A stretch of 64,000 nt of DNA from positions 1 through 64,000 of the forward strand of contig JAFBAP010000152.1 in NCBI GenBank assembly GCA_019247695.1, given 5' to 3'. Position 1 is the first letter of the stretch; each line of letters starts with the position of its first letter. The translations under genes and the position numbers were made by a program. The DNA comes from Verrucomicrobiota bacterium. GTDB lineage: Bacteria; Verrucomicrobiota; Verrucomicrobiia; Chthoniobacterales; JAFAMB01. Shown one piece after another: positions 1 through 64,000 of the stretch. The notes beneath the pieces are model-generated. The model saw only the letters and a program-made list of their open reading frames with translations. It was not told the origin of the DNA and ran no database searches.

Positions 1-97
1 CTGAAGGGCCGGCAGAAGGTGTCGCTCGCATTTTCGGCCGCCCCTTCGGGGCTAAAACCGGCTCAACCATCCTGAGAAGGGGTGTTAGCCGCAATCA
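1..97. repeat. partial copy of the composite intergenic repeat
   Basis: The first bases carry the CTGAAGGG..GGCAGAAGG module and the CCGCCCCTTCGGGGCTAAAACCGG module seen again near 13.4, 22.9, 26.9, 38.7, 39.2 and 51.2 kb. The copy is cut by the window edge. From 98 to 280 I see no gene or further recognisable element. Confidence 0.6.
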
Positions 98-280
98 CCC
101 CTCGGGCGCCCCGCGTCTCCTAGCGAGGCCGACCGGCAGCTCACCCGCCCGCTGGCCCAGGCCGCGCGCCTGTCGCAGATCCACTTCTCGGATCACGTCA
201 CCTGCGGGCGCCCGCGTTTTTCAGCTTCAAGGGGGCGGGGCTGCTATGGGCCGGGCGGACAACCGGCAAGAAACGGGCGA

Positions 281-973
281 TCAGGCTTGCTCGCCGGTCA
301 AATGCCCCAGCAATCTCCACAACACGGGCCACACGGTCTTGGCAGCCTCCGGCGTTTGCGTCACGATCGCCGGTGGCTTTTGTTGAAACGGTTTGCCCGC
401 CTCGATCTCATGGGCGGCGTTCTCGACCAGTGCTTGTACGCTCCGGGGCGTAGCTTCCAGATGGAACTGCAACCCGACGGCCGGTCCGAGCTGGAAGGCC
501 TGATTGGGGGTGAGGTCCGTCTCGGCCAGTCGCGTCGCGTCCTTGGGCAGGTCGAACGTTTCTCCATGCCAGTGAAGCGGCGTGAATGTCTCGGGCAACC
601 GCGCCCCTACGCCCTCGGTGGTGACGCGACGTACGGGGAACCAGCCGATTTCTTTGTGCAACGCCCTATAGACTCGTGCGCCCGTCGCGCTCGCGATCAG
701 CTGCGCGCCCAGGCAGACGCCGAGGACGGCCCGCCCCAGCTCCATCGCCCTTCGGACCAATCGCTTCTCCTCCCTTAACCAGGGGTACTCGCCTTCGTCA
801 TTGACGCTCATGGGACCGCCCATCAGCACGAGCAGGTCAAATGCTGCCGGGTCGGGCAACGCGTCGCCCCGGTAAAGGTGTGAGCCGATGATGGTATGCC
901 CGGTTTCCCTCGCCCAATCTTCAATGGCCGCGGGCCCTTCGAAGCTTACGTGCTGCAGGTAGTGAATGCGCAT
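281..973 (-). CDS. class I glutamine amidotransferase domain protein
   Basis: This 230-residue protein is a stand-alone class I glutamine amidotransferase (GuaA/GATase1 fold). Such enzymes hydrolyse glutamine, or act as gamma-glutamyl peptidases, in the cytoplasm. The nucleophile elbow GVCLGAQL places Cys87, and the QFHLEATP segment supplies His171 and Glu173, so the triad looks complete. The MGGPMSV loop at about residues 51-57 is the oxyanion-strand region. Length fits the stand-alone family, which lacks a synthetase domain. The ATG start is the only one that keeps the first beta-strand. It stands alone, and no synthetase partner is adjacent, so the acceptor is unknown. Confidence 0.85.
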   Translation of the reverse strand: MRIHYLQHVSFEGPAAIEDWARETGHTIIGSHLYRGDALPDPAAFDLLVLMGGPMSVNDEGEYPWLREEKRLVRRAMELGRAVLGVCLGAQLIASATGARVYRALHKEIGWFPVRRVTTEGVGARLPETFTPLHWHGETFDLPKDATRLAETDLTPNQAFQLGPAVGLQFHLEATPRSVQALVENAAHEIEAGKPFQQKPPAIVTQTPEAAKTVWPVLWRLLGHLTGEQA

Positions 974-1370
974 GGGGGTGATTGCTGCTCGTGACGGTGG
1001 ATAAGCCGATCTTACTTTTTAACGGCCGGGCCTCCCGCGCCATTACTCAAGAGGGGTAAACGTTGCGGCCGGCTTGGCGCAAGAGCAAGATTGCCTCAAT
1101 GCCCGGCCGGATCGGCATCGAGGTCAAAAGCTTGCGCGCCGGCGGTGGCCGGCGGCCCCCGACGGCTTAGGCCGGCACGGACTATCCTGCCGCGGCAGCC
1201 CGCGGCGACGCCTTGCCTTCCCTGACGATCGCCGTTTCATAGCGCTCGCCGGCAGGCGTAAAGACGTGCAAGCAATTGAGGTCATCTGCGTGGGACGGCG
1301 CAAGAAGAGCAAAACCGGCGAGCACAAGGGATACTCCGTGATCCCGCGGACGTGCCGGTTTGCCAAGCGC
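974..1370. other. gene-free stretch
   Basis: Open frames here run through both strands but none has recognisable sequence or a credible ribosome site. The forward frame from 1074 overlaps the 3' end of the pentapeptide gene and looks like its shadow. I see no repeat or terminator. Confidence 0.4.
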
Positions 1371-2399
1371 TTACCGAGCAACCGGCCTAATGAGTCGCCG
1401 CAGTTCTTCCACTTTGGCTTCCGCCGGGGCAATAATGTTTTCTCGGATCGAAGCAATCACTTTATCCGTATCCTCATACTCGTACGTGTCTTCGACCACG
1501 GACCGGTGCAGCCGGATCTCGTCCAGCATGCCGTATTCGTGCTCAGACTTCCTGATCATCAAACGCACGGCGACTGCGGGAAAGGCCGGGACAACGGCCT
1601 GAAGCTCCTGAAGCACGCTCCGGGCGTCGGTTAGGTCTGCGATCACAAACCGGGCCATGCTTGCCAAGGTCTTGATCGTCCCGAGGGTCGCCTGATTGGG
1701 TAAAGGCGGAAAGTCGAACAGGATCGGAAGGTAATCGTGCTTGCGAAGCGCCTCCCGAAGGGTGTCGAGGACCGGTTTCCGTTCCTCAGAAAAGCGGCCC
1801 AGGATTAACACCGCTTTGGAGGTGATCGTGTCGATCACCTCACGGATCTCTTGGTTGTTTAGCAGCAGATGAATAAATTGGGCGACCTTGATGTTGTCGA
1901 CGGTGATGACCGGTTCGTCGTGGTCCGTTATGATGAAGTTCTGCTGCTTTGTAAGCTCATTCACCTTTATGCCCCACACCGAGACACCGTAGACGGAACT
2001 TCCGGTGAGCATCGCACCGGCAAGGTCGGTGCTGATTAATTGAGCCCGGACGAGGTCCGCGTGGCTAAGGTTTGCCCCGCGGAGGTTCGTCTCAGTGAGG
2101 TCTGCCTGGCGGAGGTTTGCCCCGTGGAGGTCCGCGTCGCTGAGGTTTGCCCTGAAAAGATCCGCCCTGAAGAGGTCCGTCCCGCGGAGGGTTGCGCCGC
2201 TGAGGTTTGCCCCGCGGAGGTCCGCGTCGCTGAGGTTTGCCCCACGAAGGCCCGCCCTGCTAAGGTCTGCCTCGCGGAGGTCCGCAAAGCGGAGGTTTGC
2301 CCCGCACAGGTCCGGATGGATTGCGGGCTGTTTCCCTCGCCACCGGTTCCAGGCGGCTACGCCCTGCCGGAGGATCCTAAGCTGTTCTTCGTTGACCAT
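1371..2399 (-). CDS. pentapeptide-repeat protein with TIR-like C-terminal domain
   Basis: The N-terminus (MVNEEQLRILRQG...) leads into about 100 residues of A(D/N)LxX pentapeptide repeats, predicted to form a right-handed quadrilateral beta-helix used for protein-protein contact. After a short linker, the last 160 residues form an alpha/beta domain starting VLILGRFSEER and including ARFVIADLTD and LQELQAVVP. This resembles the TIR/nucleotide-binding-like domain found behind pentapeptide repeats in many cyanobacterial and soil-bacterial proteins. I chose the start at 2399 because family members begin at this M-x-NEEQ segment; in-frame GTG and ATG codons lie up to 2492. The repeat-rich complementary strand gives long spurious ORFs. 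Role unknown; a sensor or effector in signalling or immunity is inference. Confidence 0.75.
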   Translation of the reverse strand: MVNEEQLRILRQGVAAWNRWRGKQPAIHPDLCGANLRFADLREADLSRAGLRGANLSDADLRGANLSGATLRGTDLFRADLFRANLSDADLHGANLRQADLTETNLRGANLSHADLVRAQLISTDLAGAMLTGSSVYGVSVWGIKVNELTKQQNFIITDHDEPVITVDNIKVAQFIHLLLNNQEIREVIDTITSKAVLILGRFSEERKPVLDTLREALRKHDYLPILFDFPPLPNQATLGTIKTLASMARFVIADLTDARSVLQELQAVVPAFPAVAVRLMIRKSEHEYGMLDEIRLHRSVVEDTYEYEDTDKVIASIRENIIAPAEAKVEELRRLIRPVAR

Positions 2400-2550
2400 A
2401 GCGCAAACCGAAGGGTCTGCCGAGGCGGTCATAACACTTCCCGCCCCCGACATCGAGCATACCGCAATGCTTTTACTGGGTGATTGATTCACTTGGCAAT
2501 GGGTGCACCACCTGGTCTAAGGTCTGGAAGTTGGACCTGCGAGGCGCGTC

Positions 2551-3195
2551 ATGAAGCCCTTTTCACTTCTTGTCCTGGCATTTGTCACGCCTGCGTTGGG
2601 CCAGTTGAAGTGGGATCAAACCATCCAAACCTTTGCGGCGAAACCGCTGGACAGGCAGGTGATCGCTCATTACCGCTTCACGAACGCCGGAAACTCGGTG
2701 GTCACGATTCGTGAGGTCCGGACTTCCTGCGGTTGCACCACCGCGGCTTTGGGAAAAAGGCAATACTCGCCTGGGGAATCGGGAGAGATCGAGGCGAGAT
2801 TCCAGTTCGCGGGACGCATTGGACACCAGGAAAAGTGGATCTACATCACCACGGACGTAAAATCTGATGACCTGACGCTGTTGCGGCTGGCGGTGGACAT
2901 CCCCCCGGCGATCACGATTGACCCGGAATTCCTGATGTGGCGGGTCGGCGACCCACCCGAGCCCAAGGTGTTTCGGATTGCGGTTGCGGACGAATTCCCG
3001 GTTGCAATCGTTTCGGTGCAATCGGATGACCCGGCGGTGAAACTGGAGGTTCGCGAGACCCGTCCAGGCAAAGCGCTCGAAGTGAAAGTCACGCCGCCCC
3101 CGACCACCAGGCCGGAGAGCGCCACCCTTGTTATTCGGACGGATTATCCGCCGGAAAATCCGGACGTTCATTACGCCTTCGTGCGGGTGGAATAA
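2551..3195 (+). CDS. DUF1573 domain protein, exported
   Basis: The protein has 214 residues with an N-terminal signal peptide (about 1-17, ending PALG) followed by a DUF1573 immunoglobulin-like beta domain. The family hallmark TSCGCTTA is at Cys60/Cys62, followed by a PGESGEIEARF strand. DUF1573 proteins are common in Bacteroidetes, Planctomycetes and Verrucomicrobia and lie in the periplasm or on the surface; no reaction is known. A GAGG ribosome site lies six bases before the ATG. The gene converges on the Liv operon end 72 bp downstream and appears monocistronic. Confidence 0.85.
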   Translation: MKPFSLLVLAFVTPALGQLKWDQTIQTFAAKPLDRQVIAHYRFTNAGNSVVTIREVRTSCGCTTAALGKRQYSPGESGEIEARFQFAGRIGHQEKWIYITTDVKSDDLTLLRLAVDIPPAITIDPEFLMWRVGDPPEPKVFRIAVADEFPVAIVSVQSDDPAVKLEVRETRPGKALEVKVTPPPTTRPESATLVIRTDYPPENPDVHYAFVRVE

Positions 3196-3267
3196 TCGCA
3201 ATGGCATGTACACCCCGCCGGCTCGGGACGTGATTTTCCGCAACAGATCCGAGTGACGTTGCGCCCC

Positions 3268-4017
3268 TCACGGATCGCCGCGGCCGGTCATTCTCGTCCC
3301 GCGAGCCTGCCCTAAGTAGAGCTCATGTATCAGGCGATCGTCCTTCAGTGCCGCGATCGGACCGGAGGCGACAATCTCGCCGTGCTGCAACAGGTAGCCG
3401 CGTTCAGCAACCGCAAGCGCAAGCCCGGCGTTTTGCTCAACCAGCAGAACCGCGGCGGAAAATTTCTCACGGACATCCATGATCACGGAACGCACTTCTC
3501 TGACCAGTAACGGGGACAGGCCAAGCGAAGGTTCGTCGAGCAACAGAACCTGGGGACGCGCCATAAGTCCGCGCGCAATCGCCAACATCTGTTGCTGCCC
3601 CCCGCTGAGCTCCCCGCCCCGGGCGTGGCGCTTGGTGGCGAGGACTTGAAAGTAAGTTTCCATGAGCCGGATGTCGGCTTCGATCGCGTCCCGGTCTTTG
3701 CGGATATAAGCGCCAAGGCGCAAATTTTCTTGCACCGTCAGATCGGCAAAAATTCGCCGTCCTTCAGGGACCATCACCACGCCCATGCTGGCCATCCGGT
3801 CAGCCGGCACGCCGGTGACATCGCGACCATTCCAGCGAACGGTCCCTTTCCTCGGCCTCAGCAATCCGGCAATGGCCCGCAGCAGCGTCGATTTGCCCGC
3901 CCCGTTAGGACCGAGAATGGTAACGATCTCCTGCCGGCCGACGTTCAGCGATACGTCGCTGCTCACCACGACAGGACCGTAAGCCGTTCGCAGACGCTCG
4001 ACTTCCAGCGGCATCAT
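3268..4017 (-). CDS. livF: branched-chain amino acid ABC transporter ATPase LivF-type
   Basis: This is the second ATPase of a Liv/HAAT importer. Walker A is GPNGAGKST at residues 36-44, the signature is LSGGQQQ, Walker B is VLLLDEPSLG, and the H-loop region follows VLLVEQNAG. At 249 residues it is slightly longer than Escherichia coli LivF (237). The start overlaps the livG stop by four bases (ATGA), so translation is likely coupled. It ends the five-gene operon. The real substrate may be branched-chain amino acids, amides or urea; the sequence cannot tell. Confidence 0.9.
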   Translation of the reverse strand: MMPLEVERLRTAYGPVVVSSDVSLNVGRQEIVTILGPNGAGKSTLLRAIAGLLRPRKGTVRWNGRDVTGVPADRMASMGVVMVPEGRRIFADLTVQENLRLGAYIRKDRDAIEADIRLMETYFQVLATKRHARGGELSGGQQQMLAIARGLMARPQVLLLDEPSLGLSPLLVREVRSVIMDVREKFSAAVLLVEQNAGLALAVAERGYLLQHGEIVASGPIAALKDDRLIHELYLGQARGTRMTGRGDP

Positions 4018-4739
4018 AGGTCGCTTCCGAGGTAAACCTCCCTGACTTTGGGATCGTTCAGGACCAGTTTCGGTGGGCCTTCAGCGATTTTGGTGCCGAA
4101 ATTCAGTACGACGAGGCGCTCGCATAAGGCGCTCATTAAAAACATGTCGTGATCGATCAGGCACACGCCGATCCCTAACTTCGGCAACCGAAACACCAAT
4201 TCCATCAAGTCGTCCGCCTCGCTGTGGCTCAAACCGGCTGCCGGCTCGTCGAGCAGCAGCAGGGACGGATTCACCCCTAAAGCCAGCGCCACTCCGAGGC
4301 GGCGAAGGTTCCCAAAGGGCATGGCTCCCGCAATTTCGTCGCCGCGGTCGGCGAGACCCACGAAATGAAGAAGTTTGTCCGGAGAACCCCATTCTGCCCT
4401 CGTTGTTTCATGGTCACCGCGCGCGCGCTCGCACGCGATTCGCACGTTCTCGCGAACGGACAATCCTGGGAATGACATCGCCTGTTGAAACGTTCGCACC
4501 AGTCCCCATCGCGCTATTTGGTAGGCGGGCCGGCCGGTAATGTCTTTGCCCTGCCACATCACGCGGCCGGACGTCGGCTTATGCACGCCGGTAATAACGT
4601 TGAACAGCGTCGTCTTGCCGGATCCGTTCGGCCCGATGATGCCGACGATTTTGTCTGCCTCGATCGAGAGGTCTATCCCGGCTAAGGCGATCACGCCACC
4701 GAAGGTTTTGCGCAATCCGGAAATTTCAAGCGCTGGCAT
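4014..4739 (-). CDS. livG: branched-chain amino acid ABC transporter ATPase LivG-type
   Basis: This is a 241-residue ATPase with Walker A GPNGSGKTT near residue 36, Walker B LLLLDEPAAG and the LivG-style degenerate signature FGNLRRLGVA in place of LSGGQ. LivG ATPases pair with LivF on the cytoplasmic side of LivHM. It lies 16 bp after livM and overlaps livF by four bases, so the proteins are probably made in equal amounts. Confidence 0.9.
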   Translation of the reverse strand: MPALEISGLRKTFGGVIALAGIDLSIEADKIVGIIGPNGSGKTTLFNVITGVHKPTSGRVMWQGKDITGRPAYQIARWGLVRTFQQAMSFPGLSVRENVRIACERARGDHETTRAEWGSPDKLLHFVGLADRGDEIAGAMPFGNLRRLGVALALGVNPSLLLLDEPAAGLSHSEADDLMELVFRLPKLGIGVCLIDHDMFLMSALCERLVVLNFGTKIAEGPPKLVLNDPKVREVYLGSDL

Positions 4740-4755
4740 AATGTTTGCCGTTCCT

Positions 4756-5817
4756 TTAAGGCCGTCGTTTCGACGTGAGCCAGCGATAGATGTTTAGGCA
4801 TCCGGCACTCACTCCCCCGGGGAGCAGCAGGATAACGGCGAGGAGAGCCACGCCGTAAGCGATTCTGGAATCAATCGGGTTCAGATTCAGGATTTCGGGA
4901 AGAAAACTCACGATGACGGCCCCGGCCAACGGCCCATAGAGCAGCCGGGATCCCCCCAGCATGACCATCAACGCAAGGTAAAGGCTCGGAAACGGGCCGT
5001 AAAGGCTCGGTGAGATATGGCGGAGGTAGTAGGCCTGGAGGATGCCGGCCACCCCCGCAAAAGCGCCGCTGACCATCAGCGCGCCGATCTTGTGCAGGTT
5101 TGTGTTGATGCCCACGGCGCGCGCGAGCGTTTCATTCTCCCGGAGCGCCCGGAGCGTCCGGCCGTACGAGGAGTTCACCAGTAAATGGGTGGCCAGAAGA
5201 CAGATGATCAGCACCACGACAACGAGGTAATAGGTGTTCAGCAGTTTATTGAAGTTAAGGCCAAAGGCTGAACCGATGGATCCTACATCAAGACCGGTCG
5301 CGCCGCCGGTGAACTGGCCTCCATTCGTGAGCGCGATGTTCAGTAAGGCGCAGAAGCAGAACGTAATGATGATGTAATGTTGCCCGCTTACCCGTAGGGA
5401 GGGTAACCCGACCAGGCCGGCAACAACCGCCGAGACCAAGGCAGAACAAGGCAGCGCCACCCAGAAACCAATTCCGAGCTTTCCCGCCAGGATTCCAGCG
5501 GTGTACGCCCCAATCCCCATCAACGCGGCGTGTCCGACGGACATGATGCCGGCCTGGCCGAACTGGAAGCCTAAACCGTACAACGCGACGGCCGTGAATC
5601 CGGTGGTGATGGCCAGTGACAAAAACCGGTAACCCGGGTTCATCGACGGGAAACCGACCAGAAATCCGGCGACCACGACTGCGGTGACTATCTCTGCCAG
5701 AGTGGACCGCCCGCCATGGTGCGTTTTGCCGGCGCGACGCACCACTTCCGGCCGGTCCGGCGCGGCGTCCTGGGCCGGACCGATCGGTGCGTTCGGCTTC
5801 GACGGGCTATCCTTCAT
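4756..5817 (-). CDS. livM: branched-chain amino acid ABC transporter permease LivM-type
   Basis: This 353-residue integral membrane permease has about nine to ten hydrophobic segments and the EAA-like loop around GRTLRALRENETLARAVG that docks the ATPases. I place the start at the ATG at 5817: an AAGGAGAG ribosome site sits just upstream, and the upstream ATG at 5880 would overlap livH in a different frame. The first 50 residues are a polar, cytoplasmic extension. It lies 31 bp after livH in the same operon. Confidence 0.88.
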   Translation of the reverse strand: MKDSPSKPNAPIGPAQDAAPDRPEVVRRAGKTHHGGRSTLAEIVTAVVVAGFLVGFPSMNPGYRFLSLAITTGFTAVALYGLGFQFGQAGIMSVGHAALMGIGAYTAGILAGKLGIGFWVALPCSALVSAVVAGLVGLPSLRVSGQHYIIITFCFCALLNIALTNGGQFTGGATGLDVGSIGSAFGLNFNKLLNTYYLVVVVLIICLLATHLLVNSSYGRTLRALRENETLARAVGINTNLHKIGALMVSGAFAGVAGILQAYYLRHISPSLYGPFPSLYLALMVMLGGSRLLYGPLAGAVIVSFLPEILNLNPIDSRIAYGVALLAVILLLPGGVSAGCLNIYRWLTSKRRP

Positions 5818-5848
5818 CACCCATCTCTCCTTGGGCTCGCGGAATCGA

Positions 5849-6718
5849 TCAAGTTGCTCGGGGGCCCAGTGTCCCGCCAAGAAGCCCCTGGGGACGCACG
5901 ATGAGAATCACGATCATCACAACCAGCGAGTAGGCGTCGGTCCACTCCGGGTAACCGTACTGCGCGCTTAGACCATCGACCAAGCCCAAAATCAGACCGC
6001 CCAGGACCGCACCGCCGACGTTTCCGAGCCCGCCGATGAGAGAAACCGCGAATCCGCGGATGATGACAACGCTTCCCGTAAACGGCGTGATCGGAAACAA
6101 CGCAATCATGAGTGCGCCCCCTAAGCCCGCCAGGACACTGCCGTAGACGAAGACGCCGGTCACATAACGCCTGACCGGGATGCCCATCAGCGCAGCCGTA
6201 TCCGGGTCAGCAATACTCGCCTTCAAGGCCATCCCGTAACGGCTGCGCGATATGGCGAGGTAGGTAATGGCGACCACGATGACGGTTATTCCTACAACCA
6301 CAGCGCGCATGGCGATGATGTCAACCCCTCCTACCATCCAGACGCCGCTGATCGGGTCGGGAATGGTTTTCTGGACTTCGTTGAACAGACGAATGACAAC
6401 GTGCTGAAGAATCACACTTAAGCCGATCGACATGATGAATCCGTTCATCGGCCGGTCCAAAGTAAACCGGAACAAGCCCCGTTCGGCCGCAAACCCGAGC
6501 GCGCCGACCAGAATCATCGCTCCCACCAGCGCCACAAAAAAGTTTAAGCCCGAAACGACCAGAAACCAGGTAACCATCCCGCCGACCATCAGGAATTCGC
6601 CGTGCGCAAAATTGACGATCCCGGCCAGGCCAAAGATCAACGTAATCCCAATCCCGATCAAGATGGTGACGCTGGCCACCGAAAGACTGTTAACCAATTG
6701 CTGGATGAAGATCTGCAT
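5849..6718 (-). CDS. livH: branched-chain amino acid ABC transporter permease LivH-type
   Basis: This 289-residue permease has about eight membrane helices and the family motif LAGIVNFAHGEFLMVGG near residue 30, typical of LivH/UrtB. The EAA-like loop is RYGMALKASIADPDTAALMG. It partners LivM to form the channel. The gene lies 44 bp downstream of the binding-protein gene. Confidence 0.9.
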   Translation of the reverse strand: MQIFIQQLVNSLSVASVTILIGIGITLIFGLAGIVNFAHGEFLMVGGMVTWFLVVSGLNFFVALVGAMILVGALGFAAERGLFRFTLDRPMNGFIMSIGLSVILQHVVIRLFNEVQKTIPDPISGVWMVGGVDIIAMRAVVVGITVIVVAITYLAISRSRYGMALKASIADPDTAALMGIPVRRYVTGVFVYGSVLAGLGGALMIALFPITPFTGSVVIIRGFAVSLIGGLGNVGGAVLGGLILGLVDGLSAQYGYPEWTDAYSLVVMIVILIVRPQGLLGGTLGPRAT

Positions 6719-6762
6719 TCCGCAGGCTCAGAGAAACTCGGGCGACGGCGGGGCTTTTGAGG

Positions 6763-8001
6763 TTAACCGCCCGGATCGCCCGGCGGCGGTGCGGGCGGGG
6801 GCTGTTGCACCGCCGTCTTGAATTGATCCGAGGTATCCGGCTGGACCAGGCAGACCTCGGTGGCGAACGTTACCTGGTGGTGGTCGTTGAAACTCAGGGG
6901 AACCGGTGATACCACACCCTGGTATTTCATCTTGAGGATGGCATCCACAACCGCGTCCGGGTTATCGAGCGATCCGACCTGTTCCAGCGCCTTGGCGTAC
7001 ATGAAAAAGTAATCGTAGTAGAGCAGTGAGACCGATGACTGCGGTCCTTTGGCGGCGCCCAGGTCAAAATACTGTTTGAAATAGTCCTGCACCGCGGGAT
7101 AGGGCGACGCGCCCCAGCAAACCGGAACGCAGCTCAGGGTCACCGGTTTATCCGATTTCAACCGGCGCTCCGCATAGATGCCTGGGTCGACTCCGAACAG
7201 GAAATAAGCGGGCGCCACATCCAACTTCAGCGCTTGGGGAAAGGCGGTCAACGTGGAGTCCCCGTTGTACCAGAAATGGACGATGTCCGGCTTTAGCCCT
7301 TTGATCCGGGTGAGCAACGGGGAAAAATCGGTGGTATCGGGCGGATACTTCACCAGGTCCACTTGTTGTCCGTTTGCCTCCAACGCCTTCACGTAGTGCG
7401 AGGACAGGTATTGGCCGGTAGCATCGTTCCCGACGAACACGACCGAATGCTTCGGCGCCTGAGGCAGCAGTGGGGTCAAAAGCGCCAGAACGCCTTTGGC
7501 GGTGCTGCCGCTGCGCTGCCATTCCTGAGGCTCCGTCTGGAAAGTGTAGTGGAGCCAGCCTCCCGGCGCCACCGCCTTGTCGTCCAGCACGGCCCCCAGG
7601 GAACTATTACCGGAAAACTGGAGAACTTTCGACGCCCCCGTGATCTTTGCCATAGAGATCGAAAAATCATGCGTTTCGGTGCCCCAGATCGCTTTGACCC
7701 CGACGTCGTCAACCAGTTCCCGGGCGGCCGCGATCGTCACATTTACGTCAGTGCGATTGTCACGAATGTAGAGATTGATTTTGTAGGTTGCTCCTCCGAT
7801 TTTGACGCCGCCGGCGTCATTAATTTGCTTCGCCGCGAGCTTGGCCGCGGCGACGATCGTGTTTCCGGCAGAGACGAACGATCCGGATTCGGCCGCGACG
7901 ACGCCGATCTTCAGTTCCCGATCCTGCGCGAAGACGGCTTGGGCCGCCAGCGCAATAGACGCGCCAACCGCAAGGGCGACGCCCAGCTTCAGCATTTTCA
8001 T
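6763..8001 (-). CDS. Liv/HAAT-type periplasmic substrate-binding protein
   Basis: The 412-residue protein starts MKMLKLG and has a cleavable signal peptide ending near residue 28 (QAVFAQ). The mature part opens LKIGVVAAESGSFVSAG, the usual opening strand of type I Liv/amide binding proteins, followed by ARELVDDVGVKAIWG. I use the ATG at 8001 because GAAGGA lies six bases upstream; longer in-frame starts to 8106 add an implausible arginine-rich leader. The tail is proline-rich (QQPPPAPPPG), which is unusual. It is the first gene of the importer operon. Ligand identity is not readable from sequence. Confidence 0.88.
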   Translation of the reverse strand: MKMLKLGVALAVGASIALAAQAVFAQDRELKIGVVAAESGSFVSAGNTIVAAAKLAAKQINDAGGVKIGGATYKINLYIRDNRTDVNVTIAAARELVDDVGVKAIWGTETHDFSISMAKITGASKVLQFSGNSSLGAVLDDKAVAPGGWLHYTFQTEPQEWQRSGSTAKGVLALLTPLLPQAPKHSVVFVGNDATGQYLSSHYVKALEANGQQVDLVKYPPDTTDFSPLLTRIKGLKPDIVHFWYNGDSTLTAFPQALKLDVAPAYFLFGVDPGIYAERRLKSDKPVTLSCVPVCWGASPYPAVQDYFKQYFDLGAAKGPQSSVSLLYYDYFFMYAKALEQVGSLDNPDAVVDAILKMKYQGVVSPVPLSFNDHHQVTFATEVCLVQPDTSDQFKTAVQQPPPAPPPGDPGG

Positions 8002-8176
8002 GGGCATTCCTTCAGATGTTTTTGGGGGGGAAATGGCTAAGGTTCCAACGGTATGATCGCGCCGCTGACGTGTCAATCCGGCATGTGGCCGGCGCCCCCG
8101 GCGCAACCAGTCGCACCTTCGTCGATCAACAACTCTTTAGGCTCCGCCTTGCCATTTTGCACCAAATGATGGCAGA

Positions 8177-9103
8177 ATGTCATCCCGGAAAGGCTCGCAG
8201 GGTGTGCGTCTATCCAACGGTAAAAGCTTCTGCAAGCTGGTTTTGCACAGTGCCGGGTCGTTTGTTTGGCTCGTTTGGATTCCCATTGTTCTGGCGTTAG
8301 ATCCGCAAGAAATCACCGGCCGCTCTGACGCCGAAGTGGTGGGTTACGTGTACGAGATGACCGGCGACTGGCTGCAAAATGGATCACCACTGAAGCAGGG
8401 AGAGGGGGTCTTTGCAGGAGCGAAGATCGCCATCTCACCAGACTCCCTGGCCCAACACCCAAACGACGCTGAAATCATCATCCATCTGGCGAATGGACGG
8501 CACGAGGAGCGGTCGGCAAAAAACCCGGGATCTTTAAGCGTGCCGATTCAGCTCGAGCCTCTCGGAACGAGAGAGCCACCTTTCGACAGGGTGATCAAGG
8601 CGGTGCAATCACTCTTTGTTAAGCAACCTGAGCGCTACATCCCTACCATGACCCGAGGCCAGCGCAGCCAGCCTCTGCAGGAAACGGTGGTCGCGCTGCA
8701 GAATGGCGCCGTCGAACTGACCCCGTTGTTCGAGTCTATCCCAGGGGCAAGATACGTTGTTCGGCTTCGACCGCTGTCGGCGAGCGCGACCTCCCCATCG
8801 CCGAGTGCAAGTAAAACCACGATCGATTGGAATCCGGGCGCGAGGTCAGCAGCCTTGGTTCCTGTCGCCGGCCCCGGCCTGTACCGCGTGAGTATCATCC
8901 ACCCTGACGAGGGGCCGGTCGGCGAGACCTGGCTTTTGGTTTGCAAGCCGGAAAGCTTTCAGGCCGCGGATAACGCCTTCAAAAGCGCTCTTGAGCTTAC
9001 GCGACAGTGGGGACCGAGCGCTTCTGCAGAGGAGAAGCACGCGGTGCTTCGCGCATACCTGGAGCATCTCGCAAACGAACCGCGGAGGGACTGGACTAGA
9101 TGA
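8177..9103 (+). CDS. secreted FecR-like protein of the CHASE2/CHAT operon
   Basis: I do not recognise a named family with confidence. The 308-residue protein has an N-terminal hydrophobic stretch (about 27-41, WLVWIPIVLAL) followed by a segment (VVGYVYEMTGDWLQNG...VFAGAKIAIS) that resembles the FecR-like extracytoplasmic domain seen beside CHASE2 and CHAT genes. The rest has beta-rich sequence and a helical C-terminus. It overlaps the CHASE2 gene by four bases, so the three genes are almost certainly one transcript. An envelope role, feeding a signal to the CHASE2 sensor, is inference. Confidence 0.65.
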   Translation: MSSRKGSQGVRLSNGKSFCKLVLHSAGSFVWLVWIPIVLALDPQEITGRSDAEVVGYVYEMTGDWLQNGSPLKQGEGVFAGAKIAISPDSLAQHPNDAEIIIHLANGRHEERSAKNPGSLSVPIQLEPLGTREPPFDRVIKAVQSLFVKQPERYIPTMTRGQRSQPLQETVVALQNGAVELTPLFESIPGARYVVRLRPLSASATSPSPSASKTTIDWNPGARSAALVPVAGPGLYRVSIIHPDEGPVGETWLLVCKPESFQAADNAFKSALELTRQWGPSASAEEKHAVLRAYLEHLANEPRRDWTR

Positions 9104-10299
9104 GGTCAGAACTCTGGGAGCGTCTTAAACCGGCAGAACTTCGGAGCCACCTGAAATCGGCAGTCCTTGTGATCGGGTTCTGTACGGCTGTGACCTTCGT
9201 TTTTACCCAACTCGGATGGTTCAGCGGCCTCGAGAGCTCGTCGCTCGATTTTTTCCTTAAAACCGGTGAGCCGGTGCCGTCAAAGTACGTCTGGCTGATC
9301 GCCATCACCGATGACGATTACGACCATCTTTTTCACGAAAAGAGTCCGCTCGACGCCGATACCCTCGCCAAAATCATCCAGATCGCTGCGGAAGGACAAC
9401 CTGCTGTGATCGGCGTAGACATTGACACAACTAAATCGACGATCGTGTTTGATCGTAAGGTGATGGCGTCGTCTGCACACTGGCCGCCGATCATCTGGGC
9501 GCAGAATGCGGTTCAGAGAGACGGTGTGCTGGAGCCGCAACCGGTCCTTGGCGGCGCGCAGCCTCAACCGCCTGCGGCACTTGCCTTCTTTCCCATTGAT
9601 GAGAACGACCGGGTAGTCAGACGTTACCGGCGCATGCTTCCGACGGTCGATGGCGAGGAAAGATCGATGCCGTGGGCGTTGGTTAAAACGTTTTGCACCG
9701 TCCCTTCCGGAACTGGCCATCCCGCCGTCTGCCGCCGCATCGACGATCCAGACAGCGAACACCAGGAATCACCGCTGATCCTCACCTTCTCGGCGGGTCA
9801 CCATCCTAACACGCGCCGGATCGAAGCGACCGAATTACTGGCTCAGGAGAATAGTGACGGCTGGAAGGAGAATTCCCCAATCAAGGGGCAGATCGTCATC
9901 GTCGGCGGCGTTTTCAGCAAGTCGGCGGATTGGTATACTACGCCGTTCGGCCCATTGCCGGGCGCCGAGTTGATTGCCCAGGCGGTTGAGGCCGAACTGC
10001 AGGAAAGAACGATCAAGCCTGCGGCTGAGACATTCATGCTCGCAGTCGACGTCGTTTGCGGGTTTCTTCTGGTTATCTGGCAGTTTTATCGGCCGCACCG
10101 GCTCCATTTTGCGCTTCGAATGCTTGCAGTCCCGGTATTGGCGGTGCTGGCGAGCTACCTGGTTTTTTTCTCCCATGCTCACTGGATCAACTTCGTTCCT
10201 GTCCTTGCCGGCGTGGTCATCCATGAGGTTTATGAAAATCGGCACAAACACAAGCCGGACGATAAGGTGATCGCCGGTCCGGCCATAACAAAGGAATAG
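9100..10299 (+). CDS. CHASE2 domain membrane sensor
   Basis: This 399-residue protein has one N-terminal transmembrane helix (about 19-40), a large extracytoplasmic CHASE2 domain containing LDFFLKTGEP, WLIAITDDDYD, and VIGVDIDT, then three C-terminal transmembrane helices (roughly 310-380) and a short cytoplasmic tail. CHASE2 domains usually precede kinase, cyclase or HTH outputs; here there is no output domain, so the output is probably the following CHAT gene. Start and stop are coupled (ATGA) to the upstream gene, and the CHAT gene begins eight bases later. Confidence 0.82.
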   Translation: MRSELWERLKPAELRSHLKSAVLVIGFCTAVTFVFTQLGWFSGLESSSLDFFLKTGEPVPSKYVWLIAITDDDYDHLFHEKSPLDADTLAKIIQIAAEGQPAVIGVDIDTTKSTIVFDRKVMASSAHWPPIIWAQNAVQRDGVLEPQPVLGGAQPQPPAALAFFPIDENDRVVRRYRRMLPTVDGEERSMPWALVKTFCTVPSGTGHPAVCRRIDDPDSEHQESPLILTFSAGHHPNTRRIEATELLAQENSDGWKENSPIKGQIVIVGGVFSKSADWYTTPFGPLPGAELIAQAVEAELQERTIKPAAETFMLAVDVVCGFLLVIWQFYRPHRLHFALRMLAVPVLAVLASYLVFFSHAHWINFVPVLAGVVIHEVYENRHKHKPDDKVIAGPAITKE

Positions 10300-10307
10300 C
10301 CAAAAAC

Positions 10308-13010
10308 GTGTCCTCCATCCGGCCGAGTTCGAAGGCCCTCGTCACCTTACTTGCGTTGTGCCTTTTGGACCTGAGATGCCTCCAAGCTCAGCAGCCTGAG
10401 GTTGACCTGAGAACCCCGTCAGGTTTCGAAGCAGCCCTATCCGGCATTCATAAACTTGAGGATCGGCGAAAGCTGGATGAAGCCCTGCTTACAAGCGCGC
10501 GTTTCGAGGCTGCCGTCGAGCAGTTGTACGGCGGTGCATCGCCCCTCACCGCCGTTGCCAAGCGCGAATTCGCTGAAGCCTACATGTTACATTCGGATTT
10601 CGGTCATCCGGTGACGCTCCTGCAAGAGGCGCTACGGATTTTTGATTCGTATGCCGCGCCTGGGCAGTTTCAGGCGGCACGAACAAAGGTGGACCTGGGC
10701 GTATGCAACGCAATGATCGGGCAACTCGCTGAAGCGGAACGCCTCGACCTCGAGGCGTTAAACTACTTCAACCGGACCGGTCACGTCGACGAAGCCTCAA
10801 CCGTCCGGGCCAACCTCGCACGACTGTTCGCTCGTCAAGGTAAAATCGAGGATGCGATCTCCCTGAACCGGCAGGAGCTTGCCGCGCGGCGTGAAAAATA
10901 CCGGCGCGATGACCCTGGTGTTTTAACGATTCTTTATGAGCTCGGCGTCGATTACCTGACGTTAAAAGACATGCCGAAAGCTGAATCGCTTCTCCGTGAA
11001 GTGCTTGCGGCGGAAGATAAACGCAGCGGACACCGCGAGTCGAATCCGCTGGTACTGCGTACGCTCGGCTACGTATTGGTCGAAGAGGGCAAGTTCAGCG
11101 AGGCCGAGGTGCTGCTTCGTCGCGCGATGGACCGCGACGTCCGAAGGGTCGGCAGCCCCTCACACGAGGCGTTCTACCTTTCGATGCTATACGCGCATAC
11201 CGGCCGCTGGGAGGAAGCAACCCGGCTGATAGACGGTCGCGTTCGTTACCCGGCGCTCCGCGCCGGCCTTAGTTGCCTGTCCGAGTCTGAACAACTCTCA
11301 TACCTTCAGGATTACATGATCGAGGTCCAGACCGCGCTCTCGTTCGGTTTGGCGCAGCCGAATGACCCTAAGATCGTAACGGCCTCTGCGCAGTGGCTGC
11401 TCGCGAGTAAGGGGTTAGCTCACGAAGCCCTCGCGGAACGAACCTTGCTCGCACGCGACAGCGCGGATCCACAGGTTGTACAGATTGCCGGCGAGTTGCA
11501 GAGCGTCCGAACGCGCCTTGCTTTGTTGGCAAACACCGTGGTGACCGCGCCGGATGCCCCTGCATCCAAGGACCAGCTTGAACAACTCCTCCAGCGAGAG
11601 GCTGAGCTTTCACGCCAACTCGGGCAGGCCGAGCATCGTCCGCCCTCCGCGGGACGCGGTGTTGAACTCGCGGACGTGCGCGCCGGCATTCCGGCGGGCG
11701 GGATCCTGCTGGAATTTGCCAGGATCAATGCGGAAGACCTGAGTGATCATGGCGGCCCGAACGGAGCGAAGGGCATAAGCCGTTACGGCGTCTGGATCAT
11801 TCCGCCCGGCGATCAGACAGCCATTCAACTGGTGGATCTCGGCGACGCGAACACCATCGATGCCGAGATCGAGAAGGTGCGCAGGATCTTCAATAGCTTC
11901 GACCTTTCCATTGATCAAGACGAGGAACGCGACCTCGAGCAGGAATTCAAAGACGCCGCGGCGCCCCTCACCAACCTCATCCTTAAACCGCTGGAGGATC
12001 GGGTTGGCGATGTTAAACGGTGGATTCTAAGCCCCGATGGTCAACTCTGGCTGGTTCCCTGGGCAGCCCTCTGTACAACCGATGGGCGGAGCCTGGTGGA
12101 AAGCCACACGGTGAGTTACGTCATCAGCGGCCGTGACTTGCTCGTTCACGGTCGTCCGGTTCAGGATACGACGCCTCCGGTGATTATGGCAGATCCCAAT
12201 TACAACCTGCCCCCGGATGAAGCGGCGAGCAAAACCCGCAAGCTGATCGGTGAGTTAAAGACGGACACGGGACTGGCGGATCTATCTCCTCCCGAAGTCG
12301 CGGACGCGCGCACCAGAGTAAGACGGCTTATTCCCAGTCAAGCCGCAAGGCCTCTTCCGCACACGCGTGAGGAGGCGATGGCAATTCTTCCGTTTCTGGA
12401 GGCTTACGCCAAGGCGAAACCGCGCCTGTTCATGGGCGACGACGCGCTGGAAGGCGTTTTCAAGAGCATCCGCCGTCCGCGGGACGTGGTCTTCAGCACT
12501 CACGGCCAGTTCATCACCACAAAGGAGCTGGGCTTTGATGATTCTCACCTCAAACCTGGAACCGGGTTCCTCCTGGAGAACCCTCTTCTACGCTGCCGCC
12601 TGCTGCTTGCCGGATGCAATCAACGAACTGCCGGGAGCGATGATGCCGATGACGGCATCCTGACGGGTATGAAGATCGTCGGCTGCGACTTGCGCGGCAC
12701 CGATCTCGTCGTGTTGAGCGCATGCCAAACGGCACTCGGCGATGTTTATGCCGGCATGAGCGCGGCCGGATTGCGGCAAGCGTTCCAACTCGCAGGCGCG
12801 CAGACGGTGGTGGCCTCGCTTTGGTCTGTCCCCGACGTAGAGACCGCTGCCCTTATGAAGGGCTTTTTCAAGAATCTCGCGGCAGGAGATGCGAAAGCTG
12901 ACGCCCTCGCCGATGCGCAACGCGACCTCATCAAGACCCGCCGCGCGGCCCGGAAAGGAGCGGCGCATCCTTATTTCTGGGCGGCGTTTACCCTGACTGG
13001 TGCCCCGTAG
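10308..13010 (+). CDS. TPR-CHAT caspase-like protein
   Basis: The 900-residue protein starts at GTG and has a signal peptide (about 8-30), helical TPR repeats (about 50-330; GQLAEAERLDLEAL, GKIEDAISLN), a coiled region, and a C-terminal CHAT domain (about 560-900). CHAT proteins are caspase/separase-fold cysteine peptidases. The predicted dyad is His732 in FSTHGQF and Cys806 in VLSACQTA; the C-terminal HPYFWAAFTLTG is the standard CHAT ending. With a signal peptide the peptidase would lie outside the cytoplasm, unlike Craspase-type TPR-CHAT. Targets are unknown. Third gene of the CHASE2 operon. Confidence 0.85.
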   Translation: MSSIRPSSKALVTLLALCLLDLRCLQAQQPEVDLRTPSGFEAALSGIHKLEDRRKLDEALLTSARFEAAVEQLYGGASPLTAVAKREFAEAYMLHSDFGHPVTLLQEALRIFDSYAAPGQFQAARTKVDLGVCNAMIGQLAEAERLDLEALNYFNRTGHVDEASTVRANLARLFARQGKIEDAISLNRQELAARREKYRRDDPGVLTILYELGVDYLTLKDMPKAESLLREVLAAEDKRSGHRESNPLVLRTLGYVLVEEGKFSEAEVLLRRAMDRDVRRVGSPSHEAFYLSMLYAHTGRWEEATRLIDGRVRYPALRAGLSCLSESEQLSYLQDYMIEVQTALSFGLAQPNDPKIVTASAQWLLASKGLAHEALAERTLLARDSADPQVVQIAGELQSVRTRLALLANTVVTAPDAPASKDQLEQLLQREAELSRQLGQAEHRPPSAGRGVELADVRAGIPAGGILLEFARINAEDLSDHGGPNGAKGISRYGVWIIPPGDQTAIQLVDLGDANTIDAEIEKVRRIFNSFDLSIDQDEERDLEQEFKDAAAPLTNLILKPLEDRVGDVKRWILSPDGQLWLVPWAALCTTDGRSLVESHTVSYVISGRDLLVHGRPVQDTTPPVIMADPNYNLPPDEAASKTRKLIGELKTDTGLADLSPPEVADARTRVRRLIPSQAARPLPHTREEAMAILPFLEAYAKAKPRLFMGDDALEGVFKSIRRPRDVVFSTHGQFITTKELGFDDSHLKPGTGFLLENPLLRCRLLLAGCNQRTAGSDDADDGILTGMKIVGCDLRGTDLVVLSACQTALGDVYAGMSAAGLRQAFQLAGAQTVVASLWSVPDVETAALMKGFFKNLAAGDAKADALADAQRDLIKTRRAARKGAAHPYFWAAFTLTGAP

Positions 13011-13113
13011 CGCCGGCTGAGCCCAGTACCCGGCAAGCCTGCATCGACCAGAAACAACCAATCACCTAATGACGAACGGCGGGACGCGCATCGGCTGTAC
13101 GAAGGGTTGTTTC

Positions 13114-13918
13114 ACACCGTTTCGAGGGCCATGGAGATAAAAGTTTTTGTCTTCCTGCCCAGGTGCCCTGCCGGCTTTACACCTATCAAACCGTATAAAC
13201 AGTTTAGGCCCAACGGGCCGGGAGACTTAGCCCAGGGGAATGTCGGCTCAGGGGGTGCCGGCGCGGGAGGATGCTCCGTACTTTGGTTGAATTGGTCTTA
13301 GGCCCAACGGGCCGGGAGAACATAGCCCAGGGCTTTACCCCCTGGGTAACCGTCAAATCTCGATCGAGCCCTCCTAAGGCGTCACGGCCGTACGCCCATC
13401 CTGACAAACGCCCGCCCCGCCGGGTTGGATTTGCTGAAGGGGCGGCAGAACTCGTAAGCAACGCCTTCTGCCGCCCCTTCAGGGCTCGATCGGGGGGAGG
13501 GGTGCGTTCCCAGGGTGGAACCCTGGGCTATGTTCTCCCGGCCCGTTGGGCCTAAGACAACATTTTCGCTCGATGGTCATCGAAAGGGTATGATTGAGAC
13601 TTGATCGACACGATCAGAATCATTTTCCCTGGATTGTTCGATGATTACATTTGTTAAAGCTCAATAAATGCCCCTTTCAGGGACTGAAGTCCCTGCCTAA
13701 CATCAGCCGTCCCTCCGGGACGAAGACCACGCCCGGCCTGCCGCCCCTTCAGGGCGCGATCGTGAATTGACGGTTACCCAGGGGGTAAAGCCCTGGGCTA
13801 TGTTCTACCGGCCCGTTGGGCCTAAACCGTTTATACGGTCTAATAGGTGTAAAGCCGGCAGGGCGCCTGTAAGGAAGACAAATTTTTTTTTAATCTCCAT
13901 GGCTCTCGAAATGGTATA
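13114..13918. repeat. composite intergenic repeat with inverted ends and a nested palindrome
   Basis: Both ends carry the same approx. 45-bp sequence in inverted orientation: ACACCGTTTCGAGGGCCATG at the left and its near complement ending ATGGTAT at the right. Inside, a 34-bp arm at 13299-13332 is perfectly complementary to 13521-13554, and shorter CTGAAGGGGCGG arms lie within it. The region 13011-14015 contains no credible gene. The organisation resembles a non-autonomous element that has accumulated modules. Confidence 0.75.
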
Positions 13919-14015
13919 ACAACACCCATCGATTCGATTTCACGCTGCGGACGGAATCCGGTTCAGCCGCTGGCTCCGGCGCGGAACAACGCTTGAGCCG
14001 CGCCGGGTTCCAGGG

Positions 14016-15074
14016 CTAATCATCGCTGCTGAACCGGTAGACCGTGGCGGCGTGAAATTTCTCTTCAGGGCGGAGGGTCGTGGAAGGGAAATTCGGGTGA
14101 TTCGGAGAATCGGGAAAATGCTGAGGTTCCAAGCAGATCCCGGAAAACGCGGGGTACGACTGGCCCTGCTTGCCTCGTCTGAGGTTCAGGTAGTTTCCGG
14201 TGTAGAGCTGAAGCCCCGGTTGATCGGTCAGCACGGTCATCGTTCGCCCGCTTTTGGGATCCAGTAATGTCGCAGCAACTCGCCTGTCTCCAGTCCGCTC
14301 ACCATCCAGGACGTAATTCTCGTTGTACCGAACAAAGTTTGCGTTCGGTTCTTTGATCCCCATCCGCGAGCCGATCGCCACCGGACAGCGGAAATCCACC
14401 ACCGTGGCCGCCACCGGGCGAACTTCTCCGGTCGGAACCTGCAGAAAGTCCAGTGGCGTGTAGGAGCTGGCGTGTACCTGGAGCACGTGGTCGAGGATTG
14501 TGCCGCTGTCGCTTCCTGCGAGGTTGAAGTACGAATGGTTCGTCAGGTTCACGATGGTAGGGCGGTCCGTAACTGCCTCGTACGAAATCTCGAATTCCAC
14601 CCCGGTCCCGAGCGAAAAAGCAGCCGTTACATCGAGCGAACCGGGATAGCCTTGATCACCATCCCGGCTGTGGAGCTCGAAGCTTATCTCCGGTCTACCA
14701 GGCTCAGACGTTCCTACCCGCCAAAGCCGCTTGTCGAATCCGCTGCTGCCGCCATGGAGCGAATGGGGGCCATCGTTGATTGAAAGGCAGTACGACCGGC
14801 CGTCCAGAACGAAACGTCCTTGGGCAATTCGGTTTGCGAATCGGCCGATGGTCGCCCCCAGGTAGTGCCCGTCGGTCAGGTAATCCGATACTTGGTCGAA
14901 GCCAAGGACGACGTCGACCTGGTCCCCGTTTCGGTTCGGCACTCGCAGGCTGACAATCCTGGCCCCGTAGTCGGTTACGCTCAGGGTAATGCCGGCGCTG
15001 TTCCGCAACGTAAACAGTTGCGTCTGTTCGCCCGCGAGGGTTTGCCCGAAGGGCTGAATGGTGATCCCAGGCAT
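14016..15074 (-). CDS. galM: galactose mutarotase (aldose 1-epimerase)
   Basis: This 352-residue enzyme interconverts alpha and beta anomers of free aldoses. Family signatures are present: TDYGARIVSL, GATIGRFANRI, the substrate-histidine segment PHSLHGG, LTNHSYFNLAG (second catalytic His) and the C-terminal glutamate region SGICLEPQHFPD. Length fits bacterial GalM. It is the last gene of the sugar operon, 62 bp after the araH-type permease, and would feed imported pentose or galactose into catabolism. Confidence 0.92.
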   Translation of the reverse strand: MPGITIQPFGQTLAGEQTQLFTLRNSAGITLSVTDYGARIVSLRVPNRNGDQVDVVLGFDQVSDYLTDGHYLGATIGRFANRIAQGRFVLDGRSYCLSINDGPHSLHGGSSGFDKRLWRVGTSEPGRPEISFELHSRDGDQGYPGSLDVTAAFSLGTGVEFEISYEAVTDRPTIVNLTNHSYFNLAGSDSGTILDHVLQVHASSYTPLDFLQVPTGEVRPVAATVVDFRCPVAIGSRMGIKEPNANFVRYNENYVLDGERTGDRRVAATLLDPKSGRTMTVLTDQPGLQLYTGNYLNLRRGKQGQSYPAFSGICLEPQHFPDSPNHPNFPSTTLRPEEKFHAATVYRFSSDD

Positions 15075-15136
15075 CTAGCAAAGATAATGGGCAAGCCGCG
15101 CAAGCGCCACGGCCGTCCCGGCGTACACCGGCGCCA

Positions 15137-16147
15137 TCAATCCCGGGCCGCGCGGTTACGCAGTTGGTCAACGAGGACTGCAATCAGCAAGATGGCGCCG
15201 CGAACCAGGTACTGGTAAAACGCAGAAACGTTCAAAAGATTCATCACATTTTCCGCAGTCCCCATGATGAGCACCCCGATGGCCACGCCCGAAATCGTGG
15301 CACGGCCACCCATCAGCGAAACGCCACCCAGGACGCACGCTGAGATCACATTAAGCTCGAACCCTTGCGCGGCATTCGGCTGGCCGCTGGTAATCCGGGA
15401 AGCCAGGATGACGCCGGCCAGGGCGGCCACGGCACCCTGGATGGCAAAAATCAGGACCCGAGTGCGTTCGACGTTAATCCCGGCAAGGCGGGAAGCTTCC
15501 GGGTTTCCCCCAATGGCCAGGGTGTTACGGCCGTACACCGTCTTATTCAGCAGGATGCCGAACACGATGAAGCAAATCAGGGTCGTCCAGATAGGCATCG
15601 AGATCCCGAGGAAGGTAGTTCCCGCCAGGTAGATAAACGCCTCGTTGCTGACCCCCACGGCCTGGCCCCCGGACGAAATAAACGCCAGCCCGCGCACGAT
15701 CTCCATCGTGGCCAGGGTCGTTATAAGCGCATTGATCCGGAGGTAGGCGATGATCGACCCGTTGATGAACCCGATCAATGCGCCTGCCAGGATGGACGCG
15801 GCGACGCTGATCACCACGTTATCCGTCGCGTTGAGTATCATCGCGCAGAGGACGCCGGCGAACGCAACCGTCGAGCCAACCGAGAGGTCGAAATCGCGTG
15901 ACGCGAGACAGAACATCATCGTGCAGGCCACCATCCCGATTTGTGAGACGGATAGCGCCAGGCCTAGCAGGTTTTCAATCGAGAGAAAGTGGGGCACCGC
16001 GATTGAAAGCACGAAAAAGAGCAGCGCGAAGATGAGCACCAGGCTGAACTCATCCATCAACTGGAGAAATTGGCGGTATCGAGGGCTTTGTGCCGCCGGT
16101 TCCGCGGGGTAGGGTGCGCTGGTTTTTTCGTCCGTGGTCACCTTCAT
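15137..16147 (-). CDS. araH: sugar ABC transporter permease, AraH/RbsC-type
   Basis: This 336-residue permease of the CUT2 family has about nine to ten helices and the conserved cytoplasmic loop [22 protein letters not shown]. The N-terminus is cytoplasmic and polar. It overlaps the ATPase gene by four bases (ATGA). The arabinose assignment rests on the resemblance of the binding protein to AraF; ribose or galactose cannot be excluded. Confidence 0.85.
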
Positions 16148-17649
16148 TTTATTTTCTCCTCTTGGGGAAGGGCTAAGGCCAAAACGCGCTCTTCATTGGC
16201 CTCCGGCCGGGACAACTCGCCCGACACGCGCCCCTCGCGCATCACCATGATTCGGTCGGCGATCCCGAGAACCTCCGGCAACTCGCTGGAAACCACGATG
16301 ACCGAGCAGCCATGGTCAGCAAGTTGGTACAGGATTTGGTAGATTTCGTTCTTTGCCCCCACGTCGATCCCGCGGGTTGGTTCATCCATGATCACTACCT
16401 TCACCGCGGATTCCGCCAGCCAGCGGCCCAGGATCGCCTTTTGCTGGTTGCCGCCCGATAAATAACGTATCAACTGGCGACGGCCGGGCGTCCTGATCCG
16501 AAGCCTTTTAATGAATGCGTCGGCGGTCTGAGCCTCACGTTTGTCGTTTACGAAAATGCCCCACCGCAGGTAGCCGCGGCGGCAGCTGATGTTGATGTTT
16601 TCGGACACCGACCGGATGGGGATGACGCCTTCCTCCTTGCGATCTTCCGGACAAAGCACGATGCCGTTACGAATGGCGTCGGACGGCCGCCGGATTCGCA
16701 ATGGTTTGCCATCCAATCTGAGTTGTCCCCCCTGCGCCTTGTCCGCCCCGTAAATCAACCGCATCAGCTCACTGCGGCCGGCCCCGACCAGGCCAAAAAA
16801 GCCCAGAATTTCGCCGCGACGAACCGTAAAGCTGGCCGGTTGCTTCAGCTTCGGTCCCATGAGCGCCTGCACCTGCAGCCGCGGCTCTCCCAAAGGCCGG
16901 GGCCGGTAATCGTAAATATCCTTGATTTCGCGACCGACCATCTGGCTGACGAGCAGTTCGCGCGTCAGCCCGGACATGCTGCGATGCGAAACCACCGTCT
17001 GGCCGTCGCGGAGGATGGTGCAGGCGTCGCACAGCTCAAAAATCTCGTCCAGCCGGTGCGAAACATAGATGAGGACCTTTCCTTGGGCTTGCAAGTCCTT
17101 TACCAGCCGGAACAAAATCCTGGTTTCACGATGGGAAAGGCTGCTGGTCGGTTCATCAAGCGCGATGACCTTGGCGTCTCTCAGCAACGCCTTGCAGATC
17201 TCCACCATCTGCCGCTGGGCGACCGACAGGCGCGCCAATTTAACGCTCGGGTTTAACGTCACCCCCATCGCTCGGAGCCGGGTGCGCACGAACTCCATCG
17301 CGGCGCGCGCACGGACAAAACCCAAACGGTTGGGTAAATGGCCAAGGAGCAGGTTTTCCGCCACGCTCAGGTGCGGAACGTACTGCAATTCCTGATGAAT
17401 GATCGCGATGCCCGCCGCAATGGAATCGGCCGCCCTGGTAAAATGCCGGGGCTGATCGCCGATGCGCAACTCTCCCTCGTTCGGCTGGTATTCGCCCCCC
17501 AGGATTTTGAGGAGCGTTGACTTGCCGGCGCCGTTTTCTCCCAGCAGCCCGTGCACTGAGCCGGCATCGGCGGCAAAGCTAACCCGGTTAAGGGCTTTCA
17601 CTCCCGGAAACAGCTTGGTGATATCCTTGAACTGAAGGTAGGCAGGCAT
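16144..17649 (-). CDS. araG: sugar ABC transporter ATPase, AraG-type (duplicated ATPase)
   Basis: This 501-residue CUT2 ATPase has two fused nucleotide-binding domains. The first has Walker [10 protein letters not shown] near residue 37 and Walker [11 protein letters not shown]; the second has signature [10 protein letters not shown] and Walker [11 protein letters not shown]. The second Walker A is replaced by GLVGAGRSE, as is normal for CUT2. It lies between the binding-protein and permease genes. Confidence 0.9.
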
Positions 17650-17775
17650 CGTCTGGATCGGTGAATGACTGGCCTGAGGCGGGCGGATGGTTGCCTCGGA
17701 CGGGCGTGCCGGCTAAGGAAAAGCCGAGCGCCGCCTCGTCCCCGTCCCGGTACGCCTCTATCTGCCTGCGGTGAC

Positions 17776-18774
17776 TCAAACCCCGAATTCGGCGCGAACG
17801 GCTTTCTGATTTTCGCGGGTCATAAGCTTGCCTTCCGTCAAGGTGAGCTTCGGGGGTTCTTGGTTGTTGGTGATCCAGTTGTACATCTCAAGCGCCGTTT
17901 CGTAGCCGTGACGCTTGGGACTGATCAGTACCGTGCCAAAAAAGCCGGTCATCTCGGGTTTGTTGAATTCATTGATGGCTGAGGCCGCGCCCCCAATCCC
18001 CACGCCGATCATGCTGTCGGCTTTAAAACCGCGGCCCTCAGCGGCGCGCACTGCCCCCAGCACCGCCTCATCATTGAGGCCGAAGGCCACCCATTTTTTA
18101 AACTTTGGATTTTTGACGATCGCAATATTCGCTGCATTGAAGGCGTTCTCGGTATCAGTCCTTGCCTGGGGGGCGTCGATGATGTTTGCCTGGGGAAAAC
18201 CCGCCGCCAGAAGGGTTTCGGTGGCGCCGGAGGTGCGGTCATGCGCCGTTGGGAGCTGCTCGTAAGTGACGCGAATCGCGCCGACCTCGTCCATGTTCCA
18301 GCCCCGCTTTTTCATCTCGTCGGCAATCGCCCGGCCGACCTGCTTACCGATGTTGTACGCCGAGATTCCCATGTGCGGAACGCTCTCGATCGGGTTACCC
18401 TTGCCGTCCACCAGCCGGTCGTCGACCGTCATTAATTTAAGGTGGTCAACTTTTGATTTGGCCACGATGCCGGGGCCCAGCTTCACGTCGGGCGGACAGA
18501 TGACGAATCCCTGCGCTTTTTGGGACGCGAGGCTGTCGATGGCGGTCATGACCTTCTCCCCATCAACGGCACCGATCTTGACCACGGTGAACCCCTTTTC
18601 CTTGGCGGCCGTATCCGCCCAGCGCCATTCATCCTGGAACCACGGTTCCTCCGGCTGTTTCACGACAAATCCGATCTTGACGTCTTCAGCCTTCAGCGGG
18701 CTGACCAACAGCAGGGTAAGTGCCCCGGTGACGACTGCATTGATAAAACGCGTTCTATTATTCTCTGCTTTCAT
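17776..18774 (-). CDS. araF: L-arabinose-type periplasmic binding protein
   Basis: The 332-residue protein begins MKAENNRTR, has a signal peptide ending about residue 28 (SPLKAED), and then IGFVVKQPEEPWFQDEWRW, which closely follows AraF of enteric bacteria. Type I periplasmic-binding fold segments include VICPPDVKLG, KLMTVDDRL and FGLNDEAVLGAVRA. Start chosen at 18774, where the signal peptide begins; in-frame codons upstream to 19008 overlap the end of the DUF5107 gene. First gene of the transporter part, 70 bp after the DUF5107 gene. Confidence 0.88.
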   Translation of the reverse strand: MKAENNRTRFINAVVTGALTLLLVSPLKAEDVKIGFVVKQPEEPWFQDEWRWADTAAKEKGFTVVKIGAVDGEKVMTAIDSLASQKAQGFVICPPDVKLGPGIVAKSKVDHLKLMTVDDRLVDGKGNPIESVPHMGISAYNIGKQVGRAIADEMKKRGWNMDEVGAIRVTYEQLPTAHDRTSGATETLLAAGFPQANIIDAPQARTDTENAFNAANIAIVKNPKFKKWVAFGLNDEAVLGAVRAAEGRGFKADSMIGVGIGGAASAINEFNKPEMTGFFGTVLISPKRHGYETALEMYNWITNNQEPPKLTLTEGKLMTRENQKAVRAEFGV

Positions 18775-18844
18775 GACGAGTGTTAGCTTAAAGATTCCTG
18801 ATCGTTCAGGGGGGACGGTAGAGAGGGATGGTTGGCAGGGTAGA

Positions 18845-21800
18845 TTACACGGCATCGTGGCGTCCGGTCGATAAGAACCCGTCGTCCGATGCATGCTGCT
18901 CCGGGGTGCGTTCGGACGCTTCGCGGAGTTCTTGCAGTTGTTCGCCGGCGCCGAGATGCGAGCGGTCCCGTTGGAGAACCTGTTTGAAAGAGGCGATTGC
19001 CGAATCAAGGTCTCCTAACCCGCGTTGGGCCAAACCAAGGAGGAAAACGGCCTCAGTCTGCTTTCTCGCTTGCAGGTCTTCATCAAACACCAACATCAGC
19101 GGCAACGAAGTTGTAAAATAATCGATCGCTGCCGGTTCCGCCTGCATGTTTCGGGCGTGAGTTGCGAGGCTCTCGAAGAGGGCCTTGGCTTGTTCCGGAC
19201 GCCCAAGCTCGGCCAGTGAACGGCCGCGGTAAAAGGTAAGCGGCGAATGTTCGGTGACGCTCATCTCCAGAAAGTCACCCGTCTCAGTCGCGCTCATCTC
19301 GAAGTGCGCCCGGGCCTTTTCGGGTTCGTGCAGCGCTCGGCAGGCGCGGCCTTTCCAGTAATTCACGTCGGCTTTCGCCTGCAAATAATGGTACGCCTCG
19401 CCAAGCGCCGGCGGCGGGTCGTACGCACTTTCGAAATGCGTGAGCGCCTGATGGGCCAGGCCGTGGTGGAGGGCTTTGCGCCCAAGTTTGATCCGGCTCG
19501 CGGTGTACTGCCGGAGCACCTGGCCTTCACCGCCTTCCCACGGGTGAAAACGGCGCCCCTCGATCAATTGAAGGGCCTGCTCCGGCCGGTCAAGCAGGTT
19601 AAGCAGCGCAGCGACTTCGGTACTTAAATCGTCCCGCCGGGTGACCAGGTCCATACGCGCCAAGAGGAACTCCAACCGCTCGTCCGGCGGGTCGTTCAGC
19701 TTCTTTCGAAGTTGATCGTACTCGAACAAGACCCGTGCATCGGCCGGATCGCACGCAAACGCCTTTGCGTACATCTCGCGCGCCGCCTGACCGTCCCTGC
19801 GCACGTTCCAGTAGGCGATCCCGAGGTTGCGAAGCACCGTCGGGCAGGCAGGGTCAGCGTTCCGGGCTCTTTCCCAGGCGGCGATGGCGTCCTCGTGTCG
19901 TCTGGCGTCAAAGAGGAAATTGCCGAGAGCAAAGCCGGCGTTGCGTGCAGACCCGTTCTGTTTCAAGGCCCATTCCAGGACGACCGCCTCCTGAAGGCGC
20001 GAGGGGAAGAGGTATTCGGGCGAGCTCTGCTGAGCCTCCGCCAGTGCCTTTCGAGACGGTTGTTCCTGGCCCAGACGCTCCCAAAGCCAGGCTGCCACGA
20101 ATTGGGTGAGCGCGGGTACCTTCGCCAGAGGGTTTGGCGTCGCCGTTGGCGCCGCGGGCGTTTTGTCATGAAGCGCCAGGAGGTCCAGCGCCTCCCGGTA
20201 GAATCCCCCGTCCGCATAGTCAAAGGCCAGGTCCAGAAAGATCTGCGCGTCGTTGCGGCAGCCCCCAATAAAATCGTCAAAGCCACCCGACCACCGCGCC
20301 ATCTCATACCGGGCCCACTGGTCGAGGGGATCACGCGCGAGTAATTCGGAAAGTTCCCGTTGCGCCAGGCCGGGTTCTCCTTTTTGCCGGTGCACCAAGG
20401 CGCACAGGATGACGGCGTGGTTGTGGTCCCGGTTGGTGATCAAGGTCAGATCCAGGTGATGCAGGGCCTCCTCAAACTTTCCGGCGCGACAATCCAAAAG
20501 GGCCAGCCGGTAGTATGCCGGCGAGCGCCACGCGTAATCCCAAGTGGCTTTATAAAAGGCTTCGTACGCTTTCTCGTCGTCGCCCAGGAACTGCCGGGCC
20601 AGGCCGGAGTAGTAGAATGCCTCTCCGGTGATCGGGTTGGGATGCCGCTCGGTCAGACGGGCGTTTGCGCGGTCAAAATGCTCGCTGGCCTCGGCGAACT
20701 GGGCCCTTTGCAGGCAGCGCCGTCCGAGGGCGATCCGGCTGCGGGCGTCGCAGGCATCCCGCTTTAGCGCCTCGGTCCAATAAGCCTCCGGGTCACGGGT
20801 CGGGTGCCGGTATTGCTCCAGGTGTTCGCCGATCAGGAACAGCCCTTCATTGGTTGCCACCTCGGCAGGAAGAGGCGGGGCCGTTGCGGGGGAGGGAATT
20901 TGGACGTTCGAACGGTTCGGCTCCGGACGGTAGGTCAGAACAGCCTTGCCCTGGTGATCCTCGATCGTAAGGCAAAGCGCGGCCGGGTCCTCGCCGCGAA
21001 GGCGCCATTCGGCGTTCTGCCACGGCTTTCCCGGTTCAATGTCCGCCGTGAGATCAAGCAAGGGCCGGTCATTTTCAAGGAGCCTAAGCCGGGCGTTTCG
21101 GAGCGGTGCTGAGACGGCCACCGCCGCCTGGATGCGGCGGCCGGATAAAACCTGAAGACGAATCGCTGCACACGCGTTCGCGCACTGCACCGGTCCGGTC
21201 TGCTGGATCGGCCACCAGTACTGCGAGAAGGTTTTTGTTTCGTACGGGTACAAGTACGTAAAATCCGGTTGGTTTTCGGTGTAGACGCCGGCCATCAATT
21301 CCACATAGGGACCGGCATCATCCGAGAGTTCCCGATCCCAAGCCCAACCAAACGCGTGGTTGCCCCAGGTCCACTGTTTCTTGCCGGGCGAAACGTGACG
21401 ATTAGCCACATGCACAAAGCCGCCCTCGGCCCGGTAATCGTACCCGCCGAAAAAGCCGTAGCGGGTGTGGACGACCATGTAGCTCGTGGGCACCGGTATG
21501 TTTTTGTACCAGGTTAAATCATTGGCTCCCGGACGCTCAGCGTATCGTACCCCGTAGTAGGCGTTTTCAGCGACCGGGAACGAACTCATCGAACGCTTGG
21601 CGTGATCTGCGACGTAGCGCACGTCGGGCGGGAAGAAGCTTTGGTATTGATCGTGAACCCGGGCGGCAACGTTGGCCCACCACAAAAAGGTCCGGGTGAC
21701 GGCGGTGCGGTTAAATAGGCGCACCCGCAATTCGATCAGCGCAGAGCCCGGCCGGATGCGAACGCCGTGCATCCCTTTTAACCGCGTCATGGGGTCGTGC

Positions 21801-22279
21801 TCCGACATCCACACCGTACAAGCGCCGTCCGCTTCGCGTTCGAGCTCAACGTCGGCAGGCATGAACGTGCCGGGGCGGTGGTGTTGGGGCCAATTGAACT
21901 CGACGCCCCCGGAAATCCAGGGACCGGCAAGGCCCACCAGGGCGGGCTTGATAACGTCTTGCCGGTAAAAGAAGTCGTAGTCGTGATTCGTTTTATCTTG
22001 CGCGACGTGGATGCGTCCCCCGATCTCAGGAAGCATCATCAACCGAAGGTAATCGTTTTCCAGGAAGGCGGCGCGATAGGTGACCGGCTGCGGGCGGTCC
22101 TGAACCTTGTCAATGAAAGGGATGGGATAAACCTTGCCGCTTGACCCTTGGTAAACCCTTTTTTCAAAAAACAGCGGGTGGATCTCAGGCCGGCCGGCGG
22201 CGTAGGTCGGAATGGTAACGGTCGAGAGCGTCGCGGTTACTGGCGTCGCTGCACCGTGTGGTCCTGAGGGGTTTTGCAT
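18845..22279 (-). CDS. DUF5107 domain protein with TPR array
   Basis: The roughly 1144-residue protein has an N-terminal DUF5107 domain (about 1-330) with PLFFEKRVYQGSSG, MLPEIGGRIHVAQD, GLAGPWISGGVEFNWP and RLFNRTAVTRTFLWWANVA; the domain has a galactose-mutarotase-like beta-sandwich fold. The rest is a long tetratricopeptide array (about 480-1130). No signal peptide is evident. I prefer the ATG at 22279 because family members begin just before this point; a GTG at 22321 is possible. It heads an operon with an AraFGH-type importer and GalM, so a role in carbohydrate binding or hydrolysis for that pathway is likely. Confidence 0.85.
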   Translation of the reverse strand: MQNPSGPHGAATPVTATLSTVTIPTYAAGRPEIHPLFFEKRVYQGSSGKVYPIPFIDKVQDRPQPVTYRAAFLENDYLRLMMLPEIGGRIHVAQDKTNHDYDFFYRQDVIKPALVGLAGPWISGGVEFNWPQHHRPGTFMPADVELEREADGACTVWMSEHDPMTRLKGMHGVRIRPGSALIELRVRLFNRTAVTRTFLWWANVAARVHDQYQSFFPPDVRYVADHAKRSMSSFPVAENAYYGVRYAERPGANDLTWYKNIPVPTSYMVVHTRYGFFGGYDYRAEGGFVHVANRHVSPGKKQWTWGNHAFGWAWDRELSDDAGPYVELMAGVYTENQPDFTYLYPYETKTFSQYWWPIQQTGPVQCANACAAIRLQVLSGRRIQAAVAVSAPLRNARLRLLENDRPLLDLTADIEPGKPWQNAEWRLRGEDPAALCLTIEDHQGKAVLTYRPEPNRSNVQIPSPATAPPLPAEVATNEGLFLIGEHLEQYRHPTRDPEAYWTEALKRDACDARSRIALGRRCLQRAQFAEASEHFDRANARLTERHPNPITGEAFYYSGLARQFLGDDEKAYEAFYKATWDYAWRSPAYYRLALLDCRAGKFEEALHHLDLTLITNRDHNHAVILCALVHRQKGEPGLAQRELSELLARDPLDQWARYEMARWSGGFDDFIGGCRNDAQIFLDLAFDYADGGFYREALDLLALHDKTPAAPTATPNPLAKVPALTQFVAAWLWERLGQEQPSRKALAEAQQSSPEYLFPSRLQEAVVLEWALKQNGSARNAGFALGNFLFDARRHEDAIAAWERARNADPACPTVLRNLGIAYWNVRRDGQAAREMYAKAFACDPADARVLFEYDQLRKKLNDPPDERLEFLLARMDLVTRRDDLSTEVAALLNLLDRPEQALQLIEGRRFHPWEGGEGQVLRQYTASRIKLGRKALHHGLAHQALTHFESAYDPPPALGEAYHYLQAKADVNYWKGRACRALHEPEKARAHFEMSATETGDFLEMSVTEHSPLTFYRGRSLAELGRPEQAKALFESLATHARNMQAEPAAIDYFTTSLPLMLVFDEDLQARKQTEAVFLLGLAQRGLGDLDSAIASFKQVLQRDRSHLGAGEQLQELREASERTPEQHASDDGFLSTGRHDAV

Positions 22280-22510
22280 CCGTACGACGGTGGTGAGTTT
22301 ATTTGAAAGCTTGGCCTCCACAACCGGACCAGCCGATCGCCTTGACGCCTGCGACGCATGCGGTCCTTATGCGGATCCGATGGGGGGCATTCATTGATCC
22401 TTATGATGGGTCGGCTCAGCCTTTTCGTCCATGGACAGCCGGCCCAAAAAAGTGACCTGGATGAGATTTTCCTGACAGGGACAGGTCCGCGTCGCTTCGA
22501 AAAAGCCGCG

Positions 22511-22612
22511 CATCACCGTTTGTACTGCCGCTCGGGGATTTGCCGGTCGTGAGGTGACTCAGGCGCATCCGCGGCAGCGTGACCCCGTCATAAACCTCAT
22601 CGGCGTCCGATG
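22511..22612 (-). pseudogene. fragment of an HNH-endonuclease gene 3' end
   Basis: About 100 bp closely match the last codons of the methyltransferase-HNH gene at 48.6 kb (48601-48695). Both encode DADEVYDGVTL / GADEVYDGVTL followed by R(M/I)RLSH, and both share the bases around the stop. The copy has a four-base insertion and nothing upstream survives. It is a relic of a second, related gene or a duplicated end. Confidence 0.7.
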
Positions 22613-22663
22613 CCGCGGAGGCACCGGACCTGGCGGTGCTCGAACGAGGCGCGCTATCTCTGC

Positions 22664-23650
22664 TACCATTCAGACCGTTATTTCGGTAAAATGCCGGCCC
22701 AGGGAGCGCCAGCGCCGGAGGATGCTCCGTAGCTGGTTGAATCGGTCTTAGGCCCAACGGGCCCGGCAGACGGCTTGATGGCCTGAAAGGCCAAAGGAAC
22801 ATAGCCCAGGGTGAATCCCTGAGCTTTACCCACATTTTTTGAGGGCAGCGCGGGGACAGCCGTGACCGTCTTACGGCCCGAAGGGCCAAGAGAACTTAGC
22901 CCAGGGTTTACCCTGGGTAACCGTAAAATCACGATCGAGCCCTGAAGGGGCGGCAGAAGGCGTCGCTCGCGGGTTCTGCCGCCCCTTCAGCAAATCCAAC
23001 CCGGCGGGCGGGCGTTTGTTAGGGAGGGCGTACAGGCGTGACGCCTTAGGAGGGCTCGATCGTGGGGAGGGGTGCGTTCCCAGGGTAAACCCCACGGCCA
23101 TTTAGTTAAGGGCCGCTGGATGGGGGCGCTTTCGTCCCGAAGGGACGGCTGAGGTTAGCCAGGGACTTCAGTCCCTGGACGGGGCATTTAAGAGCGATCG
23201 CGTCCTGTAGGGACGCCTGAAACGCTGGCCCGGCGGGTGCCGCCTCCCAAACGGCCAGCCAAACCCGGCGCGATCCTCGGCGACGAACACCCGAACGGCG
23301 CCCCACCTTTGACGCCCGCCTGTGGCCCGGGGCACGCCTTCAGGCGTCCCGAGGGGACGCAACCCCCGGGGGGACGCCCGCACACAGGCACAGGCACTAA
23401 AGCTACCTGCCTAACCTCAGCCGTCCCTGCGGGACGAAAGCGCCCCGCTCCACCGGCGCTTAACTAAATGGCCGTGGAGTAAACCCTGGGCTAGGTTCTG
23501 CCGGCCCGTTGGGCCTAAGCGGGCGTGTGAGATGCCAGCAAAATTCACTTCGCCGCCGCCGGTTTTCACGCGCCATCTAAGGCCGTTTATACGGAATAAT
23601 AGGTAGAAATCCGGCGAAGCATCCGGAAAGGAAGACAACATTTTGGCCTT
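22664..23650. repeat. large composite intergenic repeat
   Basis: The left end TACCATTCAGACCGTTATTTC and the right end GGAAGACAACATTTTGG are the standard family ends. Between them are AGGCCCAACGGGCC, CTGAAGGGGCGGCAGAAGG, AGGGAGGGCGTAC and GGGACTTCAGTCCCTGG modules in alternating orientation. All ORFs inside are repeat shadows. Together with 23651-24175 this makes over 1.5 kb with no gene. Confidence 0.7.
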
Positions 23651-23801
23651 CGCCGGGGATCGTAGATCGTAAATGGACCGAAGGACCCAGTGCGGCGCGC
23701 GCCTCCCGCCGGCATCCCCAGCCGTCGGAACGAGACGGCCCATGGAAGAATGCCGGCCGCGAGTCAGCCGCGGAGGCTCGAAAGGTCCATCAGGCGGGCA
23801 G

Positions 23802-23871
23802 TGGTACCCCGGCATGCAGTTAACGCCCGAGCCGAAAGCAGCTTAGCCCCCGATTTGTTCCACTCTCCCAT
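23802..23871 (+). repeat. left copy of a 70-bp inverted repeat pair
   Basis: GCAGTGGTACCCCGGCATGC starts a segment of about 70 bp that recurs in inverted orientation at 26449-26518, differing mainly in a five-base patch. The pair brackets 2.7 kb that holds three small ORFs and the MFS gene. Confidence 0.75.
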
Positions 23872-24006
23872 CAGATCTGGTGGCTTGGGACTCAAGAGCC
23901 ATCCTTTGTGAGGCAAAATGGGGCCAAACTCGGCCTGGCGGGCCACGGCGGCGACAAGCAAAACGGCGCGACGCTTCGTCCACTCATTAAGGGCCACATT
24001 CCACCA

Positions 24007-24034
24007 ATAAAGGGCACCACCTGCTGCCCTTTAT
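24007..24034. repeat. hairpin and short direct repeats
   Basis: ATAAAGGGCA and TGCCCTTTAT form a 10-bp stem with an 8-base loop. Related AAGGGCC-containing copies (CGTCCACTCATTAAGGGCC near 23976, CGTCCACTCATAAAGGGCC near 24069) lie on both sides. Nature unknown. Confidence 0.4.
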
Positions 24035-24175
24035 CACTGGACTCCTCTCGAGAACCGCACGCTAGGCCGTCCACTCATAAAGGGCCTCGCGACAGTGGCG
24101 CTATCACCACGTAGAGATCAAGCAAACGTTTGCACCGGCTTTTTCCGCTTATGCGTCCAACTTTCCTGTAGAAAG

Positions 24176-24280
24176 ATGTTGCAAGCTGCAACCCTAGTTG
24201 TCATATTCACCGCGTTACTCGTACTTCTTTCCATGATTGTGAGGGAAGGCCTCCCTATTCTCGGTGAGGAGTTTGGATGA
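24176..24280 (+). CDS. small single-pass membrane protein (34 aa)
   Basis: ATG at 24176 opens a 34-residue frame that is almost entirely one hydrophobic helix (LVVIFTALLVLLSMIV) followed by REGLPILGEEFG. A weak AGAAAG lies upstream. It could be a true small membrane protein or a remnant of a permease N-terminus. Neighbouring small ORFs follow on the same strand. Confidence 0.35.
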   Translation: MLQAATLVVIFTALLVLLSMIVREGLPILGEEFG

Positions 24281-24452
24281 CCACATTCCGCCTGAAAGTC
24301 CATCTGATTCCAGACCGGGGTTTTCGCAGTCAGTGCTTTTTAGGGCATCGATCACCGCGCGCATTTTCACAAGCCAACGAGGGAGCTACCCTCCCATTCC
24401 AAGCGACTCAAGCATTAAGCGGTAACATGACGAGGGTTGATAGAAAAAACCG

Positions 24453-24680
24453 ATGAATATAAACGAACAAAACACCGTTGAGGAGCTTCAAACGGTCTTG
24501 AAAAGCCAGCAAGCAGCGCTGGAAGAATACACAAGGTGGGAAGCCCAACAGCTGAACGCCATTAAAGAGGCAATCCAGAAGCTATCTGAAGCACAGGCAG
24601 CCCTTCAAACTGTGCCTCGACGCATGAGCCACGCGCCGCCTGCGTGGGTTGTGAATCCGAATTGCCTTCATGGACTGTAG
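24453..24680 (+). CDS. small coiled-coil hypothetical protein
   Basis: The 75-residue protein has an N-terminal helix of about 50 residues rich in Q, E, A and L with coiled-coil spacing (TVEELQTVLKSQQAALEEY, IKEAIQKLSEAQ), then a proline-containing tail. I do not recognise the family. It is followed after nine bases by another small ORF with a good ribosome site, suggesting a two-gene unit. Confidence 0.5.
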   Translation: MNINEQNTVEELQTVLKSQQAALEEYTRWEAQQLNAIKEAIQKLSEAQAALQTVPRRMSHAPPAWVVNPNCLHGL

Positions 24681-24689
24681 GGGACGCGC

Positions 24690-24842
24690 TTGAGTGAGAT
24701 AAGCGCCATATGGGTCGACCCTGATCGGGAATACCTGGTTACGCCACCCCTACCCGAAGGTGTTTCGCCGAGAGATGTTGTGGCGAGGTCGGTTCGATTT
24801 TTTCAGGCCTTACCGCAAGGCTGGCGTTTTATTAAGACTTAA
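24690..24842 (+). CDS. small hypothetical protein (50 aa, TTG start)
   Basis: TTG at 24690 preceded by AGGGGA opens a 50-residue frame reading SEISAIWVDPDREYLVTPPL and ending ALPQGWRFIKT. Composition and codon use look protein-like, and the frame is intact between two start/stop landmarks. Family unknown. It probably forms a unit with the coiled-coil ORF just upstream. Confidence 0.45.
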   Translation: MSEISAIWVDPDREYLVTPPLPEGVSPRDVVARSVRFFQALPQGWRFIKT

Positions 24843-25105
24843 CTGATAGGATTACATTCGGTTAGTTGAGGAAAAGCCTAGTAAAAAGCGATATTAGGCG
24901 ACACTATGCTTTAATGATTCTATTTGTTAAACCTCAGCGCACTTGTTTCTGTTGAAAGACCACGACCTGCGGAAAATCGTGACTGGTAAGTAGCTCAACA
25001 CGACGGACTCACTCTCGAGCAGGATCGCGAAATTAAGGGTTTTTCAGCAGAACCCGACTTTGAACTCGGATTGCTCCCCTGTGGTCCCCGTCTAGACTGA
25101 TCATT

Positions 25106-26395
25106 ATGAATGCTTTTCCCACCAAGCTCACCCGCGAAACAAGGGTGCGTCTCTCGGCGATGATGTTTCTCCAGTTCTTCATCTGGGGTGCCTGGTTTGT
25201 CACCCTGTCCACCTATTTAGGGCAAGGTTTAAAGCTTCAGGGAGACTTCATAGGCCGCGCCTACAGCACGATGCCCTGGGGCGCAATCGTCGCGCCTTTC
25301 CTCGTGGGCATGATCGCCGACCGTTTATTCCCCGCCGAGAAGGTGTTAGGCATCCTGCATTTGCTTGGGGCCGCAGCCCTGTATGCCGCCTCGAGCGTCG
25401 CGGAACCGGCAGCACTCTTTTGGATATTGCTCGTCTACGCACTATGTTATAACCCGACACTGGCGTTAGTAAATGCCGTTTGCTTCGACCAGCTTGACGA
25501 CCCCGAAAAGCAATTTCCAGGCATCCGTGTTTTCGGCACGCTTGGATGGATCGTCGCGGGTCTGGGGATTGGCCTTATGAAGGTGGAGGCCACGTCCGTT
25601 CCGATGAAGGTTGCGGCCGGTTGCTCAGTGTTGGCGGGGTTGCTCGCCTTTGCTTTGCCCCACACGCCGCCGAAGTTGCTGGGCCAAAAGGTCACGATCA
25701 AAGAGGTGCTGGGACTGGACGCGCTCAGGCTGATGCGCGAACGGTCGTTCGCCGTTTTTGTCATCTGCTCGCTGTTGATCTGTATCCCGCTAGCGTTCTA
25801 CTACAACTTCGCCAACCTGTTCCTGAATGAGAGAGGTGTCGCCAACGCTGCTGGCAAAATGACCATGGGCCAGATCTCCGAGTTGTTCTTCATGCTGGTC
25901 ATGCCGTTCTTTTTCGTGCGACTCGGCATCAAGAAGGTGCTGTTTTTGGGCATGCTGGCGTGGTTTGTGCGCTACTTGCTGTTTGCTTTCGGCAACCCGC
26001 AAGGACTCGTCTTCATGTACTACGCCGGCATCCTCATGCAGGGTATATGTTTCGCTTTCTTCTTTGTAACGGGCCAAGTTTATGTCAATAACACCGCGCC
26101 CAGCACGATTAGAGCCAGCGCACAAGGCTTCCTCGCACTGATCACTTACGGCGTCGGCATGCTGATCGGTGCCGAGATCTCCGGCCGTGTCGTCCAACAT
26201 TATCAAATGCTCGCTGCGCAAGGCGCGGTGGACAATCTGTGGAAAGCGGTGTGGCTGGTCCCGGCCGGAATGGCGGGTGCGGTCATCGTGGTTTTCGCTA
26301 TCCTGTTCAAGGACCGGCCTACACGAACCAGCGCGGACAGAGTCGAGAAAGGGATTGTGGAAAGTGAAATGGGGACCGGCGCGATCCAGCCGTGA
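25106..26395 (+). CDS. MFS transporter, nucleoside:H+ symporter-like
   Basis: This 429-residue protein has twelve hydrophobic segments and begins with FLQFFIWGAWFVTLSTYLG, the characteristic opening of NupG/XapB-like transporters common in Verrucomicrobia and Planctomycetes. The MFS_1 motif between helices 2 and 3 appears as GMIADRLFPAEK. It would bring nucleosides or a related solute across the inner membrane with protons. It lies alone between inverted-repeat copies, with 260 bp of AT-richer sequence in front that could hold its promoter. Confidence 0.85.
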   Translation: MNAFPTKLTRETRVRLSAMMFLQFFIWGAWFVTLSTYLGQGLKLQGDFIGRAYSTMPWGAIVAPFLVGMIADRLFPAEKVLGILHLLGAAALYAASSVAEPAALFWILLVYALCYNPTLALVNAVCFDQLDDPEKQFPGIRVFGTLGWIVAGLGIGLMKVEATSVPMKVAAGCSVLAGLLAFALPHTPPKLLGQKVTIKEVLGLDALRLMRERSFAVFVICSLLICIPLAFYYNFANLFLNERGVANAAGKMTMGQISELFFMLVMPFFFVRLGIKKVLFLGMLAWFVRYLLFAFGNPQGLVFMYYAGILMQGICFAFFFVTGQVYVNNTAPSTIRASAQGFLALITYGVGMLIGAEISGRVVQHYQMLAAQGAVDNLWKAVWLVPAGMAGAVIVVFAILFKDRPTRTSADRVEKGIVESEMGTGAIQP

Positions 26396-26448
26396 GAGAT
26401 CCAGGCCGAGTCCCCCCCTCTATCGCCACATTCAACAACTCCTCGTGG

Positions 26449-26518
26449 GGAGAGTGGAAAAAACCGGGGGCTAAGCTGCTTTCGGCTCGGGCGTTAACTG
26501 CATGCCGGGGTACCACTG
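26449..26518 (-). repeat. right copy of the 70-bp inverted repeat pair
   Basis: This is the near-perfect reverse complement of 23802-23871, sharing GGGGGCTAAGCTGCTTTCGG and GGGGTACCACTGC. No clear flanking target duplication is visible. Confidence 0.75.
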
Positions 26519-26603
26519 CGACAGCGTGGCGCGCCAATCCCCGTTCAACACTTGGGCTCGGATTTGCAGGGTTCGAATCAGGCGGCTGAGGATCCGCAAT
26601 TAG

Positions 26604-27040
26604 TACTAGGCCCAACGGGCCGAGGGAACATAGCCCAGGGTTTTATCCGGCTGCCATTTGGTTAAGGGCGAGGAGGATGCTTTCGTCCCGCAGGGACGGC
26701 TGATGTTAGGCAGGTGTGTGAGATGCCCGGGAAAATTCACCCCGTTGCCGCCGGTTTTCACACACCCTCTTACACCATTTGGACAGTTATCCTGGTGGAA
26801 TTTCTCCCGGGTTTCAGCCCCGAAGGGACGCGAGAACATAGCCCAGGGTTTACCCTGGGTAACCGTCAAATCGCGATCGAGCCCTGAAGGGGCGGTAGAA
26901 GGCGTCGCTCATGGATTCTGCCGCCCCTTCAGGGCTCGATCGGGGGGAGGGGTGCGTTCCCAGGGTAAACCCTGGGCTATGTTCTACCGGCCCGTTGGGC
27001 CTAAGACAACATTCTACCTCGATGGCCATCGAAATGGTAT
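26604..27040. repeat. composite intergenic repeat
   Basis: The block contains the AGGCCCAACGGGCC arms, the ACACCATTTGGACAGTTATCC left end, the paired CTGAAGGGGCGG arms and the standard right end CGATGGCCATCGAAATGGTA. It immediately abuts the stop of the enolase-like gene. No gene. Confidence 0.7.
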
Positions 27041-28318
27041 AAGTTCTAACACCCCTTCGGGGCTAAAGCCGGTCATCGTGTACTGGTGCTCTATCTGGAG
27101 GAGGCGATTGTATTTGGCCAGCCGATCGGATTGAGTGATTGAACCGATTTTGATAAACTCTGCCGACCAGCCCACGGCCAGATCCGCCAGCCAGGCGTCT
27201 TCGGTTTCGCCGCTGCGGGCGCTGACCGAGACGGGCCACCCCGCGGCTCTGGCCGACAGGTAAGATTCTTTTGCTTCGGTCAAGGTACCGACCTGATTCA
27301 CTTTGAGCAGCAAGGCATTTGCCGCACCCGTATCGATCGCACGCCGAATTCTCGCGGGCGTTGTACACGTTAAGTCGTCGGCCAGGGTCAAGGCCCGGTC
27401 GCCGAGTTCCCGCCGTAAGACGGGCCAGTGCGCCCAGTCATCCTCCGCAAGCCCGTCCTCGACGCTAATGACGGGGTAAGAACGGGTCCACGCGCTGATC
27501 GTCTCGATGAGTTGCTCCGACGACAAGCTCTTGCCGTCGAGGTTGTAGTACCCGCCGGCCAGGGCGAAATGGCTCGCCGCCACGTCGACGGCGAGACCGA
27601 TTTCCCGACCGAGTTCATAGCCCGCGGCACCGACGGCTTCAGCGGCCGCCTCAAGCATTTCCGAACTGTCGCTGAAAGGCGGGGCCAATCCCCCCTCGTC
27701 TGCGGTGAGCGCGCGGACTTGGTAGCGGCGGGCGCCGAGCGCTGCTGCCTGTTGATAAACTTCGTAAACCTGCGCCAGCCGTTCCATGACCGTCGCGCCC
27801 AGTTTCGGAACGACGAGCACATCCTGAATTGCCACCTGCCCAAAGGCGTGTTTTCCCCCGCTGAAGAGGTTGATCGTCAAGGCGGGAAGACGCGGGGGGA
27901 ACGGCTCTGGAAGCAGCGACGCAAAGTAGGTAAACAGCTCGATCCCGGAGCAGGCTGCCGCCGCCCGGGCAAACGCCAGTGAGACGGCGAGCAAAGCGTT
28001 CGCGCCGAGGCGTGACTTATCGGCGGTGCCATCCAGTTCCAGCAGGTGGCGATCCAATTGCTCCTGGTCATCAAAACATTCGCCCAGCAGCGCCGCAGCA
28101 ATGGGCCCGCGGATGTGGGCGACCGCTTGCCGGCAGCCAAGCCCGCGAAAACGTTTCCCGCCGTCGCGTCGCTCTTTGGCTTCCGCGCGGCCGGTCGATG
28201 CGCCCGAGGGCACCGATGCCGAAGCGGCCGTCCCGTCGTCCAGCATCAATGCAGCAGCGACGGTCGGACGGCCACGGCTGTCCAAAACTTCCCATGCATC
28301 CACGCGTTTGATTCTCAT
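27014..28318 (-). CDS. enolase paralogue lacking a catalytic histidine
   Basis: The 434-residue protein has the full enolase fold: DSRGRPTV, the mobile loop SGAS, GGKHAFGQ, DEGGLAP, the metal ligands in VDVAAS, SVEDGLAEDD and ADDL, the lysines in LLKVNQVGT and AKYNRLLQIE. However the usual SHRSGETED reads SARSGETED, with Ala367 replacing the catalytic His, and DIQE reads AIQD. Canonical enolase interconverts 2-phosphoglycerate and phosphoenolpyruvate; this copy may use another substrate or be impaired. The ATG at 28318 overlaps the stop of the upstream kinase-fold gene by four bases (ATGA). Confidence 0.85.
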   Translation of the reverse strand: MRIKRVDAWEVLDSRGRPTVAAALMLDDGTAASASVPSGASTGRAEAKERRDGGKRFRGLGCRQAVAHIRGPIAAALLGECFDDQEQLDRHLLELDGTADKSRLGANALLAVSLAFARAAAACSGIELFTYFASLLPEPFPPRLPALTINLFSGGKHAFGQVAIQDVLVVPKLGATVMERLAQVYEVYQQAAALGARRYQVRALTADEGGLAPPFSDSSEMLEAAAEAVGAAGYELGREIGLAVDVAASHFALAGGYYNLDGKSLSSEQLIETISAWTRSYPVISVEDGLAEDDWAHWPVLRRELGDRALTLADDLTCTTPARIRRAIDTGAANALLLKVNQVGTLTEAKESYLSARAAGWPVSVSARSGETEDAWLADLAVGWSAEFIKIGSITQSDRLAKYNRLLQIEHQYTMTGFSPEGVLELIPFRWPSR

Positions 28319-29595
28319 CGGCGCACGATTTCCTGACCAAAGCGGTCTATAAGGTCCGGCACGGTTGCCGGGCAACAGGTGATCAACTGTAGGGCCGCAT
28401 CCCGCTGCCTGGCGCGTTCCTCGGCAGAAAGGTATTCAAGAGGCGAGCGGCCTGCCGTTCTGGCGAGCAGGCAAGCGGCTGTGTGTCTGGCTGCCCGGCA
28501 CTCGATGCCTTCAAACCAGGGAACCAGGTCCAGTTGCGCCGCGTAGGTTCCCCAATGTTCGAGCGCTGCCCCCAGCAACGGCGCTCGATGTTCCGGGAGG
28601 TGTAGCGCTTTACTGAGCAAATGGGTCAGGCTGAAGCCGACATCAAAGGCCGGATCGCCGAAATGAAGGACTTCGTGATCGAGCAACACCAGCCGCCGCC
28701 CATGCACCAGGACGTTTTTGGGGCTGTAATCGCCGTGGACCAGACTCACGCGGCGTTTGCGAACGTCTGCCAGCAAGGCAAGTAAAAACGCCTTCGCCTC
28801 GGGCACCGCCTCTGCGCTGAACCGGTAATAAGGTTCCAGCCGCAAGGTTTCGAAAAAGATGCGGCTTCGAAAAATCGGGGCTAACTCCTGACGCAGCTCG
28901 TGACTGGTCCGGTGAAGGGTTGCAAGCAGCCGCCCAAACTGCCGAACCAGGTCGCAATCGACCAAGCCCTTGAGCAGCCGTTCCTTCCAGTTTTCATGAG
29001 GTTCGGGCACCGCTTCCATGGCGAGCAGGTGCTGGCGTTGGTCTTCAAACAGGAGCGCTGGTGTGCTGTTTGGGGGTGTGAGGCGCGGGAGATACCGTAG
29101 AGCGTTAGCTTCCACCTGAATCCGCGCCGGGTCACTGAACCATTCGGTTTGGACGCGCAATTTTGGGAGGGCTTGCTTTAAAACCCAGCGAGCGCCGTCC
29201 TGCCGCTGCAGCAAAATCGTTTTATTTGAGACGCCCCCCGGCAGGGCGCGAAGCCCCGGAGTTTCATCCGGGTCGATCCGCCCGGTTTGGCGCAAGTACC
29301 TGATCAGCTCGTCGGCATCCTCGATATCAATAAGGATAAATGTATCCGCCGGGCACGCCGCCTGCAAACGATGCAAGAGCCTTTTCACCCTTGTCACACG
29401 TCGCCGCCGGCATCGGACGGAGGATCGAAATTGGTAATGTGAATCCAGCGCCTCGCCGCCCTGCCAAACCGGGACGTGAGCTGTTGTATCGATTACCTCC
29501 AAAGGCCTTCCTAACTTCCAGGGCCTCCGCCGTGAGAATTGGACAAAACCTGAGCCGGGCGGCTTAATATTACAGTCGCAGATGGTGCAAGGCAT
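28315..29595 (-). CDS. phosphotransferase (aminoglycoside/choline kinase fold)
   Basis: The C-terminal 300 residues form an APH-fold kinase: GGVSNKTILLQ (nucleotide loop), WVLKQALP (Lys), VHGDYSPKNVLV (catalytic Asp and Asn) and LLDHEVLHFGDPAFDVGF (metal Asp). The first 90 residues are unusual and include LIDIEDADELIRYL. The start is uncertain: the ATG at 29595 lies inside a transposase relic, and a TTG at 29502 after AGGAAGG is a good alternative. Substrate unknown. It is translationally coupled to the enolase paralogue, so the two probably act on one small-molecule pathway. Confidence 0.75.
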   Translation of the reverse strand: MPCTICDCNIKPPGSGFVQFSRRRPWKLGRPLEVIDTTAHVPVWQGGEALDSHYQFRSSVRCRRRRVTRVKRLLHRLQAACPADTFILIDIEDADELIRYLRQTGRIDPDETPGLRALPGGVSNKTILLQRQDGARWVLKQALPKLRVQTEWFSDPARIQVEANALRYLPRLTPPNSTPALLFEDQRQHLLAMEAVPEPHENWKERLLKGLVDCDLVRQFGRLLATLHRTSHELRQELAPIFRSRIFFETLRLEPYYRFSAEAVPEAKAFLLALLADVRKRRVSLVHGDYSPKNVLVHGRRLVLLDHEVLHFGDPAFDVGFSLTHLLSKALHLPEHRAPLLGAALEHWGTYAAQLDLVPWFEGIECRAARHTAACLLARTAGRSPLEYLSAEERARQRDAALQLITCCPATVPDLIDRFGQEIVRR

Positions 29596-29700
29596 TCAAG
29601 GCGTTCCGGATTTTGTAGTGAAAGAACTGCGCTTGGGCTTGGTGAGTCCGGCGCCAATTCGACCAGTGCAGCACCGCGGCTAACCGGCGCACCGGCGGGA
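29570..29700 (-). pseudogene. transposase C-terminal relic
   Basis: The minus-strand frame ends VRRLAAVLHWSNWRRTHQAQ..FFHYKIRNAL and then stops. The W-S-x-W-R-R-x-H-Q-A pattern recalls the C-terminal tail of IS701-like DDE transposases. No catalytic DDE core remains. It overlaps the annotated start of the phosphotransferase gene. Confidence 0.4.
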
Positions 29701-29873
29701 CGGTAGGATATCGACGTAAATCTTGAGTTGAACTTGCTCGTGAGCAAAGCCCGGCAACTAAGAATTGACTCTCCGCGAGCGAGGCATTGACCCTCCACTG
29801 TTTTGAGCTGCGCTCGGCAACGAGGTTCTGGTACAAAGTTTATGCAGCCCGCCGAAATCCAGCTTACCGCCTT

Positions 29874-32800
29874 ATGGATAGTCCCCTGCAATCTTCAACC
29901 CTCAGCGACATTCAGATCAAGCTTGTCCATGTGGAGTTTCTTCGTGCAGGACCTCCTCACAACCAGCTGCTGTCGCCGCTCACGGAATATCTTGCCATCT
30001 CGGGTGACTCCGGGGCCGGGGTCGTTTCGGTGCCGTACGAACACGCGGCCTTCGAGAGACGCCTGAGAGAGTTGCGTTACGAAACCGGCGCGCCTGCCGA
30101 TCGCCAGGCGATGCTGCACACCACCGGTGTGGAGATGGGTAGAATTCTCGGGTCTGTTCCGGGGCTGCCGGGTGCACTGGCCAGTGATCCGAACCACACG
30201 AGCACGCTTGTCCATCTTCGCATCACCCTCTCCCCGTCTGAACTGGCTCTCCTCCCCTTTGAAATCGCAAAAGTGCCGGTATCTCCTGCCGTGACCGGGG
30301 AGAGTTGTCTGTCGATCCAGACGCGCCCGCCGATCTGCATAACCAGAAACATCCGAACGGTATCGGCGGAAGGGGTCGTATGGCCGGACCGGCCGCGCAT
30401 CCTGTTCATCGCCGGCGATCCGGATTACGTCCCTTACGAAGATCACCGAAAAAAGCTTCTGGAGGCGATTCAACCTTTCCGATACCCGCGCCGCGATGAT
30501 CCCGTGCGCTCGAAGGACCCCGACCGCGAACAGTACGGTGATTTGCTGACGATCCTGATCAATCCGACGCTGACGCAAGTCGTGGGAGAATGCGATGACC
30601 ACAAGTACACGCATGTTCATGTCCTTGCTCATGGCGACCTGAGCGAGACCTCACGCGATTCATTCGGCCTGGTCCTTCGTGCGGACGACGGCTCGGCCGA
30701 CGTGGTGTCCGGCGAGCAATTTGCCTGCGCACTGACGTCGGTCGGCGACAACCGCATTCACCGGCCTACCGTGGTCACCGTCGCGAGCTGCGACAGCGCC
30801 AACGTCGGCACCGTCGCCGTTCCAGGCGCGAGCTTCGCGCATGCGCTGCATCAGTCCGGTATTCCTCTGGTGGTCGCCTCGCAGTTTCCGCTCAGCAAAG
30901 ACGGCTCGATCCCCTTTGCCGAGACCCTCTATAAGGGACTTCTCTGGGGCAGGAATCCGCTCGTGCTGCTCCAGCAGTTGCGTAGCAAGCTGCATGCTCT
31001 TTTCACGTCGACTTGGCATGACTGGGCGAGTCTTGTCGTCTACGAGGCGCTCCCCCAAACGTGGTCCGAACAGTTGGATGCGCTGCGATACCGCCAAACC
31101 CGGCGGGCGATGAACGCCGCGCTCGAGCGCATCGACATTGCGGTACGAAAGGCTGCTCAAGAAGCGCCGAGTACCACGTCATTCGAAGAGTGTGACAGGG
31201 ATATCAACAATGTCGTGGAGCGATTGCCATTGAACGGGCAGTACGGCGTCGAGTGCCTTGGTCTCCGGGCCAGCTCGCTTAAGCGTTTGGCGCAGGCGGC
31301 ATTTACGCTTTCCGAGCAAACCCCTTCAAACGATCGCAGGTACTGGAGAGATGAATACGAGCTGCTCGAGGAGGCGTTGCACTACTACGACCAGGGGGTG
31401 CGCGGCATGCTCGTCAACGAGGCACGCGCGGTGCAGCGCATCGCCACCGTACATTGGGTGTTGGTCCAGTTCATTTCGCTCTCGGTAGTGTTAGGAAAGG
31501 ATAATGACGAGGCGCGGTGGAGTGCAGCCACGTTTTGTGCGGATTTGTATCGTGAGCATGCAACGAAGGAAGAACGTGCATGGGCGCAGGGCAGCCTCGC
31601 CGAGCTGTGGTTGCTTCGGCTCGGTAAACCCGGTCTGAGCCAGACGCAAAAGGAGGAATGCTACAAAGAGGCGATGGAACACGCCCGGAGACTCGTTGCG
31701 TTCTATCCATGGGGCGACGAGTTTCCGGTGCAGTCCACGCGACGGCAATTCGACCGCTACGTCAATTGGTGGGGCACAGAACGTTTCAAGCAGGGGTTGG
31801 CTGAGCGAGGGATTCAGCGCTGCGCCGAATGGGACGGATCGTTCGGTCTGATTCATACGGCAGGAGATCTGGTCAAAGTCCTGCGCCGGAAGGGGGGCGG
31901 ACCGGCCGGCAATCCCACGGCGCCACCGTCGTTGGGTCCTTCGGAGAGTGGAGGTGGATCAATGCCGCCTGGGCCTGCCAGTCCTCCGGGGGACGGCGGA
32001 TCCGCGGCCTCAGGGTCGAGTGCACCGGTTGCGCCTGCGCAGCCTGGCGAGCCGGCCGGCAGCCAGTCAAGCCAGTCACCCACGCTCGGACCATCGGCGA
32101 GCGGTAGGAGCCCGCCACCGCCTCGCAAATCCCGGGGCGCGCCATTCTTCCGGGTCGAGATGCTCCCGGCTGAACATGGGGACGCCCTATGGATCGAGTA
32201 CGGTGATCAACGGTCTACCCATCGATGGATGATCGACTGCGGTACTCAGCGGGCGGTCAAAGAGCTAAACCGCCGCGTCGAGGCGGTGCCTGAGAAAGAG
32301 CGGCTGCTCGAGCTGTTCATCATGTCTCACATCGACTCGGATCATATCGGGGGTGCGCTTCCGTTCCTCAAAACGATCAAACGCGGGTTGAAGTTCGGCG
32401 ACGTCTGGTTTAACGGTTGGCGCCACGTCTCGGGACAACTCGGCGCAAGACAAGGCGAGATCTTTTCAACCGCGATTCAGGAGTTTGAGCTCCCGTGGAA
32501 CCGGTGGTTGGACGGGGGAACTATCGTCGTGGCCGGTGACGAACTCCCGGAATACACGCTGCCCGGAGGCATGAGACTCACCTTGCTGTCGCCGACGCCG
32601 GCGCAGTTGAAGAAACTGGCTCCGGCGTGGACGCGTGAACTGAAACGTTACGGCCTGGAGCCTGGCTCCCGAGTCGACTACAGTCAATTCCTAAGGGGAA
32701 AGCCGTCATCTTCTACCGACGTTGATCAACTGGCTGATTCAGCCTTTGCCGGCGACGCCGGTGTTCCGAATGGCTCGAGTATAGCCGTCCTGGCGGAGTT

Positions 32801-33233
32801 TGAGGGCGCAAGCGTCCTCCTCGGTGCCGATGCGCATGCCCCTGTCCTGGCGGCTTCTGTCCGGATGCTGCTGCAGCAACGTCGTGGCATGGCCGGCTCG
32901 AAGCTGAAGCTGGATGCCTTCAAGGTGCCGCACCACGCAAGCCAGAACAACCTGAGCACTGAACTGCTTGAGCTCCTCGATTGCCCTCGGTACCTTGTCT
33001 CAACCAACGGCAATCACTTTTGCCATCCGGACCGCGAGGCGATCGCGCGGATTATCAAATACGGTCGGAACAAGGACGGCGCGAGCCGGCCGTCCCTGCA
33101 CTTCAACTACCGGAGTAAATACAACGAAGTGTGGGCGCGTCCGGATCTGCAGGAGCAATATAGGTATGAAGCAATCTACCCCGAGGCTGGCAAGGAGGGA
33201 CTTCACGTCGCGCTGCTAGGGCAAAGTACGTAG
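29874..33233 (+). CDS. CHAT peptidase-metallo-beta-lactamase fusion protein
   Basis: The roughly 1119-residue cytoplasmic protein combines three parts. An N-terminal CHAT domain (about 1-390) has His253 in LAHGDLSE and Cys306 in VASCDSAN. A helical, TPR-like middle (about 420-670) is followed by a proline/glycine/serine linker (about 680-750). The C-terminus is a ComEC/Rec2-like metallo-beta-lactamase (about 755-1100) with SHIDSDHIGG (His819, Asp821, Asp823, His824), LLGADAHAP and VPHHASQNN. The MBL part is a likely phosphoesterase or nuclease. ATG at 29874 chosen; a weak TTG at 29787 extends the frame. A protease-triggered nuclease for immunity or cell suicide is inference. Confidence 0.82.
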   Translation: MDSPLQSSTLSDIQIKLVHVEFLRAGPPHNQLLSPLTEYLAISGDSGAGVVSVPYEHAAFERRLRELRYETGAPADRQAMLHTTGVEMGRILGSVPGLPGALASDPNHTSTLVHLRITLSPSELALLPFEIAKVPVSPAVTGESCLSIQTRPPICITRNIRTVSAEGVVWPDRPRILFIAGDPDYVPYEDHRKKLLEAIQPFRYPRRDDPVRSKDPDREQYGDLLTILINPTLTQVVGECDDHKYTHVHVLAHGDLSETSRDSFGLVLRADDGSADVVSGEQFACALTSVGDNRIHRPTVVTVASCDSANVGTVAVPGASFAHALHQSGIPLVVASQFPLSKDGSIPFAETLYKGLLWGRNPLVLLQQLRSKLHALFTSTWHDWASLVVYEALPQTWSEQLDALRYRQTRRAMNAALERIDIAVRKAAQEAPSTTSFEECDRDINNVVERLPLNGQYGVECLGLRASSLKRLAQAAFTLSEQTPSNDRRYWRDEYELLEEALHYYDQGVRGMLVNEARAVQRIATVHWVLVQFISLSVVLGKDNDEARWSAATFCADLYREHATKEERAWAQGSLAELWLLRLGKPGLSQTQKEECYKEAMEHARRLVAFYPWGDEFPVQSTRRQFDRYVNWWGTERFKQGLAERGIQRCAEWDGSFGLIHTAGDLVKVLRRKGGGPAGNPTAPPSLGPSESGGGSMPPGPASPPGDGGSAASGSSAPVAPAQPGEPAGSQSSQSPTLGPSASGRSPPPPRKSRGAPFFRVEMLPAEHGDALWIEYGDQRSTHRWMIDCGTQRAVKELNRRVEAVPEKERLLELFIMSHIDSDHIGGALPFLKTIKRGLKFGDVWFNGWRHVSGQLGARQGEIFSTAIQEFELPWNRWLDGGTIVVAGDELPEYTLPGGMRLTLLSPTPAQLKKLAPAWTRELKRYGLEPGSRVDYSQFLRGKPSSSTDVDQLADSAFAGDAGVPNGSSIAVLAEFEGASVLLGADAHAPVLAASVRMLLQQRRGMAGSKLKLDAFKVPHHASQNNLSTELLELLDCPRYLVSTNGNHFCHPDREAIARIIKYGRNKDGASRPSLHFNYRSKYNEVWARPDLQEQYRYEAIYPEAGKEGLHVALLGQST

Positions 33234-33239
33234 GCCGGA

Positions 33240-33885
33240 ATACCATTTCGACGGCGATAGAGGTAAAATCTTGTCGTCCTTCCCAGGCGCCCTGCGAGCG
33301 TTACACCTGTTGAACCGTATAAACGGTTTAGGCCCGACGGGCCGGGAGACCTTAGCCCAGGGTAGAACCCCACTGCCATTTAGTTAAGGACGGCAGGCCG
33401 GGTATTGCCTTCGTCCCGGAGGGACGGCTGAGGTTAGGCAGGTAGCTTTAGTGCCTGTGCCTGTGAAGGCGTCCCCCAGGGGTTGCGTCCCATCGGGACG
33501 CCTGAAGGCGTGCGCCGGGCCAGGCGGGCCTCAACGGTGGGGCGCCGTTCGGGTGTTCGTCGCCGAGGGTCGCGCCGGGTTTGGCTGGCCGTTTGGGAGC
33601 CGGCACGCCACGGGGCAGCGTTTCAGGCGTCCCGACGGGACGCGATCCCCCTTAAATGCCCCGTCCAGGGACTGAAGTCCCTGGCTAACCTCAGCCGTCC
33701 CTTCGGGACGAAAGCGCCCCCTCCAGCGGCCCTTAACTAAATGGCAGCGGGGTGGAACCCTGGGAAGGCGTTTCCCCCGCCATCCAGCCCTCCAAAGGCG
33801 TCACGTCCGTACGCCCACCCCGACAAACGCCCGCCCCGCCGGGGCGGGCGTTTGTCGGGGTGGGCGTACGGACGTGACGCCTTAG
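33240..33885. repeat. composite intergenic repeat with an 89-bp hairpin
   Basis: It starts with the inverted family end ATACCATTTCGACGGC and holds the GGCCCGACGGGCC, GGGACTGAAGTCCC and AACTAAATGGCAG modules. At 33795-33883 two 43-base arms are perfectly complementary around a 3-base loop. Reading frames inside are repeat shadows. The span from 33234 to 34071 has no gene. Confidence 0.75.
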
Positions 33886-34071
33886 CATTGGACTAAGGTC
33901 TGATAGACACGGCCGACCGGCTATGTTACTCTCTGTCGCAGAACGGGTTGGTGCCTGCGGCGGGGGGGTGACCCTTGCTGCCGGTGGATGTCCTCACCGT
34001 GTCCCAATCTAGAGGATTGCACCGACGTCGATTCCATGAAAACACGGGCCCCATTCGGTCGGACAATCACT

Positions 34072-35268
34072 ATGAAGGCACTCGTTTCCATCGGCAGGGT
34101 AGCGTTCTCGCTTTCATTTTTGATCGCCTTCAGTTCGTGCGAGAAACGGCCGTCCCCGGAGCAGGCTGCCGCCGCTCCTGAGGTTCTTGTTACGGAGGTC
34201 ATCCAGAAAGAGGTTCCCTTTATTCGCCAGTGGGTTGGCACGCTCAACGGGTCCGAGAATGCCGACGTCCGGGCGCGCGCGACCGGGTATCTACAGAAAC
34301 GCGCCTACCAGGAGGGCGGTTACGTCAAGAAAGGCGATCTGCTGTTTGAAATCGATCCCCGGCCGTTCGTGGCGGCCCTGGCTCAAGCCAACGGCCAACT
34401 CCAAGAGGCCAAGGCAAATTTGCTTGCATCAGACCTGCAGGCCAAGCGGGCAAAGGAACTGTGGCGGGGCGCAGTCATTTCTGAGGAGCAGTACACCAAC
34501 CAGACGCAGACCTATCAAACGGATTTGGCCAAAGTGGCGGCGGCCCAGGCGGCGGTGGACGAAGCTCAGCTGAACCTGGACTATACGAAGATCATTTCGC
34601 CGCTGGACGGCATCGCGGGCCAGGCGCAGGCGCAGATCGGGGATCTGGTCGGCACCGGGAGTAACTCGGCGTTGACGACCGTATCCCAAATCGAGCCGAT
34701 CCGGTGCTATTTCCCCATCAGCGAGCAAAACTATTGGGAGTTCGCCGACCGCTTGAAGCAGATGATGAGCGTGCCGGAGGCCGAGCGTCCGGAGCAAGTG
34801 GAACTCATCCTGCCGGATGGCAGCGTCTACCCGCACAAAGGCAAGTTCGCTTTTGTAGACCGCCAGGTCGATCCAAAGACGGGGACCATTCAGATCGCCG
34901 TTAACTTCCCAAATCCCGGCCTGACGTTGCGACCCGGGCAATACGTGTGGGCGCGTGCCGAGGTCCGGACGATCCCGAACGCGCTGTTGATTCCGCAGGA
35001 AGCCATCTCGGAACTACAGGGCGGTGACCAGGTCGTGGTCGTCCACCCGGACGGCAAGGCGGAGATCCGGGCGGTGAAAGCCGGGCCGGTCTACGGCCGC
35101 TTAATCGTCGTGACTGAAGGCCTCAAAGCGGGTGAGAAGGTGGTGGTGGAAGGTTTCCAAAAGGTCCGCCAAGGGATGCAGGTCTCGGCCAAGCCGTACC
35201 CGGGACAACCGGAGGCCGAAGGCGCCGGAGCTGGTTCAGAGAAGAACCCGCCGTCGGGCCAATCCTAG
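34072..35268 (+). CDS. RND efflux membrane fusion lipoprotein
   Basis: This 398-residue periplasmic adaptor starts MKALVSIGR with a lipoprotein signal peptide (lipobox FSSC at about residues 20-24). It has the barrel-sandwich start SENADVRARATGYLQKRAYQEGG, a coiled-coil hairpin (about 90-160), LDYTKIISPLDGIAGQ, and a beta-barrel and membrane-proximal domain with LRPGQYVWARAEV. It links the inner membrane pump to an outer membrane channel. I chose 34072 because longer frames (33988) have no signal peptide. It lies 18 bp before the pump gene; no outer membrane channel gene is adjacent. Confidence 0.9.
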   Translation: MKALVSIGRVAFSLSFLIAFSSCEKRPSPEQAAAAPEVLVTEVIQKEVPFIRQWVGTLNGSENADVRARATGYLQKRAYQEGGYVKKGDLLFEIDPRPFVAALAQANGQLQEAKANLLASDLQAKRAKELWRGAVISEEQYTNQTQTYQTDLAKVAAAQAAVDEAQLNLDYTKIISPLDGIAGQAQAQIGDLVGTGSNSALTTVSQIEPIRCYFPISEQNYWEFADRLKQMMSVPEAERPEQVELILPDGSVYPHKGKFAFVDRQVDPKTGTIQIAVNFPNPGLTLRPGQYVWARAEVRTIPNALLIPQEAISELQGGDQVVVVHPDGKAEIRAVKAGPVYGRLIVVTEGLKAGEKVVVEGFQKVRQGMQVSAKPYPGQPEAEGAGAGSEKNPPSGQS

Positions 35269-35286
35269 CTCCGGGGGAGAGACTCC

Positions 35287-38200
35287 ATGGCCAGATTCTT
35301 CATCCATCGTCCGATCGTGGCCATGGTGATTTCCATCGTCATGGTGATCGTCGGGGTGGTCTCGTTCCTGAGCCTGCCGGTGGCGCAATACCCCAACATT
35401 GTCCCGCCTGAAATCGCGGTGAGCGCCACGTACGTCGGCGGGGACGCCTTGACGGTGGAGCAGTCGGTCGCCACGCCTATCGAACAGCAGATGAGCGGCG
35501 TCGATCACATGAACTACATGTATTCCCTGAACGCCAGCAACGGGGCCATGAAGCTCACGGTCGATTTCGATCTGACCACCGACTCCAACATCGACCAGGT
35601 GCTGACGCAAATGCGCGAGTCGCAGGCCGAGTCACAGTTACCCTCCAGCGTCAAGAATTACGGGGTGACCGTGGCAAAATCGACCGCCGCACCGTTGATG
35701 GTCATTTCTTTATATTCCCCCACCGGCCAGTTTGATTCCAAATTCCTGGCGAACTACGCCTACATCAACCTGAATGATCCCATTCTCCGGGTGCCCGGCA
35801 TTGCGAGCGTCAGCGTCTTTGGAGCCGGGCAATACGCGTTGCGGATCTGGGTGGACCCGAACAAGCTTGCCGCGCTCAACATTACTACCCCGGAAATCGA
35901 ACAGGCCATCCTTGCTCAGAACACCGTCAACCCGGCGGGACAGGTTGGCGGCGAACCCGTCCCGCCCGGGCAAGCCTTCACCAACACGGTTCTTGCGCAG
36001 GGACGGTTGGTGACCGAGGAGCAGTTCGGTAACGTCGTGATCCGGGCGACGCCGGACGGTGCGTACGTACGGGTCAAAGACGTCGGGCGGGTTGAGTTAG
36101 GTGCCCAGACGTACGCGATGACCAGCACCTTCAACGGCAAGCCGGCCGCGGTGCTCGCCATGTACCAACTGCCCGGCTCCAACGCGGTCGATGCGGCCAG
36201 GGGCGTCCGGCAGTTGATGGCGCAACTCAAAGAGCGGTTTCCTTCCGGACTTGACTATTCCATCGCCCTGGACACCACACTGGCGGTGACGGCCGGGATG
36301 CAGGAAATCTACAAAACGTTGGCCGAGGCCATGATCCTGGTCATCATCGTGGTGTTTATTTTTCTCCAAGGCTGGCGGGCCACGTTGATTCCGCTGTGCG
36401 CCGTGCCGGTGTCGCTGGTCAGCACCTTTGCGCTGTTTCCTCTGCTCGGGTTTTCGGTCAACACGTTATCGCTGCTGGGCCTCGTCTTGGCCATTGGCTT
36501 GGTCGTGGATGATGCAATCGTGGTGGTGGAAGCGGTCGAACACCACATCGAAAACGGGTTGTCGCCGCGAGACGCCACCGTTAAGGCGATGGAAGAGGTC
36601 ACGGGCCCTGTGATTGCCACCGCACTGATTCTCGCGGCGGTTTTTGTCCCGACCGCGTTTATCCCCGGCATCACCGGCCGGCTTTACCAGCAGTTCGCGG
36701 TCACCATCGCCGTATCGGTGATCTTCTCGGCCTTCAATGCCCTGACGTTGAGCCCGGCGCTTGCGGCGCTGCTGCTGCGGCCGAAGAAGGAAGCCGGCCG
36801 AGGCCCTTTAAGCCTTTTCTTCAAGGCCTTCAACAAAGCCTTCAGCTCGGCAACCAACGGTTACGTGAGCGTCTGCCGCCGGTTGATGCGGCGCGGTCTT
36901 TTCTGCCTTTTGTTTCTGGCTTTGGTCCTGCTCGCGACCGGTTGGATTGGCGGCAAGATCCCGCAAGGGTTCGTTCCCACCGAGGATCAAGGCTACCTTT
37001 TTGCTAACCTCTCGTTGCCCGAAACGGCGTCCCTGCAAAGGACCGACGCCGCTTGCAAACGGGTGTCGGACATCCTCCGGAGCACGCCCGGCGTGCAAGA
37101 CGTGACGGCGATCGCGGGGTACAGCATGCTCAGCGGCGTCAGCACCACCTACAACGGCTTTTTCTTTGTGGCCCTTAAACCCTGGGAAAAGCGGACGGCC
37201 GTGGAGGAGCAGTTACGGGCGATGATAAGGAATGCGGATGAGGCGCTTGGGAAGATCCCCGACGGGATCGCGTTCGTTTTCCCGCCGCCGTCTATCCCGG
37301 GGATCGGATCCTCCGGGGGCGTGACCTTTGTTTTGGAAGACCGGGCAGGCATGCCGGTCGATTTCCTGGCGCAACAAACGCGCCGCTTCATTGAAGCAGC
37401 GCAGCGGCGCCCGGAGCTTGCCCGTGTTTTAACGACCTGGTTGCCGAGCGTTCCGCAGTTTTACCTCAACGTCGATCAGGATAAAGTCCTGAAACAAGGG
37501 GTTGAATTGTCGGACGTGTATAAGGCCGTGCAGGTGTTCATGGGCGGCTCGTTCGTCAATTATTTCAATCGTTTCGGACGGCAATGGCAGGTCTATGTGC
37601 AAGCGGATGGACCCTTTCGCACCAAGCCCGAAGACGTCGGACAGTTCTATGTGCGCAACAAGGCAGGCGATCCGGTCCCCCTTTCGTCGGTCGTCAGGAT
37701 CGAGCGGCGGATGGGGCCCGAGTTCACGATGCGTTACAACATGCACCGGTGCGCGCAGTTGAGCGTCACGGGTAAGGAAGGTGTCAGTTCCTACCAAGTG
37801 ATGGCCGCGCTGCAAGACGTGTTCGCCAAGACCATGCCGAAAGAGATGGGGTATGACTATCTCGGGATGTCGTTTCAGGAACAGCAGGCGCAAAAGGGGG
37901 TGTCGCCGGCCGTGATCTTTGGGTTGTCTTTTCTATTCGTATTCCTGATTCTGGCGGCTCAATACGAAAGCTGGTCGTTGCCGTTCAGTGTCCTGTTGTG
38001 CACGCCGATCGCCGTGCTTGGGGCTTTTGTGGCGCTGATGGGGAGGCTGTTCCAAGCCGACGTGTATGGCCAGAGTTCAGTGATGTTCGAAAACAACGTC
38101 TACGCGCAAATCGGCTTGGTGATGCTGATCGGCCTGGCGGCAAAGAATGCGATCCTGATCGTTGAGTTTGCCAGGGCCGAGTACGACAAAGGCGCGCCTG

Positions 38201-38505
38201 TCCTGGAGGCGGCGTTGACGGGGGCGCGCCTGCGGCTTCGCCCGATCCTGATGACCGCGTTTGCATTCATCCTGGGCTGCGTGCCGCTATGGGCGGCCGC
38301 CGGGTCGGGCGCGGCGTCCCGCCAGATTCTCGGAACGACCGTCATTGGCGGCATGCTGGCCGCGACGCTGATCGCGATTTTTCTGATTCCGGTGATGTTT
38401 TACCTGGTCGAGAAAGTTAGTCATCGAGGCGAAGCCGGGAAGCACGGGGTTCCGCCCGCCAAGGAGATTGCAGCTTCGCGACCGGTTGTGGCCGACCGCT
38501 CCTGA
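35287..38505 (+). CDS. RND multidrug efflux pump, HAE1 family (AcrB/MexF-like)
   Basis: This 1072-residue inner-membrane proton-driven pump has twelve helices and two large periplasmic loops. It opens MARFFIHRPIVAMVIS. The proton-relay pair is in LVVDDAIVVVEAV (about residues 408-409), and the lysine helix is LIGLAAKNAILIVEFA. Length matches AcrB (1049). It is co-transcribed with the adaptor. An ACGCCGGAG-type ribosome site (GGGGGAGAG) precedes the ATG. Substrate range cannot be read from sequence. Confidence 0.92.
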   Translation: MARFFIHRPIVAMVISIVMVIVGVVSFLSLPVAQYPNIVPPEIAVSATYVGGDALTVEQSVATPIEQQMSGVDHMNYMYSLNASNGAMKLTVDFDLTTDSNIDQVLTQMRESQAESQLPSSVKNYGVTVAKSTAAPLMVISLYSPTGQFDSKFLANYAYINLNDPILRVPGIASVSVFGAGQYALRIWVDPNKLAALNITTPEIEQAILAQNTVNPAGQVGGEPVPPGQAFTNTVLAQGRLVTEEQFGNVVIRATPDGAYVRVKDVGRVELGAQTYAMTSTFNGKPAAVLAMYQLPGSNAVDAARGVRQLMAQLKERFPSGLDYSIALDTTLAVTAGMQEIYKTLAEAMILVIIVVFIFLQGWRATLIPLCAVPVSLVSTFALFPLLGFSVNTLSLLGLVLAIGLVVDDAIVVVEAVEHHIENGLSPRDATVKAMEEVTGPVIATALILAAVFVPTAFIPGITGRLYQQFAVTIAVSVIFSAFNALTLSPALAALLLRPKKEAGRGPLSLFFKAFNKAFSSATNGYVSVCRRLMRRGLFCLLFLALVLLATGWIGGKIPQGFVPTEDQGYLFANLSLPETASLQRTDAACKRVSDILRSTPGVQDVTAIAGYSMLSGVSTTYNGFFFVALKPWEKRTAVEEQLRAMIRNADEALGKIPDGIAFVFPPPSIPGIGSSGGVTFVLEDRAGMPVDFLAQQTRRFIEAAQRRPELARVLTTWLPSVPQFYLNVDQDKVLKQGVELSDVYKAVQVFMGGSFVNYFNRFGRQWQVYVQADGPFRTKPEDVGQFYVRNKAGDPVPLSSVVRIERRMGPEFTMRYNMHRCAQLSVTGKEGVSSYQVMAALQDVFAKTMPKEMGYDYLGMSFQEQQAQKGVSPAVIFGLSFLFVFLILAAQYESWSLPFSVLLCTPIAVLGAFVALMGRLFQADVYGQSSVMFENNVYAQIGLVMLIGLAAKNAILIVEFARAEYDKGAPVLEAALTGARLRLRPILMTAFAFILGCVPLWAAAGSGAASRQILGTTVIGGMLAATLIAIFLIPVMFYLVEKVSHRGEAGKHGVPPAKEIAASRPVVADRS

Positions 38506-38659
38506 ATGGCTGGCGTTCGCGCGCCGAGTCTGGCCGCGGTTTCCCTCCGTTTTCCGCTTGGAACGCGTGTAAACTTACACCGGTTTTTGCCCCGGACGGG
38601 CACCTGATGTTAGTGCGGCGGTCCTCCGAAGATAGACAGGCCGCTAGGCCCTCTTGGCC

Positions 38660-39285
38660 TCGGAATACACCCCTTCTCAGGATGGTCGAGCCGGTTTTAG
38701 CCCCGAAGGGCGGCAGAACCTAGCTCAGGGTAAACCCCACTGCCATTTAGTTAAGGGCCGGCAGGCCGGGCGTGGTCTTCGTCCCGGAGGGACGGCTAAT
38801 CCAATACCATTCAGGCAGCTATCTCGGTAGAATGCCGGCTGGAGGGGGGTGTCGCCGCCGGATGATGCTCCGTAGCTGGTTGAATTGGTCTTAGGCCCAA
38901 CGGGCCGGGAGAACATAGCCCAGGGTTTCACCCTGGGTAACCGTAAAATCACGATCCAGCCCTGAAGGGGCGGCAGAAGGCGTCGCTCGCGGGTTCTTCC
39001 GCCCCTTCAGGGCTCGATCGGGGACGGGTGCGTTCCCAGGGTAAACCCTGGGCTATGTTCTGCCGGTCCGTTGGGCCCAGACCGTTTATACGGTATTATA
39101 GGTGTAAAGCTGGCAGGGCACCTCAACCGCTGGAGAACGCCCGCACAGCGACTGAAGCCCCTGCCTACGATCAGACGTCCCTGCGGGACGAAAGCATCCC
39201 CTCTCGCCCTTAACTAAATGGCAGTAGGGTAAACCCTGAGCTAGGTTCTGCCGCCCTTCGGGGCTAAAACCGGCTCGGTCGGCCG
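38660..39285. repeat. composite intergenic repeat cluster
   Basis: The block includes CCCCTTCTCAGGATGG, a left end ATACCATTCAGGCAGCTATC at 38804, paired TAGGCCCAACGGGCC arms, CTGAAGGGGCGG arms, and the GTTTATACGGTATTATAGGTG module. Reading frames inside are shadows. Between 38506 and 39552 I see no gene. Confidence 0.7.
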
Positions 39286-39552
39286 CAGCAAGCAATGCCA
39301 CCGGCCACCCGTTCTGGCCGTCTCACTCGCGCAACGAGCCGCTCAATCAACCTCAAAACCGGTGTATTGAAAGTTTGGAGATGGCACCCTCCGCCTTCTT
39401 CTTGCAGGCTGCCGTTTCATTGAAAGTGCTAACATGGCACCTTTCGGTTGCCCTCGCTCCTGCCGTGATCGCCGCGTGCGAACCAGCCTTTTCCGGTGTT
39501 CGACGCGGCTCAAGTGTTGTTGCAGACTGCCGATCCCTCTCGGAGTTTACGA

Positions 39553-42500
39553 ATGCCGTCCGACGCCTCAAACTTGAGCCCTCCTGCCAACGAGTCGACC
39601 TCGCCCCAAACGCCTGTCCGGATTCATTGCATCTATGCCGGCACCGTGAGCGCCGCGTTCCACCAGAACGCGGTCCCGTTTCTGGCCGAGCTTGCGCTTG
39701 AGAGCACCAGTGACCTCCACGACGTCGTGGTCACCTTGACAAGCGACCCGCCGTTCCTGCGGCCCGAGACTTGGCGATTGGACCAACTCTCCCGAGGCCG
39801 CCGGCAAGATTTACCAGTAATCCACGTTCGGCTCGACGCAGGGTTCCTGGGGCGCTTGACCGAGGGATTAGTCGGTTCGTTTACGCTTACGATTTCCGCA
39901 AACGGCGCTGAGGCTACCCACTTCAGCGCCGACGTCCGACTCCTGCCGCCCTCGCACTGGACTGGAGCGAGGGTTGCGCCCGCACTCCTCGCGGCCTTTG
40001 TCCGGCCCAATGAGCCGGCCATCGACAGCCTCCTGCACCGGGCATCCGGTAAACTCGCCGAGGCGGGCCGCCCGACCGGGATTGATGGGTATGGCAGCGG
40101 CCGCAAAGCGCGGGTTTGGGAGATCGCGGAAGCAATCTGGGCCGCTGTATCCGAACTGGGACTCACCTACGTTTACCCTCCGGCCAGCTTCGAAGAGGAA
40201 GGCCAGAAGGTACGCAGCCCGGGTGACCTGCTTGAGCATCGGGTCGGCACTTGTCTGGACACAAGCGTACTCCTGGCCTCCTGCTTTGAGCAAGCCGGGC
40301 TGTATTCGGCTCTGATCCTGGTTCAAGGGCATGCCTTTGTCGGCGTGGCGCTCCAGCCTTTCGACAATGATGTTCCCGTGGTCTGGGATGTGCAGGCTCT
40401 GCGCAAGAGACGTGATCTGCAAGAACTGATCCTGATCGAGAGCACGTTGCTCACCGAAAAGGAGCCCGTTCGATTCACGGAAGCCCTCCGGATCGGTGGA
40501 ACGCACCTGGAGCATTGGGCTCCGGCGCCGTTTCAGTTGGCGGTAGACGTAGCGGCCGCCAGAAGATCCGGGATTCGCCCGCTTGAACTTGGCGACCGCC
40601 ACGCTTTGGAAGGCGAAGCGTCAAACGACCCGTCAAGGGAGGCGCCCCGCCCGGAGCTGACCCTTGATCCCACTCCAACTTTCCTGGAAGACGGGCCGGC
40701 GCCGGAACGTCCGGTGCTCACGGGGGCCGATCGCCTCGAATCTTGGAAGCGCCGGCTCCTGGACCTGACCCTGCGCAACAAGCTGCTCAACTTCGGCAGG
40801 GGCACCGGGTCGGTCACCCTTTTCTGTCCGGACGCCTCCGAACTGGAAGATGCGCTTGCGGCAGGCAAAAAGTTCAAAATCCGGTCTCTCCCCGACGCGT
40901 CCCCGAGTGCCAGTTCGTCTGACCCGGTCCCGCCGCCCCGTTACTCAGGAACGGCTGCAGCAGCTAACGAGAAAGACCCGCCGCAGTTGGCGTTTGAACG
41001 CGGCGAACTCTTCGCCGATACCGGCTCAGATGATCTCGAAAACCGACTCACGGAACTTTATCGCAAGACGCGGACTGCGTTTGAAGAAGGTGGCGCCAAC
41101 GTTCTTTACCTCGCGTTCGGCTTTCTGCGTTGGTGTGAAACCAAAGGCAGCCGAGAATGCCGGGCACCCATCCTTCTGGTTCCCGTAGCCCTGGAGCGCA
41201 AAAGCGTGCTGGATGGTTTCCGCTTGGCTTCACATGAGGACGAGCCCCAACTCAATCCGACGCTCATGGAAATGTTGCGTCAGGATTTTCGTTTGGAGAT
41301 CCCGGAACTGGAACGAGAACTCCCGAGGGATCTCTCCGGACTCGATGTTCCAAAGATCCTGCACACCTTCAGGCAGCGAACCCGCGACTTCCACGGATGG
41401 GAAGTTAGCGAGGAAATTTCGCTCTCGACCTTTTCGTTCACCAAGCACCTCATGTGGTGTGACCTCCAGGAGCGTGCGGACAAGCTCAAGGAGAACGCCT
41501 TGGTGCGCCACCTCATCGACACGCCCCGCGTCGCATTCGCCGATGGCGCCGCGTTTCCGCGGCCGGAGGAGCTCGACCGTACCTACCCGCCGCAGAATGT
41601 GTTTGCGCCGCTTCCGGCCGATTCTTCCCAGCTTGCAGCGGTGTTCGCAGCCTCCGCCGGCAAGAACTTCGTCCTGTTCGGACCGCCCGGCACCGGCAAG
41701 AGCCAGACCATTACCAACGTCATCGCGCAATGCTTGGCCGAAGGAAAGACCGTCCTGTTTGTTTCCCATAAAACCGCGGCTCTGGAGGTCGTCCAACGAC
41801 GCTTGTGCGATATCGGCCTGGGCGACCGCGCGCTTGAGCTCCACTCGAACAAAGCGCAGAAATCGCTGGTGCTCGCCCGGCTCAAACAGGCGTGGCTAAA
41901 AGGCAAACTGCCGCCGGTACCCGACTGGCCGAAGGCGACCGCAGAACTGGCGAAACTGCGAGAGGAACTTAACGGGTTTGTCCGAGCATTGCATCGGACC
42001 TGGCCAAACGGCGACACGCCGTACCGGGCGTTCGGTCGTTTGGTCGCCCGTCGCGGGTTGTACGAAAATCTCACTTTCGCGCACCCAATGCCTGGAGCCG
42101 GTCCAAACGCGGAAGGACCGGACACCACAGAACTCGGCCGGGAACTCACGGCTGCGGCTCGGATCGTCGGCGATTTCGCGAATCACCCCTTGCGCGAGTG
42201 GGGTGCGCGCGCCTTTTCTCCCGCATGGAATCGCGAGGTACACAAACACCTGACTGCCGCGCTCGGCGCTCTGGATCAGCTTGATCGGGCCGTTGACGCC
42301 GCCGTCACCGGCCTCGCGTTGCCGAAACCGGCCGGGTGCGCCGGCGTTGTGGCGTTGACGGACTTCTGCGTGGCCTTGGGGGGTTGCAGTGGACGGGAGG
42401 CGGAACTGCTTGCGCAGGTGCCGAGCGCGCCTGATGCCAATCTCGATCGGGAGATGGTCGAGCTCTCCCGATTGCAAGCCCATGACACGAGCCTCGCAGG

Positions 42501-45500
42501 CCGGTTGCAAGGCAGTTACCAACCGACGGTGCTCGAGATTGATGTCGAGGCCCTGACCACCCGCTGGTCGGCCGCCGGGAAGGCCTTTATTCTTTCCCGT
42601 ATTTTCACGCGGAACGCCGTTCGAAAGGTCCTCGCCGGCCACGCCTCAGGTCCGTTGCCCGCAGACCTGGGGCCTGACCTGAGCATTCTGGCGGAACGCC
42701 GGCTCTTAGACCAACACGCTAGGGATTTGACGACGCTGAAGGCGGTGTTTGGCAACCGATGGGCTGGCCTGAAGACCGACCTTGCACCCCTTCGGCGTGC
42801 CCTTGAGCTGCAAGCCGCGGCCACCAGATTGCTGGCTGCGCTCCCGACGCGTCCGCTGCCGGAGGGGGGCAACGGATGGTCTCCCGCACTGCTTTTTACC
42901 CGATGGCAGTCCGATGTAGCGGGTAACCTCTCAACCCTCCCCGACTATTGGAAAGCGTTCAACGGAGCCTGGAGCAGCCTCTGCCACCTGGTGGGCGCCG
43001 ATCCTACCCTACCTGAGCCGTGGGCGGATTGCACGCGCGCCACCCTCGTGCGCTGGCAGGGTGCGCTGTCCAAGGCGCCGGGATGGCTTTATTGGAACGA
43101 GGCAGCGGGCCGGGTGTCCGCCGCAGGTTTCGGTTCGGTTGTCCGAGCGCTCGCCGCAGGAATGATCCGGCCCGACGAGGTCACGAGCGTGTTGGAGACC
43201 GTCTATACGCGTTGGTGGGTGGAAGGCGTTATGGCTGAGGAACCTGCCTTGGCTAAATTCTTTCCGGAACGACACGAAGACCTCCTCGCTCGCTTTCAGC
43301 AGGCAGACGCTGCGGTCCAACGGCTGTCGACAAGAATGCTTCAGGCCAAGCTGGGATGCGGCGTGCCTGATCCGAACGACTTCGGCAAAGATCCGGAGTG
43401 GGGCGTCCTGTCGCGGGAATTACAGAAGAAGGCAAGGCACTTACCGCTGCGGCGGCTTTTCGAGAAAATCCCGAATGCCTTGGTCCGCCTGACGCCCTGC
43501 CTCATGATGAGCCCGCTCTCGGTGGCGCAATACCTTTCGGCGGACGCGCCTTTATTTGATCTCGTGATCTTTGACGAAGCATCACAAATCCCCGTCTGGG
43601 ACGCCATCGGCGCGCTTGCCCGAGGTCGCCAGGCACTGATCGTCGGAGACCCCGAGCAGTTGCCGCCGGCAACTTTTGGCGAACGCACGTTCGAAGAGGC
43701 GGACGACGCCGAAGAAGAGGGCGACCAGGAGAGTATCCTGGACGAATGCCTGGCCGCAAACGTTCCCCGACGCTCCCTCAGGTGGCATTACCGGAGCAGG
43801 CACGAGAGCCTGATCACCTTTTCCAATCAACGTTACTACAACGGCGAGCTTGTCACGTTTCCATCAGCGGTCACCGCCGACCGTGCCGTCCGTTACGTGC
43901 ACGTGCCGGGCGGGGTTTACGAACGGGGCGGTGCCCGGGTCAACCGGGAAGAGGCGCGTCAGGTCACGGCCGAAGTCGTCCGCAGGCTCCGGGACCCGGC
44001 ATTCGTCCGCGAGAAACGCTCGCTGGGCGTCGTCACGTTCAACGCTCAACAGCAGCGCCTGATCGAAAACCTTCTGGACGCTGAGCGCCGCCAGGACCCG
44101 GCCTTGGAAAGCTTTTTCCAGACGGAACGCTGGCACGAACCGGTCTTCGTCAAAAATCTGGAAAACGTGCAGGGCGACGAGCGTGACCTCATCATCTTTT
44201 CCGTTGCAGTCGGTCCGGATGGCGCAGGGCGCGTCCACTCAACCATCTCGTCGCTCAACCGTCAGGGCGGCCATCGACGGTTGAACGTCGCCGTAACCCG
44301 AGCCCGGGCCGAGATGCTGGTCTTTGCGACGTTGCGTCCCGAAATGATCGACGCCGTGCGGCTTGGAAACCGGGGCATCACTGACTTTAAAGCATTTCTG
44401 GAGTACTCGCAGCGTGGGCCGGCTGCCTTGGCCCAGTCATCGGCGCCGACCGGGCGCGAGACCGAGTCACCGTTCGAAGACGCCGTTCAGGAAGCCTTGC
44501 AGAGACGCGGCTGGACCCTTCACCCGCAGGTTGGGGTTTCGGGGTTTCGGATCGACTTCGGCGTCGTTCACCCGGACGAACCCGGACGCTACCTCGCCGG
44601 GATCGAATGCGACGGCGCAACCTACCACCGTCAAGCCACCGCCCGAGACCGGGATCGGCTCCGGGAAGGGATTCTCACGGGTATGGGTTGGCGGATCCGC
44701 CGGATTTGGAGCACTGAATGGTGGCAAGACGCCGAGGCTGCGTGCGAACGGTTGGACGCCAAACTGCAGGCGGACCTGGCGGAGGATCGTGCAGCATGTA
44801 AGAACAAGGCGTGCGAGATGGTTGTATCCGCCGCCTCTGAACGGGACCAGAACCAGGCGGAAGCGGACGTTGCCTCAGCCGAGGTTCCGGAAGGGAACGC
44901 CACGCGCCTCTCCGGCAGCACCCCTCAGGAAGCGCTGCCCGCAGATCCGCCGGCTGCCGCTCTTGGGTCGGTGGTTTACGCGCGTTTGCCAAAGGAACCG
45001 CTGGACTCCTCAACTCAAGAGTACCAACCCGCCGACCTCCCGGCCGCCGGATTCGTTCCGCTCGCGCCCCGGTTCCACGACCCCCTCTATGGGCCGACTT
45101 TGCGCGCCATGGTCGCCCATGTGGTGGAAGCGGAAGGACCGATTTTGGATCGTGTTCTGATCAAGCGGTTGGCCCGCGCCCACGGATTTAAGCAGTGCGG
45201 CAGCCGGATTCGCGGTCGCGTTCTGGATGCCGTCGATCCCAGGTGCGAGCGCACGGTCCAAGGCGACGCCTTCGTTATCTGGCCGGCCGGTTTACACCCC
45301 AGCGGGAGCATTCCATTTCGGCGAGCGCTTCCCGGCGTCCGCCCGCTGGAGGACATCCCCGATGTGGAATTGGTCGGCCTCGCTACGGCGTTGGTGGACG
45401 GTGGCCTGACCGATGCAGAGTGCATCGCCGCCGCGGCGGAAGAGCTCGGGATCATTCGTCTGTCCAAAGGGATAGAGGCGAAACTGATGACGATCGTTCA

Positions 45501-45552
45501 GGCTGCGCGCGATTGCCCAACGGCTGGTAGCGAGGACCGCGAAGCGGCTTGA
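39553..45552 (+). CDS. DUF4011-helicase-Vsr-like-DUF3320 giant protein (Hhe-type defence candidate)
   Basis: The 1999-residue protein has a transglutaminase-like N-terminal domain (GTCLDTS with Cys234, then GHAFVG and VVWDVQ), DUF4011 (from about 394, WKRRLLDLTLRNKLLNF), an SF1 DNA2/NAM7-like helicase (Walker A GPPGTGKSQT near 710, Walker B IFDEASQIP near 1341, VIFSVAV-like and NVAVTRAR motifs), a Vsr/MTES-like nuclease (SPFEDAVQEAL near 1637, IECDG near 1684), and a C-terminal DUF3320 region. The combination matches the DUF4011-helicase-Vsr antiphage family. The ATG at 39553 follows a CGGAG ribosome site; an upstream GTG (39496) is less likely. It probably restricts foreign DNA alone. Confidence 0.85.
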   Translation: MPSDASNLSPPANESTSPQTPVRIHCIYAGTVSAAFHQNAVPFLAELALESTSDLHDVVVTLTSDPPFLRPETWRLDQLSRGRRQDLPVIHVRLDAGFLGRLTEGLVGSFTLTISANGAEATHFSADVRLLPPSHWTGARVAPALLAAFVRPNEPAIDSLLHRASGKLAEAGRPTGIDGYGSGRKARVWEIAEAIWAAVSELGLTYVYPPASFEEEGQKVRSPGDLLEHRVGTCLDTSVLLASCFEQAGLYSALILVQGHAFVGVALQPFDNDVPVVWDVQALRKRRDLQELILIESTLLTEKEPVRFTEALRIGGTHLEHWAPAPFQLAVDVAAARRSGIRPLELGDRHALEGEASNDPSREAPRPELTLDPTPTFLEDGPAPERPVLTGADRLESWKRRLLDLTLRNKLLNFGRGTGSVTLFCPDASELEDALAAGKKFKIRSLPDASPSASSSDPVPPPRYSGTAAAANEKDPPQLAFERGELFADTGSDDLENRLTELYRKTRTAFEEGGANVLYLAFGFLRWCETKGSRECRAPILLVPVALERKSVLDGFRLASHEDEPQLNPTLMEMLRQDFRLEIPELERELPRDLSGLDVPKILHTFRQRTRDFHGWEVSEEISLSTFSFTKHLMWCDLQERADKLKENALVRHLIDTPRVAFADGAAFPRPEELDRTYPPQNVFAPLPADSSQLAAVFAASAGKNFVLFGPPGTGKSQTITNVIAQCLAEGKTVLFVSHKTAALEVVQRRLCDIGLGDRALELHSNKAQKSLVLARLKQAWLKGKLPPVPDWPKATAELAKLREELNGFVRALHRTWPNGDTPYRAFGRLVARRGLYENLTFAHPMPGAGPNAEGPDTTELGRELTAAARIVGDFANHPLREWGARAFSPAWNREVHKHLTAALGALDQLDRAVDAAVTGLALPKPAGCAGVVALTDFCVALGGCSGREAELLAQVPSAPDANLDREMVELSRLQAHDTSLAGRLQGSYQPTVLEIDVEALTTRWSAAGKAFILSRIFTRNAVRKVLAGHASGPLPADLGPDLSILAERRLLDQHARDLTTLKAVFGNRWAGLKTDLAPLRRALELQAAATRLLAALPTRPLPEGGNGWSPALLFTRWQSDVAGNLSTLPDYWKAFNGAWSSLCHLVGADPTLPEPWADCTRATLVRWQGALSKAPGWLYWNEAAGRVSAAGFGSVVRALAAGMIRPDEVTSVLETVYTRWWVEGVMAEEPALAKFFPERHEDLLARFQQADAAVQRLSTRMLQAKLGCGVPDPNDFGKDPEWGVLSRELQKKARHLPLRRLFEKIPNALVRLTPCLMMSPLSVAQYLSADAPLFDLVIFDEASQIPVWDAIGALARGRQALIVGDPEQLPPATFGERTFEEADDAEEEGDQESILDECLAANVPRRSLRWHYRSRHESLITFSNQRYYNGELVTFPSAVTADRAVRYVHVPGGVYERGGARVNREEARQVTAEVVRRLRDPAFVREKRSLGVVTFNAQQQRLIENLLDAERRQDPALESFFQTERWHEPVFVKNLENVQGDERDLIIFSVAVGPDGAGRVHSTISSLNRQGGHRRLNVAVTRARAEMLVFATLRPEMIDAVRLGNRGITDFKAFLEYSQRGPAALAQSSAPTGRETESPFEDAVQEALQRRGWTLHPQVGVSGFRIDFGVVHPDEPGRYLAGIECDGATYHRQATARDRDRLREGILTGMGWRIRRIWSTEWWQDAEAACERLDAKLQADLAEDRAACKNKACEMVVSAASERDQNQAEADVASAEVPEGNATRLSGSTPQEALPADPPAAALGSVVYARLPKEPLDSSTQEYQPADLPAAGFVPLAPRFHDPLYGPTLRAMVAHVVEAEGPILDRVLIKRLARAHGFKQCGSRIRGRVLDAVDPRCERTVQGDAFVIWPAGLHPSGSIPFRRALPGVRPLEDIPDVELVGLATALVDGGLTDAECIAAAAEELGIIRLSKGIEAKLMTIVQAARDCPTAGSEDREAA

Positions 45553-45559
45553 GGGACTC

Positions 45560-45650
45560 ATACCGTTTAGACAATCATTTCGGTAGAATTCCGGCGGGAG
45601 GAGCTGGGGAGGAAGACAAGATTATAGCTCCATGGCCGTCGAGATGGTAT
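45560..45650. repeat. compact 91-bp copy of the repeat ends
   Basis: ATACCGTTTAGACAATCATT at the left and CATGGCCGTCGAGATGGTAT at the right meet with only AATTCCGGC and GGAAGACAAG between, making the minimal unit of the family. It lies just after the stop of the helicase gene. Termini ATACC/GGTAT are inverted. Confidence 0.65.
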
Positions 45651-45847
45651 TATCCTGCAAGCAGTTTGCCGGCCCGGATCCAATGCGTATATGGGTCCGG
45701 TTTGGTCATTATGTGAAACGACATGAGAATGAAGGGGTCTTTTGCGATAAGGTATCCGCAAGCCGTCTGCGGATCTGAGCGATGCGAACAGCAGAAAAGA
45801 CGCGGCGAATGCACATGATCTTGGACAGTATGAATTCCTAACCACGA

Positions 45848-46999
45848 TCAGACGCCTTCGGACAGTTCGCCCTGGAGCTCGTCCTGGGAGTCTTTATCCC
45901 ATCTGAAACCCGGAAAAGAGAATTCATCCTTAAACTGCCTCATCGAGTTTAGTACCGGTTGAAGGACGCCGCGCACGCCGTCGGCGTTATTTGCCTTTGC
46001 AAGTGCATCCTCCAGTGGTTGCGCCCAGATGAACCCCGGATCGGTGGCAAAATAGTTCGGCGCGTCTAGAGGTTTCCAAGCGCTTCCCCCGTTCAGACAA
46101 GCCCTTGCGGCCGATAGCATCTTCGTCCGTGTATCCTCCGGCGTCTGACCGTTCAAGCAAATGATCCCTCCGGCATACACAACGCCCCGCGCGGGGTATC
46201 CATGCCAAAACCCGAGATGGAATCCGAGTTTCCAGTCACCGTGGTGGCAGCGCAGGCCGTATAACCAGCCTGCAAGCAACGAGCGTATGCGCTGGTTCGG
46301 GCGCGTCAACATGCGGCCGCCGAGTTCCCGAAATCTATTCTGGATGTCTGAATTAAAGACGGCATCAAGCATTTGTACGCAGGAGCCAAAATTTACCAGT
46401 GCGTCAAGGTGCGGGCGCGTGATTTTCACAGGTGTGGCGATGTGATGTTCCCTGATAAAGCGGTACGTCTGGTCAGCGAGGTAGCTTTGGTTGGCTTGTA
46501 GAAAATCTTCAAGGATTTCGTAAAAGGATTCCCACCTCGTTTGAATGAACTGCGCTCTTCCGTCGGGCGGATCTATGTTCTCAAAATCGCGGGTGACGCA
46601 GATCAGCGTGGCGGTTACGCCGGGATCCTTGGCCATGCGGTTGGTTAGTTCGTTTTGATAATCGCGTAGTTGTTCGCGCTTAAGCGGGCAGTCGAGCTTC
46701 GATTCGATGACGATCAGGTGCACGCCCGCGTCATGTTGGATGCGGATCAAAATATCGTAGAACCCCGATCGATCCGGCGCTATCTCGGCGTGTTCCTGAA
46801 CCGTGACCTCCAAACTACCGGCACGAGGGATGTCCTGCACCCGGATTTTGTCCAGCCACCGGTAAAGTAACTCAGGATGCGTCCTGAATGCTTCTGCCAC
46901 CAATTCAGAAAAGAAGTTTTCCTCCGGCTTTGCCTCTTTCGAGCAATGCCGCCACAAGCGCGAAAATAAGCTGTTCACCTTTAAGTCTTGGATTGCCAC
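45848..46999 (-). CDS. PD-(D/E)XK nuclease superfamily protein
   Basis: The 383-residue protein has the PD-(D/E)XK core in YDILIRI (Asp82) and IVIESKL (Glu99-x-Lys101), followed by the QLRDYQNEL helix, typical of the PDDEXK_4 group. The rest contains KITRPHLDALVNFG and a basic region around RMLTRPNQRIRSLL. Such proteins occur next to helicases in defence loci and act as DNA nucleases. It converges on the helicase gene; it is not in its operon. Codon use is somewhat more AT-rich than neighbours, suggesting transfer. Confidence 0.8.
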   Translation of the reverse strand: MAIQDLKVNSLFSRLWRHCSKEAKPEENFFSELVAEAFRTHPELLYRWLDKIRVQDIPRAGSLEVTVQEHAEIAPDRSGFYDILIRIQHDAGVHLIVIESKLDCPLKREQLRDYQNELTNRMAKDPGVTATLICVTRDFENIDPPDGRAQFIQTRWESFYEILEDFLQANQSYLADQTYRFIREHHIATPVKITRPHLDALVNFGSCVQMLDAVFNSDIQNRFRELGGRMLTRPNQRIRSLLAGWLYGLRCHHGDWKLGFHLGFWHGYPARGVVYAGGIICLNGQTPEDTRTKMLSAARACLNGGSAWKPLDAPNYFATDPGFIWAQPLEDALAKANNADGVRGVLQPVLNSMRQFKDEFSFPGFRWDKDSQDELQGELSEGV

Positions 47000-47229
47000 C
47001 AGGAAGGACGAATACCGGCGCCGTTACACGCAACTGCCGCCCTTTGCCGCGCCGCACGCGGACCGGTCGCGAATGGCATTATCGGCCGTATCTGCTCGCG
47101 ATTAAATCGAAGGTTCAGGGGCACGGGCACCTGCGCATGAATGACGGCATTGGCCGGTTTCCCCGGATAGGGTGGGCAGCGCCCGTCGATGATCTCAACG
47201 TTTACAGGTCGGGCGATCCGGACGGCCAT
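46981..47229 (-). CDS. doubtful short ORF upstream of the nuclease
   Basis: An 82-codon frame begins ATG with AGG six bases upstream and its first 50 residues (MAVRIARPVNVEIIDGRC..) look protein-like; the end is low-quality. It overlaps the nuclease start by 19 bases. No family recognised; may be spurious. Confidence 0.25.
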   Translation of the reverse strand: MAVRIARPVNVEIIDGRCPPYPGKPANAVIHAQVPVPLNLRFNREQIRPIMPFATGPRAARQRAAVACNGAGIRPSWWQSKT

Positions 47230-47388
47230 TTATTGCCTATCTTCCATCGGTCCCGAGGCCTCGTCTGAAGTGTGCTGAAAATTACATAATCTCCACCAGG
47301 AAATGTAAATTCGCTGTTATCCTGATCTGAAATCTGCCTTGGCATCTTGCACGGGTCCTGGCATCCTGTTAGTCGAGCATCAGGAGTG

Positions 47389-47548
47389 GTCCGGGAAACC
47401 GGACACGGCAACCTGGCGGTGGAGACGCCAAGGTGCCTGCGAGGCCCTCAAGGGGACCTCGGATGTGACCCGCCCAAGCGGGTAAACAAACAAAAAGTCT
47501 CCAGTTGGTAATGCCAACCGCCCGCCTGATGCAGGCCGGCGGTTTTTT
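47389..47548 (+). ncRNA. structured RNA with pseudoknot and terminator (class unknown)
   Basis: Five consecutive hairpins are visible. H1 47389-47404 is a perfect 6-bp stem with a GAAA tetraloop. H2 47407-47437 pairs GGC/ACCU/GGCG with CGCC/AGGU/GCC. H3 is 47441-47460. H4 47468-47483 is ACCCGC/GCGGGU. H5 47504-47518 is GUUGG/CCAAC. Loop bases GGAGA (47421-47425) of H2 are complementary to UCUCC (47498-47502), a probable pseudoknot. H5 shares bases with the following intrinsic terminator, an attenuation-like layout. The GGCAACC/GGUGCC pairing recalls SAM-clan P3, but other conserved parts are missing. Confidence 0.55.
47516..47548 (+). terminator. Rho-independent terminator
   Basis: AACCGCC and GGCGGTT arms with inner CGCCT/AGGC pairing and a GATGC loop are followed by TTTTTT. 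It lies 65 bases before the next gene, so it ends the structured RNA or attenuates that gene. Confidence 0.8.
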
Positions 47549-47612
47549 ATTACCTGCGCTCCGGGTGCTCTCAAAGACTAACAAAAACCTATTTGAGAGA
47601 GACCTGAAAACC

Positions 47613-48317
47613 ATGAGTTCCTTCAAACGTTATCCGGGCATTGACTATTCGTTTAGGCCTGCCTCCTATTGGGCGCCGCCCAGCGACCCCCTCAATGCGG
47701 CGTTGCGCAACGTCCAGGGCCGGAACCGCCGGGAAATGATCCGCGCCTATCACGCGGAGGGCCGGCTAGATCAGTTGGACCCGACGCTTCTGGCCGATGA
47801 ACTTGGCGAAGAGGACCGTGACGGCCTCGGCCGGATCCATCCCACCTTCATGGGCGGGGAGTACCTGCCACGCTACCGGCGCCGTGAGGTTGAGATTGCC
47901 CGGATCGAACTGGCATCGACCACCGGTGACGTCATCAGCATTCGGGCCCGGCCTGCCGGTTCCCGGATCCTGTACCGCGTCAGTGACGAGTACGAGACTG
48001 AATACGAGTTGCCGCAGAAGGGTTCCCGCCGGCCCTTCTCCCTGAGCGAGTTCATCCGGTTCCTGGATGACGTTGAACAGGGAGGAGCCGACCCGGAATG
48101 GAGACGCTTGGGATTCGTTCTGTCCTTTAACCTGTGTAACCTCGACTGCGGCAGCGACCTGGAAGGGCTTCGAGATTTCACCCGGGTTGACTCCGACATT
48201 TACCCGGAACTCGGCTGCCATTATGGCCAGGTCTGCGAGGAGTGGTATCTCGGCGCGTGCGAAGCGCTCGCCCGCGATCGGGAAGAGGATGCCGGTTCCG
48301 GCGCGGAGCCCGCGTGA
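47613..48317 (+). CDS. conserved hypothetical protein downstream of the structured RNA
   Basis: The 234-residue acidic, soluble protein starts MSSFKRYPGI. It contains PASYWAPP, IHPTFMGGEYLPRY, VEIARIELASTTGDVISIRAR, VSDEYETEY and a C-terminal SDIYPELGCHYGQ. I have the impression of a widespread uncharacterised family with the EVEIARIELAST core but cannot name it. The ATG at 47613 follows GAGAGAGAC; upstream frames would run through the terminator. It lies in a defence-like region opposite the methyltransferase-HNH gene. Confidence 0.7.
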   Translation: MSSFKRYPGIDYSFRPASYWAPPSDPLNAALRNVQGRNRREMIRAYHAEGRLDQLDPTLLADELGEEDRDGLGRIHPTFMGGEYLPRYRRREVEIARIELASTTGDVISIRARPAGSRILYRVSDEYETEYELPQKGSRRPFSLSEFIRFLDDVEQGGADPEWRRLGFVLSFNLCNLDCGSDLEGLRDFTRVDSDIYPELGCHYGQVCEEWYLGACEALARDREEDAGSGAEPA

Positions 48318-48335
48318 CCGCCGTGACGCGGGCCT

Positions 48336-48506
48336 TTGCCTGGCCGTTACGACAGATATCATGTCACAATAGAGTTGCCGGGCATCACGCTCAACGTCGA
48401 ACCGGCGTTATTCAAGCGGAAACTCAACGTCCATCGCACCCTGAAAAAGATTTCCCGAGTTTTGTCTGAACTCTTCCCCCCGCCATCAGAAAAACCCAAA
48501 GAGTAG
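48336..48506 (+). CDS. possible small protein (56 aa, TTG start)
   Basis: A frame from TTG 48336 to TAG 48506 reads PGRYDRYHVTIELPGITLNV and ends SRVLSELFPPPSEKPKE. The sequence looks like real protein and lies just after the hypothetical gene, but the start has no clear ribosome site. It may be the tail of a decayed gene. Confidence 0.3.
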   Translation: MPGRYDRYHVTIELPGITLNVEPALFKRKLNVHRTLKKISRVLSELFPPPSEKPKE

Positions 48507-48602
48507 ATGATTGATCCGGGCCCTGTTTCACCCCAACGGTGGGCCGAGCCCGGTTGCGTCCCGGCCCCGCGAAGCTCTTGGCGAACACGTCAAAGCCGCC
48601 GA

Positions 48603-50390
48603 TCACCGTTTGTGGGGCCACTCGGGGATTTGCTGGTCGTGGCTCAGGCGTATCCGCTGCAGCGTGACCCCGTCGTAAACCTCATCGGCGCCCGATAAGC
48701 CGGAGACGCCGGGCAAGGATGCCGCCGCCTCATTCAGGAACCGGTGTGCCACTACTTCGCTTGAATGGGCCAGGTATGCGTCCTCCCACCATTGCAGGAT
48801 GGGATCCCGGGAAACGCGGAGCTGATCCGCTGATGGCACCCGGTCCGACTTGTCGCGCTGGTTCACCTTACGATCGGCCGGCAACAGGTTCCAGAGATCA
48901 TCGCAGGGCCATGCCGACCAGGGAAAACAATGGTCGATGTCGAGGTTCTGCGGCGTTAGCCGTTTGCCGCTCCAGACGCAGAACAGCGGGGCCTCCTGGA
49001 GACGCTCCAAGGCGATCCTGCGCGCGAACTCCGTGTCGCGTTGCGGGTCCGACCATCGCATCGCCTGCGCGTACGTCTCTTCCGGGATTTGCCGGTCCTG
49101 CCCTGCCGCGTACCCCTTCATGATCCGGACCCATTCAGCAATCAATGCCGGTTCGATCCAGATGTTGAACCGGGTCAGCGCCTTCCAGATATTGGTGGGA
49201 ACCCGCAGGTAACCGAAGCCGGACAGGTAATCGCCATCGAGCTCCAGACCGGTCACCAGGCGTGGCCGGCCCTTTCCGGGCGCCGTCACCCCGAACACCC
49301 GGCGGTGGTCCGGGTAGGATGTGTATTTAATTGGCATCACTTTAAGGTTGTCGACCACATTCTTGACGGCTTCATGGACCCATTTCGCGGTGGCGCCCTC
49401 AAACCGGGCGGCAACCCGCAAATCGAGGTGTGACACCCCCTGGATCTCCCGGTAAGCCCGTCTCACAAACCCGAGGCCTTCAAGGGGCTGCTCATGGCTC
49501 GGCATCTGGGGCAAGTTGGCCGCAAGCAACGGCTTGAACTGCCGCAACCAGTAAAGGCCGACTAACCCCAAAGGCACCTGCACGAACTCGTCCTCGTCCG
49601 CACGGACCAGCCCCAGCGAACTGTTCGCGATCCGGGCCAGTACCCGGAGCAGCGCCAGTTTGTATGTGGACGACTTGCTGTTCTCCAGGATGATGTGCCG
49701 CAACAGGGGTAAGGCGCCGGTGCCGTCGTCCGGTAGACGGATCAGGATCTGTTCCCAACTGACGCCCTCGCGATTCATCTGGTCCGGGGCTTTGCCGGCA
49801 TGCGCGACATAGGCCCCGTGTTCCCGGGCGAGCTTCTCGAGTTCTTCAACTGAAACCGGAAACCTGATTTCCCGGTGTTCTTGCCCGGCGTCTGCTGTGA
49901 TTGATGACCCCCGTTCCTCCCCGCGTTTCAACGTGATCGCGAGGGCGCCGGTCGGCTTCAGTAAGGTGACCAGCTTTCGGAAGGCGCGCTCGCGCTGGGC
50001 GGGCGGCACATGGTGCCAGACCGCGTTGACCATGATGAAATCGAAGGTGAGCCCGCTGCGGTGAAGTTCTTCCAAACCGGGCAACCGGTCGTTGATCCAG
50101 CGAATCCGGCCGCTCTGGGTGCGGCCTAACTGCTCTGCCTGGCGCCGCATCTCCACCGAGGGTTCGACCGCGACGACCTCGTAACCCTTACCGGCCAACC
50201 ATACGGCGTCTCGCCCGGCGCCCGCGCCGACATCGGCGACCAACCCGCCCGCGGGTGGCAGGAACGGTTCCAGCCACGCATTCACCGCAGCCGGATTTAG
50301 CGTCTCATGGCGCTCAACGACTTCCCGGGCGTGGGTATCGTACCACGCCAACGCGTCTGCCGTGTTGAGCTCTTGTCCGTCCGCGCCCAT
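48603..50390 (-). CDS. methyltransferase-HNH endonuclease fusion protein
   Basis: The 595-residue protein has an N-terminal class I SAM-dependent methyltransferase (motif I VADVGAGAGRD near residues 50-60, VVAVEPS, FIMVNAVWHHVP), a middle region of about 220 residues (ENSKSSTYKLALLRVLARI, GLVGLYWLRQFKP), and a C-terminal HNH nuclease with DIDHCFPWS near residue 485 followed by WNLLPADRKVNQRDKSD. I do not know a named system with this fusion. It could methylate DNA and cut it, or sense something with the methyltransferase fold. It converges with the hypothetical gene. A 100-bp relic of its 3' end occurs at 22.5 kb. Confidence 0.8.
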   Translation of the reverse strand: MGADGQELNTADALAWYDTHAREVVERHETLNPAAVNAWLEPFLPPAGGLVADVGAGAGRDAVWLAGKGYEVVAVEPSVEMRRQAEQLGRTQSGRIRWINDRLPGLEELHRSGLTFDFIMVNAVWHHVPPAQRERAFRKLVTLLKPTGALAITLKRGEERGSSITADAGQEHREIRFPVSVEELEKLAREHGAYVAHAGKAPDQMNREGVSWEQILIRLPDDGTGALPLLRHIILENSKSSTYKLALLRVLARIANSSLGLVRADEDEFVQVPLGLVGLYWLRQFKPLLAANLPQMPSHEQPLEGLGFVRRAYREIQGVSHLDLRVAARFEGATAKWVHEAVKNVVDNLKVMPIKYTSYPDHRRVFGVTAPGKGRPRLVTGLELDGDYLSGFGYLRVPTNIWKALTRFNIWIEPALIAEWVRIMKGYAAGQDRQIPEETYAQAMRWSDPQRDTEFARRIALERLQEAPLFCVWSGKRLTPQNLDIDHCFPWSAWPCDDLWNLLPADRKVNQRDKSDRVPSADQLRVSRDPILQWWEDAYLAHSSEVVAHRFLNEAAASLPGVSGLSGADEVYDGVTLQRIRLSHDQQIPEWPHKR

Positions 50391-50675
50391 TAGAGATGAT
50401 AGATCAGGGCAAAGCGGCGCGCGTGCTCAAATCCCACCCCCTTTCCGACGACCATGGGCGTCATCGTTAACGGATATTCGCCTTGCGCTCAAGCTGGCTG
50501 CGGTTTCTCTGGCGGCCCCAGGTGCGGATCCCCCCTGGGCAAGAGTGCCGGAGTGCGCCAAGCGCCGGTGCCCCCGCTCACCCTCAAGCGCATCCACAGG
50601 TAACTTACGGAAAATGCCGGGATTTCCTTTGGACTGACAATTAGCCAGGCAAATCGATATCTTCGAGACAACGCA

Positions 50676-50888
50676 ATGAGCATCAAGGAAATCCTCGACG
50701 AGCTGCCGAAACTCACGCCGCAAGAGCGTCAGGAACTTCGCGACTGGCTGAATGCCGATACGTTTCCCGAGACTGACGGGCTGATCGCCGCTGCCGATGA
50801 GGGGTTGAGTTCGGCCGCAACCGAACCGCGCCTGAGCATTGAGGAGGCGCGCGGGACGATCAGACGATGGGCTATGAAGTTAAAATAA
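50676..50888 (+). CDS. antitoxin of a ParE-type toxin-antitoxin pair
   Basis: The 70-residue protein MSIKEILDELPKLTPQERQE.. is an addiction-module component of the CHP02574 type, which binds and neutralises a ParE/RelE toxin and represses its own promoter. The toxin gene starts 22 bases before its end in another frame but is truncated, so the antitoxin is now an orphan. Confidence 0.8.
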   Translation: MSIKEILDELPKLTPQERQELRDWLNADTFPETDGLIAAADEGLSSAATEPRLSIEEARGTIRRWAMKLK

Positions 50889-50998
50889 CGAGCCGGGCCG
50901 ATCGGGATCTCGTCGAAATCCTTGATTACATCGCAAGCTGCGAAAACGACGCTGGCTGCCGGAAACGCCTAATACCATTCAGACAGTTATCTCGGTAG
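50867..50998 (+). pseudogene. ParE-like toxin truncated by a repeat element
   Basis: ATG at 50867 begins MGYEVKITSRADRDLVEILD, the normal start of a ParE/RelE-fold toxin (about 95 residues). After about 35 codons the frame enters the repeat end AATACCATTCAGACAG and stops at 50998. The missing half contains the toxin active residues, so it is non-functional. Confidence 0.8.
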
Positions 50999-51360
50999 AA
51001 TGTCGCCTCAGGGGATGTCGGCGCCGGAGGATCCTCCGTAGCCGGTCGAATCGGTTTTAGGCCCAACGGGCCGGGAGACAGACGGTTAGATGGCCTGAAG
51101 GGCCAAAGGAACCTAGCCCAGGGCTTTACCCCCTGGGTAACCGTCAAATCACGATCGAGCCCTCCTAAGGCGTCACGCCTGTACGCCCATCCCAACAAAC
51201 GCCCGCCCCGCCGGAATGGATTTGCTGAAGGGGCGGCAGAACCCGCCAGCAAGCAACGCCTTCTGCCGGCCCGTTGGGCCGGGACCGTTTATACGGTCTG
51301 ATAGGTGTAACGTTGGCAGGGCGCCTGGGAAGGAAGACAAGATTTTACCTCTATGGCATA
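50972..51360. repeat. composite intergenic repeat interrupting a toxin gene
   Basis: Left end ATACCATTCAGACAGTTATC and right end GGAAGACAAGATTTTACCTC bracket GGCCCAACGGGCC and CGGCGGGGCGGGCG-type modules. The left end lies inside the toxin reading frame. Confidence 0.75.
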
Positions 51361-51371
51361 GGAGCTCTTGG

Positions 51372-51559
51372 CCACTGATGGAAAAAGCTTCGGGCCGCAC
51401 GCGCGTTGAGCCACCGCGGCCGCCAACGCGCCGGATCGGGTCGCTGACTTTGGGGGAAATCCGGGAGTGGCTGAGGCCGACAACGTGTCGACCACCCGAC
51501 TTTACGACCGGCGCCGCTCCCGCCCTGAGGGCAGCCCCATGTTCCGCGTCGCCTGTTGA
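51372..51559 (+). pseudogene. tyrosine recombinase C-terminal relic
   Basis: The frame reads GPHAR then a stop, then ATAAANAPDRVADF, ending ADNVSTTRLYDRRRSRPEGS and MFRVAC before TGA. This matches the H-x-L-R-x-T-A and N-V-S-T-T-R-x-Y-D motifs at the catalytic end of XerC-like integrases. An internal stop and missing N-terminus show it is dead. Confidence 0.65.
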
Positions 51560-51635
51560 GAGCTAAATCTTTTTACGATTCTTGACCGTTTAGCGTACGC
51601 TTCGGAGCGGATTCTGCAATCACCCCCGGCCTGCC

Positions 51636-52544
51636 ATGACGACCCCTGAACGTACCACCGCCGAGGTCTTTCCGCGCTATACGGGACGCGAGGTGCTCGC
51701 CGACAGCGCCACCCTGAAATGGCCGGGGCTGTTCGCCCGGCGCTACCATTTCCCTCGCGTGGTGAACGGCTTTCTCGTGCCGGCCACGGCCGAACCCCTG
51801 ATCGTCTGCACCTTGAACGGCTCAGCCGAGTTTCAGGAACGGGACGTCGGCGGGGCCTGGCTGCCTCAGCACGTCCGGCGCAAAGATATCTTTGTGACGG
51901 GCTCCAAGACCCCATACGAGTTGCGCTGGCGCTCCCCGGTGGGAGCGGGACTGGACCTCATCCACCTCCACTTGGCCGTGGACCAGTGCCTGACCGCCTT
52001 CGAGATGATCCACCCAGGCAAGGCGGACGCCGTGGAGGTGACCGAGTTCTTCGGCCGGGATGAGACGCTGGCGCAGCTGAGTTTTGCCTGTGCCGAGATG
52101 CTGTCGGCCCGAACGGCGGGGAATGCAAAACGCGTCGCGGCCTTCGCCCGGTTGCTGGCGATTTACCTGGCCGAGCAATACGCCAACGTCGCCGTCGCGC
52201 CGCGGCCGGACCGGCGCGGCGGCTTGCCGATCGCCCGGCTCCATAAGATCGAGGACTATGTGCATGGGCACCTGGCCGAAAGCATCTGCATCAGGGCGCT
52301 GGCGGAGTTGGCTGGGCTGAGCCCGTTCCATTTCGCGCGCGTGTTCAAGCAGGCCACCGGCATGACGCCGCACCAATTCGTGACCCGCGAGCGCATGCTG
52401 CGGGCGCAACAATTGATTCGGGAAATCTCCCGCAGCCTCATTGAAATCGGACTCGAAGTCGGCTACATCAGCCCGAGCCATTTCGCGCAGGTCTTTCGGC
52501 GGGAGGTGGGCGTGGCGCCCACGCAGTTCCGCCGCGCCCTCTAG
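51636..52544 (+). CDS. AraC-family transcriptional regulator
   Basis: The 302-residue protein has an N-terminal cupin-like sensing domain (about 40-160) and a C-terminal AraC domain with two helix-turn-helix units, SICIRALAELAGLSPFHFAR and SLIEIGLEVGYISPSHFAQV, ending in the usual FRR. It probably controls the following oxidoreductase genes, which lie on the same strand 340 bp away; the inducer is unknown. Confidence 0.88.
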   Translation: MTTPERTTAEVFPRYTGREVLADSATLKWPGLFARRYHFPRVVNGFLVPATAEPLIVCTLNGSAEFQERDVGGAWLPQHVRRKDIFVTGSKTPYELRWRSPVGAGLDLIHLHLAVDQCLTAFEMIHPGKADAVEVTEFFGRDETLAQLSFACAEMLSARTAGNAKRVAAFARLLAIYLAEQYANVAVAPRPDRRGGLPIARLHKIEDYVHGHLAESICIRALAELAGLSPFHFARVFKQATGMTPHQFVTRERMLRAQQLIREISRSLIEIGLEVGYISPSHFAQVFRREVGVAPTQFRRAL

Positions 52545-53873
<1,329 letters not shown>

Positions 53874-53905
53874 AGGGTCGCGTTGGACTACCTGGATCGG
53901 GGGGC

Positions 53906-54217
53906 GTGAACGTGTACTTCGGGGTCGACCCGAAGGCGGCGAAGAACCCGCTGGAACACCCCGCCGTTGTCCAAGTGGCAGCCAAACACGGCAAGACCCC
54001 GGCGCAGGTCATCCTCCGCTGGCATATCGATCAGGGGCTCTCGGCCATCCCCAAGTCGGTGCGGCCGGAACGCATCGCGGAAAACATCGACCTCTTCGAT
54101 TTTGTTCTGAGCCAGGAGGAACTCGCGCCCATTGATGCGCTCGACACGGGCGTGCGCGCGGGTGCCAATCCTGAAACGGTCAACGCCGGAACGTGGCCCA
54201 TCCGGATCGACGAGTAG
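53906..54217 (+). pseudogene. C-terminal fragment of a second aldo/keto reductase
   Basis: From about 53906 the frame reads NVYFGVDPKAAKNPLEHP, TPAQVILRWHIDQGLSAIPK and SVRPERIAENIDLFDF, the last third of an AKR5-like reductase. The longer open frame from 53423 is only a shadow of the first reductase, and the catalytic part is absent. It ends 22 bp before the DUF2255 gene. Confidence 0.7.
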
Positions 54218-54238
54218 TAAGCACGAAAGGACCCACCA

Positions 54239-54622
54239 ATGACTGAATGGTCAAAAGACGAACTGCGCAAGATTGCCGAGGCCGATGACCTGCACATCGC
54301 ACCCTTCCGCGAAGACGGTAAAACTTACGGCACCCTGACCTGGATTTGGTCGGTCGCGGTTGCTGATAGCCTCTATGTGCGCGCGTACCACGGGAAGGGC
54401 TCCCGATGGTATCAGGCGGCCTTGCGCCAGAAGGCGGGGCGGATCAGGGCCGCGGGCCTGACCAGGGACGTAACCTTCGAGCCGGTCGACGGGCCGATTA
54501 ACGACCGCATCGACGAGGCCTACCGGGCGAAGTACGGCGACAGCTCCTACTTGAGCCCCATGATCGGCGCCCGCGCCCGCGCCGCCACCGTCAAGGTCAT
54601 GCCGCGCGAGGAAGGCGGTTAG
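54239..54622 (+). CDS. DUF2255 family protein
   Basis: The 127-residue protein starts MTEWSKDELRKIAEADDLHI with an AAAGGA ribosome site. It has LYVRAYHGKGSRWYQAA, the conserved core of DUF2255, a small fold often near oxidoreductases; the function is not established. It lies within the aldo/keto reductase cluster. Confidence 0.82.
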   Translation: MTEWSKDELRKIAEADDLHIAPFREDGKTYGTLTWIWSVAVADSLYVRAYHGKGSRWYQAALRQKAGRIRAAGLTRDVTFEPVDGPINDRIDEAYRAKYGDSSYLSPMIGARARAATVKVMPREEGG

Positions 54623-54688
54623 TCACTAACCAGATCGCGGGTGAATGGCGATCCCTTAAGGCAAGTGAACCATTAGGAGCAAAACAAC

Positions 54689-55226
54689 GTGGCTACAAAT
54701 CCGAATACCCCGGGTTATGCAGGCGATGATGCTGTTCACGGCGTCGCGCCGGCGCTCGGACCGTACACGCATGGTACACTTGAGGAGGTATGGAAACGAC
54801 CTGGTCTATCGGCGCGAGATCGTGGCCTCATTACGGTCGCCGTTCTGATCGCGCGTAACCAGGCGTCTCAGTTGTCGTTCCACCTCGTCCGGGCGCTCGA
54901 TAATGCAGCGGGCGGCTTCGGTCGAGCAAAACGTCGGGCCGGTCGCTCCGGGCATCGTGCAATACACCAGCGATCCCCTGTTTCGTGACCTGTGGTTGCG
55001 TCCGGCGCTCGCGCCTCGGGACCGCAGTCTCGTGACCCTCAGCGCGCTCATCGCCTCCGGCCAGGTCGCACAAATCCCGTATCACCTGAACCGGGCGATG
55101 GATAACGGCCTGACACAATCGGAAGCTTCGGAAGTGCTTACGCACCTGCTCTTCTACGCGGGTTGGCTGAACGTGATGTCCGCCGTGCCGGTCGCGAAGG
55201 AAGTCTTCGAGAAACGCTCCAAATGA
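54689..55226 (+). pseudogene. carboxymuconolactone decarboxylase-like gene with internal deletion and frameshift
   Basis: The first frame (GTG at 54689, AGGAG upstream) reads GLSARDRGLITVAVLIARNQ up to LVRALDN; the second (to 55226) reads APRDRSLVTLSALIASGQ and ends in VFEKRSK. Both are AhpD/CMD domains of a two-domain protein, but about 50 residues are missing between them and the frames differ near 54905. It is probably inactive. Confidence 0.75.
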
Positions 55227-55689
55227 AAAACGCGCTTTTACTTGGCGCAGCGTCGTTGTCAATCGGTATGACCACACTCGCGCTGTTCGGTAGCGAGGAG
55301 CGCGGCGTCAGTGATGGCGTTCGGGATCGGTTTATCGGGGCTTGGCGGCTGGCCTGGCTTGAAGAGGAAGGCGCGGACGGGAACGTTCACCGGGCTGACT
55401 GCACCGGGCTGCTCGTCTACACGCGCGACGGCCATATGTCGGTGCAGGTCATGACCGCGAAAGGCAGGCAGGAAATTCCGTTGTGCCAGTCCAATATGCG
55501 CAAGGCGGCTACAAAGCTTCCTATGGCACCTATGAGATCGACGAACGCGCTCACACCTTCAAGTATCACGTGGACGGCGGACTGGTGCGCACCCTGATAG
55601 GCAAGGACCTGACGCGCGTGTACGAGTTGTCAGGCGACCAGCTGATCGTGGAGTCGTCTAACCCGAATGAACACCGACGCGTTCGCCGG
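55223..55689 (+). pseudogene. lipocalin-like domain gene, frameshifted
   Basis: ATG 55223 overlaps the previous stop (ATGA). The first frame gives a signal-like MKNALLLGAASLSIG, FIGAWRLAWLEEEG, and CTGLLVYTRDGHMSVQV; near 55470 the homology jumps to another frame with PVQYAQGGYKASYGTYEIDE and VRTLIGKDLTRVYELSG. The shift makes it a pseudogene of the lipocalin-like (DUF1348-type neighbours) family. Confidence 0.7.
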
Positions 55690-55838
55690 TCCGATCGACG
55701 GGGCGTCAAAGGCGTCCGGCGCAGCACAATCCTTCGTGCGAATCCGGCAACGCGGGCGCGGACGGCTACATGGGCCGCCTGGTCGCGTTGCCTGCGGCTC
55801 GCGACGTATCGCCGCCCGTTCTTTCCTCCTCCCTTGGC

Positions 55839-56159
55839 CTACTCGCGCCAGGCCGAATTAAGGATGATGCTGCAAAAGTTGGCCCGTCTGAATGTTGGAT
55901 CCAGCAACGCGAGCACGTCGTCGTTCATCGTGCCGAAGGTGGTCTCGGGCTTGTGGCCGAACCCGTCGTAAAAGGCTTGGATGAGCTTTTCCTTGAAGGC
56001 CTCCCCGCGCGGATGGGCCTTGAGTACCGCCTCCCGCTGGGCGTCAGGCACCTCATGGTAGCCGATCCCGAGGACGTCCAAATCGACCCCGGCGGTCACC
56101 AGCGCCACTTCGGGCTTTTTGTGCCGGGGGGATCCGGAGAATCGATGTTTCCCGAGCAT
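55839..56159 (-). pseudogene. C-terminal remnant of an HD-domain hydrolase-like gene
   Basis: The frame encodes GVDLDVLGIGYHEVPDAQRE, FKEKLIQAFYDGFGHKPETT and FGTMNDDVLALLDP, resembling the end of HD-domain (cyanamide-hydratase-like) proteins. The N-terminal metal-binding HD motif is missing, and the first 20 residues are unrelated. Confidence 0.5.
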
Positions 56160-56220
56160 ACTTTTTCACACGTATTTGAGAGACCGTAGCTAAATGGTAT
56201 AAGTCCCTGGCTGCTCTCGA

Positions 56221-56769
56221 TCATCCCTTCGGGATCGCCCCTGCGGGGCAAAGACAGCTCAACCGACGTGAAAACCGGTGTAGCGAGTAAGTGTAAGACG
56301 TCCGAAACAGCCGCCGGCACACTGCCCTTTCTTGTTCGTCGCGTGGCGTGTAAATGACCATCACCTCCGGCGGTACCACGCCAAAGCTTGAGGAGAAATG
56401 GGGTTCGGCCCACCCGCGAACGATGGCCCAATGGGCGCAACTCAACGGTAATGTAAGATAGATCGTCGGTGCGTCGAACAGAACCCGCCCAAACTCCCTG
56501 CCGGTGATGAAGATAGATCGATCATCGGTGGCCAGGTCTTCGTTTACCCGGAGGGACACCAGGTTCTCGCTGCCAACCGGCCAGGGGCTTGTCTCGACGC
56601 CCGGCCACGTTGTCACCTCGCCAACGAGCTCACGTAACAGGCGCTCGTCACCATTGTCGCTGGACTGGATGTGGAAGGGGCCACGAATCGTGGCAGGTCG
56701 CCTACCCCTCCTGGTGGGAAGGGTGAGGGGGTCAATGGGTAGGCAGGTCTCATTCCGTAAGTTGTCCAT
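56221..56769 (-). CDS. DUF5519-like (luciferase-domain) protein
   Basis: The 182-residue protein contains LVGEVTTWPGVETSPW, SIFITGREFGRVLFDAPTIY, LPLSCAHWAIVRGWAEPH and a C-terminal SYTYSL, matching the pattern of the small DUF5519 family, whose role is unknown. Start MDNLRNETC is the only ATG near the conserved region. It stands alone on the minus strand at the edge of the decaying cluster. Confidence 0.6.
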   Translation of the reverse strand: MDNLRNETCLPIDPLTLPTRRGRRPATIRGPFHIQSSDNGDERLLRELVGEVTTWPGVETSPWPVGSENLVSLRVNEDLATDDRSIFITGREFGRVLFDAPTIYLTLPLSCAHWAIVRGWAEPHFSSSFGVVPPEVMVIYTPRDEQERAVCRRLFRTSYTYSLHRFSRRLSCLCPAGAIPKG

Positions 56770-57049
56770 AACTTTCTGTGGGCTGCATCGGGCCCGGGAT
56801 CGGAGGTTGCGAGCGCGCTTCGTTCATCCAAAGTGACTCGGGACAAATCCTATCACCGGCTGACGAGCGGTTGTATGCGCCGGAAGCGCTGATTTTTATG
56901 GCTCGGTAGACCTACTGCGGGGCCGTACCACACGGCGAGGGGAGTTGCTTCCGCGGTCGTCAGGTCCGTGGCGGCCAGTCAGGGGCCATACCGGCAGGCG
57001 CGAACGCCGGAAGGAAACGCGACGTGCCGCTCGAGCCGGCATCGCTTCT

Positions 57050-58111
57050 TCAGCGGCGCAACGAAATCACAACCCCGCCGAGCCGTGCGTCCTTTTCCAT
57101 GTGACGGTGCGCCGCGGCGTATTGCTCCAGTCCGACAAAGACCCGATCGATCTTGGGCGAAAAGCGGCCCGCCGCCAAGGCGTTCGAAATAGAGTGCTTC
57201 GCACGCTCGACGGCTTCGGCCCTTGCCGGAAGGCCCAGTCTTGGATGGCCCGTAAAATCGAACACCCGGAAACTGGGGTGCACTTTGAGCCCCCGTAAGG
57301 CGCACGCGCCCAGGGGTAACGGCGTTCCGCTGTCCATGGCGCCCAGCTGGCCGTAGACGATGACCCAGCCGAAGCGTTTGGTTGCCCAGATGAGCTCTTC
57401 GAGACCGGGCCCGCCCACCGCGTCGTAAATCACTTCGGCCCCAAGCCCCTCAGTGCGTTCGAAAATGGCGTCAAGGATATCCTCACGGCCGGCGATGAGG
57501 ACTTCATCTGCTCCAGCGGCGAGCAGTCCTTCTCGTTTTCCCTCCGAACGCGTCACGGCGATGCTTTTAGCCCCGATGGCATGGATCGTTCGGAGGGCGG
57601 CAACGCCCATCGAAGAGCTGGCCGCGGTTACGACCACGTGTTGGCCCCTTTGGAGGGCGGCGAGTTCCACCAGCGCAAAGTAAGCCGTGAACAGCCCGGT
57701 ATTGGCAGCCGCCGCCTGTTCCGGGCTGAGGTTTTGCGGGTAGGCCAGCAGTGCGCCCTCCGGGTAGAGGATGGCCTCGCCGTGCGCCGTGTAGTCCAGG
57801 AGCGATACGGCGGGAAAGGTTGACACCTGGTCGCCCACCTTAAGGTATTTGACCTCGGGGCCCACCGCCTCAACCACCCCGGCAGCCTCGTAGCCGATTT
57901 GTGCAGGAAACACCGGCCCTTCGCAGTAAGCGCCCTGGCGCCAGAGCAGATCGATCCGGCTCAAAGCCAGGGCCTGCGCCCGGATGAGCACCTCGCTTCC
58001 GGCCGGCTTGGGCCGGCGAACGTCCTCGATCCTCAGTACCTCCGGGCCGCCCGTTTTATAGAAGCGGATCACTTTGGCGGTTTCGCCCGTGTCGGGTTGG
58101 GCCGTTGGCAC
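57050..58111 (-). CDS. zinc-independent quinone oxidoreductase-like (MDR superfamily)
   Basis: This 353-residue medium-chain dehydrogenase/reductase has the GroES-like N-terminal domain (EVLIRAQALALSRIDLL, GYEAAGVVEAVG) and the Rossmann domain (TAASSSMGVAALR, DAVGGPGLEEL). It lacks the structural zinc cysteines, so it resembles NADPH:quinone reductases. It probably reduces quinones or enones. It ends near 57050 with ISLRR. Confidence 0.88.
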   Translation of the reverse strand: MPTAQPDTGETAKVIRFYKTGGPEVLRIEDVRRPKPAGSEVLIRAQALALSRIDLLWRQGAYCEGPVFPAQIGYEAAGVVEAVGPEVKYLKVGDQVSTFPAVSLLDYTAHGEAILYPEGALLAYPQNLSPEQAAAANTGLFTAYFALVELAALQRGQHVVVTAASSSMGVAALRTIHAIGAKSIAVTRSEGKREGLLAAGADEVLIAGREDILDAIFERTEGLGAEVIYDAVGGPGLEELIWATKRFGWVIVYGQLGAMDSGTPLPLGACALRGLKVHPSFRVFDFTGHPRLGLPARAEAVERAKHSISNALAAGRFSPKIDRVFVGLEQYAAAHRHMEKDARLGGVVISLRR

Positions 58112-58425
58112 TTGAGGGCAGTTTACCCCGCTCGAACGCTTGCAGCGATGAGCCGAACCGGTCGTTTTTGTTAGTTCTAAAGGGCTATTCTGCCCGCACT
58201 CGACGGGTCGCTACCGTGCGTGACGGCGCAGGGCGTTTCATTTGGCGCCGGTGCCTGCTGCTCACTTGATGGGCCCTTTGACGAGCCCTTACACCAGTGC
58301 GGCACGCGCTGAAGACGCCTCGTCAGGCTGCATCATAGCGAGGTGTGCTTTTTGCTTTTCTGCGCCGTGCGCACCAATTCGCCTTTTGCTGGCTGATCAG
58401 GCAAAGACGGGTATAAGGTGCGGGG
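58112..58425. other. gene-free stretch
   Basis: No credible ORF, RNA or repeat is visible between the oxidoreductase start and the palindrome element at 58426. Confidence 0.4.
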
Positions 58426-58648
58426 TATGCGTCAGACGAACTCCAGGTCGATCTCCGGGGGGTGCGCCTTACCGCCAGGCAGAACGGTTGACGGGGGTGC
58501 GAGAGTCAAAGGCGCCGGGCCGAGAGGCCGGCGCCTTGAGGGCGCCGACCTCTTTGCCCCGTGATCTCTGCTCGAACGCCGTTCAACGGTTCTCCATGGC
58601 GTAAGGCGCAGCCATCGGAGACAAACCTGGAGTTGGTCTGACGCATAC
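58426..58648. repeat. 223-bp imperfect palindromic element
   Basis: The ends GTATGCGTCAGACGAACTCC and its complement match in 23 of 24 bases, and the similarity continues for about 60 bases into each side. A second 10-bp stem (AAGGCGCCGG/CCGGCGCCTT) lies at the centre. It carries no gene. It could be a MITE, an attC-like folded site or a processed RNA. Confidence 0.6.
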
Positions 58649-58877
58649 GCTCGAGGCCCGGAGCGGTTTCCCGAGGCAGAGACCGGGGGGCATGAATTTT
58701 TCGCTCTGTTCCCTGGGAAATCCCGGAAAAATACGCGGCATTAAGCGTTCCGCGTGGGCCTGAATTGTGACTGCAGGACAGGAAGAATTACTAACGATTG
58801 TGAAAGATTCCTAAAGATTAGGAAGGATTCCTAAAAAAACTTTGAGCTTGTCCGTACGATGTGCGTACAAGTGATTA

Positions 58878-58917
58878 TTAACCGTTATTAACCGTTGTTA
58901 ACCGTTGTTAACCGACG
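58878..58917 (+). promoter_or_regulatory. four 10-bp tandem repeats upstream of a toxin-antitoxin pair
   Basis: TTAACCGTT(A/G) repeats four times in helical phase, ending 24 bp before the antitoxin ATG; AGATTCCTAAAGATTAGG-type repeats and a CTTGT..CGTAC inverted repeat lie just before. This looks like an autoregulatory operator for the following operon. Confidence 0.55.
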
Positions 58918-58941
58918 GTGACTCGGATCAAAAGGGCCAGC

Positions 58942-59226
58942 ATGAACGCCACAAAATCGAGAAAAGAAGACCGCATCGAGCTGCGCGCCACGGCCGCGCA
59001 GAAGCGGATTTTGCAGGAGGCCGCAGATGCAACGCATGCGGATTTGAGCCAGTTCGTCTTGCGGGCCTCGCTGACGGAGGCGGAAATCATCCTCTCCAGC
59101 CGGTCCCTGTTCGTCCTCGATGACGATAAGTGGAACCGGCTTACGGAGATGTTGGATACCCCGGCCGCCGCGCCGAACGCCGCCCTGAAAGAGCTTTTGA
59201 CGGAGCCGAGCGCCCTGGAACGCTGA
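58942..59226 (+). CDS. DUF1778 antitoxin (TacA-like)
   Basis: The 94-residue protein starts MNATKSRKEDRIELRATAAQ. It is a ribbon-helix-helix DUF1778 antitoxin with LSQFVLRASLTEAE; it binds DNA through the N-terminus and the GNAT toxin through the C-terminus. The start at 58942 fits family members; a GTG lies at 58918. The toxin follows after nine bases. Confidence 0.85.
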   Translation: MNATKSRKEDRIELRATAAQKRILQEAADATHADLSQFVLRASLTEAEIILSSRSLFVLDDDKWNRLTEMLDTPAAAPNAALKELLTEPSALER

Positions 59227-59235
59227 CCCTGCCTT

Positions 59236-59736
59236 ATGTACGGGTCGCCGGTCCCGATCGGGAATTTTCACGTTGTCGAATCTTTCGACTGCGGTAAAGA
59301 GCCGCTCGACGTCTTTCTCAAAAAATACGCGAGCCAAAACGAGGTACGCTTCTTGAGCCGCACGTTCGTGATCGCGGGCCGAGACAACCGCGTGGTGGGC
59401 TACTACACCTTAGCTGCGGCGGGGGTGGCGCATGAAGAGGCCCCCCTTGAGCTCAAAAAGCGGCTCCCCAAATACCCCATCCCGATGATCCTCCTGGCCC
59501 GTTTGGCGATCGACAGAAACGTTCAGGGGCAAGGGCTGGGCGCCGCACTCTTAAAGGACGCGTTCCGAAAGGCGGCTGCGGTCAGCGAGATCGTGGGCGC
59601 CCGGGCTTTGCTCGTTCATGCCAAAGACGAAGAGGCCAAGGCTTGGTACAAGAAATACGGTTTTGTCGCAAGCCCCACCGACCCGCTGCACCTGTTCTTG
59701 CCGATGGAAACGATCAAGGGAATTCTCCCGCCCTGA
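59236..59736 (+). CDS. GNAT acetyltransferase toxin (TacT-like)
   Basis: The 166-residue GNAT protein has the acetyl-CoA loop in RNVQGQGLGAALLKDAF and the aromatic KAWYKKYGFVAS segment. TacT-type toxins acetylate the amino group of charged tRNAs and stop translation. It is co-transcribed with the DUF1778 antitoxin. No truncation is apparent. Confidence 0.88.
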   Translation: MYGSPVPIGNFHVVESFDCGKEPLDVFLKKYASQNEVRFLSRTFVIAGRDNRVVGYYTLAAAGVAHEEAPLELKKRLPKYPIPMILLARLAIDRNVQGQGLGAALLKDAFRKAAAVSEIVGARALLVHAKDEEAKAWYKKYGFVASPTDPLHLFLPMETIKGILPP

Positions 59737-59895
59737 CGATCGTCGGCGCGCACTCTGCGACCAGGCGCTCGGCGCGGTCCGGCCGGGGCGTTTCGCCACC
59801 CTTGCCAGCGCTGGCTGAAGCGTTGTTGCCCTTTTAAAGCGGCCTCAAAACCGGCTCTGCGCACCGATCCGGCCGGGGATTGCTTCACTTCTTTC

Positions 59896-60099
59896 ATGCC
59901 TTTCATAAAAAAGTGCCCAAAGATGAGCGACTCCGCCTGCACCCGCGTTTCGGTATGGCTGCCGGGGCTGACCCGTCAGGACCGTCTATTCCTGTGGTGG
60001 CTGGCGTACCGGTGCCCGGAATGCCCGATCGACCTCGCCACCCTGTCGGCGGCCTGCCAGACATGCCGTACCCGTACCCGCGGGCGCTCGAGCTCGTGA
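59896..60099 (+). CDS. possible small cysteine-rich protein
   Basis: A 67-codon frame contains YRCPECPIDLATLSAACQTC, two CxxC pairs that could bind zinc. Start and ribosome site are weak. It overlaps the next ORF in another frame, so at most one may be real, or both are parts of a decayed gene. Confidence 0.3.
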   Translation: MPFIKKCPKMSDSACTRVSVWLPGLTRQDRLFLWWLAYRCPECPIDLATLSAACQTCRTRTRGRSSS

Positions 60100-60269
60100 C
60101 GCAGTACCCGCAAGCCTGGGCACGCATGCTCGAGAAACGCCGTGCCCGCATCCTGAAGCTGGCCGACCCGCACACCACGGCATGCCGGGTTTCTGGCGCG
60201 CTGATTGCCGATCTGAAATGCCGACCCCTGCGGAGGTACCGGAAGGTGCGTCAAACCGGGCTGCTGTGA
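60063..60269 (+). CDS. possible small basic protein
   Basis: A 68-codon frame reads MPYPYPRALELVTQYPQA and RARILKLADPHTTACR. Sequence is plausible but unrecognised; no clear ribosome site. It overlaps the previous ORF. Confidence 0.3.
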   Translation: MPYPYPRALELVTQYPQAWARMLEKRRARILKLADPHTTACRVSGALIADLKCRPLRRYRKVRQTGLL

Positions 60270-60415
60270 CGGGCCGAAAAAACCTCACGCACGCGAAGCG
60301 ATCACGGGAAACTCAGCCGCGTTTCGAGACCTGAAAGGGAAAAAACGTGCAAGCAATGTGCAAGCAGGCTGAAGGGCTGTAAGGGGGTGTTTCATAAGTG
60401 CCTCAGGCTGAGGCG

Positions 60416-60459
60416 TGCACCCGGCATGATTCGAACATGCAACCTTCTGATCCGTAGTC
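60416..60459 (-). other. 3' portion of a tRNA-Arg(ACG) gene, probable attachment-site scar
   Basis: On the minus strand GACTACGGATCAGA (anticodon loop with ACG and 3' anticodon stem), the T arm GCATGTTCGAATCATGC and the acceptor 3' strand CGGGTGC are all present, but the 5' half of the tRNA is missing. Integrases commonly recombine at exactly this anticodon-loop-to-3'-end segment. The geometry implies that the inserted element lies to the right. Confidence 0.7.
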
Positions 60460-61017
60460 TTTAGGTGCCGGTGACCCGGCCTGAGGCGACGTGACCCGAT
60501 ATGACCACTAAAGTGGCTGATGGACAATGGGTTACCACCAGTCCAGAGTTTCGCCGATCGGGTCATAACCGGTCATAAACCCGCAGACATGAACCAAAAA
60601 AGTGTCCAAGCATCGGGTTTGCTTGGACACTTTCCCAAAACACTTTTCCAAAACTGACGTCCGGTATTGGCGGTGAGCGATTTTCGCCAGAGGCACATGC
60701 GCGGGAGTAAGGTTCTACTCATGAAAATTGGTCCGTGAAATTCGGAGCACGATAGAACGGTACGCGAGGGCCTTTCGCGCCGAACAAGCGAAATGATCAG
60801 CCAAAGATTCGGCGTTTTCACCGCACGCGTATTCCGTTTCCGGAGACTCGCGTCGCAGCCGACCGCTCGCGAATCATCATGACTCGTGTGCCCGCTTCGC
60901 CTCCGTTTCGGGCCCTTGTGTGCTCCGCTGGCGCAACCGGCCAGCGAGTGCAGAGGGTCCTGAACGATTCCTGATCAGGCGGCAACTCGGAACCGTGCTA
61001 TCTTTGGAACGCCCGCC
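60460..61017. other. gene-free stretch with a strong hairpin
   Basis: AGTGTCCAAGC and GCTTGGACACT at 60601-60631 form an 11-bp stem. Inverted copies of TGACCCGAT / ATCGGGTCA lie at about 60491 and 60557. These could be recombinase arm sites or a terminator. ORFs here look spurious. Confidence 0.4.
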
Positions 61018-61257
61018 ATGAATTTTGCAGAATATTTTGAGCGTGATCCCGCGATCTGCGGCGGAGAACCGGTCCTCAAAGGGACGTGCGTCACCTTACG
61101 GACCGTCTTGGCCAGCCTCGCGGAGGGTAGCTCTTTCGAACAGATCCTGGAGGACTATCCCTCCCTTACCCCAGATCAACTGCGGGCAGCGGTGGCTTTT
61201 GCGGCGGCCTCCGCCAAAAAAGACTTGCCGGCCCAAGTGACGCCAGCCCTCGGGTGA
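61018..61257 (+). CDS. DUF433 antitoxin
   Basis: The 79-residue protein has the DUF433 pattern DPAICGGEPVLKGTCVTLRT and DYPSLTPDQLRAAV, a small winged/HTH-type fold. It is usually the antitoxin partner of a DUF5615 PIN-like protein, as here. Stop and next start overlap by four bases. Confidence 0.88.
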   Translation: MNFAEYFERDPAICGGEPVLKGTCVTLRTVLASLAEGSSFEQILEDYPSLTPDQLRAAVAFAAASAKKDLPAQVTPALG

Positions 61258-61610
61258 AGATGAAACTCGACGAGAATATCCCCGTCTCTCTGGTGCGGGT
61301 TCTCGCGGGGCTCGGGCACGATGTACAGACCGTCCACGCGGAAGGCTTGGTGGGGCGAAAGGACCAGGAGATTTGGAGCCGCTGCCAGGCCGAAGGCCGA
61401 CTGCTCATCACGCAGGATTTGGATTTCTCTGACGCGCGGCGGTTCCAGCCCGGGACCCACGCCGGGCTCGTGCTGGTTCGCTTGCAGCAGCCGGGGCGAA
61501 GCGGGTTGATAAATGTCCTATCCTGGGTTTTCCGAGCCTATGACGTGGAGGGCTGGAGAGGCTGCTTTGTGATCGTATCTGACACGAAGGTTCGGGTGCG
61601 GCGGAGTTGA
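61254..61610 (+). CDS. DUF5615 PIN-like toxin
   Basis: The 118-residue protein begins MKMKLDENIP with the PIN-like acidic residue Asp6, then VLAGLGHDVQTV and LLITQDLDFSDARRF, as in DUF5615. It is the presumed RNA-cleaving toxin. GTG at 61254 overlaps the antitoxin stop; ATG at 61260 is an alternative. Confidence 0.88.
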   Translation: MKMKLDENIPVSLVRVLAGLGHDVQTVHAEGLVGRKDQEIWSRCQAEGRLLITQDLDFSDARRFQPGTHAGLVLVRLQQPGRSGLINVLSWVFRAYDVEGWRGCFVIVSDTKVRVRRS

Positions 61611-61974
61611 GGGGTCCCGGCGGCCAGCGGCAAAGGCAACGAGACCTGGACCTGCGTCAAGATCCTAAGGCGGTCGACAAACGCTTGGGGTCCTGATTAT
61701 TTTTTGGGCTCGGAAGGCAGCCGGTAACGCGGCTCGCCGCATTACCGCCGGGTCGATGGGGTGAAAAACCGTGCTTGCGTGATCTGCACATCATCATCAA
61801 AGACATCCCGGGATAATTGGCCCGAGGGACGATTACGGAAGCGATCGTTGTCGATTTTCCCGAATTGACCAAGCAAGGCGCGCTGGTTTGTCGGACCCGC
61901 CACGCGGCGGATTAAGAAAAGCAATCCATTGCCACATGAGCCTCAACGACTTGCCGCTGCGCAATCGGCCCCTC
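61611..61974. other. gene-free stretch
   Basis: Short minus-strand frames are present but overlap each other, and none is recognised. It may hold the 3' end of a decayed gene. Confidence 0.35.
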
Positions 61975-63177
61975 TCAGGTTCTGTCGCGGGCATCCGAAG
62001 ACGTTCCGCCCTCAGAGAAAAGGTCCTGGTCATTTCCTGGCGGTCCACACAGTTGGTAGCCCAGTTGGCGATAGGTAGCCAAGCGTTTGCGATGCATCGA
62101 CACGGTTAAGGGATTGTCGGTCTCGACATAATCGTAGATGCGGACATCCGTCTTGCCGGAAGAGCGCCTATGCAATCGTCCTGCGTATTGGATGAGCCGT
62201 CCGGTAAAGGAGATCGGCATGGCAAGCACAAGGGTGTTTAACTCCGGGAGGTCAAACCCCCCTCCGAGGAAGGAGGAGGTGGCAAAGAGGACGAACGGTT
62301 TACCCTCGCCGGCCAATCGGTGAAGTTCTTGGAACAGCGCCCGGCGTTGCTTTTTCCCCACGGACCCATCGATCCGAAAAAGCGCGTCGCCAACGTCGCC
62401 GAGACGTTCGCGGGTGAGGCTCTGCAGGCATTGGAGATGGTCCTTTCGGTCGCTTAACACCGCGCAGAACCGCTTCTCGCCAATCGCACTGGCCACGTCC
62501 GCCACGATGCTTCGGTTGCGTTCCGGCGAATTGACAAGCCCCTGCCAGACCAGATGAATCGGCGCTCGCTGCTCCGGCAACCCCAGCACAAGCTGGCGGA
62601 CAATCAGGGTGCGCGCCACCGCATCGTCATGGTCCATTTCGATCCGGTGACGGATCGGTCCGCACTGAAGATAGAGAATCTTTTGGAGCCCGTCCTTGCG
62701 AACGGGCGTGGCCGTCAACCCGAGGGTAAACCGGGCAGGGCACTCCTTGAGAGTGGCTTCAAAAGAGGCGGCGGGCACATGGTGGCATTCGTCGATGATG
62801 AGGTGGCTGTAATCAGCAAACAGTGCTGCAGCGGAGTCGGCTCTGGCCACCGCCTGCAGCATCCCGAGAGCGAGCGGCGCGCCGGTGTGGCGGGATGATT
62901 GAAGAATGTGAATGGCGGATTTCTCAAGGCCCAGGAATGCTTGAAGCTGGGCTCGCCATTGCTCCAGCAGCGGCCTTCGGTGCACCAGAATCAAAGTCGA
63001 TACCGCTCGGGCCGCGATGGCGGCGCATGCAATGACGGTTTTTCCGGACCCGGGGGGTGCCACCAGCACGCCGTCCTCGTGCTCAAGCAAGGCGTTAAGC
63101 GCGACGCGTTGAGCTTCGGTCAGCTTGCCGGTGAACGAAAATGGGACGGCGTTTGCCGGCGGACGCTCATCGGACAT
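61975..63177 (-). CDS. TOTE-type SF2 helicase
   Basis: This 400-residue helicase has Walker A APPGSGKTVIA, the DEAD/DEAH-like box LIIDECHH, TATPVRKDG, and GRLIQYAGRLHR (motif VI). In the TOTE conflict family this module continues in-frame from the AEP primase. Here the primase frame ends at 63167 and the helicase ATG at 63177 overlaps it by 11 bases in another frame. The C-terminus contains VETDNPL and ends LFSEGGTSS. Confidence 0.82.
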   Translation of the reverse strand: MSDERPPANAVPFSFTGKLTEAQRVALNALLEHEDGVLVAPPGSGKTVIACAAIAARAVSTLILVHRRPLLEQWRAQLQAFLGLEKSAIHILQSSRHTGAPLALGMLQAVARADSAAALFADYSHLIIDECHHVPAASFEATLKECPARFTLGLTATPVRKDGLQKILYLQCGPIRHRIEMDHDDAVARTLIVRQLVLGLPEQRAPIHLVWQGLVNSPERNRSIVADVASAIGEKRFCAVLSDRKDHLQCLQSLTRERLGDVGDALFRIDGSVGKKQRRALFQELHRLAGEGKPFVLFATSSFLGGGFDLPELNTLVLAMPISFTGRLIQYAGRLHRRSSGKTDVRIYDYVETDNPLTVSMHRKRLATYRQLGYQLCGPPGNDQDLFSEGGTSSDARDRT

Positions 63178-64000
63178 GGCGAGGGTGCCGCCGGCCTTGA
63201 AGGAGTGATCGGATTTGAGCGAGCGTGCCACGTGGCAGGATGAGGTGACCCGGCCGGGTGGCTCCGCAGAAGATAAAGCGCGGCGTGTTGTAGGTCGGGA
63301 ACCGCAGCCGTTGCTTCTCATAAAAAATGGGATTGGCGAAGGTGGCTAACCGTCGCAGCGAGGCGATGAGACAAGCCGGCAGACTTTCGGTTTTGACTTC
63401 GATGTTCGCCGTGCGTCGTGCGGTAACGACGCCGTTGAAGATGCCATCCGGGACAGAAGCGGGAATGACGTCCAGGGCCTTCTCGTCGTACCGCAGCGAG
63501 AAGCTGTCCGGTGGGTGATCGAAGCTGGCATCGTCACTTAGCGGGCCGATGCAATCGAGCACGCTGCGCAGTTCGTCCGGAGAAACCTTGCGGACTTGGC
63601 TGAGGTAACGCCACTGGTCCGGGATCGGTGAAAGCCTCTCGTCGAGAAACACCGTGTTGCCGTGTTCTCGGGGCAGTTTCTGCAAGGGTAACGCAATCAG
63701 GTTTCCAAACCCGCCTTCGGGCAGCGTATCTTGGTTGGGGAAAAATCGATCATAGGTGCTCAGCTTGATGCCGGGATGGGAGCAGGAAGCCTTGGCCGTG
63801 ATGAGGGTGGCTAGCCGGCTAGCCAGCGACGCAGCCACAGGCGATGTGAAGAAAATCCAGGCATGGGCGCCTTGGCCGGACCGTGAACGCTCGATACTGG
63901 CTTCGACGCCGAGCGCCGCGGCAGCATCTCGGTAAGCGGCCACGTCAGCCTCCCAACCCTCCCCGTCGAAATCCGCTGCCAGGAACGTGCAGGTGTTATC
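63167..64000 (-). CDS. TOTE conflict-system archaeo-eukaryotic primase domain protein (partial)
   Basis: The frame runs in from the right edge. At the edge it reads FLAADFDGEGW with the DxD metal motif, then IERSRSGQGAHAWIFF, the family His motif, followed by LIALPLQ and a C-terminal FCGATRPGHLILPRGTL. TOTE systems use an AEP primase, a helicase and often a nuclease against invading DNA. The protein stops shortly after the LPRG segment, where the helicase normally continues. The N-terminal part lies outside the window. Confidence 0.8.
   Translation of the reverse strand, partial: DNTCTFLAADFDGEGWEADVAAYRDAAAALGVEASIERSRSGQGAHAWIFFTSPVAASLASRLATLITAKASCSHPGIKLSTYDRFFPNQDTLPEGGFGNLIALPLQKLPREHGNTVFLDERLSPIPDQWRYLSQVRKVSPDELRSVLDCIGPLSDDASFDHPPDSFSLRYDEKALDVIPASVPDGIFNGVVTARRTANIEVKTESLPACLIASLRRLATFANPIFYEKQRLRFPTYNTPRFIFCGATRPGHLILPRGTLAQIRSLLQGRRHPRHVR

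Follow-up and report, generated by a model that had tools for sequence, protein, structure and literature searches.

A gene fusing a CHAT caspase-fold domain to a predicted loop-gated metallo-β-lactamase nuclease in a Verrucomicrobiota genome

The window analyzed here, a 64,000-nucleotide stretch of a Verrucomicrobiota contig, contains on its forward strand a single open reading frame (29874–33233) that runs uninterrupted from ATG to TAG and encodes a protein of 1119 residues. The gene joins a CHAT caspase-fold domain to a metallo-β-lactamase (MBL) fold in one open frame, and nine homologous in-frame fusions were found elsewhere. The N-terminal region and CHAT domain occupy residues 1–395 (29874–31058), within which the Pfam CHAT profile (PF12770) matches residues 114–389 above its cut-off (E = 3.5e-19). 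The predicted catalytic dyad lies at the positions given in the original prediction, with His253 (codon 30630–30632) in a VLAHG motif and Cys306 (codon 30789–30791) in an ASCDS motif; both residues are invariant in 10/10 fusions and in all aligned CHAT sequences. An AlphaFold2 model of the fusion, for which 42 related sequences served as input (mean pLDDT 83.5), comprises the CHAT domain up to residue ∼395, helices at 397–670, a disordered stretch at 675–753 and the MBL fold at ∼757–1115, confirming that a helical middle and a low-complexity linker are present in the one polypeptide, as had been proposed. The middle domain (31062–31883) is modeled confidently, is TPR-like (with a weak Pfam TPR-S match, E = 0.0085) and is the presumed sensor or regulator, and the linker (31896–32132) is rich in Pro, Gly and Ser, with pLDDT below 50. 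By fold, the fusion comes closest in the PDB to the SAVED-CHAT filament in its activated form (8tl0, E = 4.6e-07) and to Csx29, the TPR-CHAT protein of Craspase; the PADLOC SAVED_CHAT profile covers the CHAT part only (residues 240–386).

The C-terminal domain (32142–33218) is predicted to be a gated nuclease of the MBL fold. It carries the HxDxDH motif that had been noted on this chain, as HIDSDH at residues 819–824 (32328–32345), together with the metal ligand Asp986 (32829–32831), His1020–His1021 of an HHxS motif (32931–32936) and His1051 of an STNGxxFxHP motif (33024–33026). Among the PADLOC profiles, the MBL part matches LmuA (E = 5.5e-66), Avs1a (1.6e-42) and RTasMBL (2.3e-38), so that, when the protein is searched against this defense-gene collection as originally suggested, the nearest MBL families all belong to anti-phage systems. 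The NCBIfam Avs1a profile also matches (1.4e-58, below its cut-off), and Lactamase_B is a sub-threshold Pfam match. The earlier description of the domain as ComEC-like stands only as a remote relationship within the MBL fold: the ComEC_Rec2 profile (TIGR00361) scores 19.1 bits (E = 3e-4) against a cut-off of 190, far behind the LmuA, Avs1a and RTasMBL profiles, and unlike ComEC/Rec2 the fusion has no membrane channel or competence region. In the MBL tree, the fusions form one group (94/98) inside a radiation that includes the MBLs of canu, Lamassu, AVAST and Hachiman, and most of the surveyed loci of this family pair the MBL with a protease (trypsin-like, caspase or subtilase). By sequence comparison, the MBL domain is homologous to the gated pro-nucleases (Avs1a, LmuA, HamM and CanC), a family with experimentally proven members, and shares with them an intact set of metal ligands.

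The genes that neighbor the fusion in the window encode an aminoglycoside-phosphotransferase-like (APH) protein, enolase and RND efflux components, in agreement with the earlier remark that there is no obvious partner gene. The transposase relic reported just upstream did not withstand closer scrutiny: the 88-residue frame concerned (29573–29836, reverse strand) has no Pfam transposase match, and the genome holds one partial second copy of it, in apparently noncoding DNA. Two kinds of repeat occur nearby. Downstream of the fusion gene (33795–33883), a 44-nt sequence is perfectly repeated in inverted orientation around a 1-nt loop; a dispersed palindromic family, found at 26590–27010 and elsewhere, has 149 matches in the genome and four exact core copies in the window. 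Within 8177–13010, a CHASE2 protein (9100–10299) precedes a second, unrelated CHAT protein of the TPR-CHAT type (10308–13010; PF12770, E = 1.2e-63). Six kilobases downstream of the fusion lies a DUF4011 helicase/REase gene (39496–45552), the 2018-residue product of which combines the DUF4011 helicase with an MTES_1575 nuclease and DUF3320 and matches the PADLOC profiles PDC-S37 (1196 bits) and Hhe, making it a candidate one-gene defense system; the adjoining gene (45848–46999) encodes a 383-residue protein with weak similarity to the PDDEXK_4 nucleases (E = 0.0021).

The CHAT module was used in a pattern-based scan of 84,980 species genomes, from which prevalence can be read as a lower bound; at least 55 relatives were returned. 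The nine further CHAT–linker–MBL fusions (L013–L020 and L062; 1061–1190 residues) come from Acidobacteriota, Methylococcaceae and Rubrivivax, which adds two phyla to that of the window genome. Whether homologues keep both active sites had been named beforehand as a question on which the prediction depends: H253 and C306 of the CHAT domain and H819, D821, D823, H824, D986, H1020, H1021 and H1051 of the MBL domain are invariant in 10/10 fusions. The nine homologues are all from metagenome-assembled genomes; as ten separate assemblies share an identical internal junction, an assembly accident is very unlikely. The fusions also form a single group in the CHAT tree (100/100) and, because they do so in both trees, they are most simply explained by one fusion event, followed by inheritance and transfer between phyla. 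The nearest fusion relatives of the window gene are from Acidobacteriota, and of the 97 genomes searched from the family and order of the window genome, that genome alone has the fusion (1/97). The viral contigs searched contain no relative, and phage records gave a single remote MBL match, which covers a quarter of the query at 24% identity.

The closest functional precedents are the protease-activated nucleases of Tuck et al. (2025, Science, PMC12799240). As described there, the Hachiman and AVAST MBLs are pro-nucleases with loops that cover the active site, and a trypsin-like partner cleaves after specific isoleucines (I118 and I218 in HamM, I134 in Avs1a). In canu (caspase–nuclease, CanABC), a caspase switches the nuclease on, and conserved glycines in both loops are required for defense. 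In the systems described there, the nuclease is always encoded by its own gene, apart from the protease, and the authors suggest that this separation protects against self-damage. Other diverse protease families are mentioned in the same paper, the main text of which does not contain the word CHAT.

The corresponding loops were located in the fusion by alignment and from the AlphaFold2 model. Gating loop 1 (residues 849–858; 32418–32447) contains a candidate cut site at Leu856/Gly857, as Ile134 of an Avs1a homologue (NPI-SAKQG) and Ile116 of a HamM homologue share an alignment column with Leu856. This column holds Leu in nine fusions and Met in one, followed by Gly in 6/10; in the canu proteins, the same position is occupied by Leu, Phe, Tyr or Met and followed by Gly. 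Residues 855–857 are the sole stretch of the MBL with pLDDT below 50, and the second loop (∼921–940 and 961–970) is the next weakest. Gating loop 2 (residues ∼926–966; 32649–32771) includes Leu940, which is invariant in the fusions and is the candidate second cut site, at a position where the alignment does not place the match to site 2 of Avs1a and HamM with certainty. Loop 1 of the fusions is shorter than that of AVAST, Hachiman and Lamassu, and nearer to that of canu.

Both gating loops retain conserved residues across the fusions. The linker, by contrast, lacks any invariant position, is anywhere between 35 and 142 residues long and shows a mean pairwise identity of 0.24; this absence of conservation rules it out as a conserved self-cleavage site. 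In the original prediction, the CHAT domain of a self-cleaving effector releases or activates the MBL; in the release version, it would cut this linker and thereby free the MBL nuclease. Although the linker is long and disordered in the model, and so would be accessible to a protease, its sequence and length are unconserved and the proven relatives are activated at their gating loops, not by release, in the systems of PMC12799240; we therefore regard release through the linker as quite unlikely. The broader idea that the CHAT domain activates its own MBL is well supported by the homology to MBLs that are opened by partner proteases (PMC12799240). The unconserved, length-variable linker and the evidence for Leu856 and the loops together lead us to prefer cleavage at the gating loops, whether within one chain or between copies, with the linker probably acting as a flexible tether.

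Comparison with named systems places the fusion beside several of them and inside none. Like canu, it pairs an MBL of the gated family with a caspase-clan cysteine protease and has the nuclease module downstream; loop 1 is likewise short, and in most fusions its P1-like residue is followed by Gly. However, the canu protease is a C14 caspase with an Ig-like fold; CanB is a separate component, and the nuclease has its own gene, which lies downstream of the one for the protease. The fusion, by contrast, is a CHAT protein encoded in one open frame in ten genomes. Pfam found PF12770 as the sole protease family in the fusion protein, and neither PF00656 nor an Ig-like domain. The helical middle was considered as a fused CanB and rejected, as hhalign against six CanB-position proteins returned a probability of 0.1%. 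Because the protease family, the gene layout and CanB all differ, the fusion is not a canu system. AVAST type 1 (Avs1a/Avs1b), Lamassu, Hachiman (HamM/HamA) and DRT share the homologous MBL, with a cut-site residue that aligns with Leu856, but in the descriptions of PMC12799240 their protease is trypsin-like and fused to another defense protein, and their nuclease is a separate gene. Their core genes (Avs STAND, LmuB SMC-like, HamAB and RT) were not found at the window locus, so the fusion belongs to none of these four. SAVED-CHAT and the Craspase TPR-CHAT (Csx29) resemble it in the CHAT fold, the dyad and the helical repeats, and are signal-activated immune proteases; the fusion differs in having no SAVED domain and no CRISPR partner found adjacent to it, and in that its proposed substrate is fused to the protease.

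The reading that we consider probable is that the fusion is a one-protein protease-activated nuclease, in which cleavage of the MBL gating loops by the CHAT domain of the same protein unlocks a suicidal DNase. At rest, the C-terminal MBL would be a pro-nuclease with its active site covered by the two loops. The helical middle domain would sense a trigger that is probably some indication of phage infection, perhaps with oligomerization; the active CHAT domain would then cut the loops, with Leu856/Gly857 and the Leu940 region as candidate sites, in its own MBL or in that of a neighboring copy; and the opened MBL would degrade DNA, killing or arresting the cell. Analogy to Csx29, SAVED-CHAT and HamA suggests the sensor role of the helical domain, the oligomerization and the phage trigger, and for the fusion as a whole we infer proteolysis, DNA cleavage, the defense function and the trigger. 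The patchy distribution of the gene, its invariant catalytic residues and the likeness of its CHAT domain to immune proteases were counted in favor of this mechanism; the scarcity of defense genes beside the fusions (2/10 loci, see below), the length of loop 1, the unaligned site 2 and the origin of all homologues from metagenome assemblies were counted against it.

PADLOC was applied to 57 neighbors of the ten loci and gave few convincing matches (the kinase and WYL matches near L014 are generic), and enrichment in defense islands was accordingly rejected. A convincing defense gene lies nearby at two of the ten fusion loci, in the form of a type I methyltransferase with a nucleotidyltransferase-partner gene at L015 and of the DUF4011 gene in the window; the original prediction, which feared homologues beside housekeeping genes only, thus comes through weakly, as the remaining eight have no such neighbor. 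These few defense neighbors and many housekeeping ones are what would be expected if the protein were not antiviral, acting instead as an enzyme of a stress response or of developmental cell death, or as a hydrolase of a non-DNA substrate, but the anti-phage origin of all of the nearest MBL families, the transfer between phyla and the patchy occurrence argue otherwise, and we hold a non-antiviral role to be quite unlikely. Separately, a Tle1-like DUF2235 gene is present on the opposite strand at 4/10 fusion loci (L017, L018, L019 and L062), and DUF2235 genes also occur in one canu locus and one subtilase–MBL locus (L068 and L077).

The CHAT module is found with other effectors. The 51 non-fusion loci considered include five plasmid or relative-genome loci, and L007 and L051 represent one contig. 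At 47/51, a gene for a calcineurin-like metallophosphoesterase lies directly upstream of the CHAT module, and at the other four (L026, L032, L043 and L047) a subtilase (S8) gene takes its place; no non-fusion locus has the fused MBL (0/51) and no fusion has a metallophosphoesterase or subtilase gene (0/10). The metal-binding motifs are invariant in 22 aligned metallophosphoesterases, and a model built for one of these enzymes gave about equally weak matches to Mre11/SbcD nucleases and to purple acid phosphatases, with nothing at E ≤ 0.001. The two-gene metallophosphoesterase–CHAT pair is spread over at least six phyla (non-fusion loci among L002–L004, L012 and L021–L067). Some of the pairs in Paraburkholderia and Bradyrhizobium adjoin genes for TPR-S, TIR or SLATT membrane proteins or for a muramidase, and several of these are partners typical of predicted conflict systems. 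In Fuerstiella (L059:7266–8492), an unfused MBL of the fusion type is convergent with a metallophosphoesterase–CHAT pair, with an IstB-like gene nearby. An Agrobacterium plasmid (L080:4022–9083) carries MBL, metallophosphoesterase and ORC-CDC6-like genes in a row; it was set aside, since the third gene is ORC-CDC6-like and not CHAT.

The CHAT module is also found without the MBL, next to a gene for a metallophosphoesterase or for a subtilase, which is consistent with CHAT and MBL being parallel effectors under one sensor, the former cutting other host proteins and the latter working independently. This arrangement appears unlikely, as MBLs of this family are protease-paired in most loci seen and the cut-site column of loop 1 stays hydrophobic in the fusions. 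Self-activation through the gating loops remains our preferred reading, and the occurrence of the module with alternative partners suggests, from gene content, a CHAT family with swappable effectors. A search of the available literature library found no paper linking CHAT with an MBL of this type or with the metallophosphoesterase, nor any description of the metallophosphoesterase–CHAT pair, which is apparently undescribed, or of the swappable-effector family.

What is new here is the presence of a protease and its predicted nuclease zymogen in one chain, a variant on the two-gene protease-activated nucleases; CHAT-linked nucleases may already be on the supplementary tree of PMC12799240. More tentatively, and with somewhat less than even confidence, the single chain may constitute a complete one-gene immune switch, as one branch of a CHAT family in which a gated MBL nuclease, a metallophosphoesterase and a subtilase replace one another as effector, with the metallophosphoesterase–CHAT pair as a second widespread, proteolytically controlled defense system. 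As a natural single-chain version, the fusion would test how a lethal pair can be restrained in cis; it would offer a compact one-gene system for mechanistic studies, and it draws attention to a wider CHAT family in which the effectors are interchangeable.
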